Part shown: piece by piece, positions 1 through 64,000 of the stretch
How the letters are laid out: the number at the start of each line of letters is the position of its first letter
Numbering within the stretch: position 1 is the stretch's first letter
Assembly: GCA_027486555.1 (NCBI GenBank)
Contig: JAIXOX010000140.1
Span: 62,001 to 126,000, forward strand
DNA from: Comamonadaceae bacterium
GTDB lineage: Bacteria > Pseudomonadota > Gammaproteobacteria > Burkholderiales > Burkholderiaceae_C
Direction: 5' to 3'
Length of the DNA: 64,000 nt
Notes under the pieces: generated by a model
The model's database searches: none
Seen by the model: only the letters and a program-made list of their open reading frames with translations
What the model was told of the DNA's origin: nothing
Position numbers and translations under genes: made by a program

Positions 1-821
1 TGTCGGTGCGCTGCAACATCGAAGCCGACAGCCTGAATTCCGCCCTGCTGTCACCAGCCGCGACAGCAGACAGCGAGGCTTTCAAACTGCTGGTGGCCGA
101 AGTGGCCCGCGAGATGACCGTCAAATCAGGCCAAAAATGCACGGCCATCCGCCGCGTTTTTGTGCCACGCGCCTTGTACCCAGCCGCCGCCGAAGCCATT
201 GCCGCACGCCTGGCCAAAACCACCGTGGGCAACCCGCGCAACGAGACCGTGCGCATGGGCGCGCTGGTGAGCCAGGAACAAAAGGCCAGCGTGCTGGCGG
301 GCTTGGCCCAGCTCAAGACCGAAGCCACCGTTTTGTTTGACGGCAGCGCTGCGGGTCTGGTCGATGCCGACGCGGCCAGCGCCTGTGTAGCCCCGGTGCT
401 GCTGGGTACTGAAACCCCGATGACGGCCAAAGTGCTGCACGCGGTCGAAGTGTTCGGCCCCGTGTCCACCCTGATGCCTTACGACAGCATCGAAGAGGCT
501 TACGCCATGATCCGCCGGGGCGAAGGCTCGCTGGTGTGCTCGGTCTACAGCGAAGACCCGGCCTTCACCGCACAAGCTTCGGTCGAGCTGGCCAGCAGCC
601 ACGGGCGTGTGCATGCGATTTCGCCCGACGTGGCGGCCCTGCACAGTGGCCACGGCAACGTGATGCCCATGAGCCTGCACGGCGGCCCAGGCCGCGCCGG
701 GGGTGGCGAAGAATTGGGAGGCCTCAGGGCACTCAATTTCTACCACCGTCGCACAGCGGTGCAAGGCAGTTCGCTGGCGCTGGATGCGCTGGCGGCACAA
801 GGCGGCAAGCTGGCCCTCTGA
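1..821 (+). CDS. boxD: 3,4-dehydroadipyl-CoA semialdehyde dehydrogenase, C-terminal part (aldehyde dehydrogenase family)
   Basis: C-terminal part of an NAD(P)-dependent aldehyde dehydrogenase, cut by the left edge of the window; the open frame runs in from codon 3-5, so the GTG at 6 is internal. The visible SGQKCTAIRR motif carries the catalytic cysteine (about residue 45 of the visible part), and the NIEADSLN and HAVEVFGP blocks are typical of the PaaZ/BoxD branch. The benzoate-CoA ligase gene follows on the same strand, so I infer the box pathway enzyme that oxidises 3,4-dehydroadipyl-CoA semialdehyde to the acid. A PaaZ-type dehydrogenase domain from phenylacetate degradation cannot be excluded from this fragment alone. 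Confidence 0.8.
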   Translation, partial: SVRCNIEADSLNSALLSPAATADSEAFKLLVAEVAREMTVKSGQKCTAIRRVFVPRALYPAAAEAIAARLAKTTVGNPRNETVRMGALVSQEQKASVLAGLAQLKTEATVLFDGSAAGLVDADAASACVAPVLLGTETPMTAKVLHAVEVFGPVSTLMPYDSIEEAYAMIRRGEGSLVCSVYSEDPAFTAQASVELASSHGRVHAISPDVAALHSGHGNVMPMSLHGGPGRAGGGEELGGLRALNFYHRRTAVQGSSLALDALAAQGGKLAL

Positions 822-826
822 CCCCC

Positions 827-896
827 TTGTAGGAGCCGCGCCCTCGCGGCGAAAATCCCCAGCAGGCTCATCGCCGCGAGGGCGCGACTCCTACAA
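827..896. repeat. REP-type inverted repeat pair (REPIN-like)
   Basis: Two 26-base arms, 827-852 and 871-896, are inverted copies of each other with one mismatch and an 18-base spacer. The core CCGCGCCCTCGCGGCG is itself a small palindrome. The sequence resembles repetitive extragenic palindromes of the TAGGAGC...GCCCTCGCGGC kind that are mobilised by RAYT transposases in Pseudomonas and relatives. It lies between boxD and bclA and could act as an mRNA-stabilising or terminating hairpin. A related copy lies at 5319-5397. Confidence 0.7.
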
Positions 897-951
897 AAGA
901 TTGGCCAATACAGGTCATTTCCACAACAAAGATACCCCGAGGAGACACAAC

Positions 952-2517
952 ATGACACGCACTGTGAACGCCCCCAGCACCGACTTCAACTTTGCCCAAC
1001 ACTTGATCGCCACCAACGCCGGGCGCGCAGCCAAAACCGCTTTGATCGACGATGTGGGCACATTGACCTATGGCGAGTTGACCGAGCAGATCCGACGTTT
1101 TGCCGGTGGCCTGCAGGCCATGGGCATCCGGCGCGAAGAGCGCGTGTTGCTGCTCATGCAAGACAGCAGCGACTGGGTCGTGGCCTTTTTGGGTGCGCTC
1201 TATGCAGGTGTGGTGCCGGTGGCGGTCAACACCTTGCTGACGGCCGAAGACTATGCCTTCATGCTGAGCAACAGCCGCGCCCAAGCCGCGCTGGTGTCGG
1301 GGGCCTTGCTGCCCACGCTGCAAGCGGCAATGGATCTGGTCAAAACCGAAGTGCGCCATGTGGTCGTTTCGCGACCCAGCACTGCACTGGCACAGGGCCA
1401 ATTCAACATGGCCGACTTCGTGGCGCAAAACACGCCAGTGTTGCCCGCGCAAACACTGGCCGATGAACCGGCTTTTTGGCTGTATTCGTCGGGCTCCACC
1501 GGCCAACCCAAGGGCACCGTGCACAGCCAGGGCAACTTGTATTGGACGGCCAAGCTGTATGGCCAAGGGGTGCTGAACTTGCAAGAGAACGACACCGTGT
1601 TCTCGGCTGCCAAGCTGTTCTTTGCCTATGGCCTGGGCAACGCCCTCACCTTCCCATTGAGCGTGGGCGCCAGCGTGGTGTTGATGGCCGAGCGCCCCAC
1701 CCCGCAAGCCACCTTCAAGCGCTTGGTCCAGCATCAGCCCACCGTGTTTTATGGCGCGCCCACGGGCTACGGCGGCATGCTGGCCAACCCCGAACTGCCC
1801 ACCAAGAGCCAAGTGGCGTTGCGCCTGTGCTCCTCTGCAGGTGAAGCCCTGCCGCGTGACATTGCCGAGCGCTGGTCCAGTCATTTTGGCTGCGAGATCA
1901 TTGACGGCATTGGTTCGACAGAAATGCTGCACGTTTTCTTGTCCAACCGTCCTGGCGATGTACGGTATGGCACCACCGGCAAGGCGGTGCCTGGCTACGA
2001 AGTGCAGTTGCGCCATGAAGACGGCAGCGTGGTCACCGGCAACGACGAGATTGGCGACCTGTACATCCAAGGCCCCAGCAGCGCCCTGATGTACTGGAAC
2101 AACCGAGACAAAACCCGCGACACCTTTCAAGGCGTGTGGACCAAAAGCGGCGACAAGTACACGCGGGATGCCGATGGTTATTACACCTACGCGGGACGCA
2201 ATGACGACATGCTCAAAGTCAGCGGCATTTACGTTTCACCGTTTGAAGTCGAGTCCACCTTGGTGCAACACCCCGCCATTTTGGAAGCCGCCGTGATTGG
2301 CAAAGAAGACACCGATGGCTTGACCAAAACCAAGGCTTTCATTGTGCTCAAATCCGGTCAAAACCTGACCCCAGAAGAGGTCAAAGCCTTTGTCAAGGAG
2401 CGCCTGGCTCCTTACAAATATCCGCGCTTCATTGAATTTGTGTCCGAACTGCCTAAAACGGCAACAGGCAAGATTCAGCGCTTTCGTCTTCGGAATCTGG
2501 AAAAGCAGGCCAGATGA
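952..2517 (+). CDS. bclA: Benzoate-CoA ligase
   Basis: ATP-dependent ligase activating benzoate to benzoyl-CoA, the entry step of the box (aerobic CoA-dependent) benzoate pathway; cytoplasmic. The 521-residue product is the usual length for benzoate-CoA ligases. The AMP-binding P-loop YSSGSTGQPKG lies at about residues 178-188, the adenylate-binding GIGSTEMLH block near 320, and the C-terminal catalytic lysine in TATGKIQRF near 505. The KLFFAYGLGN segment is typical of the benzoate subgroup. The ORF track starts at 703, but ATG 952 has a strong GAGGAGA ribosome site and matches family length. The preceding boxD supports the assignment. A 4-hydroxybenzoate- or aminobenzoate-CoA ligase is the main alternative. 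Confidence 0.9.
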   Translation: MTRTVNAPSTDFNFAQHLIATNAGRAAKTALIDDVGTLTYGELTEQIRRFAGGLQAMGIRREERVLLLMQDSSDWVVAFLGALYAGVVPVAVNTLLTAEDYAFMLSNSRAQAALVSGALLPTLQAAMDLVKTEVRHVVVSRPSTALAQGQFNMADFVAQNTPVLPAQTLADEPAFWLYSSGSTGQPKGTVHSQGNLYWTAKLYGQGVLNLQENDTVFSAAKLFFAYGLGNALTFPLSVGASVVLMAERPTPQATFKRLVQHQPTVFYGAPTGYGGMLANPELPTKSQVALRLCSSAGEALPRDIAERWSSHFGCEIIDGIGSTEMLHVFLSNRPGDVRYGTTGKAVPGYEVQLRHEDGSVVTGNDEIGDLYIQGPSSALMYWNNRDKTRDTFQGVWTKSGDKYTRDADGYYTYAGRNDDMLKVSGIYVSPFEVESTLVQHPAILEAAVIGKEDTDGLTKTKAFIVLKSGQNLTPEEVKAFVKERLAPYKYPRFIEFVSELPKTATGKIQRFRLRNLEKQAR

Positions 2518-2549
2518 CACCGGCCCCTTAACAGACCCATCTTGAAGAC

Positions 2550-2583
2550 GAGCACTTCTTGAAATTCCATTCAGGAAGTGCTC
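2550..2583. terminator. Hairpin between convergent bclA and sensor kinase
   Basis: GAGCACTTC and GAAGTGCTC form a perfect 9-base inverted repeat, extendable inward through TGAA/TTCA with one T-G pair, around a six-base loop. It sits in the 72-base gap between two convergent genes, where a bidirectional terminator is expected. There is no T-run on either side, so it is not a classic intrinsic terminator. Confidence 0.45.
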
Positions 2584-2589
2584 ACCGCT

Positions 2590-5058
2590 TCAGACGATGG
2601 TCTCTTCGCCCCCATCGAGTGCCAAAACGCGCTCGATTTCAGTTTGCAAACTGGCCTGGGACATGGGCTTGGAGACATACCCGTCAGCGCCTGCACTCAA
2701 GAAACGCTCGCGGTCTCCGGCCATGGCATGGGCCGTAACCATCAAAACGCGGGACCTGAAGCCTGTTCCTTCTTCACGCTCGCGCACCAACTTCAGGGCT
2801 GCCAGACCGTCCATGACCGGCATCATCACGTCCATCAAAACCACGTCAAAACGGCTTTTATCCATGGCATCCAGGGCTTGCAAGCCATCGCGCACAGACA
2901 CGAGTCGGCAGCCCATGCGCTCAATCATGATTTCAGCCAACTTGCGGTTGATTTCATGGTCTTCAACCAACAAGACAGAAACCTGTTCTCCCTGCCGTGT
3001 GGTCATGGATTGAGCCATCAGGGGGGTGGCCTCAGCCATGGGCACAAAGCCCCGATCCTTGATCACAGCTTGCTTGTCCAACTGGCCCTGCAACAAGCGC
3101 ACCTGCTCGGGGGCCATGGCCACCAGATCGACGGGCAGTGCCACGGTGAAACAAGCGCCCAATTCGGGTTGGCTGTTGGCAATGATTTCACCGCCCATCA
3201 AGTGCACCAAACTGCGGGTGATGGCCAAGCCCAGACCTGTACTGCCAAAAATCCGTTTGTCCGAGTCGTCCACTTGGTTGAAAGGATTGAACAAAGAGGC
3301 CGATCTGGACGAATCAAAACCCTTGCCCGTGTCGGTGATGCTGATGCGCAAGACACACTTTTGCGCACTGTCTGCGCTGTGGGCTTGCATGGCCACGGTC
3401 ACAGCACCCAGATCGGTGAACTTGATGGCATTGCCAATCAGATTGGTCAGCACTTGCTGCATGCGCACAGGGTCCATGCGCACCAACAGGGGCAATTGAG
3501 GCGACAAGTCGGTCAACAAATCAATGTTTTTGGCACGGGCCCAAGGCACCATGTCCTCCACCGATTTTTCAAGCCATTGTCCAGGACTGACGTCTTGCAA
3601 CGCCAACTTCAAGGCATTGGCTTCGATTTTTGAAAAATCAAGGATCTGGTTGATGATGTGAAGCAAGTGGTTGGCAGAGTTTCGGGCCAGTGTCAGATAC
3701 TCTTTTTGCTCCGCTCTGTCCGGGGTGTCCATGGCCAACTCGGTCATGCCCACGATGCCGTTCATGGGCGTGCGAATTTCATAGCTCATTTTGGCCAAAA
3801 ACTCACCGCGCAATTGCCGGTCTTCTTCGGCTTTTTCTTTGGCCTGGATGAGCAGTTTTTGGGTGTTTTCGGTCCCCGAAAAATCCTGCATGACGGTCAC
3901 ATACAAAATGTCTTCGTCCACGCGCATTTCGCTGAACGTCATGCGCAATGAAAAAAGCTGGCCGTTTTTACGGCGACCCGTCATCACTTGGGCCTGCTTG
4001 AGCAGCGTGGACTCTCGTGTCCGCAAGAATTCGGCCATGGGTTGCTCAGGCTCAATCATCTCCTGGGGAGCCATGAGCACATCGATTTTTTTCCCAATCA
4101 AGTCTTCTGAGGGATAGCCAAAAATGGCCATGGTTTCAAAGTTGCATTGAACGATTCGCCTTTGGGCATCCGACACCACAATGGCTTCAGGCACCGAGGT
4201 GAACAAGCTTTGCAGCTTGCTTTCGCTCAGGCGTCGTTGGCGTTCTTCCTTTTTGCGCTGGTCCACTTCCTGGCTCAGCTGGGCCATGACAGCTTCGTGT
4301 TCACTGGACAGCTTTTGGGCCTTGAGCAAGGCACCACGAAAACCCTTGATCATCCACCACACCAACATGAAGCAAAACAGCACCGCCAAGGACAGCGTCA
4401 ACACAATGTGTTTGACCGTGAACATGCCGTTGACTTCGCTGGTCTCCAAGGGCAACACCACTTCAAGCGCCCCCACCACCTCGGTCTGAGCGGCAGGGTC
4501 ATTGCCAGAGCTGGAACTGCAGGCCACGCATTGCACCATCACCCGGTCGGCTTGTGCGTAGCGTAAAACCCGAATGCCATTGCGGATTTCTTCCTGCACA
4601 AAGGGCACCTCAGGCTGACTTCGCACAGCCACCAAGGCCAGTTTTTGAAAAGCATCCAGCTCTACAGGCGTAGAACGTCCGGACAAGGGCACGTCACTGT
4701 AAAAACGGACTTGGATATCTCCTGATTTTTTGGCCAAAAACGAGCTCAAGTCCCCCATCAGGCTTGCGGGCAAAGGCAAGGCGTTTCTGTTGGATCGCTC
4801 ATCCTCGGTGAATGGCACACCCGCCTGCATGGCACGCGGCAACAGGGCTTGTTCATAAAACAACCGAAACTGCGTCAAACCCAAGACATGGGCTTTGGCC
4901 CGATCCATGGCGGCCTGCCTGACGTGGCTCTCATGCGCACGATGGGCGTACAGCAAAACCCCGAGTCCCAATCCAAGCAAGACCAAGCCCACCCAAATGA
5001 GGGGCCAACGAATTGTTTTTTCGATGAATGAAGGGTGAGGTTGTCGAGGAGAGTTCAC
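2590..5058 (-). CDS. Hybrid sensor histidine kinase/response regulator with Tyr in place of the phospho-acceptor His
   Basis: Inner-membrane hybrid kinase of 822 residues from the GTG at 5058 (AAAAGG eight bases upstream; the track start at 5142 adds 28 residues). Order: TM helix near 17-38; periplasmic domain of the DUF3365/Tll0287 type at about 45-210; second TM near 215-238; short coiled coil; PAS domain near 290-400; DHp (HisKA) helix; HATPase domain with N box, DTGKG and STGLGLAI; receiver domain with Asp743 (VLMDVMMP), Thr775 and Lys797. The H-box reads AKMSYEIRTPMN, so residue 426 is Tyr (TAT), not His. The sensory CxxCH motif of this domain reads CVACS (177-181). ATPase and receiver look intact. 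It may act as a phosphatase, a phosphate sink or a decaying kinase. No partner regulator is adjacent. Confidence 0.88.
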   Translation of the reverse strand: MNSPRQPHPSFIEKTIRWPLIWVGLVLLGLGLGVLLYAHRAHESHVRQAAMDRAKAHVLGLTQFRLFYEQALLPRAMQAGVPFTEDERSNRNALPLPASLMGDLSSFLAKKSGDIQVRFYSDVPLSGRSTPVELDAFQKLALVAVRSQPEVPFVQEEIRNGIRVLRYAQADRVMVQCVACSSSSGNDPAAQTEVVGALEVVLPLETSEVNGMFTVKHIVLTLSLAVLFCFMLVWWMIKGFRGALLKAQKLSSEHEAVMAQLSQEVDQRKKEERQRRLSESKLQSLFTSVPEAIVVSDAQRRIVQCNFETMAIFGYPSEDLIGKKIDVLMAPQEMIEPEQPMAEFLRTRESTLLKQAQVMTGRRKNGQLFSLRMTFSEMRVDEDILYVTVMQDFSGTENTQKLLIQAKEKAEEDRQLRGEFLAKMSYEIRTPMNGIVGMTELAMDTPDRAEQKEYLTLARNSANHLLHIINQILDFSKIEANALKLALQDVSPGQWLEKSVEDMVPWARAKNIDLLTDLSPQLPLLVRMDPVRMQQVLTNLIGNAIKFTDLGAVTVAMQAHSADSAQKCVLRISITDTGKGFDSSRSASLFNPFNQVDDSDKRIFGSTGLGLAITRSLVHLMGGEIIANSQPELGACFTVALPVDLVAMAPEQVRLLQGQLDKQAVIKDRGFVPMAEATPLMAQSMTTRQGEQVSVLLVEDHEINRKLAEIMIERMGCRLVSVRDGLQALDAMDKSRFDVVLMDVMMPVMDGLAALKLVREREEGTGFRSRVLMVTAHAMAGDRERFLSAGADGYVSKPMSQASLQTEIERVLALDGGEETIV

Positions 5059-5473
5059 TTTGCACCTTTTTAGCAAAGTGAATAATAGCAATGAATACTT
5101 ATTTTTTATTAGGCAACTACCCGACATTGGGGTATTTTTCAACCGCCAAACACCAGGCCCCGAGCACTTGACATAGACCTGAATCCGTCACTTGGCCATG
5201 AATCGGATGCTCATGTTCTGATTTTCCGCAAACCCAGCGACTTCCTTCGTGACACGCGCTTTTCACTCCAAATCCCGAGCTGTTTTTGCGCATGTTGTCA
5301 CCCGCACCCAATGGCCAAACAAGGTGGGAGCCCCGCCGCCTGGGCAATGGGTGGTGGTCAACAAGGCTCCATCGCGGCGAGGGCACTGCTCCCACAAAAA
5401 AACGTTCATGCCAACTTCAGCGGGCCAGATCAATGGTGCGTTCTTGGGAAAAAGCATCAGCTGGCCATGGTCG
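5059..5473. other. Gene-free stretch between sensor kinase and apbC
   Basis: About 415 bases without a convincing gene. The first 60 are AT-rich and should hold the promoter of the minus-strand sensor kinase, though I cannot place convincing -35/-10 boxes. The rest has intermediate GC and ends with a decayed REP-type repeat. The ORFs drawn here (for example 5117-5395) have no recognisable composition or start site. Confidence 0.5.
5319..5397. repeat. Second REP-type repeat, decayed
   Basis: The right part (about 5364-5397) carries ATCGCGGCGAGGGC followed by CTCCCACAAA and closely matches the right arm of the 827-896 element (ATCGCCGCGAGGGC, CTCCTACAAA). The left part (AAGGTGGGAGC near 5321) pairs only with the outer GCTCCCAC segment, so the pair looks degraded. 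It lies downstream of apbC, where it could stabilise the mRNA 3' end. Confidence 0.5.
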
Positions 5474-6562
5474 TCAGGTGTCTTTGCTGACCTTGATGGT
5501 CGGGAACTTGCTCGAAAAGTCCTTGGCCTTGGCCGCGATCTTGACGGCCACTTGACGGGCCACGGCCTTGTAAATTTGGGCCACTTCGCAGTCGGGGTCG
5601 GACACCACCGTGGGTTTGCCGTTGTCGGCCTGCAGACGGATTTGCATGTCCAGCGGCAGTGCGCCCAGGTAATCCATGCCGTATTCAGCGGCCATTTTCT
5701 TGCCCCCATCGGCGCCAAAAATGTGCTCGATATGGCCGCAGTTCGTGCACACATGCACCGCCATGTTCTCGACCAAGCCCAAAATCGGCACACCGACTTT
5801 TTCGAACATCTTCACGCCTTTTTTGGCATCCAAAAGAGCAATGTCTTGCGGCGTGGTCACGATCACCGCGCCCGTCATCGGCACGCGTTGGGACAGTGTC
5901 AGCTGGATGTCGCCCGTGCCTGGAGGCATGTCGACGATCAAATAATCCAGCTCTTTCCAGTTCGTCTGGCGCAGCAGCTGCTCCAGCGCCTGGGTGGCCA
6001 TGGGGCCGCGCCAGATCATGGCTTCGTCTTGGCTGACCAAGAAACCAATCGACATGACCTGCACCCCGTAGTTCTCCATGGGCTCCATGGTCTGGCCGTC
6101 TTCGCTTTCGGGACGGCCTTCGATGCCCATCATCATGGGCTGGCTCGGGCCGTAAATGTCAGCGTCCAGCAGGCCCACCTTGGCCCCCTCGGCGGCCAGT
6201 GCCAGCGCCAGGTTCACGGCGGTGGTGCTCTTGCCCACGCCGCCCTTGCCCGAGGCCACGGCCACGATATTTTTGACCTGCGGCAGCAGCGCCACACCGC
6301 GCTGGGCAGCGTGAGCCGTGATCTTGCTGGTCACGTTGGCCGACACATTGGACACGCCCGCAACGCCCTTGGCAGCGGCAATCAACGCCTGTCGGATGCC
6401 CGGAATCTGGCTTTTGGCGGGGTAACCCAACTCCACATCAAAGGACACATCTGAGCCTTCGACTTGCAGGTTTTTCAGGGCTTTGGTGGACACGAAATCT
6501 TTGCCCGTGTTCGGGTCAATGACGGTTTGCAATGCTTGCAGGAGTTGTTCGGTGGTCGACAT
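5474..6562 (-). CDS. apbC: Mrp/ApbC-family iron-sulfur cluster carrier ATPase
   Basis: P-loop NTPase of the Mrp/NBP35 family that binds and transfers Fe-S clusters to apoproteins in the cytoplasm. The 362-residue product has an N-terminal MIP18-like domain (about 1-90), the deviant Walker A motif [10 protein letters not shown] near 104-112, and the cluster-binding CTNC motif near 269-272. ATG 6562 was chosen over the track start at 6598 because an AGAAAGAG ribosome site precedes it and [11 protein letters not shown] is the normal N-terminus. It is divergent from metG across 86 bases, a common arrangement in Burkholderiales. Confidence 0.93.
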
Positions 6563-6648
6563 GGTCTCTTTCTGGAATGGGCCGAAGTTTACCGACAAGC
6601 CGCGCCGTACACCCTAAAATCAACGATTACCCTACAAACTGCCCCACC

Positions 6649-8742
6649 ATGTCTGCCCCCACCGTGCCACGCCAGCTTTTTGTCACCACCGCCCTGCCCT
6701 ACGCCAACGGCAATTTCCACATCGGCCACATCATGGAATACATCCAGGCCGACATCTGGGTGCGTTTCCAGCGCATGCAGGGCAGCCAGGTCAACTTTGT
6801 GGGCGCCGACGACACGCACGGTGCGCCGATCATGATCGCCGCCGAAAAAGCGGGCAAGACGCCCCAGCAGTTCGTGGCCGACATCGCGGCAGGCCGCAAG
6901 CCTTATCTGGACGGCTTTCACATCCAGTTCGACAACTGGCACAGCACCGACGCGCCAGAAAACCACGAGCTGGCCCGCCAGATTTACCGTGACCTGCGCG
7001 ACATTTCGGCTGCCGATGGCGGCTCGCTGATCGAAGTGCGCGCCGTGGAACAGTTTTTTGACCCGCAAAAAAACATGTTCTTGCCAGACCGTTTCATCAA
7101 AGGCGAGTGCCCCAAGTGCCACGCCAAAGACCAGTACGGCGACAACTGCGAGGTGTGTGGCGCGGTCTATGCCCCCACCGACCTGATCAACCCGTTTTCG
7201 GCCCTGTCGGGTGCCAAGCCTGAACTCAAGACCTCGGAACACTTCTTCTTCAAGCTGTCCGACCCGCGCTGCGTCGAGTTTTTGAGCCAGTGGACACAAG
7301 ACGGCAAGCTGCAGCCCGAAGTGGCCAATAAGGTCAAAGAGTGGTTTTCTGTGCGCACCAACCCGGACGGCTCCACCAGCGAAGGCCTGGGCGACTGGGA
7401 CATCTCGCGTGACGCGCCTTACTTTGGCATTGAGATCCCCGACGCGCCGGGCAAGTACTTTTATGTCTGGCTGGACGCGCCTGTGGGCTACCTGGCGTCT
7501 CTGAAAAACCTGCTGGACAAGCGCGGCGAAGACTACAACGCCTACATGGCCAACCCGAATCTGGAGCAGATCCACTTCATCGGCAAAGACATCGTGACTT
7601 TTCACACGCTGTTTTGGCCAGCCATGCTGCACTTTTCAGGCCGCAAGACGCCCAACAAAGTCAACGTGCACGGCTTTTTGACGGTGAACAACGGCGAGAA
7701 GATGAGCAAGAGCAGGGGCACGGGCCTGGACCCGCTCAAGTACCTCAGCCTGGGCATGAACCCCGAGTGGCTGCGTTACTACCTGGCCGCCAAGCTGTCG
7801 GGCCGCAACGAAGACATCGACTTCAACGCCGAAGACTTCATGGCGCGGGTGAACTCTGACCTGATTGGCAAGTTCATCAACATCGCCTCGCGCTCGGCCG
7901 GTTTCATCGCCAAACGATTTGACGGAAAACTGGGCAGCGCGAGCGCCGACGGCCAGGAACTCTTGGCCGCCCTGCAAAGCGCCTCACCCGCCATTGCCGC
8001 TTTTTACGAAGAGCGCGAATACGCCAAAGCCCTGCGCGAAGTCATGCTGCTGGCCGACAAGGTCAACAGCTATGTGGACCAGAACAAACCTTGGGACCTG
8101 GCCAAAAAAGAAGGCCAGGATGCCCGCCTGCACGATGTGTGCACCACCTGCATCGAAGCCTTCCGCTTGCTCACGCTGCAGCTCAAGCCCGTGTTGCCCG
8201 CCTTGGCCGCACAGGTCGAGGCTTTCCTGAACGTGACGCCTTTCACCTTTGAGCAAGCGCAAAACCTGCTGGGCTCGGGCCACGCCATCCAGACTTACCA
8301 ACACCTGATGCAGCGTGTCACCCTCGAACAACTCGAAGCCCTGTTCGAACCACCTGCGGTGGTTGAGGAAAAAGTCATCCCCGGCGGTGAAGAGATCGCC
8401 CCCACCATCGGCATTGACGATTTCGCCAAGGTCGACCTGCGCATCGCCCAGATCGTGAATTGCGAGCCTGTAGAAGGCTCGGTCAAGCTGTTGCGCCTGA
8501 CGCTGGATGTGGGCGAGGGACGCATGCGCAATGTGTTCAGTGGCATCGCCAGCATGTACAAACCCGAAGACCTGATCGGCAAGCTCACGGTGATGGTGGC
8601 CAACCTGGCACCGCGCAAGATGAAGTTCGGCGTTTCCGAAGGCATGGTGCTGGCCGCCAGCCACGCCGACGAAAAAGCCGAGCCGGGCATCCATGTGCTG
8701 CACCCCTGGCCCGGTGCCAAGCCCGGCATGCGCATCCATTAA
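6649..8742 (+). CDS. metG: Methionyl-tRNA synthetase
   Basis: Charges tRNA(Met) with methionine. The 697-residue protein has the class I signature HIGH at residues 24-27, the zinc-binding CPKC...CEVC knuckle near 154-171, KMSKS near 351-355, and a C-terminal EMAP-II-like tRNA-binding/dimerisation domain from about 588. This is the long, dimeric E. coli-type enzyme. The track starts at 6532, but ATG 6649 gives the standard [21 protein letters not shown] beginning, right after an AT-rich stretch that probably includes the promoter. Confidence 0.97.
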
Positions 8743-8763
8743 GCCCCTGCGAGAACGCTGCAC

Positions 8764-9501
8764 ATGTTTCCCCTGATTCGTGGATGGACCGATGTGCAGC
8801 GCAGCCCCAGCGCCAATTTGCGACTGGGTCTGGTGCTGACCTTTGTGGCCGGGGCCACCAACGCAGGCGGTTTTTTGGCGGTGGGCAGTTACACCTCGCA
8901 CATGACCGGCATCGTGTCTTCTGTGGCGGACGATCTGGTGCTGGGCAACATCACCTTGGCCTTGGGGGGTGTGGTGTGCCTGTTGGCCTTTGTGGCTGGG
9001 GCCATGTGCACCGCCATCCTGGTGAACTGGGGGCTGCGCCAGCGCCTGCACAGCAGTTATTGCCTGCCCTTGCTGCTGGAGTCTTTGGCTTTGCTCGTTT
9101 TCGGTTTGTTTGGTGCGGCCATTGCGGCTTGGTCGCAACTGTTTGTACCGGTCACTGTGGTCTTGTTGTGCTTCATCATGGGCCTGCAAAACGCGGTCAT
9201 CACCAAAATATCCAAGGCCGAAATTCGCACCACCCACATCACCGGCCTGGTCACCGATTTGGGCATTGAGCTGGGCAAACTTTTTTACATGAACCGGTCC
9301 AACCCGGCTGAACCCGTGCTGGCCAACCGCCAACGCTTGCGGGTACAGGGCTCTTTGGTGCTGGGATTCTTGCTGGGTGGATTGGTGGGGGCTTTGGGCT
9401 TCAAACACGGGGGCTACATCACCACTTTGCCCTTGGCCGCCTTGCTCTGGATTTTGTGTCTGCGGCCCATGTTGTCCGACCTGCAACAACGCGCCACATG
9501 A
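8764..9501 (+). CDS. DUF1275 (YoaK-type) membrane protein
   Basis: Polytopic inner-membrane protein of 245 residues with about six hydrophobic segments. It belongs to the DUF1275/YoaK family, recognised from the N-terminal GATNAGGFLAVGSYTSHMTG block and from FIMGLQNAVITKIS. Family function is unknown. The gene follows metG by 21 bases and overlaps the SulP transporter gene by four bases (ATGA), so the two membrane proteins are probably translationally coupled and may work together. The family name is fairly sure; the role is not. Confidence 0.82.
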   Translation: MFPLIRGWTDVQRSPSANLRLGLVLTFVAGATNAGGFLAVGSYTSHMTGIVSSVADDLVLGNITLALGGVVCLLAFVAGAMCTAILVNWGLRQRLHSSYCLPLLLESLALLVFGLFGAAIAAWSQLFVPVTVVLLCFIMGLQNAVITKISKAEIRTTHITGLVTDLGIELGKLFYMNRSNPAEPVLANRQRLRVQGSLVLGFLLGGLVGALGFKHGGYITTLPLAALLWILCLRPMLSDLQQRAT

Positions 9502-11234
9502 ACGCGCCACATGAACCGAACAACACACCGACACGCTTTACAGACAAAAAGCCCATGAGCTGGATGCAGGCCACCCACTTCTTTCGCCCCCGCTTGCTCG
9601 ATAGCCTGCACGGCTACAACCGGCACCACCTTGTACAAGATGTGGGTGCAGGCATGACCGTGGGTGTTGTGGCGCTTCCCTTGGCCATGGCCTTTGCCAT
9701 TGCCTCTGGCCTCCAACCCGAGGCGGGCCTGTTCACCGCCATCATCGCGGGTTTTTTGATCTCGGCCCTGGGTGGTAGTCGGGTGCAAATTGGTGGTCCG
9801 GCAGGGGCTTTCATCGTCATTGTTTACGGCATCGTGGAGCGCTATGGCCTGGCCAACCTGATTTTGGCCACCGCCATGTCGGGGGTTTTGCTGTTTTTGA
9901 TGGGATTGTTTCGATTGGGCAGCTTGATCCGTTTCATTCCAGTGTCGGTGGTGATTGGGTTCACCAATGGGATTGCGGTGCTTATCATGTTGACGCAAAT
10001 CAAGGATTTTCTGGGTCTGAAAATTTTGAGCATGCCCGCCGATTTTTTTGGCATCCTGAACACCTTGTGGCAGAACCTGAACACGGTCAATCTGCCCGCC
10101 TTGCTGTTGGCCTTGGCGTCCTTGTCTTTGGTGGTGGGCTGGCTGCGCATGAGCCGCCGCTTGACGGACACCCGCTACCGCTGGGCCAGCATGGTGCCCG
10201 GCTCCATCATTGCGCTGGTGTTTGCCACCTTGGTCACCTGGCTGCTGAACCTGCCCGTGGAGACCATTGGCAGCAAGTTCGGCGGAATCCCCTCGTCCAT
10301 GCCCGGCTTTGCCTGGCCCGAATTCAGCTGGGACAGCGCCCGCTTTTTGCTCATGCCCACCTTGACCTTGACGCTGCTGGGGGCCATTGAATCGCTGCTG
10401 TGCGCGCGCATCGCCGACGGCATGACCGGCGACCGCCATAACCCCAACCAAGAGCTGATGGCCCAAGGCGTGGCCAACTTTGTCACGCCTTTTTTTGGTG
10501 GCATGCCCGCCACCGGCACCATTGCCCGCACAGTGACCAACATCAAAAGCGGCGGCACCACCCCGATTTCGGGCATGGTGCATGCGCTGACCTTGCTGGC
10601 CGTGGTGCTGGTGGCCGCGCCCCTGGCCGGGCACATTCCGCTGGCGGCGCTGGCGGCCATCTTGATGTTTGTGGCCTGGAACATGGGCGAGTGGCGCGAA
10701 TTCATGCACTTGCGCCAGTACCGCCTACCCTACCGCATCACCTTGCTGGCGGTGTTTTTCCTCACCGTGGTGTTTGACTTGACGGTGGCTGTCGAAGTCG
10801 GGCTGATTGCGGCCTGCCTGACTTTCATTTATCGCATTTCCAGCCTGACCCGTTGCGAACAAGTCAGCATGGCCGACCAGCCTGAATTGACCGGCTGCGA
10901 TCAACAGGTACAAGCTTGGCGCTTGTATGGGGCCTTGTTTTTTGGTGCCGTCAAGCTGGTGGAAGAGTTGGAGGACCGTGTTCAAACGCCCGTTTTGGTG
11001 CTGGACCTGAAAAACGTGATCTACATCGATTCATCCGGGGCGGACGCGCTGATGCACCTGGTGGACAGTTGCCGCAAAAAACAAGTTCAGCTCATCGTTT
11101 GCGGCTTGTCACACCAGCCTCTGGACATTGCCCGGCGCAGCGGCTTGGTGGAGCAGCTTCAAGGTCAATGGGTCAAGGACTTGGCCACAGGGCTGTGCCT
11201 TGCCGTCAGTCTCATCAAGGGTGGTGGCCGTTAA
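9498..11234 (+). CDS. SulP-family anion transporter with STAS domain
   Basis: SLC26/SulP secondary transporter of 578 residues: a membrane domain of about 12-14 segments (roughly 30-430) followed by a cytoplasmic STAS domain (about 455-570) with the LDLKNVIYIDSSGAD motif, where Ser512 matches the anti-sigma-factor-antagonist phosphorylation position. Substrates in the family include sulfate, bicarbonate and C4-dicarboxylates, and the sequence alone does not choose among them. Start 9498 overlaps the DUF1275 stop as ATGA; the track start at 9456 would overlap it by 46 bases. Confidence 0.88.
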   Translation: MNAPHEPNNTPTRFTDKKPMSWMQATHFFRPRLLDSLHGYNRHHLVQDVGAGMTVGVVALPLAMAFAIASGLQPEAGLFTAIIAGFLISALGGSRVQIGGPAGAFIVIVYGIVERYGLANLILATAMSGVLLFLMGLFRLGSLIRFIPVSVVIGFTNGIAVLIMLTQIKDFLGLKILSMPADFFGILNTLWQNLNTVNLPALLLALASLSLVVGWLRMSRRLTDTRYRWASMVPGSIIALVFATLVTWLLNLPVETIGSKFGGIPSSMPGFAWPEFSWDSARFLLMPTLTLTLLGAIESLLCARIADGMTGDRHNPNQELMAQGVANFVTPFFGGMPATGTIARTVTNIKSGGTTPISGMVHALTLLAVVLVAAPLAGHIPLAALAAILMFVAWNMGEWREFMHLRQYRLPYRITLLAVFFLTVVFDLTVAVEVGLIAACLTFIYRISSLTRCEQVSMADQPELTGCDQQVQAWRLYGALFFGAVKLVEELEDRVQTPVLVLDLKNVIYIDSSGADALMHLVDSCRKKQVQLIVCGLSHQPLDIARRSGLVEQLQGQWVKDLATGLCLAVSLIKGGGR

Positions 11235-11311
11235 AATGCAGGGCCTGGCAAAGTCTTGTGGCCTGCGCCGGGTTTGACGCTCAGTTTTCTTTTTCCGAAC
11301 GGAAGTTCCCC

Positions 11312-11515
11312 ATGTCCTTTTTTCGCCGCCCCGACTACGTTTCGGACACGACCCAATTCATTGAACAACTCAAGCGTGAACACCCCCAACTGGAGGCGGA
11401 ACAACGCCGAGGTCGTGCCCTTTTGTGGGACAAATCCATCAGCCGCGACGATCAAAAAGCTTTCAAGGATGCGCGCGTGGCTCAAAAACCTTACGTCTAC
11501 CAGACCCAGGCCTGA
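11312..11515 (+). CDS. DUF3460 family small protein
   Basis: Small protein of 67 residues beginning MSFFRRPDYVSDTTQFI, characteristic of DUF3460, a family largely confined to Betaproteobacteria and of unknown function. It is charged, probably helical and has no signal or membrane segment. It lies 49 bases upstream of scpA on the same strand. The track hides it inside a longer frame starting at 10916; ATG 11312 is the family start. Confidence 0.82.
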   Translation: MSFFRRPDYVSDTTQFIEQLKREHPQLEAEQRRGRALLWDKSISRDDQKAFKDARVAQKPYVYQTQA

Positions 11516-11563
11516 ACGCTTCATCTGCCCACGAATTCAGCCTGAACGGCTTGCATCCGCCCC

Positions 11564-12415
11564 ATGAGCACCGCCCCCAAGGAACTGCCGCCTGCACCCC
11601 TTGAACACGCCCAGGCCATGCCCCATGTGGTGGACCAAGTGGCACTGGCTCGCTTGTATGGGGAACCCCTCTTTGCCATGCCCACGGACCTGTACATCCC
11701 ACCGGATGCACTCGAGGTGTTTTTGGAGGCGTTTGAAGGCCCGCTCGACTTGCTGCTTTACCTGATTCGCAAGCAAAACTTCAACATTCTCGACATTCCC
11801 ATGGCGGGCGTGACCCGTCAGTACCTGAGCTATGTCGATGAAATCCGGGCACGCAACCTGGAACTGGCCGCCGAGTACCTGCTGATGGCCGCGATGCTGA
11901 TTGAGATCAAGTCGCGCATGCTGCTGCCGCCCAAAAAAGTCGCTGAGGGCGAAGAAGCCGAGGACCCGCGTGCCGAGTTGGTGCGACGCTTGCTGGAGTA
12001 CGAGCAGATGAAACTGGCCTCCATGCAACTGAATTTGATTCCTCAATACGGTCGGGATTTTTTACAAACTCAGGTGCACATCGAACAAAGCTTGCAACCA
12101 CGCTTTCCCGACGTCAGCATGGTTGAATTGCAATCGGCATGGCAAGACATTTTGCGACGCGCCAACTTGGTGCAACACCACAAAATCAGCCGCGAAGAAC
12201 TCAGTGTCCGAGAGCACATGAGCATCGTGCTCAAGCACCTGCAAGGTCGCAAGTTTGTGGAGTTCGAAAACTTGTTCGATGCCAGCTTGGGCACCCCCGT
12301 GCTGGTGGTGACTTTCATTGCTTTGCTGGAATTGGCCAAGGAAACCCTGGTTGAAATCACCCAGGCCGAGGCCTTTGCCCCCATTTACGTGCGTTTGGCC
12401 TACACCCCGAATTGA
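11564..12415 (+). CDS. scpA: Segregation and condensation protein A
   Basis: Kleisin subunit of the SMC-ScpAB condensin-like complex that compacts and segregates the chromosome. The 283-residue protein carries the ScpA signature VFLEAFEGPLDLLLYLIRKQ (residues about 48-67) and the DIPMAGVTRQYLSYV block, followed by the winged-helix C-terminus. No scpB or smc is in the window. It is transcribed after DUF3460 and ends near a hairpin at 12457. Confidence 0.93.
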   Translation: MSTAPKELPPAPLEHAQAMPHVVDQVALARLYGEPLFAMPTDLYIPPDALEVFLEAFEGPLDLLLYLIRKQNFNILDIPMAGVTRQYLSYVDEIRARNLELAAEYLLMAAMLIEIKSRMLLPPKKVAEGEEAEDPRAELVRRLLEYEQMKLASMQLNLIPQYGRDFLQTQVHIEQSLQPRFPDVSMVELQSAWQDILRRANLVQHHKISREELSVREHMSIVLKHLQGRKFVEFENLFDASLGTPVLVVTFIALLELAKETLVEITQAEAFAPIYVRLAYTPN

Positions 12416-12456
12416 ACCTGTGCCACATCGGGAAAAGTGAAAAAAGTTCGCAATGA

Positions 12457-12487
12457 CCCAAGGGCAAGATGTGGGCCTTGGGCTTTT
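12457..12487 (+). terminator. Putative terminator of scpA
   Basis: CCCAAGG and CCTTGGG (12457-12463 and 12476-12482) form a hairpin followed by CTTTTG on the plus strand, 42 bases after the scpA stop and just before the convergent ruvC stop. The stem is short and the T-run is only four, so confidence is moderate. Confidence 0.5.
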
Positions 12488-12494
12488 GTGCAGC

Positions 12495-13076
12495 TCAGTG
12501 GCTGCGCCCACTTCGAAACATGCCGTGGGTTTTGCGGTTAAGAACGCCTTGGGCAGCCAGTTTGTTCATGGAGGGACTGGCGTGCGCGTGGGTGATGGCC
12601 ATGCCCAAGGCATCGGCAGCATCTTGTCTGGGCAAAACAGGCAACTGCAACAAACGCTTGACCATCTCCTGAACCTGCGACTTGGCCGCCCGGCCATGGC
12701 CGGTGACCGACTGCTTCATTTGCAAGGCAGTGTATTCCGCCACAGGCAAGTCGCATGACACCAAAGCCGTCACGCAGCAGCCACGGGCCTGCCCCAAGAG
12801 CAAGGTTGCCTGCGGGTTGATGTTCACAAACACAATCTCGACCGACGCCACATCCGGCTGGTAACGCGCTTTGATCTCGCGGATACCGTCGTAAATGACT
12901 TTCAAACGTGCTGGCAAATTGCCCATTTCTTCCCGTGTGGTCTCGATCACGCCGCTGGCCACATACTGGAGTTTGGAGCCGGTCATGTCGAGCACGCCAA
13001 ATCCCGTGGTTTGCAGACCCGGGTCAATGCCCAAAATCCTCAAAGTCGAGGGTGCCGCAGAGGTCAGCGAGCTCAT
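12495..13076 (-). CDS. ruvC: Crossover junction endodeoxyribonuclease RuvC
   Basis: Holliday-junction resolvase, 193 residues. The first catalytic Asp is in [14 protein letters not shown] (Asp18); the Glu is in [10 protein letters not shown] and the last acidic residues in [15 protein letters not shown], as in the family. Its start overlaps the mtgA stop by four bases (ATGA), so the two are co-transcribed. ruvA and ruvB are not in this window. The C-terminus runs a little past the core fold, which is common in Burkholderiales. Confidence 0.95.
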
Positions 13077-13807
13077 GGCAAAACCACATCGTTCATGCGC
13101 GCGGTGATGGTTTCGGCACGGCTGGCCAAGTAAGACGATTGGGCCAACTTTTCAAAATAACGCGGCCGGGGCAACATCACCGCCAAGCGGGCGGCCTCCC
13201 AGGCATTCAGGCGCGAGGCGCTTTTGCGAAAGTAATGCTGCGCTGCCGCTTCAGCCCCGAACACCCCTTCGCCCCATTCCACACTGTTGAGGTAAATCTC
13301 CAGAATGCGGCGCTTGCTCAAAAAAGCCTCCAGGGTCAGGGTGATCAGCATCTCTTGGCCCTTGCGCAGCATGGTGCGCTCGCCGGACAAAAACAGGTTT
13401 TTGGCCAGTTGTTGGGTGATGGTCGAGCCACCCACAATTTTCACATTGGCCGGCGGTTTGCCCGATGGGCTTTGGGCCTTTTTCTCAGCCAAAGCTTTGG
13501 CCTTGGCATTTTTCTCCCACGCTTTTTCCAAAGACTGCCACCAAACTCCTTTGTGTTGGGTGAAGGCCCCATCTTCTGAGGCAATCACGGCGCGCTGCAG
13601 TGTGGTGGCGACAGCCGCCATCGGCACCGACTCTTGACGCCAAGGCAGCGCCCCGTGACGCTGCACGATTTGCCAAGCCTGGGAGCGTTGAAATGTGGTG
13701 GATTCGGGCATCCACCAGTTCATGCTCACAATGCGCAGGGCAAAAAACAACTGCAGGCCCAAAGCGGCCAACAACACCAACAACAACCATCGGCCAAAAG
13801 CTCGCAT
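13073..13807 (-). CDS. mtgA: Monofunctional peptidoglycan glycosyltransferase
   Basis: GT51 glycosyltransferase that polymerises lipid II into glycan strands at the inner membrane. The 244-residue product has an N-terminal anchor (about 7-27) and the GT51 motifs [28 protein letters not shown] and [13 protein letters not shown], with no transpeptidase domain. ATG 13807 gives a normal anchor sequence; the track start at 14008 would run into the upstream TonB-like gene. Its stop overlaps ruvC. In many Comamonadaceae aroE sits between the TonB-like gene and mtgA; it is absent here. Confidence 0.94.
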
Positions 13808-13844
13808 CACAATCTTTCGGTGTTCGTTGAAGCCATGCGCACGT

Positions 13845-14771
13845 TCAGGGTTTGGCGTTTTCTTGCGCCTGCATGCGCGTTTCAAGGGTGTTGTCCCGAG
13901 AAAAATCGAACCGGGTGACCACCACAATTTGGTCGGCCTGTTGCCGCATTTTCGTGGTGAAAACACCAAAGGGCGCGGCACTGCGCACGATGGCCACAGC
14001 CCGCTCATCCAGCATGGGGGTGCCCGATGGCTTGGCCACCTCGGTTGACAAAAGTTTGCCCCGGCTGTCCACCGTGATCACCATGGTGAGCTGGCCGTAG
14101 ATTTTTTGTCCATTGGCCTCCGGAAAATTCAAGGTGCCTTGGTACTCGATGGTCCGGCGCAATTTATCGTAGTACAGCGCATAAGCCACCTCTTGAGTGG
14201 CGGGGCTGATGTAACGCTTGCGGGCCGAACCCTGAATTTGGTCGACACGTTGTTCAATCTGGGCCAACTGCCGGGCCAGCTGTTGCTGGCGTTGTTCCCG
14301 GGCCAGTCGGTCGGGGCCGTCCTTGTTGTCACCGGCGTTTTCCCGGGTCAGCACCGACAACTCTTCCTTGAGCTGGGTGAGCAAGCGCATTTGCTGCATT
14401 TTGAGTGCTTCAATTTGCCGCTGCATCGCGCTGATGTCGGTGCCAGGGTCTGGATTCAAGGCCGGCGGCAAGGGAGAGCTGGCGATGCGCACTTGAGGCA
14501 CTTCGCCACCGCCAGCCAAACGGACTTGTGCCAAGGCCTGCGCTTTTTGCGGGGCTTCCTCACTGCGGGCATTGACCAGCATCACCTCAAGCGGCGTGTC
14601 CTGAAAGACACGGTTGTAGGTTTCGGGTGCGGCAAAGCGCAACGTCACCAAACCCAGATGAACAGCCACAGACAGTGACAATGCCCAAATCAAGCCCCGG
14701 TGAGGAGAAGTCTTGGGGGCCTGGGTGGGGCCGTTTGGGTTTGGCCAATCGGCCATGGCATCAGTTTTCAT
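13845..14771 (-). CDS. TonB-family C-terminal domain protein (energy transducer)
   Basis: Protein of about 308 residues with one N-terminal membrane helix (WALSLSVAVHLGLVTL), a long periplasmic charged/coiled region (LKMQQMRLLTQLKEEL, QRQQQLARQLAQIEQRV) and a C-terminal TonB-like domain with YQGTLNFPEANG and the VTRFDFSRD end. Such proteins transmit proton-motive force from ExbB/ExbD to outer-membrane receptors; an exbB-exbD pair lies 13 kb away. The ATG at 14771 overlaps the RNase stop; ATG 14756 is an equally possible start. Neither has a clear ribosome site. Confidence 0.8.
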   Translation of the reverse strand: MKTDAMADWPNPNGPTQAPKTSPHRGLIWALSLSVAVHLGLVTLRFAAPETYNRVFQDTPLEVMLVNARSEEAPQKAQALAQVRLAGGGEVPQVRIASSPLPPALNPDPGTDISAMQRQIEALKMQQMRLLTQLKEELSVLTRENAGDNKDGPDRLAREQRQQQLARQLAQIEQRVDQIQGSARKRYISPATQEVAYALYYDKLRRTIEYQGTLNFPEANGQKIYGQLTMVITVDSRGKLLSTEVAKPSGTPMLDERAVAIVRSAAPFGVFTTKMRQQADQIVVVTRFDFSRDNTLETRMQAQENAKP

Positions 14772-16824
14772 GGCTTTGCGTGCTGTCCTGCAAGTCCAGC
14801 GCAATGGTCACAGGCCCTGCGGGCAGGACATCGTCTTCCTCGGCTTCCTCGGCTTCTGGGGCATCAGAATCCAACGCCATGTCGACATCGAGGTGCGCAG
14901 TCACGGTGCCACTCACATCGAGCGCCATCAGGTCAATTTCACCGAGCTTGACGCGCACATGCGCGCCCCGCGCCAGTCCCTGGGCCCCCATGACGCTGAA
15001 CATCAGCGGCAAGGTGTCGGCGCGCACCAGCCAGCTGCCGCCGCCCATTTCCTTGACCAGGCTGGCCTCCAATTCGCCAATGCCGTGCTGCTGTAAGTGG
15101 CGCAGCGTCCAGTAGCGCTCCATGCTCGACTGCACGCTGTTGTAGGCGCTGTAGGCCGCATCAAAGCCGCTGATGATCGAGAACAATTCGGCGTCTTTGG
15201 GCTTGAAAGGCGCAGCCAATGCAGCCGTGGCACCGTGCTTGGCGCAGGCGATGATTTGCCACTGGTTGACCAGGTCGGTATAGCGGCGCAGCGGCGAGGT
15301 GCTCCAAGCGTAGCTGGGCACGCCAATGCCGGCATGCGGCAGCGCCTTGGTGCCCATTCGCACCTTGACGCCTGGGGCCAGACTGGCCTGGCTGCGGTAA
15401 ATGCCAGGCACGCCCAAACTGGCCATCCACTGCCCCCAGGTGCTGTTGGCCAAAATCATGGCCTCGGCCACCATCAAGTCCAGCGGAGCACCACGTTTGC
15501 GGGTACCGATGAGCACGGTTTCTTCGCCTGTGGGCGGGTCATCGTTGCTGGCACGGTCAAGCTTGAAGCTGTAATCGGGGCGGTTGAAGTTCTCTGGCTT
15601 GCCACGCACGACTTCGCGACGCGACTTGAGGGTTTGTGCCAGACGCCAGTAAAAAGCCAACGTGGCACGGCTCACCGGCACATCGGCATGGTCGCTCAGG
15701 TCTTCGCCTTCAAGCCATTCGCGGGTGATGCGATCGTCCAGCTGGTCGTGGCGCAGGTTGACCAAAATCGGCACCCGCTCAAGACGGGTGACGGCACTTT
15801 GCACCTCCAATGTGTCTTCACTGAAAGTCACGTACAGCGACACGGCCGGGCAGTCGCGGCCTTCGATCAGGGTGTAAGCCTGCACCACGCTGTCGGGCAG
15901 CATGGTGATCTTGTAGCCGGGCATGTAAACAGTAGACAGGCGTGCACGACCCAATTGGTCGATGGCGCTGCCCGGTGTCAGGGCCAAGCCGGGCGCAGCA
16001 ATGTGGATGCCCACGGTGACCAGGCCAGTTCCCAGACCCTGCAGCGACAAAGCGTCGTCAATTTCGGTGGTGTGTGAGTCATCGATGGAAAACGCCTGAA
16101 CGGGTGCCAGCGGCAATGCGTCCTGGATGGCGGGGGCTTGCAGGGCCGGAAAGCCAGTGCCTTTGGGAAACAGGTCAAACAAAAAGCGCTGCCAATGGAA
16201 ATCCCAAGCTGAGGCGATGGCCCCTGCCTTGTGCAGCAGCTCCAAAGGCGCGGTCTGGCTGCTTTTGCTGGCCTCGACCACAGCTTTGTATTCAGGCGTG
16301 TTCTTGTCTGGCCGAAACAATATTTTGTACAGCTGCTCGCGGATGGGTGCTGGGCAGCTGCCCGCCATCAGCTCAGCAGACCAAGTGTCAATTTGGGCCT
16401 GAATCTGCTTTTTCTTCTCGATGGCCAGCAAAGCCTGCTGCACGATCTCGGCGGGCGCTTTGCGAAAGCGCCCTTTGGCGCTGCCCCGACGGAAATAATG
16501 GGGCGCTTCGTACAAGCACAGCAAAGCGGCCACTTGCTCTGCGGTGGTGGCGTTAGCGCTGAAATAGTCCTTGGCCAAATCACCAAAACCAAACTCTTCG
16601 TCTGAAGCGCATTCGTAGGCCAGTTCGAGCTCAATGGTTTGGCTCAAGGCGGCTGCCTCACTCACCAAAACAGCAGGGCTGGGCTTGTCAAACTTGAGCA
16701 ACAAATGGGCTGATTTGACCTTGACCCGTTTGCCCGAGTCGAGTTCGACCTGCAATGAGGTCTCGGCTTCGGACATGATCCGTCCGGCCATGAATTTGCC
16801 GGCTTCTTCAAAAAATGCATACAT
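14761..16824 (-). CDS. RNB-domain exoribonuclease (RNase II/R family)
   Basis: 3'-5' hydrolytic exoribonuclease, 687 residues from ATG 16824. The central RNB domain has the metal-binding acidic motif DDSHTTEIDDALSL and, further on, the conserved YRSQASL and YAWSTSPLRRYTDLVNQ segments; an S1-like domain follows near the C-terminus. It is shorter than E. coli RNase R and lacks obvious N-terminal cold-shock domains, a form usual in Burkholderiales. A GTG at 16872 overlapping the esterase stop (GTGA) is the alternative start. It probably shares an operon with yqiA upstream and the TonB-like gene downstream. Confidence 0.88.
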   Translation of the reverse strand: MYAFFEEAGKFMAGRIMSEAETSLQVELDSGKRVKVKSAHLLLKFDKPSPAVLVSEAAALSQTIELELAYECASDEEFGFGDLAKDYFSANATTAEQVAALLCLYEAPHYFRRGSAKGRFRKAPAEIVQQALLAIEKKKQIQAQIDTWSAELMAGSCPAPIREQLYKILFRPDKNTPEYKAVVEASKSSQTAPLELLHKAGAIASAWDFHWQRFLFDLFPKGTGFPALQAPAIQDALPLAPVQAFSIDDSHTTEIDDALSLQGLGTGLVTVGIHIAAPGLALTPGSAIDQLGRARLSTVYMPGYKITMLPDSVVQAYTLIEGRDCPAVSLYVTFSEDTLEVQSAVTRLERVPILVNLRHDQLDDRITREWLEGEDLSDHADVPVSRATLAFYWRLAQTLKSRREVVRGKPENFNRPDYSFKLDRASNDDPPTGEETVLIGTRKRGAPLDLMVAEAMILANSTWGQWMASLGVPGIYRSQASLAPGVKVRMGTKALPHAGIGVPSYAWSTSPLRRYTDLVNQWQIIACAKHGATAALAAPFKPKDAELFSIISGFDAAYSAYNSVQSSMERYWTLRHLQQHGIGELEASLVKEMGGGSWLVRADTLPLMFSVMGAQGLARGAHVRVKLGEIDLMALDVSGTVTAHLDVDMALDSDAPEAEEAEEDDVLPAGPVTIALDLQDSTQSHEN

Positions 16825-16868
16825 GGCTGGATTTTCCCATGCCACCCGGCCATTCGGCCCTGAGGGCT

Positions 16869-17453
16869 TCACGCCAACTGCAGAAATTCAAGGATTTGCG
16901 GTAAGTGATCATCAAAATCGCTCAAGGCGTGGTCGCTGCCCTCGATCAGGCGCACCTGTCCGGCCTGGTGGCAGGCCAGCATTTCGCGCCAGTCCAGCAC
17001 CTCATCGCCCTTGGCGATCAAGGCCAGCGTGGCGCACCGGGTTGGCAAGGGCTGACTTTCAAGGACTTGGAGCTCTTGCACATAAGCGGGTTCAAAAAAG
17101 ATGCTTTGTGATGGGTCTTGCCAGACCGGGTGTTCACCGATGTAGCGGGCCAGATCGCGCGACGGGTGCACGGCTGGGTTGATCAGCACCGCAGGAACAC
17201 CCCAGTGCGCCGACAGCCAAGCGGCATAAAAACCGCCCAGCGATGAGCCCATCACGGCCATCCGATCGCGGGGCCAGTCGCCCGTGCCCTGCAGCAAGAG
17301 GTTGATAGCTTGCGCGGGCGAAGCGGGCAATTGCGGGCACCACCAAGTCACACCGGAGTGCCGGTCCTGCACCCACTTGGCCATGGTTTGGGCCTTGGCC
17401 GACTGTGGCGACGACCTGAAACCGTGCAAATAAAGCAGATGGGTGGTGCGCAC
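16869..17453 (-). CDS. yqiA: YqiA/YcfP-type alpha/beta-fold esterase
   Basis: Small cytoplasmic alpha/beta hydrolase of 194 residues. It has the LYLHGFRSSPQSAKA oxyanion block near residues 7-21, the nucleophile elbow MGSSLGGFYA near 68-77, and a C-terminal DH (EGSDHALSDF) that completes the triad. This matches the COG3150 family of short-chain esterases. The start is GTG 17453, six bases after the kup stop. The physiological substrate is unknown. Confidence 0.85.
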   Translation of the reverse strand: MRTTHLLYLHGFRSSPQSAKAQTMAKWVQDRHSGVTWWCPQLPASPAQAINLLLQGTGDWPRDRMAVMGSSLGGFYAAWLSAHWGVPAVLINPAVHPSRDLARYIGEHPVWQDPSQSIFFEPAYVQELQVLESQPLPTRCATLALIAKGDEVLDWREMLACHQAGQVRLIEGSDHALSDFDDHLPQILEFLQLA

Positions 17454-17459
17454 GGGGCC

Positions 17460-19379
17460 TCAGATTTCGATTTTGGAACCCAGCTCGACCACACCGTTCG
17501 TGGGCAGGTTCAAAAACGCGGCCGCACCGCTGGCGTTGTGGTGCATGCTGGCAAACAATTTTTCTCGCCAAGTGGCCATGCCCCCGCCGATCGTCGGGAT
17601 CACGATGTCGCGCGACAAGAAATAACTGGTCGTCATGGGATCGAGCTTGTAGCCCTCGCCTTCGATGCTGGCCAAGGCAGTCGGCAAATCGGGGTTGTCC
17701 TTGAAGCCATAGTTAACGATGACTTGCCAGCATTCGTGCCCCAGCGGGGTCACATCCAAACGCTGAGCGACGTCCACACGCGGCACCTCGTGGCTGCGCA
17801 CGGTGACAAACAGGTTGCGCTCGTGCAATACCTTGTTGTGCTTGAGGTTGTGCAGCAAAGCATTGGGCACCGTACCCGTCTCGGCCGTCAAAAAGACAGC
17901 CGTACCTTCAACGCGAGTGGGCGGCGATATGAACACCGCCTCCAAGAAATCGGGCAAGCGCAAAGCGTCCGAGCGCAAAGAGTCGTTGAGCAAGCGCCGG
18001 CCATCGTGCCAAGTCAACATCAAGGTGAACACGACAGCGCCAATAAACAGCGGGAACCAGCCACCATCCAACAGCTTGAGCATGTTGGAAGCCCAAAACG
18101 CCAAATCGACCACAAAGAAAAAGCCTGTTGCGCCAATGCACAAGGCCAAAGGCAATTTCCATGCATAGCGGATCACATAAAAGGTCAGCACTGTGGTGAT
18201 CAGCATGTCGGTGCACACCGCAATGCCATAGGCCGCCGCCAGGTTGCTCGATGACTTGAACATGACCACGGCCAACACAATGGCCACAAACAAGCCCCAG
18301 TTGACGAAGGGCATGTAAATTTGTCCAGTGTCGGTTTCGCTGGTGTGTTGCACCTGCAAGCGCGGCAGATAACCCAATTGAATGACCTGCTTGGTGACGC
18401 TGAACGCGCCAGAAATCAGCGCTTGTGAGGCGATGACCGTGGCCATGGTGGCCAAACCCACCAAAGGCACCAAGGCCCAGTCGGGTGCCATCATGTAAAA
18501 CGGGTTTTTCACGGCCTCGGGATTGGACAGCAGCAAAGCGCCTTGGCCAAAATAGTTCAAGGTCAGGCACGGCATGACCACGCTGAACCATGCCAGGCGG
18601 ATGGGCTTTTTGCCAAAGTGTCCCAGGTCGGCATACAGAGCTTCACCACCGGTCACGCACAAGACCACCGCGCCCAAAATGATGAAGGTGATGCCCGGCT
18701 CGTTCCACATGAAGCCCAGCGCGTAATGTGGGCTGATGGCCAACAGGATCTCTGGGCGCTCCACGATGTGCGACACGCCCAAAACGGCGATGGTGAGGAA
18801 CCACACCAGCGTGATGGGACCAAAGAATTTGCCAATGCCCGCTGTGCCCCGCTTTTGCACCCAGAACAGCAGAAACAAGATGACCAAGGTGAGCGGGATC
18901 ACTGCCTTTTTGAAGTTCGGGGAAATGATCTCAAGGCCTTCAACGGCTGACAACACGGAAATAGCGGGGGTGATGACACCGTCGCCATAGAACAAGCAGG
19001 TGCCAAAGATACCAACCAGCAATAAAACCTTGCGGGTGCGGGGGCGGTCTTTCACCGATTGCGAAGCGAGCGCCAACATGGCCACCAGACCACCTTCGCC
19101 ATGGTTGTCGGCGCGCAGCACCAAGACCACGTACTTGACCGACACGATGGTGGTCAGGGTCCAAAAGAAAATCGAAAGGATGCCGTAGACGTTTTCAGGC
19201 GTGAAAGGCACATGGCCGGAGCCAAACACCTCTTTCATCGCATACAGCACGCTGGTGCCGATGTCGCCATAAACCACGCCGATGGCGCCGAGTGTCAGAG
19301 CGACGAGTGAGGATTTTGTTGATGACACAAAAAAATGGCCTGACCGTGGGTCAGGCGGGATGACTGAGGTGGACGCCAT
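17460..19379 (-). CDS. kup: Kup low-affinity potassium transporter
   Basis: K+/H+ symporter of the KUP/HAK/KT family, 639 residues with about 12 membrane segments and a C-terminal cytoplasmic domain of about 170 residues. Recognised by [20 protein letters not shown] near the N-terminus and by the [13 protein letters not shown] block. Length is normal. It lies 84 bases downstream of gshA on the same strand and just upstream of the yqiA-like gene. No riboswitch-like leader is evident in the short upstream gap. Confidence 0.95.
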
Positions 19380-19416
19380 TTTGCGCCCGATGTTTGAGCT
19401 GCGTCATGGTTTTTCC

Positions 19417-19441
19417 TGAAAAATTGTTGCGCTGCAGCAAC
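19417..19441 (-). terminator. Putative intrinsic terminator of gshA
   Basis: Read on the minus strand, GTTGC-TGCAGC-GCAAC is followed by AATTTTTC, a short stem with a T-run, 23 bases after the gshA stop and before kup. The stem is only five pairs, so it may be partial and allow read-through. Confidence 0.4.
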
Positions 19442-19463
19442 TTTTCATCGAACACCCACCTGA

Positions 19464-20759
19464 TCAATCGTAAACCTCGGCCTCCGGATCGGTGGCTTCC
19501 AGTTCGTAACTGGCCGCCAGCATGGCCAAACGGCCAATCACCCCGTACATGTAAAAGCGGTTGGGCACGCTGGCACCCGGTTTGACACCCGGCTGGGGCA
19601 AATGCGGGGTGTCGGCAAAGGCCAAAGGCACAAAGCTCGCACCCGGCGCGTTCAGGTTTTCGTCCACGCCTCGCTCGGCGTGCACGCGGTAAAAACCACC
19701 CACCACGTAACGGTCCATCATGTAGACCACCGGCTCAGCCACGGCGTCGTTGATGCGCTCGTTGGTCAGCACGCCTTCCTGGATGATCACATCATTCACC
19801 GTCTGGCCGTCCTTGATGACGCTCATCTTGTTGCGGGTTTTGCGGTTCAACGCGTCCAAATCGGCCACATCGCGCACGGTCATGATGCCCATGCCGTAAG
19901 TACCGTTGTCGGCCTTCACCACCACAAACGGCTTTTCGTTGATGCCGTATTCCTTGTATTTGCGCTTGATTTTGGTCAGCAGCGCGTCCACATTGCTGCG
20001 CAGGCAGTCCATGCCCGTGCCTTCGGCAAAGTTCACATCGCCGCATTGGCTGAACATCGGGTTGATGAGCCAAGGATCAATGCCCAGCAATTTGCCAAAG
20101 CGCTTGGCGACTTCTTCGTAGCTCTGGAAGTGCTTGGTTTTGCGGCGCACGCTCCAGCCCGCGTGCAAGGGTGGCAACAAAAATTGCTCGTGCAACTCTT
20201 CCAGAATGCCCGGAGCCCCGGCCGACAGGTCGTTGTTCAGCAAGATGGTGCACGGGTCAAAATCTTTCAGGCCCAGACGGTGTTTGGTACGCACCACGGG
20301 CTCCAAGGTCACGCTCTCGCCGTTAGGCAACTCAATGACCGTGGTTTCCTTGATTTCGGGGTTGATCGAGCCCAGACGCACATTCAAACCGGCCATATGA
20401 AAGATGCGCTGCAACTGCGCCACGTTGGTCAGGTAAAAGGTGTTGCGGGTGTGGTTTTCGGGGATGATCAGCAGGTTTTTGGCCTCGGGACAGATCTTTT
20501 CGATGGCCGCCTGAGCCGCCTGAACGGCCAAAGGCAACATTTCAGGCGTCAGGTTGTTCCAGCCACCAGGGTAGAGGTTGGTGTCCACCGGGGCCAACTT
20601 GAAACCGGCATTGCGGATGTCCACCGAGGTGTAAAAGGGGGGCGTGTGCTCCATCCACTCCAGACGGAACCAGCGCTCAATGGCGGGCATGGAATCGAGA
20701 ATGCGCTGCTCGAGCTCATTGATGGGGCCGGTCAGGGCGGTGACGAGATGAGGAACCAT
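19464..20759 (-). CDS. gshA: Glutamate-cysteine ligase (betaproteobacterial/acidithiobacillus type)
   Basis: First enzyme of glutathione synthesis, joining Glu and Cys with ATP. The 431-residue sequence belongs to the GshA group represented by Acidithiobacillus (TIGR02049 type), with VDTNLYPGGWNNL, NNDLSAGAPGIL and VVVKADNGTYGMGI blocks, and not to the E. coli type. ATG 20759 is preferred over 20789 because GAAGG precedes it and MVPHLVTALTGPI is the usual beginning. gshB is not adjacent; kup follows. Confidence 0.92.
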   Translation of the reverse strand: MVPHLVTALTGPINELEQRILDSMPAIERWFRLEWMEHTPPFYTSVDIRNAGFKLAPVDTNLYPGGWNNLTPEMLPLAVQAAQAAIEKICPEAKNLLIIPENHTRNTFYLTNVAQLQRIFHMAGLNVRLGSINPEIKETTVIELPNGESVTLEPVVRTKHRLGLKDFDPCTILLNNDLSAGAPGILEELHEQFLLPPLHAGWSVRRKTKHFQSYEEVAKRFGKLLGIDPWLINPMFSQCGDVNFAEGTGMDCLRSNVDALLTKIKRKYKEYGINEKPFVVVKADNGTYGMGIMTVRDVADLDALNRKTRNKMSVIKDGQTVNDVIIQEGVLTNERINDAVAEPVVYMMDRYVVGGFYRVHAERGVDENLNAPGASFVPLAFADTPHLPQPGVKPGASVPNRFYMYGVIGRLAMLAASYELEATDPEAEVYD

Positions 20760-20856
20760 GAACTTGCCTTCGGTGAACCAGAAAATCAAAATGATGTTAT
20801 GGGGACGTTGTGGCGCATTGCAAGCACCAAACGGACAACTGCCCCCAACGGTGTGA

Positions 20857-22137
20857 TCAAACGCGCACCTCGCCCTCGCCGAGCACCACGTACTTGAGCG
20901 AGGTCAGGCCTTCGATGCCCACCGGACCTCGGGCATGGAACTTGTCGGTGCTGATGCCGATTTCGGCACCCAAGCCGTACTCAAAACCATCGGCAAAGCG
21001 GGTGCTGGTGTTCACCATGACGCTGGCCGAGTCGACCTCGCGCAAAAAGCGCTGGGCGTGCATGTGGTCGCGCGTCAGGATGGCATCGGTGTGGTGGCTG
21101 CTGTAGTGGTTGATGTGGGCAATCGCCTCGTCCAACCCTTCTAGCACCTTGATGCTGATGATGGGGGCCAGGTATTCCTCGAACCAGTCCTGCTCGGTGG
21201 CGTCCGTGAGCTTGGCCTCGGAGACCTGGCTCAAGATGGCCTTGGCCTTGGAGCAGCAGCGCATTTCCACCCCCTTGGCGGCATAAATCGCGCCAATTTT
21301 GGGCAGAAATTCAGCGGCCACGCCCCGCGCCACCAACAAACTCTCGCTGGCATTGCAGGGGCTGTACTTTTGCGTTTTGGCGTTATCGGCCACCCGGGCG
21401 GCCATATCGATGTCGCACGGATCGTCCACATAGGTGTGGCAATTGCCGTCCAGGTGCTTGATGACGGGCACTTTGGCTTCGGCGCTGATGCGCTCGATCA
21501 GGCCCTTGCCCCCACGGGGAATGATCACATCCACGTATTGCGGCATGGTGATCAGTTGCCCCACAGCGGCGCGGTCGGTGGTTTGCACCAGTTGCACGGC
21601 GTCTGGAGGCAAACCGCTGTGGATGAGCGCCTGATGAACCAGTTTGGCCAAGGCCTTGTTCGACTCGATGGCCTCGGAGCCACCACGCAAGATGCAGGCG
21701 TTGCCGCTCTTGATCGACAGACTGGCCGCTTCGATGGTCACATTGGGGCGGCTCTCGAAAATCATGCCGAACACGCCAATGGGCACCCGCATCTGGCCCA
21801 CACGGATGCCGCTGGGCACCTGCTTCATGCCAATGATCTCGCCGATCACATCGGGCATGGCGGCCAGTTGCTCGCACCCTTGGGCGCAGGTTTCAAGCAC
21901 TTGGGGGCTGAGCTTGAGTCGGTCCACCATGGGATCGGGCAAGCCTGCCGCTTTGGCGCGCATCAGATCTTTGGCGTTGTCATCTTGCAACGCTTCGGTG
22001 TTCTCGCGCAGCAACTGGGCCAGACGGCGCAGCGCCTGGTTCTTGACGGCAGCCGAGGCCTTGGCCATCAGTGCCGAAGCCTGTTTGGCTTGCTGGCCCA
22101 GTGCCTGCAAATGTTCAACGGTGTTCAATTCAGTCAT
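20857..22137 (-). CDS. proA: Gamma-glutamyl phosphate reductase
   Basis: NADPH-dependent reductase that makes glutamate-5-semialdehyde in proline synthesis. The 426-residue protein has the aldehyde-dehydrogenase-like fold with catalytic Cys in [11 protein letters not shown] (near residue 262), and the [11 protein letters not shown] and [13 protein letters not shown] signature blocks. proB is not adjacent. It lies between holA and gshA on the same strand. Confidence 0.96.
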
Positions 22138-22211
22138 ACCGCCATTTTCGCAGATGCCGAGGGGTCAAAATTCGCCGATCCACCTTCAGAGCTCCAAGTG
22201 ACCGACACAGC

Positions 22212-23264
22212 TCAGCGCACAATGCAAAAGCGGGAAAAACGCACGGCCAGCCTTTGCAGGGCTTGCCAAGGGTCGGTTGGCCAATCGGGCACTTTCAGGC
22301 CTTTGACAATGCCATCCACTTGGTGGGCCGCTTGCAACAGGCCATTGAGGCGCGCCGCGCTCAAGCGAGGCAGCACGCGCTCAAACAAACGATCACGCGG
22401 GCTCCACACCCTGTGTTCACGCAAAGCCATGGGCATGGGCTTGCCGTTGGCGATGGCATCCTTGACGCGCTTCATGGCGCGGATGTCCTCGGCGATGGTG
22501 AAGTGCACCAACACAGCCGCTTCGCCCTCGGCCTGCAAGCCTTCGAGCATGCGTTGCACCCGAGCGACCTGGCCTGACAAGACCGACTCCGAAAGCTTGA
22601 ACACATCGTAACGGGCCACATTGACCACAGCCGACTCGACCTGTGCCTGCGTGAGTTCCCCTGCGGGATACAACAAGCCCAACTTCTGGATTTCCTGATG
22701 TGCAGCCAGCAAATTGCCCTCCACGCGGTCGGCAAAAAACTGCAGGGTCCGCTGGCCCTCTTCCCCTGGCAACACACGCTGGCCTTGGCCTTGCAGTCGC
22801 TGGGCAATCCATTGTGGCAAGGCGTTGCGCTCAATGGGGTCCACCGCAATCAAGACACCAAAATTTTCCAAAGCAAGAAACCAAGCCCCCTTGCGTGTGG
22901 CGGCATCCAAGCGGGGCAACAAAACCAGGGTCAAGGTCGAGTCATTGCCCTGTGTCGATGCGGCCAATTGCTGCAGAGCCGTGCTGCCTTCTTTGCCCGG
23001 TTTGCCGGTTGGAATACGCACTTCCACAATTTGTTTGTCGGCAAACAAACTGAGCGAGCCGCCTGCGGCCAACACTTCGCTCCAGTCAAAATGCGCACCT
23101 GAGACGGTGTGCACACTGCGCTCGGTATAGCCTTGGGCGCGGGCAATGGCGCGGATGGCGTCGGCCGCCTCTTGAAGCATCAAAGGCTCGTCGCCATGGA
23201 GCACATACAGACTGCGCAAACTTTTTTGCAAGTGTGCGGAAAGTTGTGAATACGCCAATTGCAT
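22212..23264 (-). CDS. holA: DNA polymerase III subunit delta
   Basis: Clamp-loader wrench subunit that opens the beta clamp. The 350-residue product has the HolA N-terminus (YVLHGDEPLMLQEAADAIR) and the helical C-terminal collar domain. ATG 23264 is ten bases after the lptE stop; the track start at 23273 is a TTG and less likely. Placement after leuS-lptE matches the classic leuS-lptE-holA operon of proteobacteria. Confidence 0.94.
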   Translation of the reverse strand: MQLAYSQLSAHLQKSLRSLYVLHGDEPLMLQEAADAIRAIARAQGYTERSVHTVSGAHFDWSEVLAAGGSLSLFADKQIVEVRIPTGKPGKEGSTALQQLAASTQGNDSTLTLVLLPRLDAATRKGAWFLALENFGVLIAVDPIERNALPQWIAQRLQGQGQRVLPGEEGQRTLQFFADRVEGNLLAAHQEIQKLGLLYPAGELTQAQVESAVVNVARYDVFKLSESVLSGQVARVQRMLEGLQAEGEAAVLVHFTIAEDIRAMKRVKDAIANGKPMPMALREHRVWSPRDRLFERVLPRLSAARLNGLLQAAHQVDGIVKGLKVPDWPTDPWQALQRLAVRFSRFCIVR

Positions 23265-23274
23265 GGGGTGCAAA

Positions 23275-23811
23275 TCAGGGCTTGGACAAGGGCGTGGCGA
23301 GGGGCTTGGCAGCGGCCAATCGGCGCATGATTTGCTGCACGATGTCCGACTGCATGTCGCGGTACATCATGCCCTGCTCGATTTCCTTGGAGAGTGCCGC
23401 AGTCTCGGTGAAACTCAGGTCTCGCTGCTGGGCCAACTCCACCGGCTCGATGAGGTTCACTCCCTGAGGCGTTCTCAGGCGAAACCTCACCTTCAAGCGC
23501 AGTTGCAATTCACGCACTTGCCCCGAAGCATTGACGCCCACCACCACTTGCTGGCGGTCTTCGCTCAAGATGTCTAGCACGGCATCGGCCCGCATCATTA
23601 GAGGTGGATCGCTCCACAACTCAATGCGCCCGGTGCCCAGTAAATTTCGCCGCAGCTCAACCCCCAAGGAGCTGGTGCTGGAAAAATTGGCATAAAGGGT
23701 TTTGAACGGGTAATCGGCGGCACCACGCAGCTGAAAACCGCACGCCGACAAGCCCGCCGCAACGGACAAACCCAGCACGGCCCGAAGGCAAAGACGGCGC
23801 GAAGAACTCAT
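23275..23811 (-). CDS. lptE: LPS-assembly lipoprotein LptE
   Basis: Outer-membrane lipoprotein that plugs the LptD barrel during lipopolysaccharide export. The 178-residue precursor has a lipobox LSAC with lipidated Cys24, followed by the family hallmark GFQLRG. Located between leuS and holA, its conserved position. Confidence 0.94.
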   Translation of the reverse strand: MSSSRRLCLRAVLGLSVAAGLSACGFQLRGAADYPFKTLYANFSSTSSLGVELRRNLLGTGRIELWSDPPLMMRADAVLDILSEDRQQVVVGVNASGQVRELQLRLKVRFRLRTPQGVNLIEPVELAQQRDLSFTETAALSKEIEQGMMYRDMQSDIVQQIMRRLAAAKPLATPLSKP

Positions 23812-23841
23812 GGGGCGTGTACATCCATCCTGGGTTTTCGC

Positions 23842-26577
23842 TCAAAGCACCACGTTGACCAAACGGCCCGGCACCACGATGACCTTCTTGGGCGCAGCGC
23901 CTGCGGCTTGCTTGATGAAAGCTTCGTTGGCCAAGGCAGCGGCCTCAATCTGCGCCTTGTCGGCCGATGCAGGCACCAAGATGGCGCCGCGAAGCTTGCC
24001 GTTGATCTGCAGCATAAGTTCGATCTGGTCGCGCTCCAATGCCGACTCGTCCACGGTGGGCCAAGGGGCGTCGAGCAATTCGCCCACAACTTTGGCAAAG
24101 CCCAGCTGCTGCCAAACTTCGTCGGTGATGTGCGGGCAGGCGGGGTAAAGCATGCGCATCAAGAGCGAGACGCCTTCGCAAAGCGCGGCGGTATCTCCTG
24201 AACTGCCATCGGGCTTGAAGTCTTCCAACGCGTTGAGCAGCTTCATGCAGCCCGACACCACGGTGTTGTACTGCATGCGCTCGTAGTCGTAACCCACTTG
24301 CTTGAGCACCAAGTGCATCTCGCGGCGCAAGGCTTTGGCCGAATCGCCCAAAGCGGCTTGGCTCAGGTCTTGGCCGGTGGCCGAGCGCAGCAATTCGTGG
24401 TGCTTGAAAGCGAAGTTCCACACGCGGCGCAAGAAGCGGTAGCTGCCTTCCACGGCCGAGTCGTTCCACTCCAGCGTGACTTCGGGCGGCGCGGTGAACA
24501 TGGTGTACAGGCGCGCCGTGTCGGCACCGTAGCGCTCGATCAGGTCTTGCGGGTCCACGCCGTTGTTCTTCGACTTGGACATGGTGCCCACGCCTTCGTA
24601 GTCGATGGCGGTGCCCACGGGCAGGCGGCCATCGCCGCTGTCGGCTTCGTTCTTGAGCTTGGCACCGATCACCTTGCCGGTCTCGTCGAGCACATGCTCC
24701 ACGTCGTGCGGCCAGAAGTAGTCCTTGCCGCCTTTGGCGGTGCGGCGCGAGTAGATGTGGTTGAGCACCATGCCCTGGGTGAGCAATTTACTGAAGGGCT
24801 CGTCCACCTTGACCAGACCCAAGTCGCGCATGACCTTGGTCCAAAAGCGCGCATACAGCAAGTGCAGGATGGCGTGTTCGATGCCGCCGATGTATTGATC
24901 CATCGGCATCCAATAGTCCGCACCCTCTGCCACCATCTTCTCGGTGTTGGTCGGGTCGCAGTAGCGCATGAAGTACCAGGACGAATCCACGAAGGTGTCC
25001 ATGGTGTCGGTTTCTCGGCGTGCCGCTTTACCGCACACCGGGCAAGTCACACCGGCGTGGAAACCTTCGTGCTTGATCAGTGGGTTGCCCGAACCATCCG
25101 GAATGCAGTCTTGCGGCAGCACCACGGGCAGGTCTTTTTCGGGCACCGGCACCGCGCCGTGCTCGTCGCAATGGATGATCGGGATGGGTGTACCCCAGTA
25201 ACGCTGGCGGCTCACGCCCCAGTCGCGCAAACGCCAAGTAGTTTTCTTCTCACCCAAGTCTTTGGCGGCCAACAACTCGGCCACTTTGGAGACGGCGGCT
25301 TTTTGGGTCAAGCCATCAAGTTCACCGGAGTTGACGCAACGTCCGGCTTTCGACGAATACCACTCCTGCCATTGGGTGGCGTCAAATACCTGATCACCTG
25401 CTTGCCAGACTTTGGTCTCTTTTCCTTCGCCATCAAAGATGGACTCACCCACACCAACCACCTGCCGAATCGGCAAGTCGTACTTCAAAGCAAACGCGAA
25501 GTCACGCTCGTCGTGGGCCGGCACGCCCATGACGGCTCCGTCGCCGTAGCTCATGAGCACATAGTTGCCCACCCAGACTTCAACTTGCGCACCGGTCATT
25601 GGGTGCGTGACAAACAGGCCCGTGGCCATGCCTTTTTTCTCTTGCGTGGCCAATTCGGCTTCAGTGGTGCCGCCGGACTTGCATTCCTCCAGGAAGGCCG
25701 CCAAAGCGGGGTTGCTGGCCGCAGCATGCAGCGCCAGCGGATGTTCAGCCGCCACGGCACAAAACGTCACGCCCATGATGGTGTCGGCTCGGGTGGTGAA
25801 GACGTACATCTTGCCGTCTCCGATCAAAGCGCCGTCAGCGCCAGCGATGCTGTGCGGGAAGGCAAAGCGCACGCCTTCGCTCTTGCCAATCCAGTTTTCC
25901 TGCATCAGGCGCACTTTGTCAGGCCAGCCGTTCAGCGTGGCCTTGTCGTTGCCAATCTGCACATGGTCCAGCAGCTCTTGGGCGTAGTGGGTGATGTTCA
26001 GGTAATAGCCCGGAATTTCACGCTTTTCAACTGGCGCGCCTGTGCGCCAGCCTTTGCCATCAATCACTTGCTCGTTGGCCAGCACGGTCTGGTCCACCGG
26101 GTCCCAGTTGACGACCTGGGTCTTGCGGTAGGCGATGCCTTTTTCCAGCATCTTCAAAAACAGCCACTGGTTCCACTTGTAATAGGTTGGGTCGCAGGTG
26201 GCGACTTCGCGTGACCAGTCGATGGCCAAGCCCATCGCCTGCATCTGCTTTTTCATGTACGCGATGTTCTCGTACGTCCATTTGGCCGGCGGCACGCCGT
26301 TTTTGAGGGCAGCATTTTCGGCGGGCAAACCAAAAGCGTCCCAGCCCATGGGCATCAAGACGTTGAAACCCTTCATGCGCAGGCTGCGCGTGAGCATGTC
26401 GTTGATGGTGTAGTTGCGCACATGGCCCATGTGCAGCTTGCCGCTGGGGTACGGCAGCATGGAGCAGGCGTAAAACTTCTTTTTGCTGGCGTCTTCGGTG
26501 ACACGGTAAGCATCGCGGGCGGTCCAGCGGGACTGCGCGGCGGGTTCGACTTCGAGGTGGTTGTACTTGTCTTGCAT
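23842..26577 (-). CDS. leuS: Leucyl-tRNA synthetase
   Basis: Class Ia synthetase charging tRNA(Leu). The 911-residue protein has the HIGH-like motif in [10 protein letters not shown] near residue 50, a CP1 editing domain with the GVPAHDERD motif, a zinc-type knuckle ([21 protein letters not shown]) and KMSKS as MSKSKNNGV near 660. A somewhat long but normal betaproteobacterial form. First or early gene of the leuS-lptE-holA group. Confidence 0.97.
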
Positions 26578-26649
26578 AGGGCTAAATTGTAGGGGGTGGG
26601 CTTGAGTTGGCCAGGTGCACCTCTAGGGCATGGCAAACAAGCGCCTCAC

Positions 26650-27069
26650 TCAGGGAGAAACCACCTGGGCCACAAAGCCAATTCGGGTCAGGCCGGCTTT
26701 TTGGGCCAGACCCATGGCCTCAACCACGCGGCCATAGGGCACGGACGCATCGGCCCGAAGTTCCAACTCCGTCATGGGATTGCGCTGCGCGGCGGCCCTG
26801 AGTTTCAAGCGCAAAGCGTCTGCAGTGATGGCCTGATCGTTCACGAACATCGTCCCTTGTGCATCCACAACCAAGGCAATGGCCTGTGGGGCAGTTCCCG
26901 GATCGCCGCCCTCACTGCTGGGCAGGTCCAGGCGTATGGCGCTGCTCATCAAGGGCGCTGTCACGATAAAAATCACCAACAAAACCAACATCACGTCCAC
27001 CAAAGGTGTGACGTTGATCTCACTCATGGGCACATCAGATTTGCGAGCAGACAGGCGACCGAATGCCAT
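26650..27069 (-). CDS. exbD: Biopolymer transport protein ExbD
   Basis: Inner-membrane partner of ExbB in the proton-driven motor that energises TonB-type proteins. The 139-residue protein has a short cytoplasmic N-terminus with SEINVTPLVDVMLVLLVIF, which includes the proton-channel Asp, one TM helix and a periplasmic domain. It lies five bases downstream of exbB. TolR is similar, but no tolA/tolB/pal genes are near. Confidence 0.9.
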   Translation of the reverse strand: MAFGRLSARKSDVPMSEINVTPLVDVMLVLLVIFIVTAPLMSSAIRLDLPSSEGGDPGTAPQAIALVVDAQGTMFVNDQAITADALRLKLRAAAQRNPMTELELRADASVPYGRVVEAMGLAQKAGLTRIGFVAQVVSP

Positions 27070-27074
27070 GTTTT

Positions 27075-27722
27075 TCAGCCCTGGGCCTTGTCTGCCAACA
27101 GTGCGCGAAGATCGTGCGCAAAACCTTCAAGTTCGGCCTCAATCTGGCCAATGCGTCGGCCCAACAAGTTGTAGCCGAGCACTGCAGGAATGGCCACAGC
27201 CAGGCCAGCGGCCGTCATGATCAGGGCCTCGCCCACCGGGCCGGCCACTTTGTCAATGGTCAAGGCACCGGCTTCGGCCATGCCGGTGAGCGCATTAAAA
27301 ATGCCCCAAACCGTCCCCAGCAAACCCATGAACGGTGAAATGGAGCCCGCGGTCGCCAACAGCACCTGACCCCATTGCAGGCGACGCAAAACCAATTGCA
27401 TGGCGTCTCGCAACACCCGGGTCAGTTGAGGGTGACGTTCGCCCGCCGAAGCCAAAGTTCCGCCCAAGGGTTCCACGGTGGCCTCGAGCAAGGGCAGCAC
27501 ACAGGCGTCACGGTCAAATTGAGCCACCCTTTGACGGGCATCCTCAAAACCCGAGGACTGCCAAAAAGCGGCCACACTGCGAGGAACATCCCGAGCCACT
27601 CGGGTCAACAAGCGCCACTTCCAGGCCATGACCACCCAACTGCCAACCGACAGCGCCAAAAGCAAAAGCGCCAACACCCGACTGAGCACATCGCTGTGCA
27701 ACAAGAAGTCGTTCAGGTTCAT
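27075..27722 (-). CDS. exbB: MotA/TolQ/ExbB proton channel protein
   Basis: Inner-membrane channel subunit of 215 residues with three TM helices; the GTVWGIFNALTGM and GEALIMTAAGLAVAIPAVLGYN blocks define the family. It forms the stator with ExbD. The TonB-like protein it may drive is encoded 13 kb away (13845-14771). It follows dapB on the same strand after 25 bases. Confidence 0.9.
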   Translation of the reverse strand: MNLNDFLLHSDVLSRVLALLLLALSVGSWVVMAWKWRLLTRVARDVPRSVAAFWQSSGFEDARQRVAQFDRDACVLPLLEATVEPLGGTLASAGERHPQLTRVLRDAMQLVLRRLQWGQVLLATAGSISPFMGLLGTVWGIFNALTGMAEAGALTIDKVAGPVGEALIMTAAGLAVAIPAVLGYNLLGRRIGQIEAELEGFAHDLRALLADKAQG

Positions 27723-27747
27723 GACAAATTTCGATCTACCGGTGAGT

Positions 27748-28563
27748 TCAACGCAGGTTCAACACGTCGAACATGTCAAACAATCCGCGGTCCTGCCCAG
27801 CCAAAAAGCGAACGGCACGCAAACTGCCTAGCGCATAGGTCGAGCGACTGGACGATTTGTGGGTGACCTCAATGCGCTCGCCAATGCCCGCAAAAAGGAC
27901 GGTGTGGTCGCCCACAATGTCACCGCCACGGATGGTGGAAAAACCAATCGTGGAAGGATCGCGCTCACCGGTATGGCCATAGCGCTCGTAAACCGCACAA
28001 TCCTTGAGATCCCGGCCAATGGCCTGGGCAATCACCTCACCCATTTTGAGGGCCGTGCCCGAGGGGGCATCGACCTTGTGACGGTGGTGCGCCTCGATGA
28101 TCTCGATGTCATAACCGGTGGACATGGCCTGGGCGGCCATTTGCAAAAGCTTCAAGGTCACGTTCACCCCCACGCTCATGTTGGGTGCCATGACAATGGC
28201 CATGTCTTTGGCCAGCTCGGCAATTTCAACTTTTTGTGCATCACTGAAACCCGTGGTGCCAATCACCGCCTTGACCCCAAGTTCACGACAAACGTGAAGG
28301 TGCGCCAACGTTCCTTCAGGACGGGTGAAATCAATCAAGCATGACGCGCCGCTCAGGCCGGCGTACAAATCAGCGGTCACCACCGTACCGGTGATCTGCC
28401 CCAAAGAGACCCCGGCATCCAGACCCAAGGCGGGGCTTGAAGCCATGTCCAGCGCACCGGCCAGCCGGCAATCATCAGAGGCCAAGATGGCCTCGATCAG
28501 CATGTGCCCCATTCGGCCCGAAGCACCCGCAACAGTGATGGGCAATAAATTCAAAGTGGTCAT
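27748..28563 (-). CDS. dapB: 4-hydroxy-tetrahydrodipicolinate reductase
   Basis: NAD(P)H-dependent reductase of the diaminopimelate/lysine pathway, 271 residues. Nucleotide-binding [15 protein letters not shown] near the N-terminus and the signature [19 protein letters not shown] with catalytic His and Lys. Between bamE and exbB, a conserved Comamonadaceae order. Confidence 0.97.
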
Positions 28564-28626
28564 GGCTTCAAAGCAAGTAAATCACAAAAAAAGAACAGCA
28601 CTCTGGCAATCAAATGGCTGTGCAGC

Positions 28627-29169
28627 TCAGCGCAGTGCTGGCTCCAAAGGGGGGTACTGACTGGGCAGGACGGCTGCGGGCCGAACGGCGTCACTGGCGG
28701 GTTGAGGGGACTCAAATTTCTTCAAGACCTCCTCAGTGGCCTCTAAAACAGGGACCTTGACATTGGCCTTGGGACCCGCCAAGCGTTGTGCGAACTCCGA
28801 CTCGCTGGGCAGCACATCGCTGTCCACCAGTTCAAGCACATCGCCTTTGAAGTACACCGTCATTCTGAAATTTTGAGATGGGACACCTTGGCGCTCAATG
28901 CTGAACGCGTAGTCCCAGCGGTCCGCGTGAAACAAACTGGCAATCAACGGCGTGCCCAGGATGTCCCGAACTTGCGCCCGCTGCATTCCAGGGCGAAGCG
29001 CCTGACGTTGCTCTTTCGAGACAAAATTGCCTTGCACCACCTCGGGCACATAAGGCTTGAAGGTGTCGCGGTTGATGTTGCCGGAAAAACCGCCACAGGC
29101 GCTCAAACCTAAGCTCAAAAAAACCGCGACTAAAAGAGCCGTTGTGCGAAATGTCATGGAAACTGTCAT
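28627..29169 (-). CDS. bamE: Outer-membrane assembly lipoprotein BamE
   Basis: Small lipoprotein of the BAM complex that folds outer-membrane barrels. The 180-residue precursor has a lipobox LSAC with lipidated Cys25 and the SmpA/OmlA fold blocks GMQRAQVRDILGTPL and WDYAFSIERQG. A Pro/Ala-rich tail of about 50 residues follows the domain and is longer than in E. coli. ATG 29157 is an alternative start. It is divergent from fur with a palindromic site between them. Confidence 0.93.
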   Translation of the reverse strand: MTVSMTFRTTALLVAVFLSLGLSACGGFSGNINRDTFKPYVPEVVQGNFVSKEQRQALRPGMQRAQVRDILGTPLIASLFHADRWDYAFSIERQGVPSQNFRMTVYFKGDVLELVDSDVLPSESEFAQRLAGPKANVKVPVLEATEEVLKKFESPQPASDAVRPAAVLPSQYPPLEPALR

Positions 29170-29187
29170 GGTTGTGGGCGTACCGAT

Positions 29188-29200
29188 ATGATCGGATCAT
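29188..29200. promoter_or_regulatory. Palindrome in the fur-bamE intergenic region (candidate Fur box)
   Basis: ATGATC-G-GATCAT is a perfect 6-1-6 inverted repeat within GATATGATCGGATCATTGT. It resembles a Fur box only in part (the GAT..TGAT..ATCA pattern). It lies 54 bases upstream of the fur ATG and 19 bases upstream of the bamE start, where autoregulation would be expected. Confidence 0.4.
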
Positions 29201-29253
29201 TGTAGCGGCAGCTTTGCACAGCCACGGCAATCCCTGACCGAACCCTTGAACCC

Positions 29254-29688
29254 ATGAGCCACATCGAAGAACTCAAAAGCAATGGCCTCAAAGCCACTTT
29301 GCCACGCTTGAAAATTCTGGAAGTTTTTCAAAGCGCTCAAATGCGCCACATGACGGCCGAAGATGTGTTTCGTCATTTGCTCCAGGACAACGCCGACATT
29401 GGCTTGGCGACGGTTTACCGTGTTTTGACCCAGTTTGAGCAAGCGGGCATTTTGAGCCGCAACCATTTTGAAAGTGGCAAGGCCATTTATGAGCTCAATG
29501 AGGGGCAACACCACGACCACATGGTTTGTCTGGACTGCGGGCGGGTTGAAGAGTTTTTTGACCCCGAAATTGAGTCGCGTCAGCAAGCGGTCGCACATGC
29601 CAAAGGTTTTGTGATTGCGGACCATGCCCTGAGCCTGTATGCCCATTGCATTCAAAACCCCTGCCCCCATCGCAACCCCGGTTCATGA
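29254..29688 (+). CDS. fur: Ferric uptake regulator Fur
   Basis: Iron-responsive repressor, 144 residues. N-terminal winged helix ([44 protein letters not shown]) and C-terminal metal-binding dimer domain with the [17 protein letters not shown] motif (His cluster and CxxC). It is divergent from bamE, as in most Burkholderiales, and convergent with hprK. Confidence 0.96.
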
Positions 29689-29709
29689 ACAACCCGCGGC
29701 CGGTGCCCT

Positions 29710-30651
29710 TCACGTCATGGCGCGGCGTTGCCGTTCAATGAACTCCTGGTAAGTGTCAATGCCCCGCATCTGCAAAATGGTGTTGCGCACGGCAGCCTCC
29801 ACCAAGACCGCAATGTTGCGACCCGCCACCACCTGAATGACCACCTTGCGCACGGGAATACCCAGCACGTCCTGGATCAAGGGTTCTGATGGCAAACGCT
29901 CATAGTCTCGCTCCAGTGTTTCCCTGCGCACCAAATGAACAATCAATTTGAGCCGCATTTTGCGGCGCACGGCGGTTTCACCAAAAATGGCACGGATGTC
30001 GAGCAGACCAATCCCTCTGACTTCCAGCAAATTCAGCAACAAGTCAGGGCATCTGGCTTCAATGGTGGTTTGATTGATGCGGTAAAGATCCACCGCATCG
30101 TCGGCCACCAAGCCATTGCCGCGTGAAATCAACTCCAGCCCCAACTCGCTCTTGCCCAAACCCGACTCACCAGTGATGAGCACGCCCATGCCCAAAATGT
30201 CCATGAACACGCCGTGCATGGTGGTGCGATCGGCAAAATGCTTGGACAGGTAAGCGCGCAAAACATCAATCACAAAGGCAGACGACTGTTCGGTCGAAAA
30301 CATGGGGATTTGAGCCCGCTCGCACATGGACAACAAGGCCTCTGGCGCAGACTGTCCGTCGGCCAACACCAAAACGGGAGGCTCCAAGGTCACGATGCGG
30401 GCAATGCGTCGGGCGCAATCTTCGGGGGTGGAGTTGGTCAGGTAGGCCACTTCACGCGGCCCCAGAATCTGGACTCTGTAGGGGTGGATGTAATTGAGAT
30501 AGCCCACCAGATCGGCACCGGATCGGGCTTCACGAACGGCCACATCGTCAAATCGGCGCTCCGAAGCGCCCAGTCCCGCCAGCCATTGCCATTTCAATTT
30601 ACCCCGATGATCTTCAAACAAAACATCGGCACTGATGACGGATGGCTTCAT
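29710..30651 (-). CDS. hprK: HPr kinase/phosphorylase
   Basis: Bifunctional enzyme that phosphorylates or dephosphorylates a Ser of HPr. The 313-residue protein has the Walker A motif [15 protein letters not shown] near 150 and the HprK signature [16 protein letters not shown]. In proteobacteria it works with the nitrogen-type PTS, consistent with ptsN directly upstream. ATG 30651 has an AGGAAG site nine bases upstream; the track start at 30711 overlaps ptsN and is unlikely. Confidence 0.95.
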
Positions 30652-30679
30652 CGCAGCAATCTTCCTGAGGGTTGGCGCT

Positions 30680-31147
30680 TCAGACGGTTTGCGCTGAACG
30701 CCACTGAGCAATCAACTGGTGCAAGCCCTCTTGGACTGAACTGTTCTTGATGTTTTCACGCAAGATGGTGTCGCTGAGCAATTCGGCGATTTCGGAAAGA
30801 ATTTCGAGGTGTTTTTGGGTGGCCGCTTCTGGCACCAACAAAAAAATCAGCAAGTTAACAGGCTGCTCATCTGGCGCATCAAAACCTATTGGCTGGACCA
30901 GCCGAAAGACGGCCGCCATGGGGGACTTGAGACCCTTGATCCGACCGTGTGGAATGGCCACGCCATGGCCCAATCCGGTGGAGCCCAGGCGTTCACGCGC
31001 AAACAAGCTGTCAGTGACCAGCGCGCGAGACAACCCATGCAGGTTCTCAAAGAGAAGTCCGGCTTCTTCAAATGCACGTTTCTTGCTGGTGGCGTCCACC
31101 CCGACAAGAACTTGGGCAACAGGCAATATGGAGGAAAGGCGATTCAT
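30680..31147 (-). CDS. ptsN: PTS IIA-like nitrogen regulatory protein PtsN
   Basis: Phospho-carrier EIIA(Ntr), 155 residues from ATG 31147, with the phosphorylated His in [13 protein letters not shown] near residue 66. It regulates, among other things, potassium transport and stress responses; kup is in the same window but 11 kb away. Placed between hpf and hprK, its conserved position. The track start at 31192 adds 15 unlikely residues. Confidence 0.94.
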
Positions 31148-31253
31148 GGTCGAGGCCGGATTATGCACCTGTTCAGTCTTGATGGACGGCACCCGACGTG
31201 TCGCCGCGGTGTCTGAACCGGCATATCCAGGTCAAAGTCCGTGTCAAAAAAAC

Positions 31254-31283
31254 AAAAAAGGCCGCTTGTAGCGGCCCTTTTTT
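31254..31283 (-). terminator. Intrinsic terminator of hpf
   Basis: On the minus strand GGCCGC/GCGGCC arms around TACAA are followed by TTTTTTG, 15 bases after the hpf stop. The plus strand also shows a T-run, so it could work both ways. It separates hpf from ptsN, implying a separate promoter for ptsN-hprK or partial read-through. Confidence 0.8.
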
Positions 31284-31297
31284 GGCTCAAACCAGAC

Positions 31298-31627
31298 TTA
31301 CATCATGCGTTTAGGTGCACTGTGGTGGTGGTCCGTGATGCGGTCCTTGTGCTTGACCACTTGTCGGTCCAACTTGTCCACCAGTTCATCAACGGCTGCA
31401 TAAAGATCTTCGTGAGCACTTTCTGCGAACAGGTCGTTGCCTTTGACGTGGATGTTGCACTCTGCGCGCTGGCGCTTTTCCTTTTCCTTCATCTTTTCGA
31501 CGGTCAGCAGCACTTTGACATCGACCACCTGATCAAAATGTCGGGTGATGCGGTCAAGTTTCCCCGTGACGTACTGGCGCAAAGCCGGGGTCACTTCTAA
31601 ATGATGCCCGCTGATGGTTAAATTCAT
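31298..31627 (-). CDS. hpf: Ribosome hibernation promoting factor
   Basis: Short HPF/YfiA protein of 109 residues that binds the 30S decoding region and supports 100S dimer formation in stationary phase. Recognised from [20 protein letters not shown] and the [15 protein letters not shown] and [17 protein letters not shown] blocks. A strong AAGGAGG ribosome site precedes ATG 31627. Usually rpoN lies directly upstream; here there is a 246-base gap and then an MFS gene. Confidence 0.95.
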
Positions 31628-31873
31628 AATCGTCGCCTCCTTGGATTCAAGCTAGGGAAAGCCCCGTCGGTGTGGGGCCTTGAACCACCTTTTCGGGGTG
31701 CTTCAACCCCACTATGCGCGCCCAAAAATGGAAAAGCAATACGCCCACAACTAAACCTGTAAAGTCCGCCGCTTTTGTCCCCAACGTGCCGTTTCAGTGC
31801 TATCGTCCGGTTTGAAACCAAGTCTTGACTCAGCGTCAAGACGCCCTGCGCACATTCAAGTACGCCCTGCAAC

Positions 31874-33097
31874 TCAGCCCACAACCGGCGCAGGTGCCCC
31901 ATGCAGGCGCAAATGACCGGCCAGCCAGACGCTGAGCACACTGGCCAAAACCCCCAACAAGCCCGCCACCCAATACAAGGTGAGCTGTCCTTGCGCATCG
32001 CGCCCGATGATCAACCCCGCCACCAGCGCTGCCAGGCCCATCGAGGCCGATTGCACAGCCGAGTTCAGGGTCATGAAGGTGCCGCGCAAACGGGGCTCGA
32101 CTGCTGAAGAAATCATCGCCATGCCGGGAATCATGCGTCCGCTCATCACCGTGAACAACAAGGTGGAGATGACCAACAAGCCCCACAGAGGCAGCCCTTG
32201 CGAGAGTGTGGTGGCCATCAAGGGAACCGTCACCGCCAAAGCCAGGCGCTGGAACATCTTGACCTTGCCCACCTGGTCGGTCAAGCGACCAAAAACCCGC
32301 GCGCTGAGCAAAGTGGCCACTCCCCCGCACAGGTAAATCCATGGCACTTCTGAGGCGTGCATGCCCGCATTGGACTGCAGGTAAATGGTGATGTAAGGAA
32401 TGACGCTGAAAGCTGCGAACATCATCAGGCCCGACACCGCAAAAGCCTTGAGGTGATTGGGTTCGGCCACAACTTGGCCGATGCCGCGCCACACACTCAC
32501 CCGCTCGGGGTGGTGCAAGTGCGCATCCAAGCGGGGCAAGGTTTGCCAGGCCCCCAGCGCCAACAGACCCACCAGCACAGCGATACCGACAAAAGGTGCA
32601 TGCCAGTTGAAATGCGCTGCCAAAAACAGACCCAGTGGCACACCCGCCACGGTGGACACAGAAAAGGAAGTCATCACCACGCTCATGGCACGGCCCCGGC
32701 GCTCGAAGGGGATCACATCGGCCACGATGGTCTGGGACAGGGCCGACAAAACCCCGCCAAACAAGCCTGCAGCCACACGCGCCACCATCAACCAGACGTA
32801 GTCGGGGGCAAAGGCGCAAGCGAGCGTGGCCAAACCGAACAGGGTGTACATGCCAAGCAGCAACTGCTTGCGGCCGAAACGGTCAATGTAGGTGGCCGCC
32901 ATCAAACCCGAAAAGCCGGCCGACAAGGTGTAGGCCGAGACCAACAAGCCAAATTGGGCGTTGCTGATGCCAAACAAGGCCGTGAACTGTGGCCCCAGCG
33001 GCATCATGATCATGAAGTCGAGGATGTGGGTGAACTGGATACCGGCCAGCGTCAAGAGCAACCAGCGCTCGCGCTGTGGGGTCAGTTGAGGGATCAT
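31874..33097 (-). CDS. MFS transporter (DHA1-type)
   Basis: Major facilitator of 407 residues with about 12 membrane segments and the inter-helix motif YIDRFGRKQLLLGMY near residue 70. Loop lengths and the N-terminal FTHILDFMIMMPLGPQF block are typical of DHA1 drug/arabinose-type exporters. Substrate unknown. ATG 33097 is chosen over 33118. It is divergent from the patatin gene, and no regulator is adjacent. Confidence 0.85.
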   Translation of the reverse strand: MIPQLTPQRERWLLLTLAGIQFTHILDFMIMMPLGPQFTALFGISNAQFGLLVSAYTLSAGFSGLMAATYIDRFGRKQLLLGMYTLFGLATLACAFAPDYVWLMVARVAAGLFGGVLSALSQTIVADVIPFERRGRAMSVVMTSFSVSTVAGVPLGLFLAAHFNWHAPFVGIAVLVGLLALGAWQTLPRLDAHLHHPERVSVWRGIGQVVAEPNHLKAFAVSGLMMFAAFSVIPYITIYLQSNAGMHASEVPWIYLCGGVATLLSARVFGRLTDQVGKVKMFQRLALAVTVPLMATTLSQGLPLWGLLVISTLLFTVMSGRMIPGMAMISSAVEPRLRGTFMTLNSAVQSASMGLAALVAGLIIGRDAQGQLTLYWVAGLLGVLASVLSVWLAGHLRLHGAPAPVVG

Positions 33098-33189
33098 GAA
33101 ACAATGCCGGTAAATCACCTGAATTTAACACCCATCCACCCGCTGGCCTTCGCCTCCTTTTGTAGCCTTGATCACCCGCCCATGTTGCC

Positions 33190-34440
33190 ATGCCCATTGA
33201 CAACTTGACCGCCCAACCACTTTCGCCGCTTGTCCATTTAACGCCCACACGTCCAGACCCACTCAAGCCAGCCCATGTCAATGGCTTGGTCCTCATGGGG
33301 GGTGGCGCGCGCACGGCTTACCAAGCGGGTGCTTTGCAGGCGATTGGCCAACTGCTTGACCGGCAAGAAACAAAACTTCAAAGTTTCCCGTTCCAGGTCT
33401 TGGCGGGAACATCGGCTGGGGCTTTGAACGCCACATTCCTGGCCAGCAAGGCCTTGGATGGCCTGACCGGTCTGAACGATTTGGCGAATTTTTGGGCCCA
33501 TATTCGAACCAGCGACGTCTACCACTTGCCACAAACCCCTTTGGACAAATTCAGCCGCTGGGCGACTGCGCTGGGCTTGCTCAGCTCGGCACGCGCACAT
33601 GCCGCCGCCATGGACAATCTGGCCCTGGTGAACACCCTGCACCGGGCCATTGCATTGGAGCGAATCGACCAAGCTCTGCAAAAAGGGGTGCTGCAAGCCT
33701 TGGCCGTCACGGCTTCGAGCTATTCCAGCGGTGTGCACTGGACTTTTTGCCAAACCCGCGATGGCCAACCCATCCCGTGGAGCCGTCCCGGCAGGCGGGC
33801 AGAGCAGCAGCCCATCACCATTGAGCACCTGATGGCATCGAGCGCCATTCCTTTCATCTTTCCATCCACCCCCCTGTGGGTGGACGGCGGTATGGAATTT
33901 TTTGGGGATGGCGCCATGCGCCAGATTTCACCTTTGTCGGCGGCCATGCACCTGGGCGCTGACCGGATTTTGGCCATTGGCGTGAGCCAGCCCCAAAAAG
34001 GTGGATCAGAGATGGCGACACAAACCCGAGGCCGCCCGTCGCTGGGCACCATCGCAGGGCATGCCATGAACAGTGTGTTCCACGACACACTGGAGGCCGA
34101 TGTGGAACAAATCATCCACATCAACCAGACGCTGCGCGTTTTACCTGACGCCTTGAGGGCACAGTTGCCTCTGCGTGCGGTCGATGTTTTGACCTTGCAA
34201 CCCAGTGCCTCGCTGGATGACTTGGCCCAAAAGTTTGCCCACACACTGCCCAGACCCATTCTTCGGGTGCTGCAAGGCTTGGGAGCACTTCGCGGCAGCG
34301 GTGCGGCATTGGCGAGTTATTTGCTATTTGAGTCGGAGTTCGTTGGTGCACTCATGGCCTTGGGCCGGGCAGACGTCTCGGCTCGAGCCGAGGAAATCGT
34401 GACTTTTTTAAATCCGGCACCGTACCATCCGGTGCGATAA
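33190..34440 (+). CDS. Patatin-like phospholipase family protein
   Basis: Cytosolic or membrane-associated lipid acyl hydrolase of 416 residues. The oxyanion loop is LVLMGGGARTAYQAGAL (about 35-50), the nucleophile elbow is GTSAG near 78, and the catalytic Asp lies in FGDGAMRQ near 240, so the Ser-Asp dyad looks complete. The C-terminal third is helical (LLFESEFVGALMALG). In Burkholderiales these proteins are annotated only as patatin family; the substrate is unknown. Confidence 0.87.
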   Translation: MPIDNLTAQPLSPLVHLTPTRPDPLKPAHVNGLVLMGGGARTAYQAGALQAIGQLLDRQETKLQSFPFQVLAGTSAGALNATFLASKALDGLTGLNDLANFWAHIRTSDVYHLPQTPLDKFSRWATALGLLSSARAHAAAMDNLALVNTLHRAIALERIDQALQKGVLQALAVTASSYSSGVHWTFCQTRDGQPIPWSRPGRRAEQQPITIEHLMASSAIPFIFPSTPLWVDGGMEFFGDGAMRQISPLSAAMHLGADRILAIGVSQPQKGGSEMATQTRGRPSLGTIAGHAMNSVFHDTLEADVEQIIHINQTLRVLPDALRAQLPLRAVDVLTLQPSASLDDLAQKFAHTLPRPILRVLQGLGALRGSGAALASYLLFESEFVGALMALGRADVSARAEEIVTFLNPAPYHPVR

Positions 34441-34464
34441 TCTGCCGATTAATTCTGGAAAAAG

Positions 34465-34494
34465 ATGGCCATGGAAACTACCCCGAGTCGGTAG
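34465..34494 (+). promoter_or_regulatory. Possible upstream leader ORF of corA (MAMETTPSR)
   Basis: ATG 34465 preceded by TGGAAAAAG opens a nine-codon frame that stops at TAG 34492-34494, exactly at the left base of the corA leader hairpin. Leader peptides before Mg2+ transporter genes are known (mgtL, corL in Salmonella). Here the coupling is inferred only from position. Confidence 0.25.
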
Positions 34495-34535
34495 CTTTCG
34501 AACGCGCTGAGCACCCTGCCCATCGTTCGAAAGCT
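34493..34535 (+). promoter_or_regulatory. Perfect 12-base inverted repeat in the corA leader
   Basis: AGCTTTCGAACG (34493-34504) and CGTTCGAAAGCT (34524-34535) are perfectly complementary around a 19-base loop, 60 bases upstream of the corA ATG. No T-run follows, so it is not an ordinary terminator for the patatin gene. Candidate RNA regulatory hairpin or protein operator. Confidence 0.5.
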
Positions 34536-34595
34536 GCAAAAACCCCTTCGCCGCCCCTTTGAACTTTTGGCACTTGGCCATTTTTCGGATTCGCC

Positions 34596-35582
34596 ATGCT
34601 CAACATTTTCACCCTCGTCAACGGCCGACTCTTCCAGGAAGAAATCGAGTCGCTCGAAGAACTCTCCCGCTTCCAGCCCATCTGGGTTGACCTGGAGTCG
34701 CCCACGACGGAAGAAAAGCGCTGGATCAAACAGTACTTCGGCCTGTCCATCCCCGAAGACGCGATGGACGAGGACATCGAAGAATCCGCGCGCTTTTACG
34801 AGGAAGACAACGGCGAACTGCACATCCGTTCGGACTTTTTGATTGCCGACGATGACGAGCCCCGCACCGTGCGCTGCGCTTTTATCCTGAACCAGCACAA
34901 CGCCGACCTGAAAAGCCAAGGCGTGCTGTTTTCCATCCACGACGAAGACGTGCCGGTGTTTCGCCTTTTGCGCATGCGCGCACGGCGGGCACCCGGGCTG
35001 ATCGAAGACGCCAAGGAAGTGTTGCTCAAACTGTTTGATGCCGACGCCGAATACTCAGCCGACACGCTCGAAGGCATTTACGACCAGCTCGAAAAAGTGG
35101 GCAATACCGTGCTGTCTGGCGATGTGACCGATGCCATGGCCAGTGAAGTGCTGGGCGCGATTGCACGGCAAGAGGACATGAATGGTCGCATCCGTCGCAA
35201 CGTGATGGACACGCGCCGCGCCCTGAGCTTCATGATGCGCTCCAAAATGCTCAACGCCGACCAGTTTGAAGACGCACGCCAGATCATGCGCGACATCGAC
35301 TCGCTCGACTCCCACACCGCGTTTTTGTTCGACAAAATCAACTTCTTGATGGACGCCACCGTCGGTTTCATCAACATCAACCAGAACAAGATCATCAAAA
35401 TCTTCTCGGTGGCCAGCGTGGCGCTGCTGCCGCCGACCTTGATCGCCAGCTTGTACGGCATGAACTTCCAGCACATGCCTGAACTGTCCCAAAAATGGGG
35501 TTACCCCTACGCTTTGATCTTGATGATCGCCAGCGCCGTGGTGCCCATGTGGTATTTCCGCAGGCGCGGTTGGCTCCAATAA
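34596..35582 (+). CDS. corA: CorA magnesium/cobalt transporter
   Basis: Pentameric Mg2+ channel of the inner membrane, 328 residues: a long cytoplasmic funnel domain followed by two C-terminal TM helices, with the selectivity-filter motif YGMNFQHMPEL between them, as in E. coli CorA. The 155-base leader after the patatin gene contains a strong inverted repeat and a possible short ORF. Confidence 0.94.
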   Translation: MLNIFTLVNGRLFQEEIESLEELSRFQPIWVDLESPTTEEKRWIKQYFGLSIPEDAMDEDIEESARFYEEDNGELHIRSDFLIADDDEPRTVRCAFILNQHNADLKSQGVLFSIHDEDVPVFRLLRMRARRAPGLIEDAKEVLLKLFDADAEYSADTLEGIYDQLEKVGNTVLSGDVTDAMASEVLGAIARQEDMNGRIRRNVMDTRRALSFMMRSKMLNADQFEDARQIMRDIDSLDSHTAFLFDKINFLMDATVGFININQNKIIKIFSVASVALLPPTLIASLYGMNFQHMPELSQKWGYPYALILMIASAVVPMWYFRRRGWLQ

Positions 35583-35589
35583 AACCCAC

Positions 35590-36351
35590 TCAAATGGGAG
35601 CGCGCTCGCGCAACCACTGCAACAAAATGGCCCGGCTGTAGCGGCTGGCCACCTCACAAATGAAGCGATTGAAATCGGTGTGGGCCGTGTCGTCTGCGCG
35701 GTCCGAGATGGTGCGAACAGCCGCAAACGGCACACCATAGTCCCAGCACACCTGCGCCACTGCCGCACCCTCCATCTCCACCGCCAAAGCCGCTGGCAGA
35801 GCCTCGCGAAGCGCTTGGCTTTCGGAGCTGGTCGCGACAAATCGGTCACCGCTGACGATCAAGCCTTGGTGTACCTTGGGCGAACTCAGTTGAAACTGGG
35901 CCAAGGTGTCAGGTCCCAAATGCTGCTCAGCCGCCTGCAGCACCTGCTGCGCGGCTTTGGCCAATTGCAGCGACAAAACGGCATCGACCTCAAAAAGAGC
36001 CCGACCATACAGCGGCACCTCGTGTCTGGGAAACAGTGGCGAGGCATCCATGTCGTGTTGCACAAAGCCATCGGCCACCACCACATCGCCCACCCGCACC
36101 CCAGAGCCCAGACCGCCCGCCACACCCGTGAAGACCAGCGCATCCACGCCAAAGCGCTCCAGCATCACCGTGGCGGTGGTGGCCGCCGCCACTTTGCCAA
36201 TGCGCGAGAGCACCGCCACGACCGCATGGCCTTGCCAGTGACCCACCCAAAAGTCGCGCCCCGCCACCACCACCCGCTGCTCATCGGGCATGTCAGCCAG
36301 CACAGCCGCCAACTCTTCATGCAGGGCACTCATGATGCCGATCACCGCCAT
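35590..36351 (-). CDS. mtnN: 5'-methylthioadenosine/S-adenosylhomocysteine nucleosidase family protein
   Basis: Nucleoside phosphorylase-fold enzyme that hydrolyses MTA/SAH, 253 residues. Motifs: IGIMSALHEEL at the start, FTGVAGGL, SGDRFV, the substrate-binding VEMEGAAVAQVC and the catalytic Asp in RTISDRADDTA. An AAGGA site precedes ATG 36351. It is convergent with corA and downstream of fadD behind a terminator. Some members of this fold act on futalosine or other nucleosides. Confidence 0.88.
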   Translation of the reverse strand: MAVIGIMSALHEELAAVLADMPDEQRVVVAGRDFWVGHWQGHAVVAVLSRIGKVAAATTATVMLERFGVDALVFTGVAGGLGSGVRVGDVVVADGFVQHDMDASPLFPRHEVPLYGRALFEVDAVLSLQLAKAAQQVLQAAEQHLGPDTLAQFQLSSPKVHQGLIVSGDRFVATSSESQALREALPAALAVEMEGAAVAQVCWDYGVPFAAVRTISDRADDTAHTDFNRFICEVASRYSRAILLQWLRERAPI

Positions 36352-36387
36352 GGCTCATCCTTTGTTCTGTACGCCAGAAATAGGCGT

Positions 36388-36421
36388 CAAATTGAAAACG
36401 GCCACAAGAGAACTTGTGGCC
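36388..36421 (-). terminator. Intrinsic terminator of fadD
   Basis: GGCCACAAG-AGAA-CTTGTGGCC is a perfect 9-base stem with a tetraloop, followed on the minus strand by GTTTTCAATTT. It starts 38 bases past the fadD stop. Confidence 0.8.
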
Positions 36422-36459
36422 GCCAAACTCAGCCCCGACGCATCCGGGGCAGCGCAACA

Positions 36460-38142
36460 TCAAGCTTTATCGCGCAACTCACGCCGCAAGATTTTGCCCA
36501 CAGGCGTTTTGGGCAACTCGGCGCGGAACTCGATCACCCGAGGCTGCTTGTAAGCGGTCATGTTCTCACGGCAATAGGCCATGATTTGCTCGGCAGTCAC
36601 TGCAGGGTCTTTCTTAACCACCACCAGCTTCACAGTCTCACCGGTTTTCTCATCGGGCACACCAATGGCCGCGCATTCCAGCACACCCGGACACGCCGAA
36701 GCGACTTCCTCGACCTCGTTGGGGTAGACGTTGAAACCACTGACCAGGATCATGTCTTTCTTGCGGTCAACGATTTTGAAGAATCCCCGCGCATCCACAG
36801 TGCCAACATCACCAGATTTGAAGTACCCATCGGCCGTCATGACCTTGGCGGTCTCGTCAGGGCGCTGCCAATAACCGGCCATCACTTGCGGGCCTTTGAT
36901 GGCGATCTCGCCGGGCTGACCCACTTCGGTCACTTCCTGTCCGTCGTCGTCCAGCAGCTTCATCCAGGTCCCGGGCAAGGGCACGCCGATGGTGCCGGTG
37001 AACTCGGTGCTGGTGGTCGGATTGCAACTGGCCGATGGGCTGGTTTCAGACAAACCATAACCTTCGCAAATGGGGCAGCCGGTTTTTTCCAGCCAGAGCT
37101 TGGCCACGTTGGGCGTGACAGCCGTGCCACCGCCCAAAGACACTTTCAGGTTGGACCAGTTGACCGTGTTGAAATCCGGGTGGTTGGCCAAACCATTGAA
37201 CAAGGTGTTCACGGCCGGGAAGCTGTGGAAGGTGTGCTTGGACAACTCCTTGAGCACAGCTGGCAGATCACGCGGATTGGGAATCAGGATGGTCTGGCCG
37301 CCCATGCGCAGGCCCAGCATCATGTTCACCGTGAAAGCGAAGATGTGGTACAGCGGCAAAGCACACACACTGGTGGGCTGCTCGCCTGCCGGGATGCGCT
37401 TCATGACGGGCGCATTCCAGGCCTCAGACTGCAAAACGTTGGCAATGACGTTGCTGTGCAGCAGAACCGCACCTTTGGACACGCCGGTGGTGCCGCCTGT
37501 GTACTGCAGCACGGCGATGTCATCGGCCGTCAACTCGGGCTTGCGAAAGGCTTGTTGACGCCCTTTGGACAAGGCGTCATTGAAGCGCACCGCTTGGGGC
37601 AGGCTAAAGGCCGGGACCATTTTCTTGACCTTGCGCACCACGTAATTGACCAAGCCGCCCTTGAGCAGGCCCAGCCGGTCACCCATGGCCGCCAAAATCA
37701 CATGCTGCACCGGCGTTTGCGCGATGCACTTTTCGAGGGTGGCGGCAAAATTCTCGATGATGACAATCGCCTTGGCCCCCGAGTCCTTGAGTTGGTGCTC
37801 CAGTTCACGGGCGGTGTACAGCGGGTTGACATTGACCACCACCAAACCGGCCCGCAAAATGGCCGCCACCGCCACCGGGTACTGCGGCACATTGGGCATC
37901 ATGACCGCAACGCGATCGCCTTTGCTGAGGCCCAACGATTGCAAGTAAGCCGCAAGCCCCAAGCTTTCCTGGTCGGTTTGGGCAAAGCTCAAATCCTTGC
38001 CCATGAAGCTGTAAGCAGTGCGATCGGCGTATTTGGTAAAACTCTCTTCGAGCAAGCCCACCAGCGAGGTGTATTGGCTGGGATCGATGTCAGCGGGTAC
38101 GCCTTCGGGGTAACTCTTGAGCCAAACGGGATTCAGGTTCAT
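36460..38142 (-). CDS. fadD: Long-chain fatty acid-CoA ligase
   Basis: ATP-dependent acyl-CoA synthetase, 560 residues. The P-loop-like motif QYTGGTTGVSKGAVL lies near residue 205, the adenylate motif EGYGLSETSP near 350, the DGYFKSGDVGTVD hinge near 430, and the C-terminal lysine in TPVGKILRRELR. AGGAGG precedes ATG 38142. The substrate could be medium- to long-chain fatty acids; there is no other beta-oxidation gene beside it. Confidence 0.92.
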   Translation of the reverse strand: MNLNPVWLKSYPEGVPADIDPSQYTSLVGLLEESFTKYADRTAYSFMGKDLSFAQTDQESLGLAAYLQSLGLSKGDRVAVMMPNVPQYPVAVAAILRAGLVVVNVNPLYTARELEHQLKDSGAKAIVIIENFAATLEKCIAQTPVQHVILAAMGDRLGLLKGGLVNYVVRKVKKMVPAFSLPQAVRFNDALSKGRQQAFRKPELTADDIAVLQYTGGTTGVSKGAVLLHSNVIANVLQSEAWNAPVMKRIPAGEQPTSVCALPLYHIFAFTVNMMLGLRMGGQTILIPNPRDLPAVLKELSKHTFHSFPAVNTLFNGLANHPDFNTVNWSNLKVSLGGGTAVTPNVAKLWLEKTGCPICEGYGLSETSPSASCNPTTSTEFTGTIGVPLPGTWMKLLDDDGQEVTEVGQPGEIAIKGPQVMAGYWQRPDETAKVMTADGYFKSGDVGTVDARGFFKIVDRKKDMILVSGFNVYPNEVEEVASACPGVLECAAIGVPDEKTGETVKLVVVKKDPAVTAEQIMAYCRENMTAYKQPRVIEFRAELPKTPVGKILRRELRDKA

Positions 38143-38231
38143 GTGGGGTCCTCCTGAGGTCAGTCTACCGCACTACTGACTTCAAACTGACTCTTGCTCA
38201 TTCTGGATTTCCCGTGGTTTACAAGCAAAGG

Positions 38232-39110
38232 CTACGCCCTGCTGACTCCACACTTTGCACGATGAAAAAACCATGCATAAAAGACCCATGAGCTCACCAC
38301 AACGGACACCCATGAAAAGACTGGATCGTAGGCTTGTGTCGTGAACATGGCCGATGTGGGCAGTGGCGAATCCTTGTAGCTGAAAAACACAATCAGGAAA
38401 AAATTGTTGGCGGTGTGTGCCCCGATGGAAAGTTCCAGACCCGCGTCACGCAAAGCCACCAGCGCGAAAAACAAACCCATGGTGAAGTAAGTGACCACCA
38501 TGATCCACATGCCGTTCGCAGTCACTTCAGGGTTGACCAAATGAGGTAACGTGAACATCACACTGCTCAGGGACGCAGCCACCACAGGATGGCGGGAGAT
38601 ACGCCCGAAAGCCTGCAGCAAGTAGCCCCTGAAAAACAGCTCCTCTGCTGCGCACTGTAGGGGCGTCAAGAGCAGGGCCAACATGAAAAACAGCAGCCAG
38701 CGTTGGGCATCAAAAGTCCAAACGTATCGTCCAGGAAAAAGCACACTTTCGATCCCCACAGAGCACAGCATGATCACGCCCCATACGGCCGCCCCCTGAA
38801 AAATCCGCCGCCAAGAGATGGCATGGCGGGTGGTGACCAAGGTGCGCCAGGGTCTGCGATGCCAAAACACGTGAAGCATCCAGGTGCCCAAAATCAAGAG
38901 CATGAAATCCACATGGGTCGCCACAAATTCGCTCACGTCGCCTAAAGACTGCTGCGACATCAGTGCTGAAATCACGATGCTGGCCACCAAGACCACCGTC
39001 TTAAGCACCAGAGCACCCAAGACATAGCGCCACCATCCGTTGCGCCCAAGGTCGGTGACCGAGAAAAAAACTGCGGAAGAAGACCGCAGTGTCGAAGTCT
39101 TGTGATCCAT
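38232..39110 (-). CDS. CPBP family intramembrane metalloprotease (CAAX prenyl protease 2/Abi type)
   Basis: Polytopic membrane protein of 292 residues with about seven to eight segments. The CPBP motifs are present: EELFFRG (EExxxR) near 155, FTLPH (FxxxH) near 184 and GAHTANN further on, so it should be an active glutamic/metallo-type intramembrane protease. Substrates are unknown; related proteins process prenylated peptides or confer bacteriocin immunity. The track start at 39128 is TTG; ATG 39110 is preferred. Its composition is somewhat less GC-rich than the flanking pnt genes. Confidence 0.85.
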   Translation of the reverse strand: MDHKTSTLRSSSAVFFSVTDLGRNGWWRYVLGALVLKTVVLVASIVISALMSQQSLGDVSEFVATHVDFMLLILGTWMLHVFWHRRPWRTLVTTRHAISWRRIFQGAAVWGVIMLCSVGIESVLFPGRYVWTFDAQRWLLFFMLALLLTPLQCAAEELFFRGYLLQAFGRISRHPVVAASLSSVMFTLPHLVNPEVTANGMWIMVVTYFTMGLFFALVALRDAGLELSIGAHTANNFFLIVFFSYKDSPLPTSAMFTTQAYDPVFSWVSVVVSSWVFYAWFFHRAKCGVSRA

Positions 39111-39204
39111 AAGACGGGTTTCAAACAAAAATCATGAAGTGCAACGCAACACATCCGAGCCAAGCCACACGCGAATCATTGCAGTTGTCGTGGCGTTGAT
39201 AGCA

Positions 39205-39229
39205 AAAAGGGGCCACAGGGGCCCCTTTT
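39205..39229 (-). terminator. Intrinsic terminator of pntAB
   Basis: AAAAGGGGCC and GGCCCCTTTT form a ten-pair stem around ACAGG, 20 bases after the pntB stop. The A- and T-runs make it symmetrical and possibly bidirectional. Confidence 0.8.
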
Positions 39230-39248
39230 CTCAAGTAAGACGGCAGCG

Positions 39249-40667
39249 TCAAGCCTTTAAGGCCATCAGCACCTCATCGAGCATCTTTTTGGCATCGCCA
39301 AACAACATGCGGTTGTTCTCTTTGTAAAACAGCGGGTTGTCCACGCCGGCGTAACCGCTGGCCATGGAGCGCTTCATGACGATGCTGGTGCGGGCCTTCC
39401 AGACTTCGAGCACCGGCATGCCGGCGATCGGGCTGGTCGGGTCGTCTTGCGCGGCCGGGTTCACGATGTCGTTGGCACCGATCACGATGGCCACGTCGGT
39501 GTCCGGGAAATCGTCGTTGAGTTCGTCCATCTCGAACACGATGTCGTAAGGCACTTTGGCCTCGGCCAACAAGACGTTCATGTGGCCAGGCATGCGACCG
39601 GCCACCGGGTGGATGCCAAATCGCACGTTGACACCTTTTTCGCGCAGTTGCTTGGTGATTTCAAACACCGTGTGCTGGGCCTGTGCCACGGCCATGCCGT
39701 AGCCTGGCACCACGATCACGTTTTTGGCGTCACGCAGCAGCTCGGCGGTCTCGGCGGCCAAGATGGGGCTGACCTCGCCCACCGGCTCGGCCGCTTCGCC
39801 CTTCGGCTTGGGCGCTGCGGCGGTGGTGCCAAAGCCCCCGGCGATCACGCTGATGAAGCTGCGGTTCATGGCGTTGCACATGATGTAGGACAAAATCGCG
39901 CCGCTGGAGCCGACCAAGGCACCGATCACGATCAGCAAGTCGTTGCTCAGCATGAAGCCCGTGGCCGCTGCGGCCCAGCCGGAATAGCTGTTGAGCATGG
40001 ACACCACCACCGGCATGTCGGCGCCGCCAATGGCCATGACCATGTGGATGCCGAACAGCAAAGCGATGACGGTCATGATGACCAAGGGCAGCATGCCGTC
40101 TTCCACCGTGTGGGCGTTCATGAATTCACGGCCAAAGTAAATGACTGCGATCAAACCCACCAGGTTGAGCCAGTGGCGACCAGGCAACAACAAGGGGCTG
40201 CCGCCGATGCGGCCCGACAACTTGCCAAACGCGGCCACCGAACCCGAGAAGGTCACAGCGCCAATGAAGATACCGATGTAGATTTCACCCGCGTGGATGG
40301 CGTGCGCTGCGCTGTCCAGATTCTTGGAGGCTTCTGGGTCCACATACGTGGCGTAACCCACCAGCGCCGCGGCCATGCCGACCATGCTGTGCATGAGCGC
40401 CACGAGTTCGGGCATTTGGGTCATCTGCACTTTTCGCGCAGCGTAGAGGCCAATGAGCGCCCCCACCAGCACAGAGCCCACGATCATGGGGATGCCCTCG
40501 GCCGTGACTTGCGGGCCAAAGATGGTGGCCAAAACGGCCAGGCCCATGCCGATCATGCCGTAGAGGTTGCCGCGCCGTGCGGTTTCCTGGTTGGACAAAC
40601 CGCCCAGGCTGAGGATGAAAAGAATGGTCGCGCCAATATAGGCGACCGTGGATAAGCTTGCGGACAT
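39249..40667 (-). CDS. pntB: NAD(P) transhydrogenase subunit beta
   Basis: Membrane and NADP(H)-binding subunit of the proton-translocating transhydrogenase, 472 residues. About nine TM helices in the first 270 residues, then the domain III NADP site with [15 protein letters not shown] and [21 protein letters not shown] precedes ATG 40667, 17 bases after the pntA stop. Confidence 0.95.
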
Positions 40668-40684
40668 TCAGGGTCTCCTTGTTC

Positions 40685-42286
40685 TTATTTGCGAAACATG
40701 GCCAGCATCCGCTGGGTCACGGCAAAACCGCCGAACATGTTGATGGCCGTCAGCACCAGGGCCAAAGCCGCCAGGATGCCGATCAGCGTGTTGGGTCGCC
40801 CAGCCGCCGCCAAAGGCGAAATCTGCACCAGCGCGCCAATGGCGATGATGGAGCTGATCGCGTTGGTCACGCTCATGAGCGGGGTGTGCAAAGCGGGCTT
40901 GACGTTCCAAACCACCATGTAACCCACAAAACAGGCCAACACAAACACCGTGAAGTGCGACAGGAAGGCCGCTGGCGCATACGCGCCCACCAGCACCAGC
41001 AACACGGCGGCGACCGCCGACACGATGAGCAACTGGCCCACGGGCATGGGCCCCGAGGGCTCGCCATGGCCGTGGCCTTTTTTGGCGGCAGGCGCTGCGG
41101 CTGGTTTGGGGGCGGGCTTGGGGGCCACCACCAAAGGCGGGGCAGGCCAGGTGATTTCGCCGTCCTTGATGACCGTCAGGCCCCGAATGGCGTCGTCTTC
41201 CATGTTGACGTTGATCACGCCGTCTTTGGTTTTGCACAACTCTTCGGTCAGGCGGAACAAGTTGGTGCCATACAGCGTGGACGACTGGCGCGCCATGCGC
41301 GAAGCCAGGTCGGTGTAGCCCACAATCGTCACGCCGTGCTTGACCACGGCCTTGCCGGGTTCGGTCAATTCGCAGTTGCCGCCTTGCTCGGCGGCCATGT
41401 CCACGATCACGCTGCCGGGCTTCATGCTTTGCACCATCTCGGCGGTGATCAGCTTGGGCGCGGGTTTGCCGGGGATCAGCGCGGTGGTGATGATGATGTC
41501 GCACTCTTTGGCTTGGCTTGCATACATCTCGCGCTGCGCGGCCTGGAAGCCTTCGCTCATCACCTTGGCGTAACCGCCGCCACCTGAGCCTTCTTCTTCG
41601 TAGTCCACCTTGACGAACTCACCACCCAGCGACACGACCTGGTCGGCCACTTCGGCGCGGGTGTCGTTGGCGCGCACGATGGCGCCCAAGCTGGCAGCCG
41701 CGCCAATGGCGGCCAAACCGGCCACACCGGCACCGGCAATGAACACTTTGGCGGGGGGCACTTTGCCCGCGGCCGTGATCTGGCCGTTGAAGAAGCGACC
41801 AAATGCGTTGGCGGCTTCAACCACCGCACGGTAGCCACTGACACCGGCCATGGAGGTCAAAGCGTCCATCTTCTGGGCGCGGCTCAATGTGCGGGGCAGT
41901 GAGTCGATCGACAGCGCGGTGACCTTTTTGGCCGCCAATTGCTGCATCAAATCGGGGTTTTGTGCGGGCCACAGAAAGCCGATCACCGTTTGGCCTTCGT
42001 GCATCAGCGCCACTTCGTCAGGCGTGGGGGCACGCACCTTGAAGACGATGTCGCTGCCGCTCCAGAGCGCACCGGCATTGGGGGCAATGGTGGCACCGGC
42101 CTCGACGTAGGACGCGTCCGACAGGTCAGCGAGCTCGCCCGCGCCTTGCTCGACCACCACGGCAAAGCCGAGTTTGACCAATTTGGTCACCGCATCGGGG
42201 ACCGTGGCCACCCTTTTTTCACCGGAAAAAATCTCTCGCGGCACGCCAATGCGCTGAGGCGTTGGGGCGATATCGCCAGTTTGCAT
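40685..42286 (-). CDS. pntA: NAD(P) transhydrogenase subunit alpha
   Basis: NAD(H)-binding subunit of the transhydrogenase, 533 residues. Domain I (about 10-385) has [22 protein letters not shown] and the [20 protein letters not shown] loop. An Ala/Pro/Lys-rich linker (near 390-415, with [12 protein letters not shown]) joins it to a C-terminal membrane part with three to four helices, so it is the fused E. coli-type alpha chain, not the split alpha1/alpha2 form. GAGGAG precedes ATG 42286; the track start at 42322 is less likely. Confidence 0.95.
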
Positions 42287-42427
42287 GTTTGTCTCCTCGC
42301 TCAATCCACAAAAAATAGTCAATTATTCCACCTTAACCGATGTTCACCTGTTCTTGCCCTTTGAAAATCCACTCAAGCCCTCTATCAACTTGAACAATCC
42401 ACCCTCCAGCACTGTTGAATCAAAGCC

Positions 42428-42446
42428 AAAAGTGTCATGCACTTTT
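42428..42446. promoter_or_regulatory. Palindrome in the pntA-NUDIX intergenic region
   Basis: AAAAGTG-TCATG-CACTTTT is a perfect 7-5-7 inverted repeat in the 216-base AT-rich region between the divergent pntA and NUDIX genes. It could be an operator; no T-run makes it a terminator. Confidence 0.35.
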
Positions 42447-42502
42447 CCAATAAAAGACACGACATCGGTCAACCGGGCACACCACCCTTGATAATCCAGA
42501 AC

Positions 42503-42997
42503 ATGGACTCACGCTGGAAACCCAATGTCACCGTCGCCGCCATCATTGAAAAAGAAGGCCGCTATTTGTTGATCGAAGAACACACCCCAGAAGGCCTGCG
42601 CCTGAACAACCCCGCTGGGCATTTGGACCCCGGGGAGTCGCCAGCCGAGGCTTGTGCCCGAGAGACTTTGGAAGAGACGACACACCTTTTTAACCCCACA
42701 GCTTTAGTGGGTATTTACCTGTCCCGTTTTCAACGCCTCGCCACGGCAGAGGACGTGACCTACGTCCGAATGGCGTTTTGTGGTGAATTGGGTGAACTGC
42801 AAAAGGGTCATCAACTTGATGAAGGCATCGAACGCACCCTCTGGATGACACCCGAGGAAATCAGGGCCAGCGCATCCCGTCACCGAAGTCCTTTGGTTTT
42901 GCAATGCATTGAAGACCATCTGGCCGGGCAGCGTTACCCCCTCGAGGTCATTTACACCGACCCTGCAGTCAAGGGTTTACCGCATCTGAAGGCTTGA
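42503..42997 (+). CDS. NUDIX hydrolase (NudJ-like)
   Basis: Small pyrophosphohydrolase of 164 residues with the Nudix box GHLDPGESPAEACARETLEET at residues about 38-58. The final Gly of the consensus is Thr here (EETTH), as in some NudJ relatives. In E. coli and many proteobacteria nudJ lies directly upstream of mnmA; here mnmA is 4.7 kb downstream, beyond an antisense operon. ATG 42503 fits the family; the track start at 42437 adds a non-family N-terminus. Substrate not determined (nucleoside di/triphosphates, HMP-PP in NudJ). Confidence 0.85.
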   Translation: MDSRWKPNVTVAAIIEKEGRYLLIEEHTPEGLRLNNPAGHLDPGESPAEACARETLEETTHLFNPTALVGIYLSRFQRLATAEDVTYVRMAFCGELGELQKGHQLDEGIERTLWMTPEEIRASASRHRSPLVLQCIEDHLAGQRYPLEVIYTDPAVKGLPHLKA

Positions 42998-43037
42998 ATG
43001 CATTCCTGTGCGCGGCTCCATCGCGCTTGGCAGATCG

Positions 43038-44480
43038 CTACTTAGGGGCAAAAACAGAAGCATTCCAGCCCAAATCCTGTGCCATGGACTGCGCCAAACG
43101 CTGGTAGCCAGGCACTGTGAAATGGATCAAATCCTTGGCCATCCAAGCTGGGTTTTGCTGGGCCCATCGGTAAGATCCGCCAGCCCCGCCCATGGCGCTG
43201 AACATGCTCCAGAAGTGGCACCCGTGGGCTTGCGCCACCTGCTTTTGAATGCGCCCAATTTCAGCGTGAACCCGGGTAAATTTAAGAAAATCTGGATATT
43301 TTGCTGGGACTGGTCTGGTGCCATGAACAGCGCCAGATCGGTTTTTCTGAGACCGCCGAACCAAAATACCCCGATCCCCTGGTGCCACCAACAAGCAGTT
43401 GGCCTGAGGAAAGAGTTGCCGCCAAGCAGCCACCGATGAACGCAAGGTCTGGCTGTAGGCTACTGCATCGAATGGCTGCACATTGCCTTCATTCGTGCCA
43501 AAGGCCATCACCACCACGTCGTAAGTTGAGGCTCCCCACCAAGGCGCCATGACCGTCGCTTGCACCTGACGCCAGCCGGCCACAGTGGCCCCCGGGTATC
43601 CAAACACATCGAGTTGCAATCGGATGTCCACGGGCAGTGGCAATTCGATGCCATTCAACCTGAACGGACCTTCAAGCACGCGCAGCTCAAGGGTGGACAA
43701 CACATCGTCGCCCACCAAATCCAGCACAGCTGGGCCTTCGCGGCCCTGCAAATCGATGCGTTGCTCTTCACCTGCGTCGACGCGAATGGCCAAACTGATC
43801 GGATCTCGGGTTTGCTGATACAACAAGCGCAACTGGGACTTGTCGGCTTGGGCCATGGCATTGCGAACGTCCAGCGACATCCAGGCATCCTTGCCCTGCG
43901 TCCACATATTGACCAAACCCGGCCCGGGCTCACTGGCGCCTGCGGGCACGGCATGCGCGGGCTCGTATTGCCACCCCGCTCCGACACAGCTTTTGCGCAA
44001 GGGCAACCGCACGCCAGGCCTGTTCATGCTGGCTGGCAAGAACCGGCTGCCCACAGCTTCAGGGGGCAACTGAGACAAACGCGCCCATTCCTGGCTCCAA
44101 AAAGCAGCCGCCAGATGGCTGTCGCCCCAAATCCCCACCCGCAATGGTTGGCCCGATTGGGCTTGCCACAAAGTGCGTTTTTGTGGGCGCATCTCAGCCA
44201 ATGGCGCGTTGGGCAAAACATCTTGAAACTGCCTTAACTGGGTTTGAACGTCCACGTCATCGGGCACTTCTTGGGGGTCCACCTCACGGGTTGTCTTGGC
44301 CCGAGGTGCAGTTGGCCGCTGACTGCATTGCAAGTCAGGCGCACCGCGGCGTGCCTGGACGGGCAAGATGGTTTGCTGCACATCGGCTCGCACCAAGGGC
44401 AGTGTTTGGGCTACCAAAACACCACTGAAAAAAAACAAAGCCACAGGGGCCAAGTAGCCCGAAACCCAAGATTTTTTCAT
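43038..44480 (-). CDS. SGNH/GDSL-type hydrolase or O-acyltransferase, exported
   Basis: Periplasmic or anchored protein of 480 residues. A signal/anchor (GYLAPVALFFFSGVLVA) is followed by a Pro-rich stretch and an SGNH fold: block I GIWGDSHLAAAF with nucleophile Ser near 120, block II Gly in FGYPGAT, block III FGTNEGN, and block V DLIHFTVPGY with Asp and His. A jelly-roll-like insertion separates blocks I and II, as in AlgX/AlgJ or PatB-type enzymes. The start overlaps the upstream DUF459 stop (ATGA). With the MBOAT protein two genes upstream, it probably transfers or removes acyl groups on an envelope glycan. Confidence 0.8.
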   Translation of the reverse strand: MKKSWVSGYLAPVALFFFSGVLVAQTLPLVRADVQQTILPVQARRGAPDLQCSQRPTAPRAKTTREVDPQEVPDDVDVQTQLRQFQDVLPNAPLAEMRPQKRTLWQAQSGQPLRVGIWGDSHLAAAFWSQEWARLSQLPPEAVGSRFLPASMNRPGVRLPLRKSCVGAGWQYEPAHAVPAGASEPGPGLVNMWTQGKDAWMSLDVRNAMAQADKSQLRLLYQQTRDPISLAIRVDAGEEQRIDLQGREGPAVLDLVGDDVLSTLELRVLEGPFRLNGIELPLPVDIRLQLDVFGYPGATVAGWRQVQATVMAPWWGASTYDVVVMAFGTNEGNVQPFDAVAYSQTLRSSVAAWRQLFPQANCLLVAPGDRGILVRRSQKNRSGAVHGTRPVPAKYPDFLKFTRVHAEIGRIQKQVAQAHGCHFWSMFSAMGGAGGSYRWAQQNPAWMAKDLIHFTVPGYQRLAQSMAQDLGWNASVFAPK

Positions 44481-45469
44481 GGTTGCGCTGCCTTTTGAAT
44501 GTGTTCAAGCAAGGCTTGTTTGACCAAGCGCAAGGCCGTGGGCGTCATGTGAATACCGTCTTCGGCCCGTAAATTCAGAGGCTGACCGTCTGCGCCCAGT
44601 TTGAATTTCTGAAATGGTTCGGACAACACGCCAATGAGGGGCTCAGTGGCCAGATAGTCGGTGCCCCAATTTTGAGCTCGGGCATGAAAAATGTGGTTTT
44701 GCAACACTGCGCCATCGCGTACCCGCCCCTCCCGCATGGAGGGCAAGCCCATCCAAATCACCCGGACTTGGCGCTCAACCGCTGCAGCCACCACCTCGTC
44801 TACCCGCAAGGCATAGTTCAGCGCCCAGCCCGGTGATGGAAACCCATGGCGCTGCCCATCGACCACCAAATCCCAAGGGTCATTGGGCCCCAAAAAAATC
44901 ACCACCAAGCTCAAGCTCTTGGCATCCATTTCTTCCACGATGCGTTGAGGCCAATCGAAATACCGCCGCACAGTCAAGCCGGTACTTTGACGACTCAGGT
45001 CATGCACTTCCCAATCGGGGTGCAAACGTGTCAGATCACGCATCAGCAAGGGGGCCACACCTTGCATCATCGAATCTCCGGCCAGCAAAATGCGCTGCAC
45101 ACCAGGCTTGAGTTTTTGCTGCGCCAAACTGGGCATGAACTGCCCTTTGGGCAAAGGTGGGGGCAAGTCTTGTAACTGGGGTGGTTGAGGCGTCCGAACC
45201 ACCACAGGTGTTTGTTCAAGCTCTTCATTGGAGGATGGCCACGCAAGGCGAAACAAAGGCCGCGAACCGCCAGCCCGCACCCGGTCATCCAACCATCGCG
45301 ACGGGGCAAACAAAGCGTTCGACAGGGCTTCAGGCAGCACAGCTTCCAAGCTGACGTGGTACCTCACGCCTAAATACCTTTCAAGCGAAGTGAGCCAGCA
45401 CAGGGTCACCATCAGAGCGACCGCAGGAAGCATCCAGCTCAATTGACGTGCAGACAAACGATGGGCCAT
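44477..45469 (-). CDS. DUF459 SGNH-hydrolase family protein
   Basis: Exported SGNH protein of 330 residues with an N-terminal membrane helix (LSWMLPAVALMVTLCWL), a Pro-rich linker and the DUF459 catalytic domain: GDSMMQGVAPLL (Ser), QSTGL (Gly), FLGPNDPWD (Asn) and EDGIHMTP (Asp, His). All four blocks are intact. The ATG lies one base after the MBOAT stop. DUF459 proteins often travel with MBOAT acyltransferases and may be the periplasmic transferase that receives the acyl group. Confidence 0.83.
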   Translation of the reverse strand: MAHRLSARQLSWMLPAVALMVTLCWLTSLERYLGVRYHVSLEAVLPEALSNALFAPSRWLDDRVRAGGSRPLFRLAWPSSNEELEQTPVVVRTPQPPQLQDLPPPLPKGQFMPSLAQQKLKPGVQRILLAGDSMMQGVAPLLMRDLTRLHPDWEVHDLSRQSTGLTVRRYFDWPQRIVEEMDAKSLSLVVIFLGPNDPWDLVVDGQRHGFPSPGWALNYALRVDEVVAAAVERQVRVIWMGLPSMREGRVRDGAVLQNHIFHARAQNWGTDYLATEPLIGVLSEPFQKFKLGADGQPLNLRAEDGIHMTPTALRLVKQALLEHIQKAAQP

Positions 45470-45470
45470 C

Positions 45471-46883
45471 TCAAAACCGGTAATAAATGAAATTAGGCAC
45501 CCCTTCGGGACCATAAAACAGCACCGCGCAAAGCAAAATGGTCAACACCATCACACCCCAACGAGGGCTCAACCGCTCCAAGTAAACGGTTGCCTTGCGC
45601 TCTAAATCAGCAGCCCATGGGCTAAGTCCCCCTACACACAGCGCGATCAACACCAAGCCCCAGGCCTGCGGAATGTCGTCTGCCCAAAAGCCTTTGGGGT
45701 TGACAAACAAACCCTGCAGCATTTGCAAGGCGTGAGACACCGAGTCGGCCCTGAAAAAGACCCAAGCCACACTGACAAACACAAAAGTCACCATTTGAGC
45801 GGCCCAACGAGGCCATACAGGCATGCCCAAGCGCTGTGCCCCGTTCACCACAATGACCCCTAAGCCGTGCAACAAGCCCCACACCACAAAGGTCCAACTG
45901 GCCCCATGCCACAAGCCACTGATGAGCATACCCAGCAGCACATTGAGCTGGGTGCGCGCAAAGCCACGGCGATTGCCGCCCAGGGGAATGTAGATGTAAT
46001 CGCGGATAAAGCTGGACAAAGACACATGCCAGCGGGACCAAAAATCTGAAAGATTGCGCGCCAGATAAGGCTGTCGAAAATTCACGGGCAGAGTGAAGCC
46101 CAACAACAAGGCCAGGCCAGTCACGATCGAGGTGTAGCCTGCAAAGTCCAGAAAAATCTGCAAGCTGTAAGCCAGCATGGCGGCCATCAAAGCCAGGCTG
46201 CTGAATTGTTCAGGAAATTTGTAAACCGGGTCAACCCATTGGGCCGACAAGCACGAGGCCAAGACCACTTTTTGCACCAAACCCAAAACGATGAGGTAAA
46301 GCGCCAGCCAAGACTGTTTAGGAAGGCCCACGCGAAGTTGCGGATCGCGTTCATCGAGTTGGGCAAAAAAATGCTCGGCCCGCAAAATGGGGCCCGCAAA
46401 CAAAGTAGGCCAAAAACTCAAAAACAGCAGCACATCTGCCCAAGAACGCGCCAAACCCGGCTGCCGACCGACCATGACCATATAGGTCACCGCTTGGAAA
46501 GTAAAAAAAGACACCCCCACAGGGGTCACCACATCCAGCACAGGCAGCAAGGCATCAAAACCCATGCCCTGCAACACTTTCTGAAAGGTCTCGCGCACAA
46601 ATTCATAGTATTTGAGCGAAAGCAAAAAAGACCCCGCCAGCCACAAACCCAACCATAAAGGGCGACGACTGTCCGGCACACTTTGCATGCGCCGCCCCAA
46701 AGCCCACATGGCGGTGCTGTAAACGAGTAAAACAAGGGCAAACTTGGGAACCCAAGTGGCGTACAGGCCGTAGCCCGTCAGAATGAGCAAACCCCGCTGC
46801 CAGCCTGGCCTGCTGGCCAATGCCCAATAAGCGGGTAAAAACAGCAGGCAAAAAAGTCCAAATTCCGGCGAAACAAAACTCAT
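45471..46883 (-). CDS. MBOAT family O-acyltransferase (AlgI/PatA-like)
   Basis: Polytopic inner-membrane protein of 470 residues with about 10-12 segments. The MBOAT catalytic His lies in LISGLWHGASWTFVVWG, and NFRQPYLARNLSDFWSRWHVSL is the characteristic block. Such proteins carry acyl (usually acetyl) groups across the membrane for alginate, cellulose or peptidoglycan O-acetylation. It follows the lytic transglycosylase by 10 bases and precedes DUF459 by one. The genome context does not include alginate or cellulose genes. Confidence 0.9.
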   Translation of the reverse strand: MSFVSPEFGLFCLLFLPAYWALASRPGWQRGLLILTGYGLYATWVPKFALVLLVYSTAMWALGRRMQSVPDSRRPLWLGLWLAGSFLLSLKYYEFVRETFQKVLQGMGFDALLPVLDVVTPVGVSFFTFQAVTYMVMVGRQPGLARSWADVLLFLSFWPTLFAGPILRAEHFFAQLDERDPQLRVGLPKQSWLALYLIVLGLVQKVVLASCLSAQWVDPVYKFPEQFSSLALMAAMLAYSLQIFLDFAGYTSIVTGLALLLGFTLPVNFRQPYLARNLSDFWSRWHVSLSSFIRDYIYIPLGGNRRGFARTQLNVLLGMLISGLWHGASWTFVVWGLLHGLGVIVVNGAQRLGMPVWPRWAAQMVTFVFVSVAWVFFRADSVSHALQMLQGLFVNPKGFWADDIPQAWGLVLIALCVGGLSPWAADLERKATVYLERLSPRWGVMVLTILLCAVLFYGPEGVPNFIYYRF

Positions 46884-46893
46884 GGACTCAAGC

Positions 46894-47622
46894 TCATTGA
46901 ATGGGCACGTTCACACCTGCAGCCACTTGGTCAAGGCGGGCCTGCTCGGCCAGGACTTTGGCCACGTAACCACCATCATCAGTGACAGCGTCGCCCCCCA
47001 AATAAAAGAGCAAACCATCCTCCAGAGAACCGCCCTTGAGTTTGATCGAATCGTAAAGAACAGCCACGCCCACGCGCAAATTCGTGATCGGGTCGAAAGC
47101 AGCCAACTTCCCCCCATAGGCTTCATAGCGCTTGACGTGAATCGCGGTCATCACCTGCATCAGGCCTTGAGCCCCGGCATGACTTTGTACATAAGGATGA
47201 AAGTTGGACTCGATGGCCATGACCGCCAAGATCAAATGGGGGGCTAATTTGTACCGTTTGGCCAAGACATGGGCCTCGGCCACCAAGGCCGCCAAGGGCT
47301 CGGGCGCAATTTTGTATTTTTGCCCCAGCCAAGTGGCCACGGCCGCTTGGGAGCGTGGAAGGTCTTTCAGATCAACCGCCGTGGCACGATCGGCCGTGTT
47401 TTGCGGCAACCAGGAAATCAGCACCTGGCGATCACGCAGCCAATTGAACAAGGCTTCCTCGGCCATGTGCAAGCCCTGAGGATGCCACCACAGCGCCAAC
47501 ACCACCGCAGCCGCACTCAAGCCCACCATGGCCAAACCACTGTGAGTGACAAGGAACAAGCCCTGCGCAATGTCGCGCAAAGCCGTTCGAATGGGGGGGC
47601 ACCAAGTGCAGTGGAGGGGCAT
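46894..47622 (-). CDS. Membrane-anchored lytic transglycosylase (SLT domain)
   Basis: Peptidoglycan-cleaving enzyme of 242 residues: an N-terminal membrane helix (SGLAMVGLSAAAVVLALWW, about 28-46) and an SLT lysozyme-like domain with catalytic Glu in MAIESNFHPYV, then GAQGLMQVM and NLRVGVAVLYD, near family 1 (Slt/MltC-like) enzymes. It is the first gene of the four-gene operon; TATAAT lies 21 bases before the ATG. Its position links the acylation genes to peptidoglycan. Confidence 0.87.
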   Translation of the reverse strand: MPLHCTWCPPIRTALRDIAQGLFLVTHSGLAMVGLSAAAVVLALWWHPQGLHMAEEALFNWLRDRQVLISWLPQNTADRATAVDLKDLPRSQAAVATWLGQKYKIAPEPLAALVAEAHVLAKRYKLAPHLILAVMAIESNFHPYVQSHAGAQGLMQVMTAIHVKRYEAYGGKLAAFDPITNLRVGVAVLYDSIKLKGGSLEDGLLFYLGGDAVTDDGGYVAKVLAEQARLDQVAAGVNVPIQ

Positions 47623-47643
47623 CAGAATAAAGACCAGCCCGCT

Positions 47644-47649
47644 ATTATA
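47644..47649 (-). promoter_or_regulatory. -10 box candidate for the transglycosylase/MBOAT operon
   Basis: The minus strand reads TATAAT, a perfect -10 hexamer, 21 bases upstream of the transglycosylase ATG. A good -35 is not visible (GCTAAA at 17 bases). If used, the leader would be only about 12-16 bases, so initiation with little or no Shine-Dalgarno is implied. Confidence 0.4.
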
Positions 47650-47704
47650 AATTTGTGGCCCATGTCTTTAGCCCGACCTTGGCCGCTCACGGGATAATCA
47701 CGTC

Positions 47705-48880
47705 ATGTCCCATCTCACCCGTGTGGTCGTCGGTTTGTCCGGCGGCGTCGATTCCGCTGTCACCGCTCACCTGCTCAAGCAACAAGGCCATGAGGTGATC
47801 GGCATTTTCATGAAAAACTGGGAAGACGACGACGACAGCGAGTACTGCTCATCCAACATTGACTTTGTGGATGCAGCTGCCGTGGCCGATGTGCTGGGCA
47901 TCGAGATCGAACACGTCAATTTTGCGGCCGACTACAAAGACCGGGTTTTTTCAGAGTTTGTGCGTGAATACCAAGCCGGGCGCACGCCCAACCCCGACAT
48001 CCTGTGCAACGCCGAGATCAAGTTCAAGTCGTTTCTGGACCACGCCATGCGCTTGGGGGCCGAGAAAATTGCCACCGGCCATTACGCCCGGGTACGCTTC
48101 AACCAAGCCACAGGCAGCCACGAGTTGCTCAAGGGCCTGGACCCCAGCAAAGACCAAAGTTACTTTTTGCACCGCCTGAACCAGGCGCAACTGTCCAAAA
48201 CCCTGTTTCCGGTGGGCGAACTGCACAAGACCGAGGTGCGACGCGTTGCCGAAGAGATCGGTTTGCCCAATGCCCGCAAAAAAGATTCCACTGGCATCTG
48301 CTTCATTGGCGAGCGGCCTTTTCGCGAGTTTTTGAACCGCTACATCAGCAAGGAGCCCGGCCCGATCAAGGACCCCACGGGCCGGATCATTGGCCAACAT
48401 GTGGGTCTGAGCTTTTACACCTTGGGGCAACGCCAAGGCTTGGGCATTGGCGGCATCAAGGCCAAAGGCGCGGACATGAAGGCCTTGCAGGCGCGCGGCT
48501 TGCGCGGTGCGGGCGAGCACACGCCCTGGTTTGTGGCCCGCAAGGACATCCCCAACAACACCTTGTGGGTGGTGCAAGGCCACGACCACCCCTGGCTGTT
48601 GTCGCCGCAACTGCAAGCCACCGATGTGAGCTGGTGCGCAGGCCTGCCCCCTGCGCCCGGGGCCTACGCCGCCAAGACGCGTTATCGGCAAGCCGACGCG
48701 CCTTGCAGCTACATGCCCCTGCCCAAGGCTGAAGAACAAGTGGGATCTGAACCAGGCTTTGAACTGGACTTTGAACAAGACCAGTGGGCCGTCACCCCCG
48801 GGCAAAGCGCCGTTCTGTATGACGGCGAAGTGTGCTTGGGCGGCGGCGTCATCGCCAGCCGGGAAACCGCACCGACTTGA
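47705..48880 (+). CDS. mnmA: tRNA-specific 2-thiouridylase MnmA
   Basis: ATP pyrophosphatase that installs 2-thiouridine at position 34 of tRNAs for Lys, Glu and Gln. The 391-residue protein has the PP-loop [18 protein letters not shown] near residues 6-23 and catalytic cysteines in [12 protein letters not shown] and [11 protein letters not shown]. The C-terminal part is somewhat longer than in E. coli. The start lies very close to a GATAAT, so the leader may be minimal. Confidence 0.96.
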
Positions 48881-48923
48881 GTCAGGTGCGGGTCTCCACG
48901 ACTGTGTGTCCCCTTTTGCTGGC

Positions 48924-49550
48924 CTATACCCAGGCCTGGATCACATAGTCGTAAGCGGCTTGGCCATTGGTCATGTCCACCCGCTGCAATTGGATCTTCC
49001 AGGCGCCATCTTGCAGCACCAGCGTGTGGCGGTAACTGCCGCCGAAGTGGCGCACCTGATCACGGCGCATCTCCATCATCTGAAAGCGGGAATACACCTC
49101 CAGCGTGGTGGGCGTGGCCGCCTCGATCACGATGTTGCCCACGATGTGATTGGTGCCCCATTGCGCCGCTTGTGACCAAGCGTTGGGGTGCAGTAAACGG
49201 CCCATGCGCACTTCCATCAGCAGCCGGTCTTCTGCAAATATCGATGCCTCACGGCGCCAGTCGGTTTGCAGCGGGGTCGAGGGCATCCAGTAGACACCGT
49301 CTTCGCTGAACAATTCGGCCCACTCGCCCCAAGCCTTGTTGTCAAGCAAGGCGGCTTGGTGGAACAACAATTCTTCGACCTGCCGACGCAAAAGTGCATC
49401 GATCGCAATGGCTTTGGGGATGTAGCCTTGGCTGGGCAGGCGCCCGCGCCCCATGTGGTCCGGCGCGATGGATTCGGCACCCGACATGGACTGGATGGCT
49501 TCAATCACCACACCCGTGCCCAGGGCGTCTTTGACTTCTTTGGGTTGCAT
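48924..49550 (-). CDS. Aromatic-ring-hydroxylating dioxygenase, beta subunit
   Basis: Small structural subunit, 208 residues, with the NTF2-like cone fold (RRQVEELLFHQAALLDNKAWGEWAELFSEDGVYWMP; VEVYSRF-like and GGSYRHTLVL blocks). About 45 extra N-terminal residues precede the usual fold. A good AGGAG site supports ATG 49550, 16 bases after the alpha subunit stop. It is co-transcribed with the Rieske subunit. No ferredoxin or reductase gene is near. Confidence 0.88.
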   Translation of the reverse strand: MQPKEVKDALGTGVVIEAIQSMSGAESIAPDHMGRGRLPSQGYIPKAIAIDALLRRQVEELLFHQAALLDNKAWGEWAELFSEDGVYWMPSTPLQTDWRREASIFAEDRLLMEVRMGRLLHPNAWSQAAQWGTNHIVGNIVIEAATPTTLEVYSRFQMMEMRRDQVRHFGGSYRHTLVLQDGAWKIQLQRVDMTNGQAAYDYVIQAWV

Positions 49551-49566
49551 GAATCATGACTCCTGT

Positions 49567-50889
49567 TCAGGCCGTGGCCTTGGGTTGAATGGCGGCGCGG
49601 ATGTAGGACTCCCAGGCGATGAACTGGTTGCGCATCACCACTTCGCTGGTGCCGTTGTTCGAATAAAGCACGCCGTCTTTTTCGGTGTCGCCCCCGTAAT
49701 TGCGGTGAAAGCTCACCCACTCGCCGCCTTTGGACTCCAGGCCCAACTGCGCCTTGGTCCAGTTCTCCAGGTCATCGGCGTTGATCATGGTGGCCGGCGA
49801 ATTGACCAGGTTGAAGTACCACAGCGAACGCTCGTAAATCGCCTCGGGCACGCCTTTGAGGCGGAAATGCCAGATCTCGGACAGCGTCTTGTTGGGCGCC
49901 ATCGGGCGCAAGCAACGCAGTTGCTGCAGCGGCGACTGCACCGACAAATAAGGGTAGATCAGCACATGGTGGATGCTGCGCGCCAAATACTCTTCACCCT
50001 TTTCTTCGCCATAGGCTTTCTTGATCAAGGCCTCGTATTCGACCGTGTCGGGATCGGTGGGGCGCAAGCCCATGTAGGCCTTCAAAATGCCGTGGCCATA
50101 TTTGAAGTTGACCGTCTGCACCGAATCCCACTGGTCAAAGCTGGAAGCAAAGGTCGACAGGTAATGGAAAAACAAGGGGGCTGAGCCATTGTCCCGCTTC
50201 AGGCGCTGCTCCACGCGACGGGCCGAGACCCCGGTGGACTGGTGCGTGACCGAAGGGTGCAAGGCGTCAAGCTGGTTCTCCATGAAGAACTTCCAGTTCG
50301 AGTGCTGCACCACCCGGTGGCACACCGGCACGGCTTCCACCTCACCCACGGGCGAACGGTCGCACATGTCGTCAAAGGCTATTTTTGCCTCACCCAAAAA
50401 GTCGATCAGGCCGGGGCCTTCCTTGGCCAGACTGGCAAACACAAAGCCACGGTAACTGTCGACCCGCGCAGCAGGCACCATGCTGCAATCGGCGTCGTCG
50501 GTGTGCAGGCGTGTGCCGTCGTAGCCCTTGACCAAGGGGATGGCCTTGACTTTGCCATTGAGGTGAAAGCTCCAGGCGTGGTACGAGCACACAAAACCCT
50601 TGCCGGTGTTGCCGCTTTGGTTGCCACACAACTCCACACCCCGGTGCGGGCAACGGTTGTAGAGCACGCGAACACTTCGATCAGTGTCACGCACCATGAC
50701 CATGGGTTGTCGTCCTATCTGCATGGTGAAGTAATCACCGACCTCCTTGACCTGGGATTCGTGGCCGCAGTAGACCCAGGCTTTTTCGAAAATATGTTCC
50801 ATCTCCAGATCAAACAGCGCTTGATCCGTGTAGACACTCTTATGAACACGGTCCGGTTGAACCAGGTTCGCCAAATCGATCGGTTGCAT
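49567..50889 (-). CDS. Rieske non-heme iron dioxygenase, alpha subunit
   Basis: Catalytic subunit, 440 residues. The Rieske centre is CPHRG...CSYHAW (Cys80/His82 and Cys100/His103). The mononuclear iron motif NQLDALHPSVTH lies near 202-213, with Asp and two His in the usual spacing. It belongs to the two-component benzoate/phenylpropionate-type large subunits, but the substrate cannot be named. AAGGAG precedes ATG 50889. It is divergent from a LysR regulator across a perfect palindrome. The electron donor must be encoded elsewhere or be shared. Confidence 0.9.
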   Translation of the reverse strand: MQPIDLANLVQPDRVHKSVYTDQALFDLEMEHIFEKAWVYCGHESQVKEVGDYFTMQIGRQPMVMVRDTDRSVRVLYNRCPHRGVELCGNQSGNTGKGFVCSYHAWSFHLNGKVKAIPLVKGYDGTRLHTDDADCSMVPAARVDSYRGFVFASLAKEGPGLIDFLGEAKIAFDDMCDRSPVGEVEAVPVCHRVVQHSNWKFFMENQLDALHPSVTHQSTGVSARRVEQRLKRDNGSAPLFFHYLSTFASSFDQWDSVQTVNFKYGHGILKAYMGLRPTDPDTVEYEALIKKAYGEEKGEEYLARSIHHVLIYPYLSVQSPLQQLRCLRPMAPNKTLSEIWHFRLKGVPEAIYERSLWYFNLVNSPATMINADDLENWTKAQLGLESKGGEWVSFHRNYGGDTEKDGVLYSNNGTSEVVMRNQFIAWESYIRAAIQPKATA

Positions 50890-50939
50890 GAAAACTCCTT
50901 GGCAGGCTTAGGGGTGGATGTCAGGCCTCAAGTTAACAA

Positions 50940-50957
50940 AGGTCAAGCACTTGACCT
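50940..50957. promoter_or_regulatory. Palindromic operator between the dioxygenase and lysR
   Basis: AGGTCAAG-CA-CTTGACCT is a perfect 8-2-8 inverted repeat midway in the 102-base divergent promoter region (50 bases from the dioxygenase ATG, 34 from lysR). It contains a T-N11-A pattern expected of LysR-type binding sites, so the neighbouring regulator is the likely ligand. Confidence 0.6.
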
Positions 50958-50991
50958 ACAACCTGTCATGCTTTTTTCATTACCATAGGTT

Positions 50992-51891
50992 ATGGATTAC
51001 CGAAAAGTTCAACTCTTTCTTGCGGCCGCCCGCTTGGGCAACATGACCGAAGCCGCCGCTTCGCTGGACATTTCCCAACCGGCCTTGTCCAAAAGCATCA
51101 AGTCGCTTGAAAAAACCCTGGGCGTGCGGCTGCTGGAACGCGGGCGCTTCGGGGTCAGCGTCACCCCTTTTGGCCAGGCCCTGATGCAACACGGCCAGGT
51201 GATGGAAGCGGAAATGCGCAATGCGGTGGGCGAAATCCAGGCCATGCGCGGCGCCCAGCGCGGCCATGTGCTGATGGGGTGCGGCCCCACCGAGGCCACC
51301 CGCTTGTTGCCTCTGGCGCTGCAGGCGCTGGCCAAAGACCAGCCCGAGATCCAGGTGACGGTGCTCTACGGCTTGAATGAGGCCCTGATGCCCTGGGTCA
51401 AGCAAGGCGAAGTGGATTTCGCCTTGTCCTCGGTGCCCGCGCGCGCCAGCGACCCGGACTTGTCCCACGAACGCCTGTTGACCGAAACGGCCACCGTGGT
51501 CGCCCGAGCCGGACACCCACTGGCGCAGCACAAAGTGGTCACCCCTGCCCTGCTCACCCCATACCCTTGGGTCCTGCCACGAAAGCGTGAGCTTGAGCGA
51601 CTGGCGTTTGACGATTACTTTGTGGCGCAAGGCCTAGAGCCTCCGACCGCCCAAGTCGAAACCACCTCCACCGTGCTGATGAAATCCATGGTCATGCAAA
51701 GCGACGCCCTCACCTTCATCCCGGCAGAATTGATTTACTGGGAAGTGCGTGCAGGCCAGCTCCAGGCGCTTCAAGCCTCGGGCAACCAATGGGCCCGGCA
51801 GGTTGGCATCACCCGCAGACGAAAGGGCTCCATGAGCCCGGCCAGCCAATTGCTGGTGGCCGCGGTGAAGTCGGTGGCCAAAAACTTTTGA
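50992..51891 (+). CDS. LysR-family transcriptional regulator of the dioxygenase
   Basis: 299-residue LysR protein: winged HTH MDYRKVQLFLAAARLGNMTEAAASLDISQPALSKSIKSLEKTLG in the first 65 residues, then the periplasmic-binding-like effector domain. Divergent from the dioxygenase alpha gene over a palindromic site, so it most likely controls that operon and itself. It is convergent with livF (20-base gap). Effector unknown, probably the aromatic substrate or an intermediate. Confidence 0.9.
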   Translation: MDYRKVQLFLAAARLGNMTEAAASLDISQPALSKSIKSLEKTLGVRLLERGRFGVSVTPFGQALMQHGQVMEAEMRNAVGEIQAMRGAQRGHVLMGCGPTEATRLLPLALQALAKDQPEIQVTVLYGLNEALMPWVKQGEVDFALSSVPARASDPDLSHERLLTETATVVARAGHPLAQHKVVTPALLTPYPWVLPRKRELERLAFDDYFVAQGLEPPTAQVETTSTVLMKSMVMQSDALTFIPAELIYWEVRAGQLQALQASGNQWARQVGITRRRKGSMSPASQLLVAAVKSVAKNF

Positions 51892-51912
51892 GTTTCAGGC
51901 AGCCAACATCCC

Positions 51913-52620
51913 TCAAACACCCAAATAGCGCGTCCACAACTCGCGCTGTTCCTTGAGCGCCTGAGAGTTGCCCGCCCAAGCCACCTGGCCGCGCTCAACG
52001 ATCACATGGTGGTCGGCCATGTCCACCAGCCGGTTGACGTATTTATCGACCACGATCAAGGTCTGCCCCTCCTCGCGCAGCAAACGCAGGCAACGCCAGA
52101 TCTCTTCCCGAATCAAGGGTGCCAAACCTTCGGTGGCCTCGTCTAAGATCATCAGGCGGGGATTCGTGACCAAGGCCCGACCGATGGCCAGCATTTGTTG
52201 CTCGCCGCCCGACAACTGCGAGCCCATGTTGGCACGGCGCTCGGCCAAGCGTGGAAACAGCTCATAAACCCGCGCGGGCGTCCACGGCGTGCGGCTTTGG
52301 TGGCGGTTGCTGGCAAACGCGGTCAAGTGCTCGTCCACAGACAAGTTGGGAAAGACTTGCCGCCCTTCGGGCACCACCGCCAAACCCATCCGCGCCACCC
52401 GATCCGCCGCCAAGTTGGTGATGTCTTGCCCATCAAAAATCAACTGGCCGGATTGGACCGATTTGAGACCCAGAATGCTGCGGATCAAGGTGGTCTTGCC
52501 CATGCCGTTGCGGCCCAGCAGGCCCATGACCTCGCCCGGCTTCAGGCTCAGGCCCATGCCAAACAAGACCTGGCTTTCGCCATAAGCGGCTTGCACATCG
52601 CGCACTTGCAGCAAACTCAT
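51913..52620 (-). CDS. livF: Branched-chain-type ABC transporter ATP-binding protein LivF
   Basis: ATPase of a hydrophobic amino acid transporter-type (HAAT) importer, 235 residues. Walker A GRNGMGKTTL near 36-45, signature LSGGEQQMLAIGRALV near 138, Walker B RLMILDEATEGLAP. Its ATG overlaps the livG stop by four bases. In catabolic clusters such systems often import aromatic or dicarboxylic acids rather than amino acids. Confidence 0.93.
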   Translation of the reverse strand: MSLLQVRDVQAAYGESQVLFGMGLSLKPGEVMGLLGRNGMGKTTLIRSILGLKSVQSGQLIFDGQDITNLAADRVARMGLAVVPEGRQVFPNLSVDEHLTAFASNRHQSRTPWTPARVYELFPRLAERRANMGSQLSGGEQQMLAIGRALVTNPRLMILDEATEGLAPLIREEIWRCLRLLREEGQTLIVVDKYVNRLVDMADHHVIVERGQVAWAGNSQALKEQRELWTRYLGV

Positions 52621-53372
52621 GCGTGCTCCTCGCCCAGGTAAGCGGCAACGACTTGCGAGTTGAGCCGAATGGCCTGCGGTGTGCCGGTGGCAATCAAAGC
52701 GCCATTGACCATCACCGAGATGCGGTCGGCCAAGCGAAACACCGCGTCCATGTCGTGCTCGATCAACAAGATGGCCACCTTGGCGCGCAGCTTCTGAATC
52801 AGCTGGAGAATGCGCTCGGACTCCACCGGCCCTGCACCCGCCATCGGCTCGTCCAGCAACAAGAGTTTGGGCTGGGTGGCCACAGCCAGGCCCAGCTCCA
52901 GAATGCGCTGCTCGCCGTGTGAGAGTTCGCTGGCCGGGTCCTGCGCCCGGTCCTGCAAACCCAACTCGTGCAACACGGCCATGGCCTGGTCCGTCAAGGC
53001 CTTTTCTGAGCGCACCGGACGCCAGAAAGAAAAACTGTTCCCGCTGCGGGCCTGCACGGACAAGGCCACGTTGTCCAGCACGGTGAAGGATTTGAACAAG
53101 CGTGTGATTTGAAACGATCGGGCCAAGCCACGGCCCACACGCGCGTGCGTGGGCATGGCGGTGACGTCCTGGCCATCGAAAAAAATCTGCCCACTGTCGC
53201 TGGGCAAGAGGCCTGACAACTGCGCCACCAAGCTGGTCTTGCCCGCCCCGTTCGGACCAATCAAGGCGTGGATTTCTCCGAGTTGCACATCCAGCGTGAC
53301 GTGGTCAGTGGCCCGCAAGGCACCAAAATTTTTGACCAGGTCATTCACCTGCAGCAAGGCCCCGGCGTTCAT
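52617..53372 (-). CDS. livG: Branched-chain-type ABC transporter ATP-binding protein LivG
   Basis: Second ATPase of the HAAT importer, 251 residues. Walker A GPNGAGKTSLV near 43, signature LSHGEQRILELGLAVA near 155, Walker B LLLLDEPMAGAGP; the C-terminal BCA_ABC_TP-like extension is present. ATG 53372 overlaps the livM stop (ATGA); the track start at 53477 lies inside livM. Confidence 0.93.
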   Translation of the reverse strand: MNAGALLQVNDLVKNFGALRATDHVTLDVQLGEIHALIGPNGAGKTSLVAQLSGLLPSDSGQIFFDGQDVTAMPTHARVGRGLARSFQITRLFKSFTVLDNVALSVQARSGNSFSFWRPVRSEKALTDQAMAVLHELGLQDRAQDPASELSHGEQRILELGLAVATQPKLLLLDEPMAGAGPVESERILQLIQKLRAKVAILLIEHDMDAVFRLADRISVMVNGALIATGTPQAIRLNSQVVAAYLGEEHA

Positions 53373-54325
53373 GCGTGCCCCCCTTTGCGGGTCGACTTGC
53401 GTCGCAGCAAGCCCGCCAGTCCTTTGGGTGCCAGCAAGACCACCGCGAGCAGGAACCAGCCCACATAAAACTGCCAATGCAAGGTGTATTCGGCCAGCAC
53501 ATCTTCAATGATTAGCAGGACCAGTGCACCCCACAGACCGCCCGTGAGCGTGCCCACGCCCCCCAGAATGACCATGACCATCAGGATGCCCGATTGGGTC
53601 CAGTGCATCAGGTTCGGGCTGACATAGTTCTGATGGTTGACCATCAAGGCACCCGCCAGGCCCCCCAGGGTGCCGGCAATGACAAACAACACCCATTTGT
53701 AGCGGTAAGACGCAAACCCGACGGCATCGACGCGCACATCGTCATCGCGTATCGCCAAAATCACACGGCCAAAGCGCGAGGCCATGATGCGAGAAATCAG
53801 CACCAAGCTCAGCACCAGCACAAACAGAACGACGAAGTAAAAAGTCACATCGTTTTTCAGGTCCAGGCCCAGGCCGAAGTCAGAGCGCTGCTTGATGTTC
53901 AAGCCTTCGTCACCGCCATAGGCTTTGATGGAGTTGACCAGGTAATAAATCATCTGGGCAAAGGCCAAGGTGATCATGATGAAGTACACCCCCCGTGTGC
54001 GCAACGAAATCGCACCGATGATGGCGGCCACCAAAGCCGACAAACCCATGGCGATGGCAAAACCCACCCAGCCATTGGTGACGCCTTCGGTGATCAAAAT
54101 GCCCACCGTGTAAGCCCCAATCCCCAAAAAGGCCGCATGCCCGAAGGACACGAGGCCTCCGTATCCGAGTATCAGATTGAGACTGCAAGCGGCGATGCCG
54201 TAAATCATCATGCGGCTGAGCATGCTGACGTAAAAGTCCATGTCACGAGCGTGCAAAAACAGGGGCAAGGCAATCGCCCCCGCCAGCACCAGACCCCAGA
54301 CCCAGAACGGTGTTTTGTGGTTCAT
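53369..54325 (-). CDS. livM: Branched-chain-type ABC transporter permease LivM
   Basis: Permease of 318 residues with eight to nine TM helices and the family block LILGYGGLVSFGHAAFLGIGAY near residue 50, then GGVGTLTGGLWGA (EAA-like loop) near the C-terminus. Twelve bases downstream of livH. Confidence 0.92.
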   Translation of the reverse strand: MNHKTPFWVWGLVLAGAIALPLFLHARDMDFYVSMLSRMMIYGIAACSLNLILGYGGLVSFGHAAFLGIGAYTVGILITEGVTNGWVGFAIAMGLSALVAAIIGAISLRTRGVYFIMITLAFAQMIYYLVNSIKAYGGDEGLNIKQRSDFGLGLDLKNDVTFYFVVLFVLVLSLVLISRIMASRFGRVILAIRDDDVRVDAVGFASYRYKWVLFVIAGTLGGLAGALMVNHQNYVSPNLMHWTQSGILMVMVILGGVGTLTGGLWGALVLLIIEDVLAEYTLHWQFYVGWFLLAVVLLAPKGLAGLLRRKSTRKGGHA

Positions 54326-54337
54326 TGCACCCGTGCC

Positions 54338-55252
54338 TCAACGACCGGAAAAAAGTCCCTGAGGACGGACAAACAAAACCACCGCCATCAGCAGGTAAAC
54401 CGCAATCGACGCGACCGCAGGCCCCGCAGCGCTGGCGAACTGAGGCGAGAAAAGTTCACGAAACAACATGGGCAGCAAGGTGCGCCCCAAGGTGTCCACA
54501 AAGCCCACCAAAATGGCCCCGACAAATGCGCCCCAGACCGAGCCGATGCCGCCAATCACAATGACCACAAATGCCAGGATCAAGATGTTCTCACCCATGC
54601 CCACCTGCACCGCCAGCAGAGGACCCAGCATGGCCCCCGCCACCGCACACAGGGCGGCACCTATGCCGAACACCCCGGTGAACAAACGCCGGATGTTGAC
54701 GCCCATGGCCATGGCCATCTCGCGGTTGGACGCCCCCGCCCTCACCCAGGCCCCCATGCGGGTTTGAGTGACCATCAGGTACAGCAAGAGCGCAATGACC
54801 AGACCCACGGCAATGATCACCAACCGGTAGCTCGGGTAGCGCAAGCCAGGCAACAACTCCACCGGGCCAGACAAGGCTTTGGGCATGGACAAAGGCAGAT
54901 CGGAACCCCAGATCATGCGCACGGATTCGTTGATGATCAGGATCAGGGCAAAGGTGGCCAACACCTGGGACAGGTGGTCACGGGCATACAGCGTTCGCAG
55001 CAATGTGGCTTCCAGCAACATGCCTATCACGGCTGTGAGCATGACCGCCAACACCACACCCAGCCAAAACGACTGGGTCAACTGAACCAACCAGGCCGTC
55101 AGGAACGCCCCCACCATGTAGAGGGCGCCATGGGCCAGGTTGATCATGTCCATGATGCCGAAGACCAGCGTGAGCCCGGAGGCCAGCAGGAACAACATCA
55201 AACCGAACTGCAGGCCATTCAAGGCCTGCTCCAACAGCAAAATTCCAGTCAT
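54338..55252 (-). CDS. livH: Branched-chain-type ABC transporter permease LivH
   Basis: Permease of 304 residues with about eight TM helices: LEQALNGLQFGLMLFLLASGLTL at the start, VIVIGGIGSVWGAFVGA loop near 235. ATG 55252 is preferred; a TTG at 55264 is the track start. Eighteen bases after the binding-protein stop. Confidence 0.92.
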   Translation of the reverse strand: MTGILLLEQALNGLQFGLMLFLLASGLTLVFGIMDMINLAHGALYMVGAFLTAWLVQLTQSFWLGVVLAVMLTAVIGMLLEATLLRTLYARDHLSQVLATFALILIINESVRMIWGSDLPLSMPKALSGPVELLPGLRYPSYRLVIIAVGLVIALLLYLMVTQTRMGAWVRAGASNREMAMAMGVNIRRLFTGVFGIGAALCAVAGAMLGPLLAVQVGMGENILILAFVVIVIGGIGSVWGAFVGAILVGFVDTLGRTLLPMLFRELFSPQFASAAGPAVASIAVYLLMAVVLFVRPQGLFSGR

Positions 55253-55270
55253 GAGGAGACGCAAGCGTCC

Positions 55271-56455
55271 TTACTTCATGGGGCAATCTTTGACGTAGGC
55301 GTCACCATGGTTGGCCAGCAAAGGTTGACCCACGATGCGGTTGACCAGACGGCCCTGACCATCCTTGACGATCTCGCGCAAGTAATAGTTCTGGATCGGG
55401 TACTGGTTGGTGTTGAACCGGAAATCACCCCGCACCGAGTTGAACTTGACCGTCTTCAGGGTCTTGATCAAGGCCTCTTTGTCGTCGATCTTGCCGTTGG
55501 CCGCACGCACAGCAGCATCGATCAACAAAGCCGTGTCGTAGCCCTGGGCTGCGTAGATGGTGGGCAGACGCTTGTATTCTTTTTCAAATTCGGCCACGAA
55601 TTTCTTGTTGGCCTCGTTAGGCAGGTCAAGGCCCCAATGCGCGGTGTCAAAGACGCCCAGCATGTCGTTGCCCACCGCACGGATCACGTCTTGGTCAGCG
55701 CCAAATCCAGGCTGAATCAAACGGGTGTCTTTGTTCAGACCAGCGGCCATGAACTGCTTGATGAAGTTGATGCCCATGCCCCCGGGCAAAAAGGTGTAGA
55801 CCACCTCGGGCTTGGCTGCGCGGATGGCTGCCAGTTCAGCCGAGTAATCCAGCTCACCGAGTTTGGTGTAAACCTCACCCGACACATTGCCCTTGAAAAA
55901 TCGCTTGAAGCCGGCCAGCGAGTCCTTGCCCGCCTGGTAGTTGGGGGCCAGCAAATAAGCCGACTTCACCTTGAGGTTGGTGGCGTATTGGCCAGCAGCC
56001 TCGTGGTAGGCGTCATTGGGCCAGGAGACGGCAAAGAAATAAGGGCTGCACTGGGCACCCGCAATGGGCGACGGTGCCGCATTGGGGCTGAGGTAAATGG
56101 TTTTGGCGTTGATCGCTTCAGGCAAACCCGCCAACATGATGTTGGAGAACACCACGCCGGTCAAAAAGTCGACCTTGTCCCGTTTGACATAGCGCTCAAA
56201 CAGCTGCTTGCCCACGTCGGGTTTGAACTGGTCGTCCGAGATCGACACATCGGCGGGCAAGCCGCCCAGCTTGCCACCGTTGAGTTTGACGGCCAACATG
56301 AAAGCATCGCGAATGTCCACACCCAAAGCGGCCGACGGGCCGGAAAGGGTGCTGACAAAACCGATCTTGACTTTGTCTGACGCCAAGGCGGGGGCAAAGG
56401 CCAAAGCCGTCAAAGTGGAAACCGTCAACAGACTTTTGATCACCGGAAAACGCAT
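55271..56455 (-). CDS. ABC transporter substrate-binding protein (HAAT type)
   Basis: Periplasmic binding protein of 394 residues with a Sec signal (SLLTVSTLTALAFAPALA, cleavage near residue 25) and a Peripla_BP_6 fold (KIGFVSTLSGPSAALG, YDTALLIDAAVRAANGK). It resembles the binding proteins of aromatic- and carboxylate-linked HAAT systems more than Leu/Ile/Val ones, which is inference from context. AGGAG precedes ATG 56455. The gap of 109 bases after tcuB holds a T-rich stretch and a small palindrome. Confidence 0.9.
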   Translation of the reverse strand: MRFPVIKSLLTVSTLTALAFAPALASDKVKIGFVSTLSGPSAALGVDIRDAFMLAVKLNGGKLGGLPADVSISDDQFKPDVGKQLFERYVKRDKVDFLTGVVFSNIMLAGLPEAINAKTIYLSPNAAPSPIAGAQCSPYFFAVSWPNDAYHEAAGQYATNLKVKSAYLLAPNYQAGKDSLAGFKRFFKGNVSGEVYTKLGELDYSAELAAIRAAKPEVVYTFLPGGMGINFIKQFMAAGLNKDTRLIQPGFGADQDVIRAVGNDMLGVFDTAHWGLDLPNEANKKFVAEFEKEYKRLPTIYAAQGYDTALLIDAAVRAANGKIDDKEALIKTLKTVKFNSVRGDFRFNTNQYPIQNYYLREIVKDGQGRLVNRIVGQPLLANHGDAYVKDCPMK

Positions 56456-56528
56456 GAATGACTCCTGGCAAAACCGTCAAAAAGAAAAAAGTTAACTTCA
56501 AGAAAGCCAAGCCCATTCTGTGCCGGAA

Positions 56529-56541
56529 ATGACCTCGTCAT
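56529..56541. promoter_or_regulatory. Small palindrome between tcuB and the binding-protein gene
   Basis: ATGAC-CTC-GTCAT, a perfect 5-3-5 inverted repeat in the 109-base gap; possibly an operator or an mRNA processing hairpin that sets different expression for the transporter genes. The evidence is weak. Confidence 0.25.
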
Positions 56542-56564
56542 GAATGAGGGTTTACCCTTTTGAA

Positions 56565-57731
56565 TCACTCCCCGCCCAGACCCAGCCGGTTGGGCTGTCG
56601 CTTTTCGATGGCAAAACGCAACAATGACGCCGTGCGAAAAATGCCGTGCGCGAATTTTCCGTAGGGCAAAGTCAGGAACAAAGCCATCACCGAGCCCAGA
56701 TGGACAGCCAACATCAAAGGCATGGCCGCCGTTTGGCCCAGCAGCCAAAGCAGCAAACCCGTCACGCTGACCAAGAACAACAAGGCAATGAAACCCCGGT
56801 CCATCGGCTTTTGCGCCGCGTCGCCGTGCTCCGGATGACGGCGAAAGTTCAAACGCCACAAACCGGCCGTGCCCACCGTCAGGCTCACCCCGCCAATGAC
56901 GCCGAGCAGTTTGGGCAAAGTCGTCAGGTCATAAGGTGCGGGCCAACCCAGCACATAGTGGTACAGCGTGGCCACGCTGGTGGCGGCAAAGCACAACATG
57001 AAACCGTAAAACGTCAGGTGGTGGTAGCGCTTGCGGGCATGCGTCCAAGCGTCGTCTTCGTTGTGGCAGCCCTCGCCGTGTCCACCGTCCAGGTACTTCA
57101 GGCGCAAAGCGGCATTTGTAGCTTCGGCCGCAGCGGGTGTGGTCAAGCCGGCCCCGCTGGTGGCGGGCGTCACATCGCGCCAAAAACGCATCACCCCCAT
57201 CGCCAGCGCCAGCACGGCAAACAAGAATATGGGAGCAAACAGACTGACCATCAGGTTATGGGGGAATACCGCATAAAAACCGCCGTCCACGGGCGCTCCC
57301 CACAGCGTGCCTTGGCGCAACATGGCCAGGGCCAGGAACAGCGCCAAACCAAAAGCCAAGGCCACCGAGAGGGTCAGGCCGTTGCGTTGGTACAAGCTGC
57401 CCAATGCGGGTGGCCAAGCGTAGTCGGCATAGGTCTGTCCGCGCACCTGGGCCATGGCCTTGGGCACGTTGATGGCAAAGTCGTGCGGCGGCGCGTACTG
57501 GCAAGCGTGCAAACACGCGCCACAGTTGTGGCACAGGTTGGCCATGTAGTGGATGTCGGCTTTGCCAAACTCCAAGCGACGCGTCATGGCCGGAAACACG
57601 GCACAAAAGCCTTCGCAGTAGCGGCAACCGTTGCAAATTTGCATCTGCCGCGCCACTTCGGCTTCGGGCGCGGTCATCTCGCCACGCGCCAAGGCGCGGG
57701 CATCTTGGGTCAGGGCTTCAAGCGTTTGCAT
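56565..57731 (-). CDS. tcuB: TcuB-type iron-sulfur membrane electron carrier
   Basis: 388-residue protein of the tricarballylate-utilisation TcuB/CitB family. An N-terminal ferredoxin-like part carries two Cys clusters, [11 protein letters not shown] and [11 protein letters not shown] (about 32-80). Five to six TM helices follow with histidines suited to haem or quinone sites. In Salmonella TcuB reoxidises the FADH2 of TcuA and passes electrons to the quinone pool. ATG 57731 (AAGGAG upstream) overlaps the tcuA stop by 14 bases, so the two are coupled. Confidence 0.88.
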
Positions 57732-59160
57732 GGGAAGCTCCTTCTTTCTGGGCCATGACGGCTTTGGCCGCCTGTTCACCCGCGATGCGGCCAAAGGCCG
57801 TGCCAATCGTCATACCCACCCCGGCGGTGTAGCCCTTGCCCAGCACATTGCCCGCCATCATCTCGCCCGCCACAAACAAGTTGGGGCTGGGCTGGTCGTT
57901 GAATCGCACAGCGGTGGTGTCATCGGTTTTGAGGCCCAAATAGGTGAAAGTCACGCCAGGCCGCACGGCATAGGCGTAGTAAGGGGCAGTGTCGAGCGGC
58001 CGTGCCCAATGGGTTTTGGCGGGCGTGACCCCTTCAGTGTGGCAATCGTCCAGCGCCGTATGGTCAAACTTGCCCTCGCGGCAGGCTGCGTTGTAGTCGT
58101 TCAGGGTTTGCATGAAAGTCGCTTCGTCCAGGCCCAACTTGCGGGCCAACTCGGGCAGGCTATCGGCCTTGGTGCCTTCAAACACGGGCGGCATGAAGCG
58201 GCCCACGGCCTTGGCATCGATGATGGAATACGCCACCTGCCCCGGCTGCTGTGCCACCAAGCGGCCCCAGATCGCATAGCGCTTGGGCCAAAAATCTTCA
58301 CCCTCGTCATAAAAACGGCGCGCTTCTCGGTTGACCACCACGCCCAATGAAACACAGTCGATGCGGGTGCAAATGCCGCCGTCGTACAAGGGCGCTCGGG
58401 CATCAATCGCCACCATGTGCGCCTGCGTTGGGTCGCCAATGCGGTCAGCGCCCTGCGCCAGCATGTGTTTGAGCAAGACACCTTGGTTGAAGCGCGTGCC
58501 GCGAATCAAAAATTGGTCGGCCGGGTATTCGCCGCGTTCGTTTTGGCCCCAAGCTTCGCGCAACCACTCGCGGTTGGACTCAAAGCCCCCTGCCGCCAAC
58601 ACGCAGGTGCGGGCCTCGATGCGTTCGCGCCGCACGCTGCCATCGGCCAGTTTGTGCATGACCGACGCGGCGACAAAACGACCCTCGTCCAATTCGACGC
58701 TATCCACCTCGGCGTTGTAGTGGATCTGCACACCCAACTTTTCTGCGCTGCGGTAAAAAGCATTGACCAGCGCCTTGCCTCCACCCATGAAAAAAGCGTT
58801 GGTGCGCGCCGTGTGCAAAGCACCGGACAGCGAAGGCTGAAAGCGCACGCCATGCTTGACCATCCAGGGCCGGCAAGTGGCCGAATGGCGAATCGCCAGT
58901 CGGGCCAAGTGCTCGTTGGTCAAGCCACCCGTGACTTTGAGCAGGTCTTGCCAAAACTCTTCTTCCGGGTAGGCATCGACCAACACGTCTTGCGGCGCAT
59001 CGTGCATGCAGCGCAAGTTGCGGGTGTGGCCCGAGTTGCCACCACGCCACTCACGCGGCGCCGATTCGAGCAGCATCACGCTGGCCCCCGCCTCGCGGGC
59101 CATGAGTGCTGCACACAGGGCGGCGTTGCCGCCGCCGATCACCAAAACATCGACCGTCAT
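57718..59160 (-). CDS. tcuA: TcuA-type FAD-dependent carboxylate dehydrogenase
   Basis: Flavoprotein of 480 residues related to fumarate reductase/succinate dehydrogenase, with the dinucleotide-binding [17 protein letters not shown] at the start and [21 protein letters not shown] and the C-terminal [19 protein letters not shown] contacts. Tricarballylate dehydrogenase oxidises tricarballylate to cis-aconitate; paralogues act on other saturated polycarboxylates. With no tricarballylate/citrate MFS carrier (TcuC) but an ABC importer beside it, the substrate may differ. Confidence 0.88.
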
Positions 59161-59205
59161 AAACACTTTCAGGGCAAAGGCACAGGGCACGAAGCCCGAA
59201 TCAGA

Positions 59206-59961
59206 TCAGAACTGGTATTTGCGCAAACCGCCGTCCACCGGGATCACCGCACCCGTGATGTAACTGGCCAAGGGCGAGGCCAAGAAAGTGACCAAATTGG
59301 CCATGTCTTCGGGCTCGCCATAACGGCCCATCGGGATCTCGTTCTCGCACTGCCACTGGCGGTATTCAGGCGTGTAGTTGCGAAAAATTTGCTCAGAATG
59401 GATGCGACCTGGCGGCACACAGTTCACGGTGACACCGTGCTTGCCCACCATGCGCGACAAGCCCTTGGCCCAACTGTGGATGCCCGCTTTGGCACAAAAA
59501 GCACCGTTGGTGTGCTCGGGCTCGCTCTTGCCGGTGATGTTGATGATGCGGCCCCACTTGCGCTCAATCATCTGGTCGATCAAAGCGTCGGCCACTTGGC
59601 GTGGGCGGTGAAAGTTCAAAGTAATGGCCTCTTGCCAGGCTTCTTCGCTCACATGCAGTTCTTTGAAGCTGCGCGAACCTCCGGCGTTGTTCACCAAGAT
59701 GTCCACACTGCCCAAACCGGCCAAAGCCGCTTCGGTCAGGCGCTTGGCCGCGTCTTCGGCATACAGGTCCGATTCGATGATCACGGGCGCATGACCGCCT
59801 GCCGCCACGATCTCAGCGGCCAACTCCTCAAGCTTGTCGACGCGACGCGCCGACACGGCCACGCGCACGCCTTCAGCGGCCAAGGCTTTGGCAATGCCGC
59901 GCCCGATGCCCACGCTGGCTCCGGTGACCAAGGCAGTTTTGTTGTTGAGTTGCATGTCCAT
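59206..59961 (-). CDS. SDR-family oxidoreductase with altered YxxxK motif
   Basis: Short-chain dehydrogenase-like protein of 251 residues with the Rossmann motif TGASVGIGRGIA near 15-26, the NNAGG motif and the C-terminal IPVDGGLRKYQF. At the active site, where YxxxK is expected, the sequence is AFCAKAG: Lys158 is present but residue 154 is Ala. The preceding segment INITGKSEPE has no Ser at the usual position next to it. The protein may use another acid/base, or be a non-reductive subgroup of the family. It precedes tcuA by 45 bases on the same strand. ATG 59955 is an alternative start. Confidence 0.85.
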   Translation of the reverse strand: MDMQLNNKTALVTGASVGIGRGIAKALAAEGVRVAVSARRVDKLEELAAEIVAAGGHAPVIIESDLYAEDAAKRLTEAALAGLGSVDILVNNAGGSRSFKELHVSEEAWQEAITLNFHRPRQVADALIDQMIERKWGRIINITGKSEPEHTNGAFCAKAGIHSWAKGLSRMVGKHGVTVNCVPPGRIHSEQIFRNYTPEYRQWQCENEIPMGRYGEPEDMANLVTFLASPLASYITGAVIPVDGGLRKYQF

Positions 59962-60025
59962 GGTTGTCTTTTCTTGTGATGAATAAGACTTGACTTTAAG
60001 GTGAATCAAGGAACTTGCTCAGCCA

Positions 60026-60057
60026 CCCCATGGTATGGGGGCATCACAAACCGTGAT
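60026..60057. promoter_or_regulatory. Twin palindromes upstream of the SDR-tcuAB operon
   Basis: CCCCAT-GGT-ATGGGG (60026-60040) is followed at once by ATCAC-AAACC-GTGAT (60043-60057). Both are perfect inverted repeats between the stop of the upstream lysR gene and the SDR start, the second with LysR-like spacing. They may be operators for the neighbouring regulator. Confidence 0.45.
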
Positions 60058-60087
60058 ACCCAACTTTTTCACAATCGCCCGACAGCT

Positions 60088-61071
60088 TCAGGTTTTGTCG
60101 GAGACCTGGGCTGGACTGACATCGCTCAACGCCGCGCCAACCCATGCACCAGATCCCACCAGCGCCCGCACACAATCGACCAACACCACACGCGCCGCCA
60201 AAGCCGCAGGCGACAACTCATCGTCCGACAGGCTGCACAGGACATTGTTGCGCCGGACCTGGTGGTCGGTGATGCGGGCCATGTGCAAGGCCTGCGCCGC
60301 ATCGGCTTGCCGCGCCACCGCCGCCCAAGGCTGCAAGGTGGCCCCCATGCCCGCGCGCACCGCGTCCATTAACATGGCCAGCGAATCCACTTCCAGCGCC
60401 ACCAGGGGTTTGACTTTGGCGCGCATAAAAGCCGCATCCAGCATGCTGCGCAAACCGTGTGGGCCGGTGGGCAAAATCAGCGCTTCATCTTTCAGCTGCA
60501 CCATGCGCACCCTGTCAGGGGCACGCGGCTTGACAACATGCCGTGCAGCGATGAAAAAAATGTCCTCTTCCATCAGCGGCTGCACACTCCAGCGCCGAGC
60601 CGACTGTGCAGACGAAACCCCATTCACGGGCATGTCAAACAAAACCGCCAGATCGAGTTGCCGCGCATTGAGCATGCCCGACAAATGCCCCGACAGGCTT
60701 TCCACCATGTGCAGACGCACATCCGGATAGCGCTCGCGCATGGCCTGCATCAAGGGCAGACCCAACACGGCGGCCGTGGTGGGTGCCAAGCCCACACTCA
60801 CCGTGCCCGACAAACGCGCCGACTTGGCAGCACGCATGGCCTGCTCGGCATGCCGCAGGGTCAGTTGTGCTTCGCGAAAAAAAGCCACACCCGCCTCGGT
60901 CGGGCTCACGCCCTGGGACGTGCGCTGCAAAAGCCGGGTCGACAACTCGCTCTCGAGCCGGGTGATTTGCTGGCTCAGCGCCGACTGCACCAGGTTCAAA
61001 TCAAGTGCAGCACGGCTGATGCTGCCGACCTCGACCACCCGCACAAAATAGCGAAGCTGCCTCAGCTCCAT
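60088..61071 (-). CDS. LysR-family transcriptional regulator (TcuR-like)
   Basis: 327-residue LysR protein: HTH MELRQLRYFVRVVEVGSISRAALDLNLVQSALSQQITRLESEL in the first 60 residues, effector domain after. It resembles NAC/Cbl-like regulators and, by context, TcuR, which controls tcuABC. Unlike Salmonella, it is on the same strand as tcuAB rather than divergent. ATG 61071 sits five bases after the DUF3422 stop; the track start at 61191 lies inside DUF3422. Confidence 0.88.
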   Translation of the reverse strand: MELRQLRYFVRVVEVGSISRAALDLNLVQSALSQQITRLESELSTRLLQRTSQGVSPTEAGVAFFREAQLTLRHAEQAMRAAKSARLSGTVSVGLAPTTAAVLGLPLMQAMRERYPDVRLHMVESLSGHLSGMLNARQLDLAVLFDMPVNGVSSAQSARRWSVQPLMEEDIFFIAARHVVKPRAPDRVRMVQLKDEALILPTGPHGLRSMLDAAFMRAKVKPLVALEVDSLAMLMDAVRAGMGATLQPWAAVARQADAAQALHMARITDHQVRRNNVLCSLSDDELSPAALAARVVLVDCVRALVGSGAWVGAALSDVSPAQVSDKT

Positions 61072-61075
61072 CGCA

Positions 61076-62410
61076 TCAGGCGTCCGGCTGGTGCAGTTTT
61101 TCGTGGATTTTTTGCCGACTGCGCCACACACTCCACAACACCAAGGGCAGCAACAAAGCCACCGCGATTTCAGGGTGGATCGCCAGGCCATACGCCTTCA
61201 TCCCCTTAAAGGCATACAGCAACAAACTGACCACGTAGTAAGAAATCGCAGCCATCGACAGGCCTTCCACCGTGACCTGCAGGCGCAGCTGCAGTTCCTG
61301 GCCGCGCGTGAGTTTTTCCAACAACACTTGGTTTTGCGCCTCGGTGGCAATGTCCACCCGGGTGCGCAACAAAGCGCTGGTGCGCGAGACCCGCTCAGCC
61401 AATGAGGCCAATCGCTTTTCAGTGGCCTGCACCGTGGCCATGGCGGGCGACAAGCGCCGTTGCATGAACTCACCCAGGGTCTGAGTCCCCGAAATCGGCC
61501 GTTCGCGAAGCTCGGCCAAGCGCTGGCTGACCAAGGTGTCGTAGGCGCGGGTGGCCGAAAACCGGAAACCGTGTTCGGCTGTTGCCCGCTCAATGCGGGC
61601 TGCCAAAGACACCAGCAAATCAAGCAAAGCCTGGTCGCTTTCGTCTTTGCGTTCTAAACGGCCGGTGATGTCGGCCAGCTGCAACTCAGCGGACGACAGC
61701 ATGGCCGACAGGTTTTTCGCCACCGGCAAACCACGCAAGGCCATCAGGCGGTATGTTTCCACTTCGAGCACACGCTGGGATATGCGGCCTGCACGCGCCT
61801 CACTCGTGCCTTCGGGTGCCAAGACCAGCATGCGTTCAAAGCCATCGGCCCCAATCAGGAAATGGGTCAAGATGCACGAATGAGGCAAGCCCTCGGTGGT
61901 GTTGCCCATGCGCGAGGCCAACACCGTCCCGTCGCCCAGCCAAGCCTGGGCCGTCGGAATCAGGTCGGGCACCGTCAGGTCCGCTTGCAACATGCCCAAA
62001 TGGATGGCGGCCATGGTTTGTCCCGGCAAACCCCTGAGCCAGTCGGTGCCAGTGGCCACATGCGAGGCCAGCTCGGGCAACACGGCCCCCCAATCGGCAT
62101 GTGAGGGCAAGGATTGCACGATGGAGTAGCGGGTGAACTCGGTGTGCCGCTCCCATTTGACGGTAAAAAAGTCGCAGCGCAGGCGCAAAAAATTACCCTG
62201 CAAACTCTCCAGGCTCAAATCTTCATGACCTGGCAAACGTCGCAAGTGGGCCCATTCCTGTTCGCGGGAAATGCCCGCATTAAGCACCGCCACATACACA
62301 ATCAGTGCGGGCAATCGCACACGCGCCGAAGGCCTGGCATGCACTTCGTTGTGCAGTTCATGACGCTGTGCATCTTCTGGCGGCAAAAAGCGGGAGGTGA
62401 TTTCGTTCAT
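61076..62410 (-). CDS. DUF3422 family membrane-anchored protein
   Basis: 444-residue protein of DUF3422, recognised by the NEVHARP block near the start and the HTEFTRYSI segment. A long soluble, partly coiled region (with repeated heptads around 280-370) ends in two C-terminal TM helices (AISYYVVSLLLYAFKG and VALLLPLVLWSVW). Function unknown in the family; no catalytic motif is visible. AAGG precedes ATG 62410. It lies directly upstream of the TcuR-like regulator and probably shares its transcript. Confidence 0.85.
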   Translation of the reverse strand: MNEITSRFLPPEDAQRHELHNEVHARPSARVRLPALIVYVAVLNAGISREQEWAHLRRLPGHEDLSLESLQGNFLRLRCDFFTVKWERHTEFTRYSIVQSLPSHADWGAVLPELASHVATGTDWLRGLPGQTMAAIHLGMLQADLTVPDLIPTAQAWLGDGTVLASRMGNTTEGLPHSCILTHFLIGADGFERMLVLAPEGTSEARAGRISQRVLEVETYRLMALRGLPVAKNLSAMLSSAELQLADITGRLERKDESDQALLDLLVSLAARIERATAEHGFRFSATRAYDTLVSQRLAELRERPISGTQTLGEFMQRRLSPAMATVQATEKRLASLAERVSRTSALLRTRVDIATEAQNQVLLEKLTRGQELQLRLQVTVEGLSMAAISYYVVSLLLYAFKGMKAYGLAIHPEIAVALLLPLVLWSVWRSRQKIHEKLHQPDA

Positions 62411-62462
62411 GACCTTATTTTGACCGAGCTGGCTGGCCCATCGCACCTCACCTGCCTGTTTG

Positions 62463-62627
62463 TCAGGAATTGCCAACCACGACAGCAGTGTGCTTAAGCC
62501 CGAAAGGCTTGCAATCGCCACTGGAGTCCACCATCTGTGGCCCCAGGCCAGTCAAGCTATCGAATCCAATTTCATTGACGTTACCAGCAACTGTAGAGAG
62601 TTGTGCTGATCCGAATACCTTCCGTGC
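62463..62627 (-). pseudogene. Possible remnant of a FimT/GspH-type pseudopilin gene (C-terminal part)
   Basis: In the 249-base gap between the response regulator and DUF3422, one minus-strand frame reads protein-like for 54 codons between two TGA stops (GFDSLTGLGPQM, CKPFGLKHTAVVVGNS, then stop and QTGR). This is reminiscent of the end of FimT/GspH pseudopilins, where a TxxVVGxSGRxR motif closes the protein. No start, no N-terminal pilin helix and in-frame stops indicate a remnant. The family assignment is tentative and from memory of the pattern only. Confidence 0.3.
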
Positions 62628-62659
62628 TCAACATGGCTTCTTTGGTAAAAACAGCCATG

Positions 62660-63316
62660 TCAGGGTAAATCTTTAAAACCCAGTCGTTGAGCCGCAAGCA
62701 AAGCCTGAGTGCGACTGACAACACCCATGGATTTGAAAATTGCACTTACATGTGCTTTGACCGTTGCCTCAATGATGTCAAGTTTTGCAGCAATTTGCAT
62801 GTTGGTCATACCTTGACAAATCAGCCCAAGAACTTCGATCTGGCGTGAAGTCAAATGAATTTTCTTCAAATTATCAAGGTTCATCAGGCCATCAACAGTC
62901 AGCCATGATTGATCTTGGAGACGATCTCTCAAGGCTCTACCAATCAAATCAACAATGCGATCAGGTGGGGTAGATTTGCTAACAAAAGCCCTGACCCCTG
63001 CTCCTAGGCACGCCCCTACTTTCATGGGGTCATCAGAGCCAGAGACAACGATGATTTGAAGGTCTGGTTGTGCTGCATGAATGCGGTCAATCAATTCAAG
63101 GCCTGACAGGCCAGGAAGAGACAAATCCAACAAAATCACTGAGCGCGCAATGGTCTGGACATCTTTGGACTTAAAAAATCCAAATGCATCGTCTGCCAAG
63201 CTTCCTGAGGCAACTTCGGCATCTGGGAAGCTCAATCGCATCAGACTTTCAAGCCCTTGTTTGTATAAAGGGTGATCTTCGATGATCAGTACAAATGATT
63301 TTTCTTGCATGCTCAT
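62660..63316 (-). CDS. LuxR-family (NarL-type) response regulator
   Basis: Two-domain regulator of 218 residues. The receiver (about 6-120) has the acidic pair EDHP, phospho-acceptor Asp in VILLDLSLPGLSG, Ser in VVSGSDD and Lys in AFVSKSTPP. The C-terminal HTH (about 150-212) is LTSRQIEVLGLICQGMTNMQIAAKLDIIEATVKAHVSAIFKSMGV. Its partner kinase is not in the window, and the sensor at 2590-5058 is unlinked. Codon usage is AT-richer than in neighbours. ATG 63310 is an alternative start. Confidence 0.9.
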   Translation of the reverse strand: MSMQEKSFVLIIEDHPLYKQGLESLMRLSFPDAEVASGSLADDAFGFFKSKDVQTIARSVILLDLSLPGLSGLELIDRIHAAQPDLQIIVVSGSDDPMKVGACLGAGVRAFVSKSTPPDRIVDLIGRALRDRLQDQSWLTVDGLMNLDNLKKIHLTSRQIEVLGLICQGMTNMQIAAKLDIIEATVKAHVSAIFKSMGVVSRTQALLAAQRLGFKDLP

Positions 63317-64000
63317 ATTGTGAATATCAAAAAAGAAACCATTGAAAAATTAATTGTACTCAAAAAGAATCAATTGTCTAGCGAATTTTATCACGAAAAA
63401 TAAAATTACTCTCATCTTGTTTACTGACCGCCCATTGCAGTTTATTTAAAAATAATTCATCTGGGCATCAATAAAACAATTTAATTTTCATCCTCTGTGA
63501 GCTTGGGGAAAGAGAACTCTGAGAAGATGAAAGTCAAAAAAGTCAACTCACAACACAACCCACCGCGAACAAAAAACGAGCTTCAAAGTGCATTGAACCG
63601 ATGAATCATGACCCCCCAGTGGCATACGTGGATGCCTTTTGCAGCCACCCATTGTGCAGCATCATCGTTGATGTTACTGAAATTTCAACTCATATCCGTG
63701 ACGCTTATTCACTTTAAGACGCAATCGTATGTTTAGTCACCCATACCATGATTTAATTCACAGTTTATACCAGCGTGAAGCTCAAGTCTTTGCCGATTAC
63801 AAAGTTAGACACTCAATCAAGATGAGTTCATGATTTTCATCAAATATATGAAAAATACAATTCAATAAAATCAATATTATGTTTATATTTTTCATTTTTG
63901 CATGAATAATTAATTATTAATTAATTCATTTGAATAAATTAAATTCAATGACCTGAATGTGGAAAATGTGCATCCTGTGTAGCCTTATGAACCAATTAAA
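63317..64000. other. AT-rich gene-free region at the right edge
   Basis: About 680 bases of clearly low GC, with no ORF of convincing length or codon use on either strand. The last 170 bases are mostly A/T with short AATTAATT palindromes and likely curved DNA. It presumably carries the promoter of the response-regulator gene and, to the right, that of a gene outside the window. A 25-codon frame at 63527-63604 has only a weak ribosome site. Confidence 0.55.

Follow-up and report, generated by a model that had tools for sequence, protein, structure and literature searches.

In the window, the 64,000-nucleotide stretch of Comamonadaceae DNA analysed here, four genes on the minus strand form an operon at 43038-47622, in which a lytic transglycosylase (LT) gene is followed by genes for an MBOAT protein, a DUF459 protein and a second SGNH protein. 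Successive genes are separated by 10 bases and 1 base and then overlap by 4 bases (ATGA), and all four proteins score above the Pfam cut-offs (SLT, MBOAT, DUF459 and Lipase_GDSL_2). The coordinates and domains bear out the layout and gaps described in the first-pass annotation of this DNA. The features are as follows.

42437..42997, plus strand: NUDIX hydrolase (Pfam NUDIX, 1e-14), a convergent conserved neighbour outside the operon
43038..44480, minus strand: Ape1, predicted SGNH O-acetylpeptidoglycan esterase (Pfam Lipase_GDSL_2, 44.9 bits; fold match)
44477..45469, minus strand: PatB, DUF459 SGNH protein (Pfam DUF459, 176.7 bits, 4.4e-52; start ATG at 45469)
45471..46883, minus strand: PatA, MBOAT O-acetyltransferase (Pfam MBOAT, 100.9 bits, 1.2e-28)
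46894..47622, minus strand: LT1, small lytic transglycosylase of SLT family 1 (Pfam SLT, 56.6 bits, 2.3e-15)
47644..47649, minus strand: TATAAT box, possible promoter by its sequence, 21 bases ahead of the LT start codon
47705..48880, plus strand: mnmA (Pfam tRNA_Me_trans, 3.9e-80), the divergent conserved neighbour of LT, outside the operon

The TATAAT hexamer had also been remarked on at the head of the operon. It is present and could possibly serve as a promoter, a role that gained no support from a promoter scan: no sigma-70-like pair was found at the box, and the region's count of such pairs is no higher than in shuffles.

The window LT is predicted from its sequence to be a membrane-anchored family-1 lytic transglycosylase. 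One N-terminal membrane helix (a helix spans 8-46 in the AlphaFold model) precedes a catalytic domain with Glu138 (IES...GAQGLMQ), and the protein has the SLT domain, catalytic Glu and GLMQ signature that define SLT family 1. Glu138, Ser139 and Gly153-Gln156 are invariant in an alignment of 32 relatives. Sequence matches are to MltC/Slt70, and the best PDB fold match of the model is P. aeruginosa Slt, at a modest E of 8.5e-4.

The MBOAT protein has the two features expected of an OAP PatA, a conserved His and a C-terminal FXYXXF acyl-shuttle hexapeptide, here FIYYRF with Tyr467 at the C-terminal end. His326 and Tyr467 are invariant among 16 PatA proteins, including those of Proteus, Providencia and Neisseriaceae, and the MBOAT core matches DltB structures (E 5e-33). 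On the PatA tree, the window-type proteins are a betaproteobacterial clade of their own, and the window's close relatives cluster with PatA of the Chromobacterium, Neisseriaceae, Proteus and Providencia OAP clusters. PatA is known to auto-acetylate the tyrosine of the hexapeptide, and patA and patB are together necessary and sufficient for acetyl transfer (PMC12148441).

The DUF459 protein is predicted to be the transferase PatB, a peptidoglycan O-acetyltransferase. A longer reading frame opens at 45514; residue numbers here refer to the 330-aa form, which has an N-terminal membrane anchor and the catalytic residues Ser133, Asn196, Asp304 and His307. The PatB structures 7trr, 7tjb and 8tlb, together with 8gr2, are matched over 200 residues at E 1e-31 to 1e-33, and the Ser, Asn and Asp-x-x-His blocks align with those of the window protein, as is required of an OAP PatB. 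Against the NCBIfam PatB equivalog model the protein scores 131 bits, below a 580-bit cut-off that suits close orthologues; the shortfall bears on whether it should be called PatB sensu stricto and leaves its place in the DUF459/PatB family unaffected.

The last SGNH protein is, on modelling, a predicted Ape1-type esterase. An extra module is inserted in its SGNH domain after the GDSH block, giving the fold expected of an OAP Ape1, and Ser121, Asn330, Asp450 and His453 are invariant among 33 proteins. PDB matches are to Ape1 of N. meningitidis (4k3u, E 2.7e-11) and C. jejuni (8gkd and 8gld), and the predicted structure has a pLDDT of 88.8.

The last three genes of the operon are a complete patA-patB-ape1 (OAP) cluster, in the gene order seen in Chromobacterium, Neisseriaceae and Proteus/Providencia, which is the order that characterizes OAP. 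This is an already described system, an operon known since 2005 (PMC1199599; PMC12148441), and the first-pass annotation was mistaken in supposing that such a composition had not been described. Its two functional proposals fared better: that the set acts on peptidoglycan is supported by the PatB structure matches, the Ape1 fold and the DUF459 family, and of the two SGNH proteins the structure and fold matches make the DUF459 protein the transferase PatB and the last one the esterase Ape1. The OAP clusters of Neisseria, Campylobacter and Proteus resemble the window in all three proteins, their catalytic residues, the FXYXXF motif and gene order, and differ in that the window has an LT gene 9-10 bases ahead of patA (PMC1199599, PMC12148441). 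What is new here is the LT gene ahead of the OAP cluster, and not a new system. No published description of an LT inside an OAP operon was found in a literature search that covered few subscription journals; the 2005 survey does record a cell-wall hydrolase near the cluster in Zymomonas mobilis (PMC1199599).

We sampled 60 genomes of the genus (freshwater Limnohabitans and relatives) for both elements. LT1 is present in 57 of the 60, lying head-to-head with mnmA in 56 of those 57, so relatives lacking the LT are ruled out as a pattern for the genus; in the family, 147 of 151 genomes likewise have a related LT. The OAP cluster is much less widespread (18/60). LT adjoins it in 17 of these 18 carriers; the remaining one, G171, has a contig that starts at patA. 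LT1 occurs in 18/18 OAP-positive versus 39/42 OAP-negative genomes (Fisher p 0.55), a presence independent of OAP, which rules out an LT specific to OAP; its retention in the 39 OAP-negative genomes means that the LT works without the cluster. For this reason the earlier picture of a self-contained four-gene module was overstated: the linkage to LT is real, but the LT is a genus-wide gene that persists in genomes lacking the OAP genes. G178 and other OAP-negative genomes have mnmA-LT-NUDIX-pntA, the window arrangement minus the cassette, and the empty site, with NUDIX directly after LT, is seen at four loci (L146, L117, L120 and L127). The state of OAP changes at least eight times on the LT tree, and a single clade of OAP-positive LTs is rejected (p-AU 3e-5). 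PatA branching in the genus mirrors LT branching when the trees are compared by eye, suggesting a single ancient arrival followed by many losses. OAP loss tracks smaller genomes in the genus: among genomes at about 90% completeness or more, the median size is 3.0 Mb for 25 OAP-negative versus 3.9 Mb for 12 OAP-positive genomes (Mann-Whitney p 4e-5, uncorrected for relatedness).

Where the two are adjacent, their spacing is tightly held. In every mnmA-type or L021-type locus for which upstream sequence is available, LT and patA are 10, 9 or -4 bases apart, and the exact 10-base spacing recurs in 17 other loci. This recurrence is more than chance. In L021, on a contig binned as Nitrosomonadales, the same four genes stand in the same order among neighbours other than mnmA. 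At two Rhodocyclaceae loci (L030 and L031), patA is preceded at 55 and 204 bases by a distant LT that shares 27-29% identity with that of the window; this LT may have been recruited independently or may be a replacement. All three of these loci have long branches on the LT tree. The two Rhodocyclaceae loci also have a second Ape1-like SGNH gene after ape1 (L030 8312-9610, L031 8302-9585), making a five-gene LT-patA-patB-ape1-SGNH run.

A PatB-type DUF459 protein is found in 9 of 399 genomes sampled from the wider order, and no LT was seen at the PatB-type loci outside the genus that were fetched from this sample. Nor was one found in the examined loci beside the OAP clusters of Gammaproteobacteria (Proteus/Providencia), Chromobacterium and Alcaligenaceae-type, near those of the Neisseriaceae-like loci examined, or at six further Rhodocyclaceae-side family loci with more distant PatA/PatB pairs. 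The first-pass annotation had held that its linkage would fail if the LT were absent from the operon in nearly all relatives. The outcome is mixed, with adjacency in 17 of the 18 carriers in the genus and absence from the OAP clusters of Neisseriaceae, Chromobacterium, Proteus/Providencia and most other Betaproteobacteria.

Several other arrangements were seen in passing. In other Comamonadaceae (L153 and L155), the related LT gene is ahead of what by eye is a glyA-like ORF and is not beside mnmA, which suggests that the LT changed position in the lineage of Limnohabitans. In Oxalobacteraceae MAGs (annotated loci L035 and L039), PatB (DUF459) and an Ape1-like protein are encoded directly behind a 637-641 aa acyltransferase-3 (AT3) protein with no PatA, a PatB-Ape layout also found in L040, L047 and L053; for PatB to be paired with an AT3 protein would be unusual. 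L035 continues with genes for a convergent small LT, a short SGNH protein and an SLT+LysM protein. One genome (G127, locus L143) encodes a 492-aa DUF459 protein and an MBOAT with neither an Ape1-like match nor an LT nearby, and was left out of the OAP cluster counts. On the PatA tree its MBOAT is a relative of those from five Rhodocyclaceae-side family loci, and the set possibly has another acylation target.

The same LT is also flanked by a second type of acylation cassette. A DHHW-family SGNH protein occurs in four of the 60 genus genomes, G171 (L145), G184 (L185), G179 (L186) and G187 (C65:3222-4334), in all four within about 5 kb of LT1. Between LT and NUDIX-pntA, G184 and G179 encode an MBOAT, the DHHW protein and an Ape1-like SGNH protein that matches the Ape profile at E about 1e-36; in G184 a glucosaminidase-domain gene adjoins the MBOAT. 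G171 has a similar MBOAT-DHHW-Ape1-like set convergent to LT. These DHHW-associated MBOATs are separate from both the window-type PatA and known OAP PatA on the PatA tree. On the LT tree, G171 stands apart from the sister rows G179, G184 and G187, so the DHHW placement represents about two events. Chance would hardly explain why a second cassette type occupies this slot, and an insertion hot spot by mnmA may be an alternative account of where the cassettes are placed.

Taken together, the operon is very probably a patA-patB-ape1 O-acetylation/de-O-acetylation operon whose transcription runs on from a resident LT gene. By analogy with the Neisseria and Campylobacter homologues, PatA would pass acetyl from cytoplasmic acetyl-CoA to Tyr467 of its C-terminal hexapeptide, and PatB would take it onto Ser133 and attach it at the MurNAc C-6 hydroxyl. 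The acetylated MurNAc would then block lysozyme and also LTs, which cannot form 1,6-anhydroMurNAc unless that hydroxyl is free; a block of LTs by O-acetylation is documented (PMC1199599). Ape1 would remove the acetyl at sites meant for cutting, and the membrane-anchored LT would cut at the sites so opened. LtgA and Ape1 of Neisseria bind one another, each raising the activity of its partner (PMC7083599), and in this light production of an LT together with Ape1 makes sense. We infer that LT and patA would be co-transcribed, and LT and Ape1 would cooperate, in the window organism. In the N. meningitidis pair, too, an LT works at one wall site with an O-acetylpeptidoglycan esterase (PMC7083599), but LtgA belongs to another LT type and is an outer-membrane lipoprotein, and the window LT is small, membrane-anchored and adjoins the OAP cluster.

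Whether the LT is functionally coupled to OAP seems to us evenly balanced. With a probability that we put only slightly short of even, the LT is a mere neighbour: a core LT fixed beside mnmA, behind which an OAP cassette was placed once and lost many times, with co-transcription incidental and no dedicated LT-Ape1 pairing. The constancy of LT1 by mnmA with or without OAP, the intact mnmA-LT-NUDIX order of OAP-negative genomes, the repeated changes of OAP state with rejection of one OAP-positive clade, and the mirrored PatA and LT branching (by eye) are all what this account would lead one to expect. It sits less easily with the four-gene block in the other context of L021, the distant LT ahead of patA in Rhodocyclaceae, the DHHW-type cassettes beside the same LT, and the constancy of the LT-patA gap (9-10 or -4 bases). 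More tentatively, we consider that the LT may be a working fourth member of OAP, a small inner-membrane LT made together with Ape1 so that de-acetylation and cutting would share one site. On this view, the stretch between LT and NUDIX in Limnohabitans would serve as a slot in which LT-matched wall-acylation cassettes of DUF459 or DHHW type are exchanged.

On the acetylated polymer there is far less room for doubt, and we hold the peptidoglycan O-acetylation reading with high confidence. MBOAT and SGNH pairs are known to acylate exopolysaccharides (AlgI/J/X, WssFGHI), and these share with the window set both that logic and a C-terminal shuttle motif. They use other SGNH families, however, and the identities of the DUF459 and Ape1 proteins led us to reject the alginate or cellulose reading. 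Acylation of an alginate- or cellulose-like exopolysaccharide in place of peptidoglycan is most improbable, given a transferase from what a review describes as a family of Gram-negative peptidoglycan O-acetyltransferases (PMC9487903), a third protein with the Ape1 fold, and a window MBOAT gene that is the sole one found in a 92%-complete genome. ALGX had no match in the four operon proteins at E up to 0.05, and no ALGX/AlgJ-type protein was found in the genome by a search that had no working positive control. It is just as improbable that the last SGNH protein works as another acetyltransferase and not as an esterase: both reactions run on SGNH folds and the DUF459 model matches it weakly (20.8 bits, below cut-off), but transfer needs only patA and patB, which suffice (PMC12148441), and its whole fold and inserted module are far closer to Ape1 esterases than to anything else, the best five PDB fold matches all being Ape1 (N. 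meningitidis and C. jejuni; E about 1e-22 to 2e-22, TMt 0.72-0.74) and the first non-Ape match coming at E 2e-9.

Two further systems share parts of this chemistry. OatA, the Gram-positive AT3-SGNH protein, makes the same product at MurNAc C-6 as the window set would, but with AT3 in place of MBOAT and as a single fused protein. DltB/DltX/DltD have the MBOAT core and tyrosine shuttle chemistry of PatA, and differ in using a carrier protein and a separate microprotein and in placing D-alanine onto teichoic acid.

How wall O-acetylation is kept in step with autolysins is important for both growth and resistance to lysozyme (reviewed in PMC6174289), and a physical link between LtgA and Ape1 is known from one pathogen. 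The sister genomes that keep the LT but are without the acetylation genes provide a natural plus/minus comparison for the dependence of an LT on the acetylation cycle.
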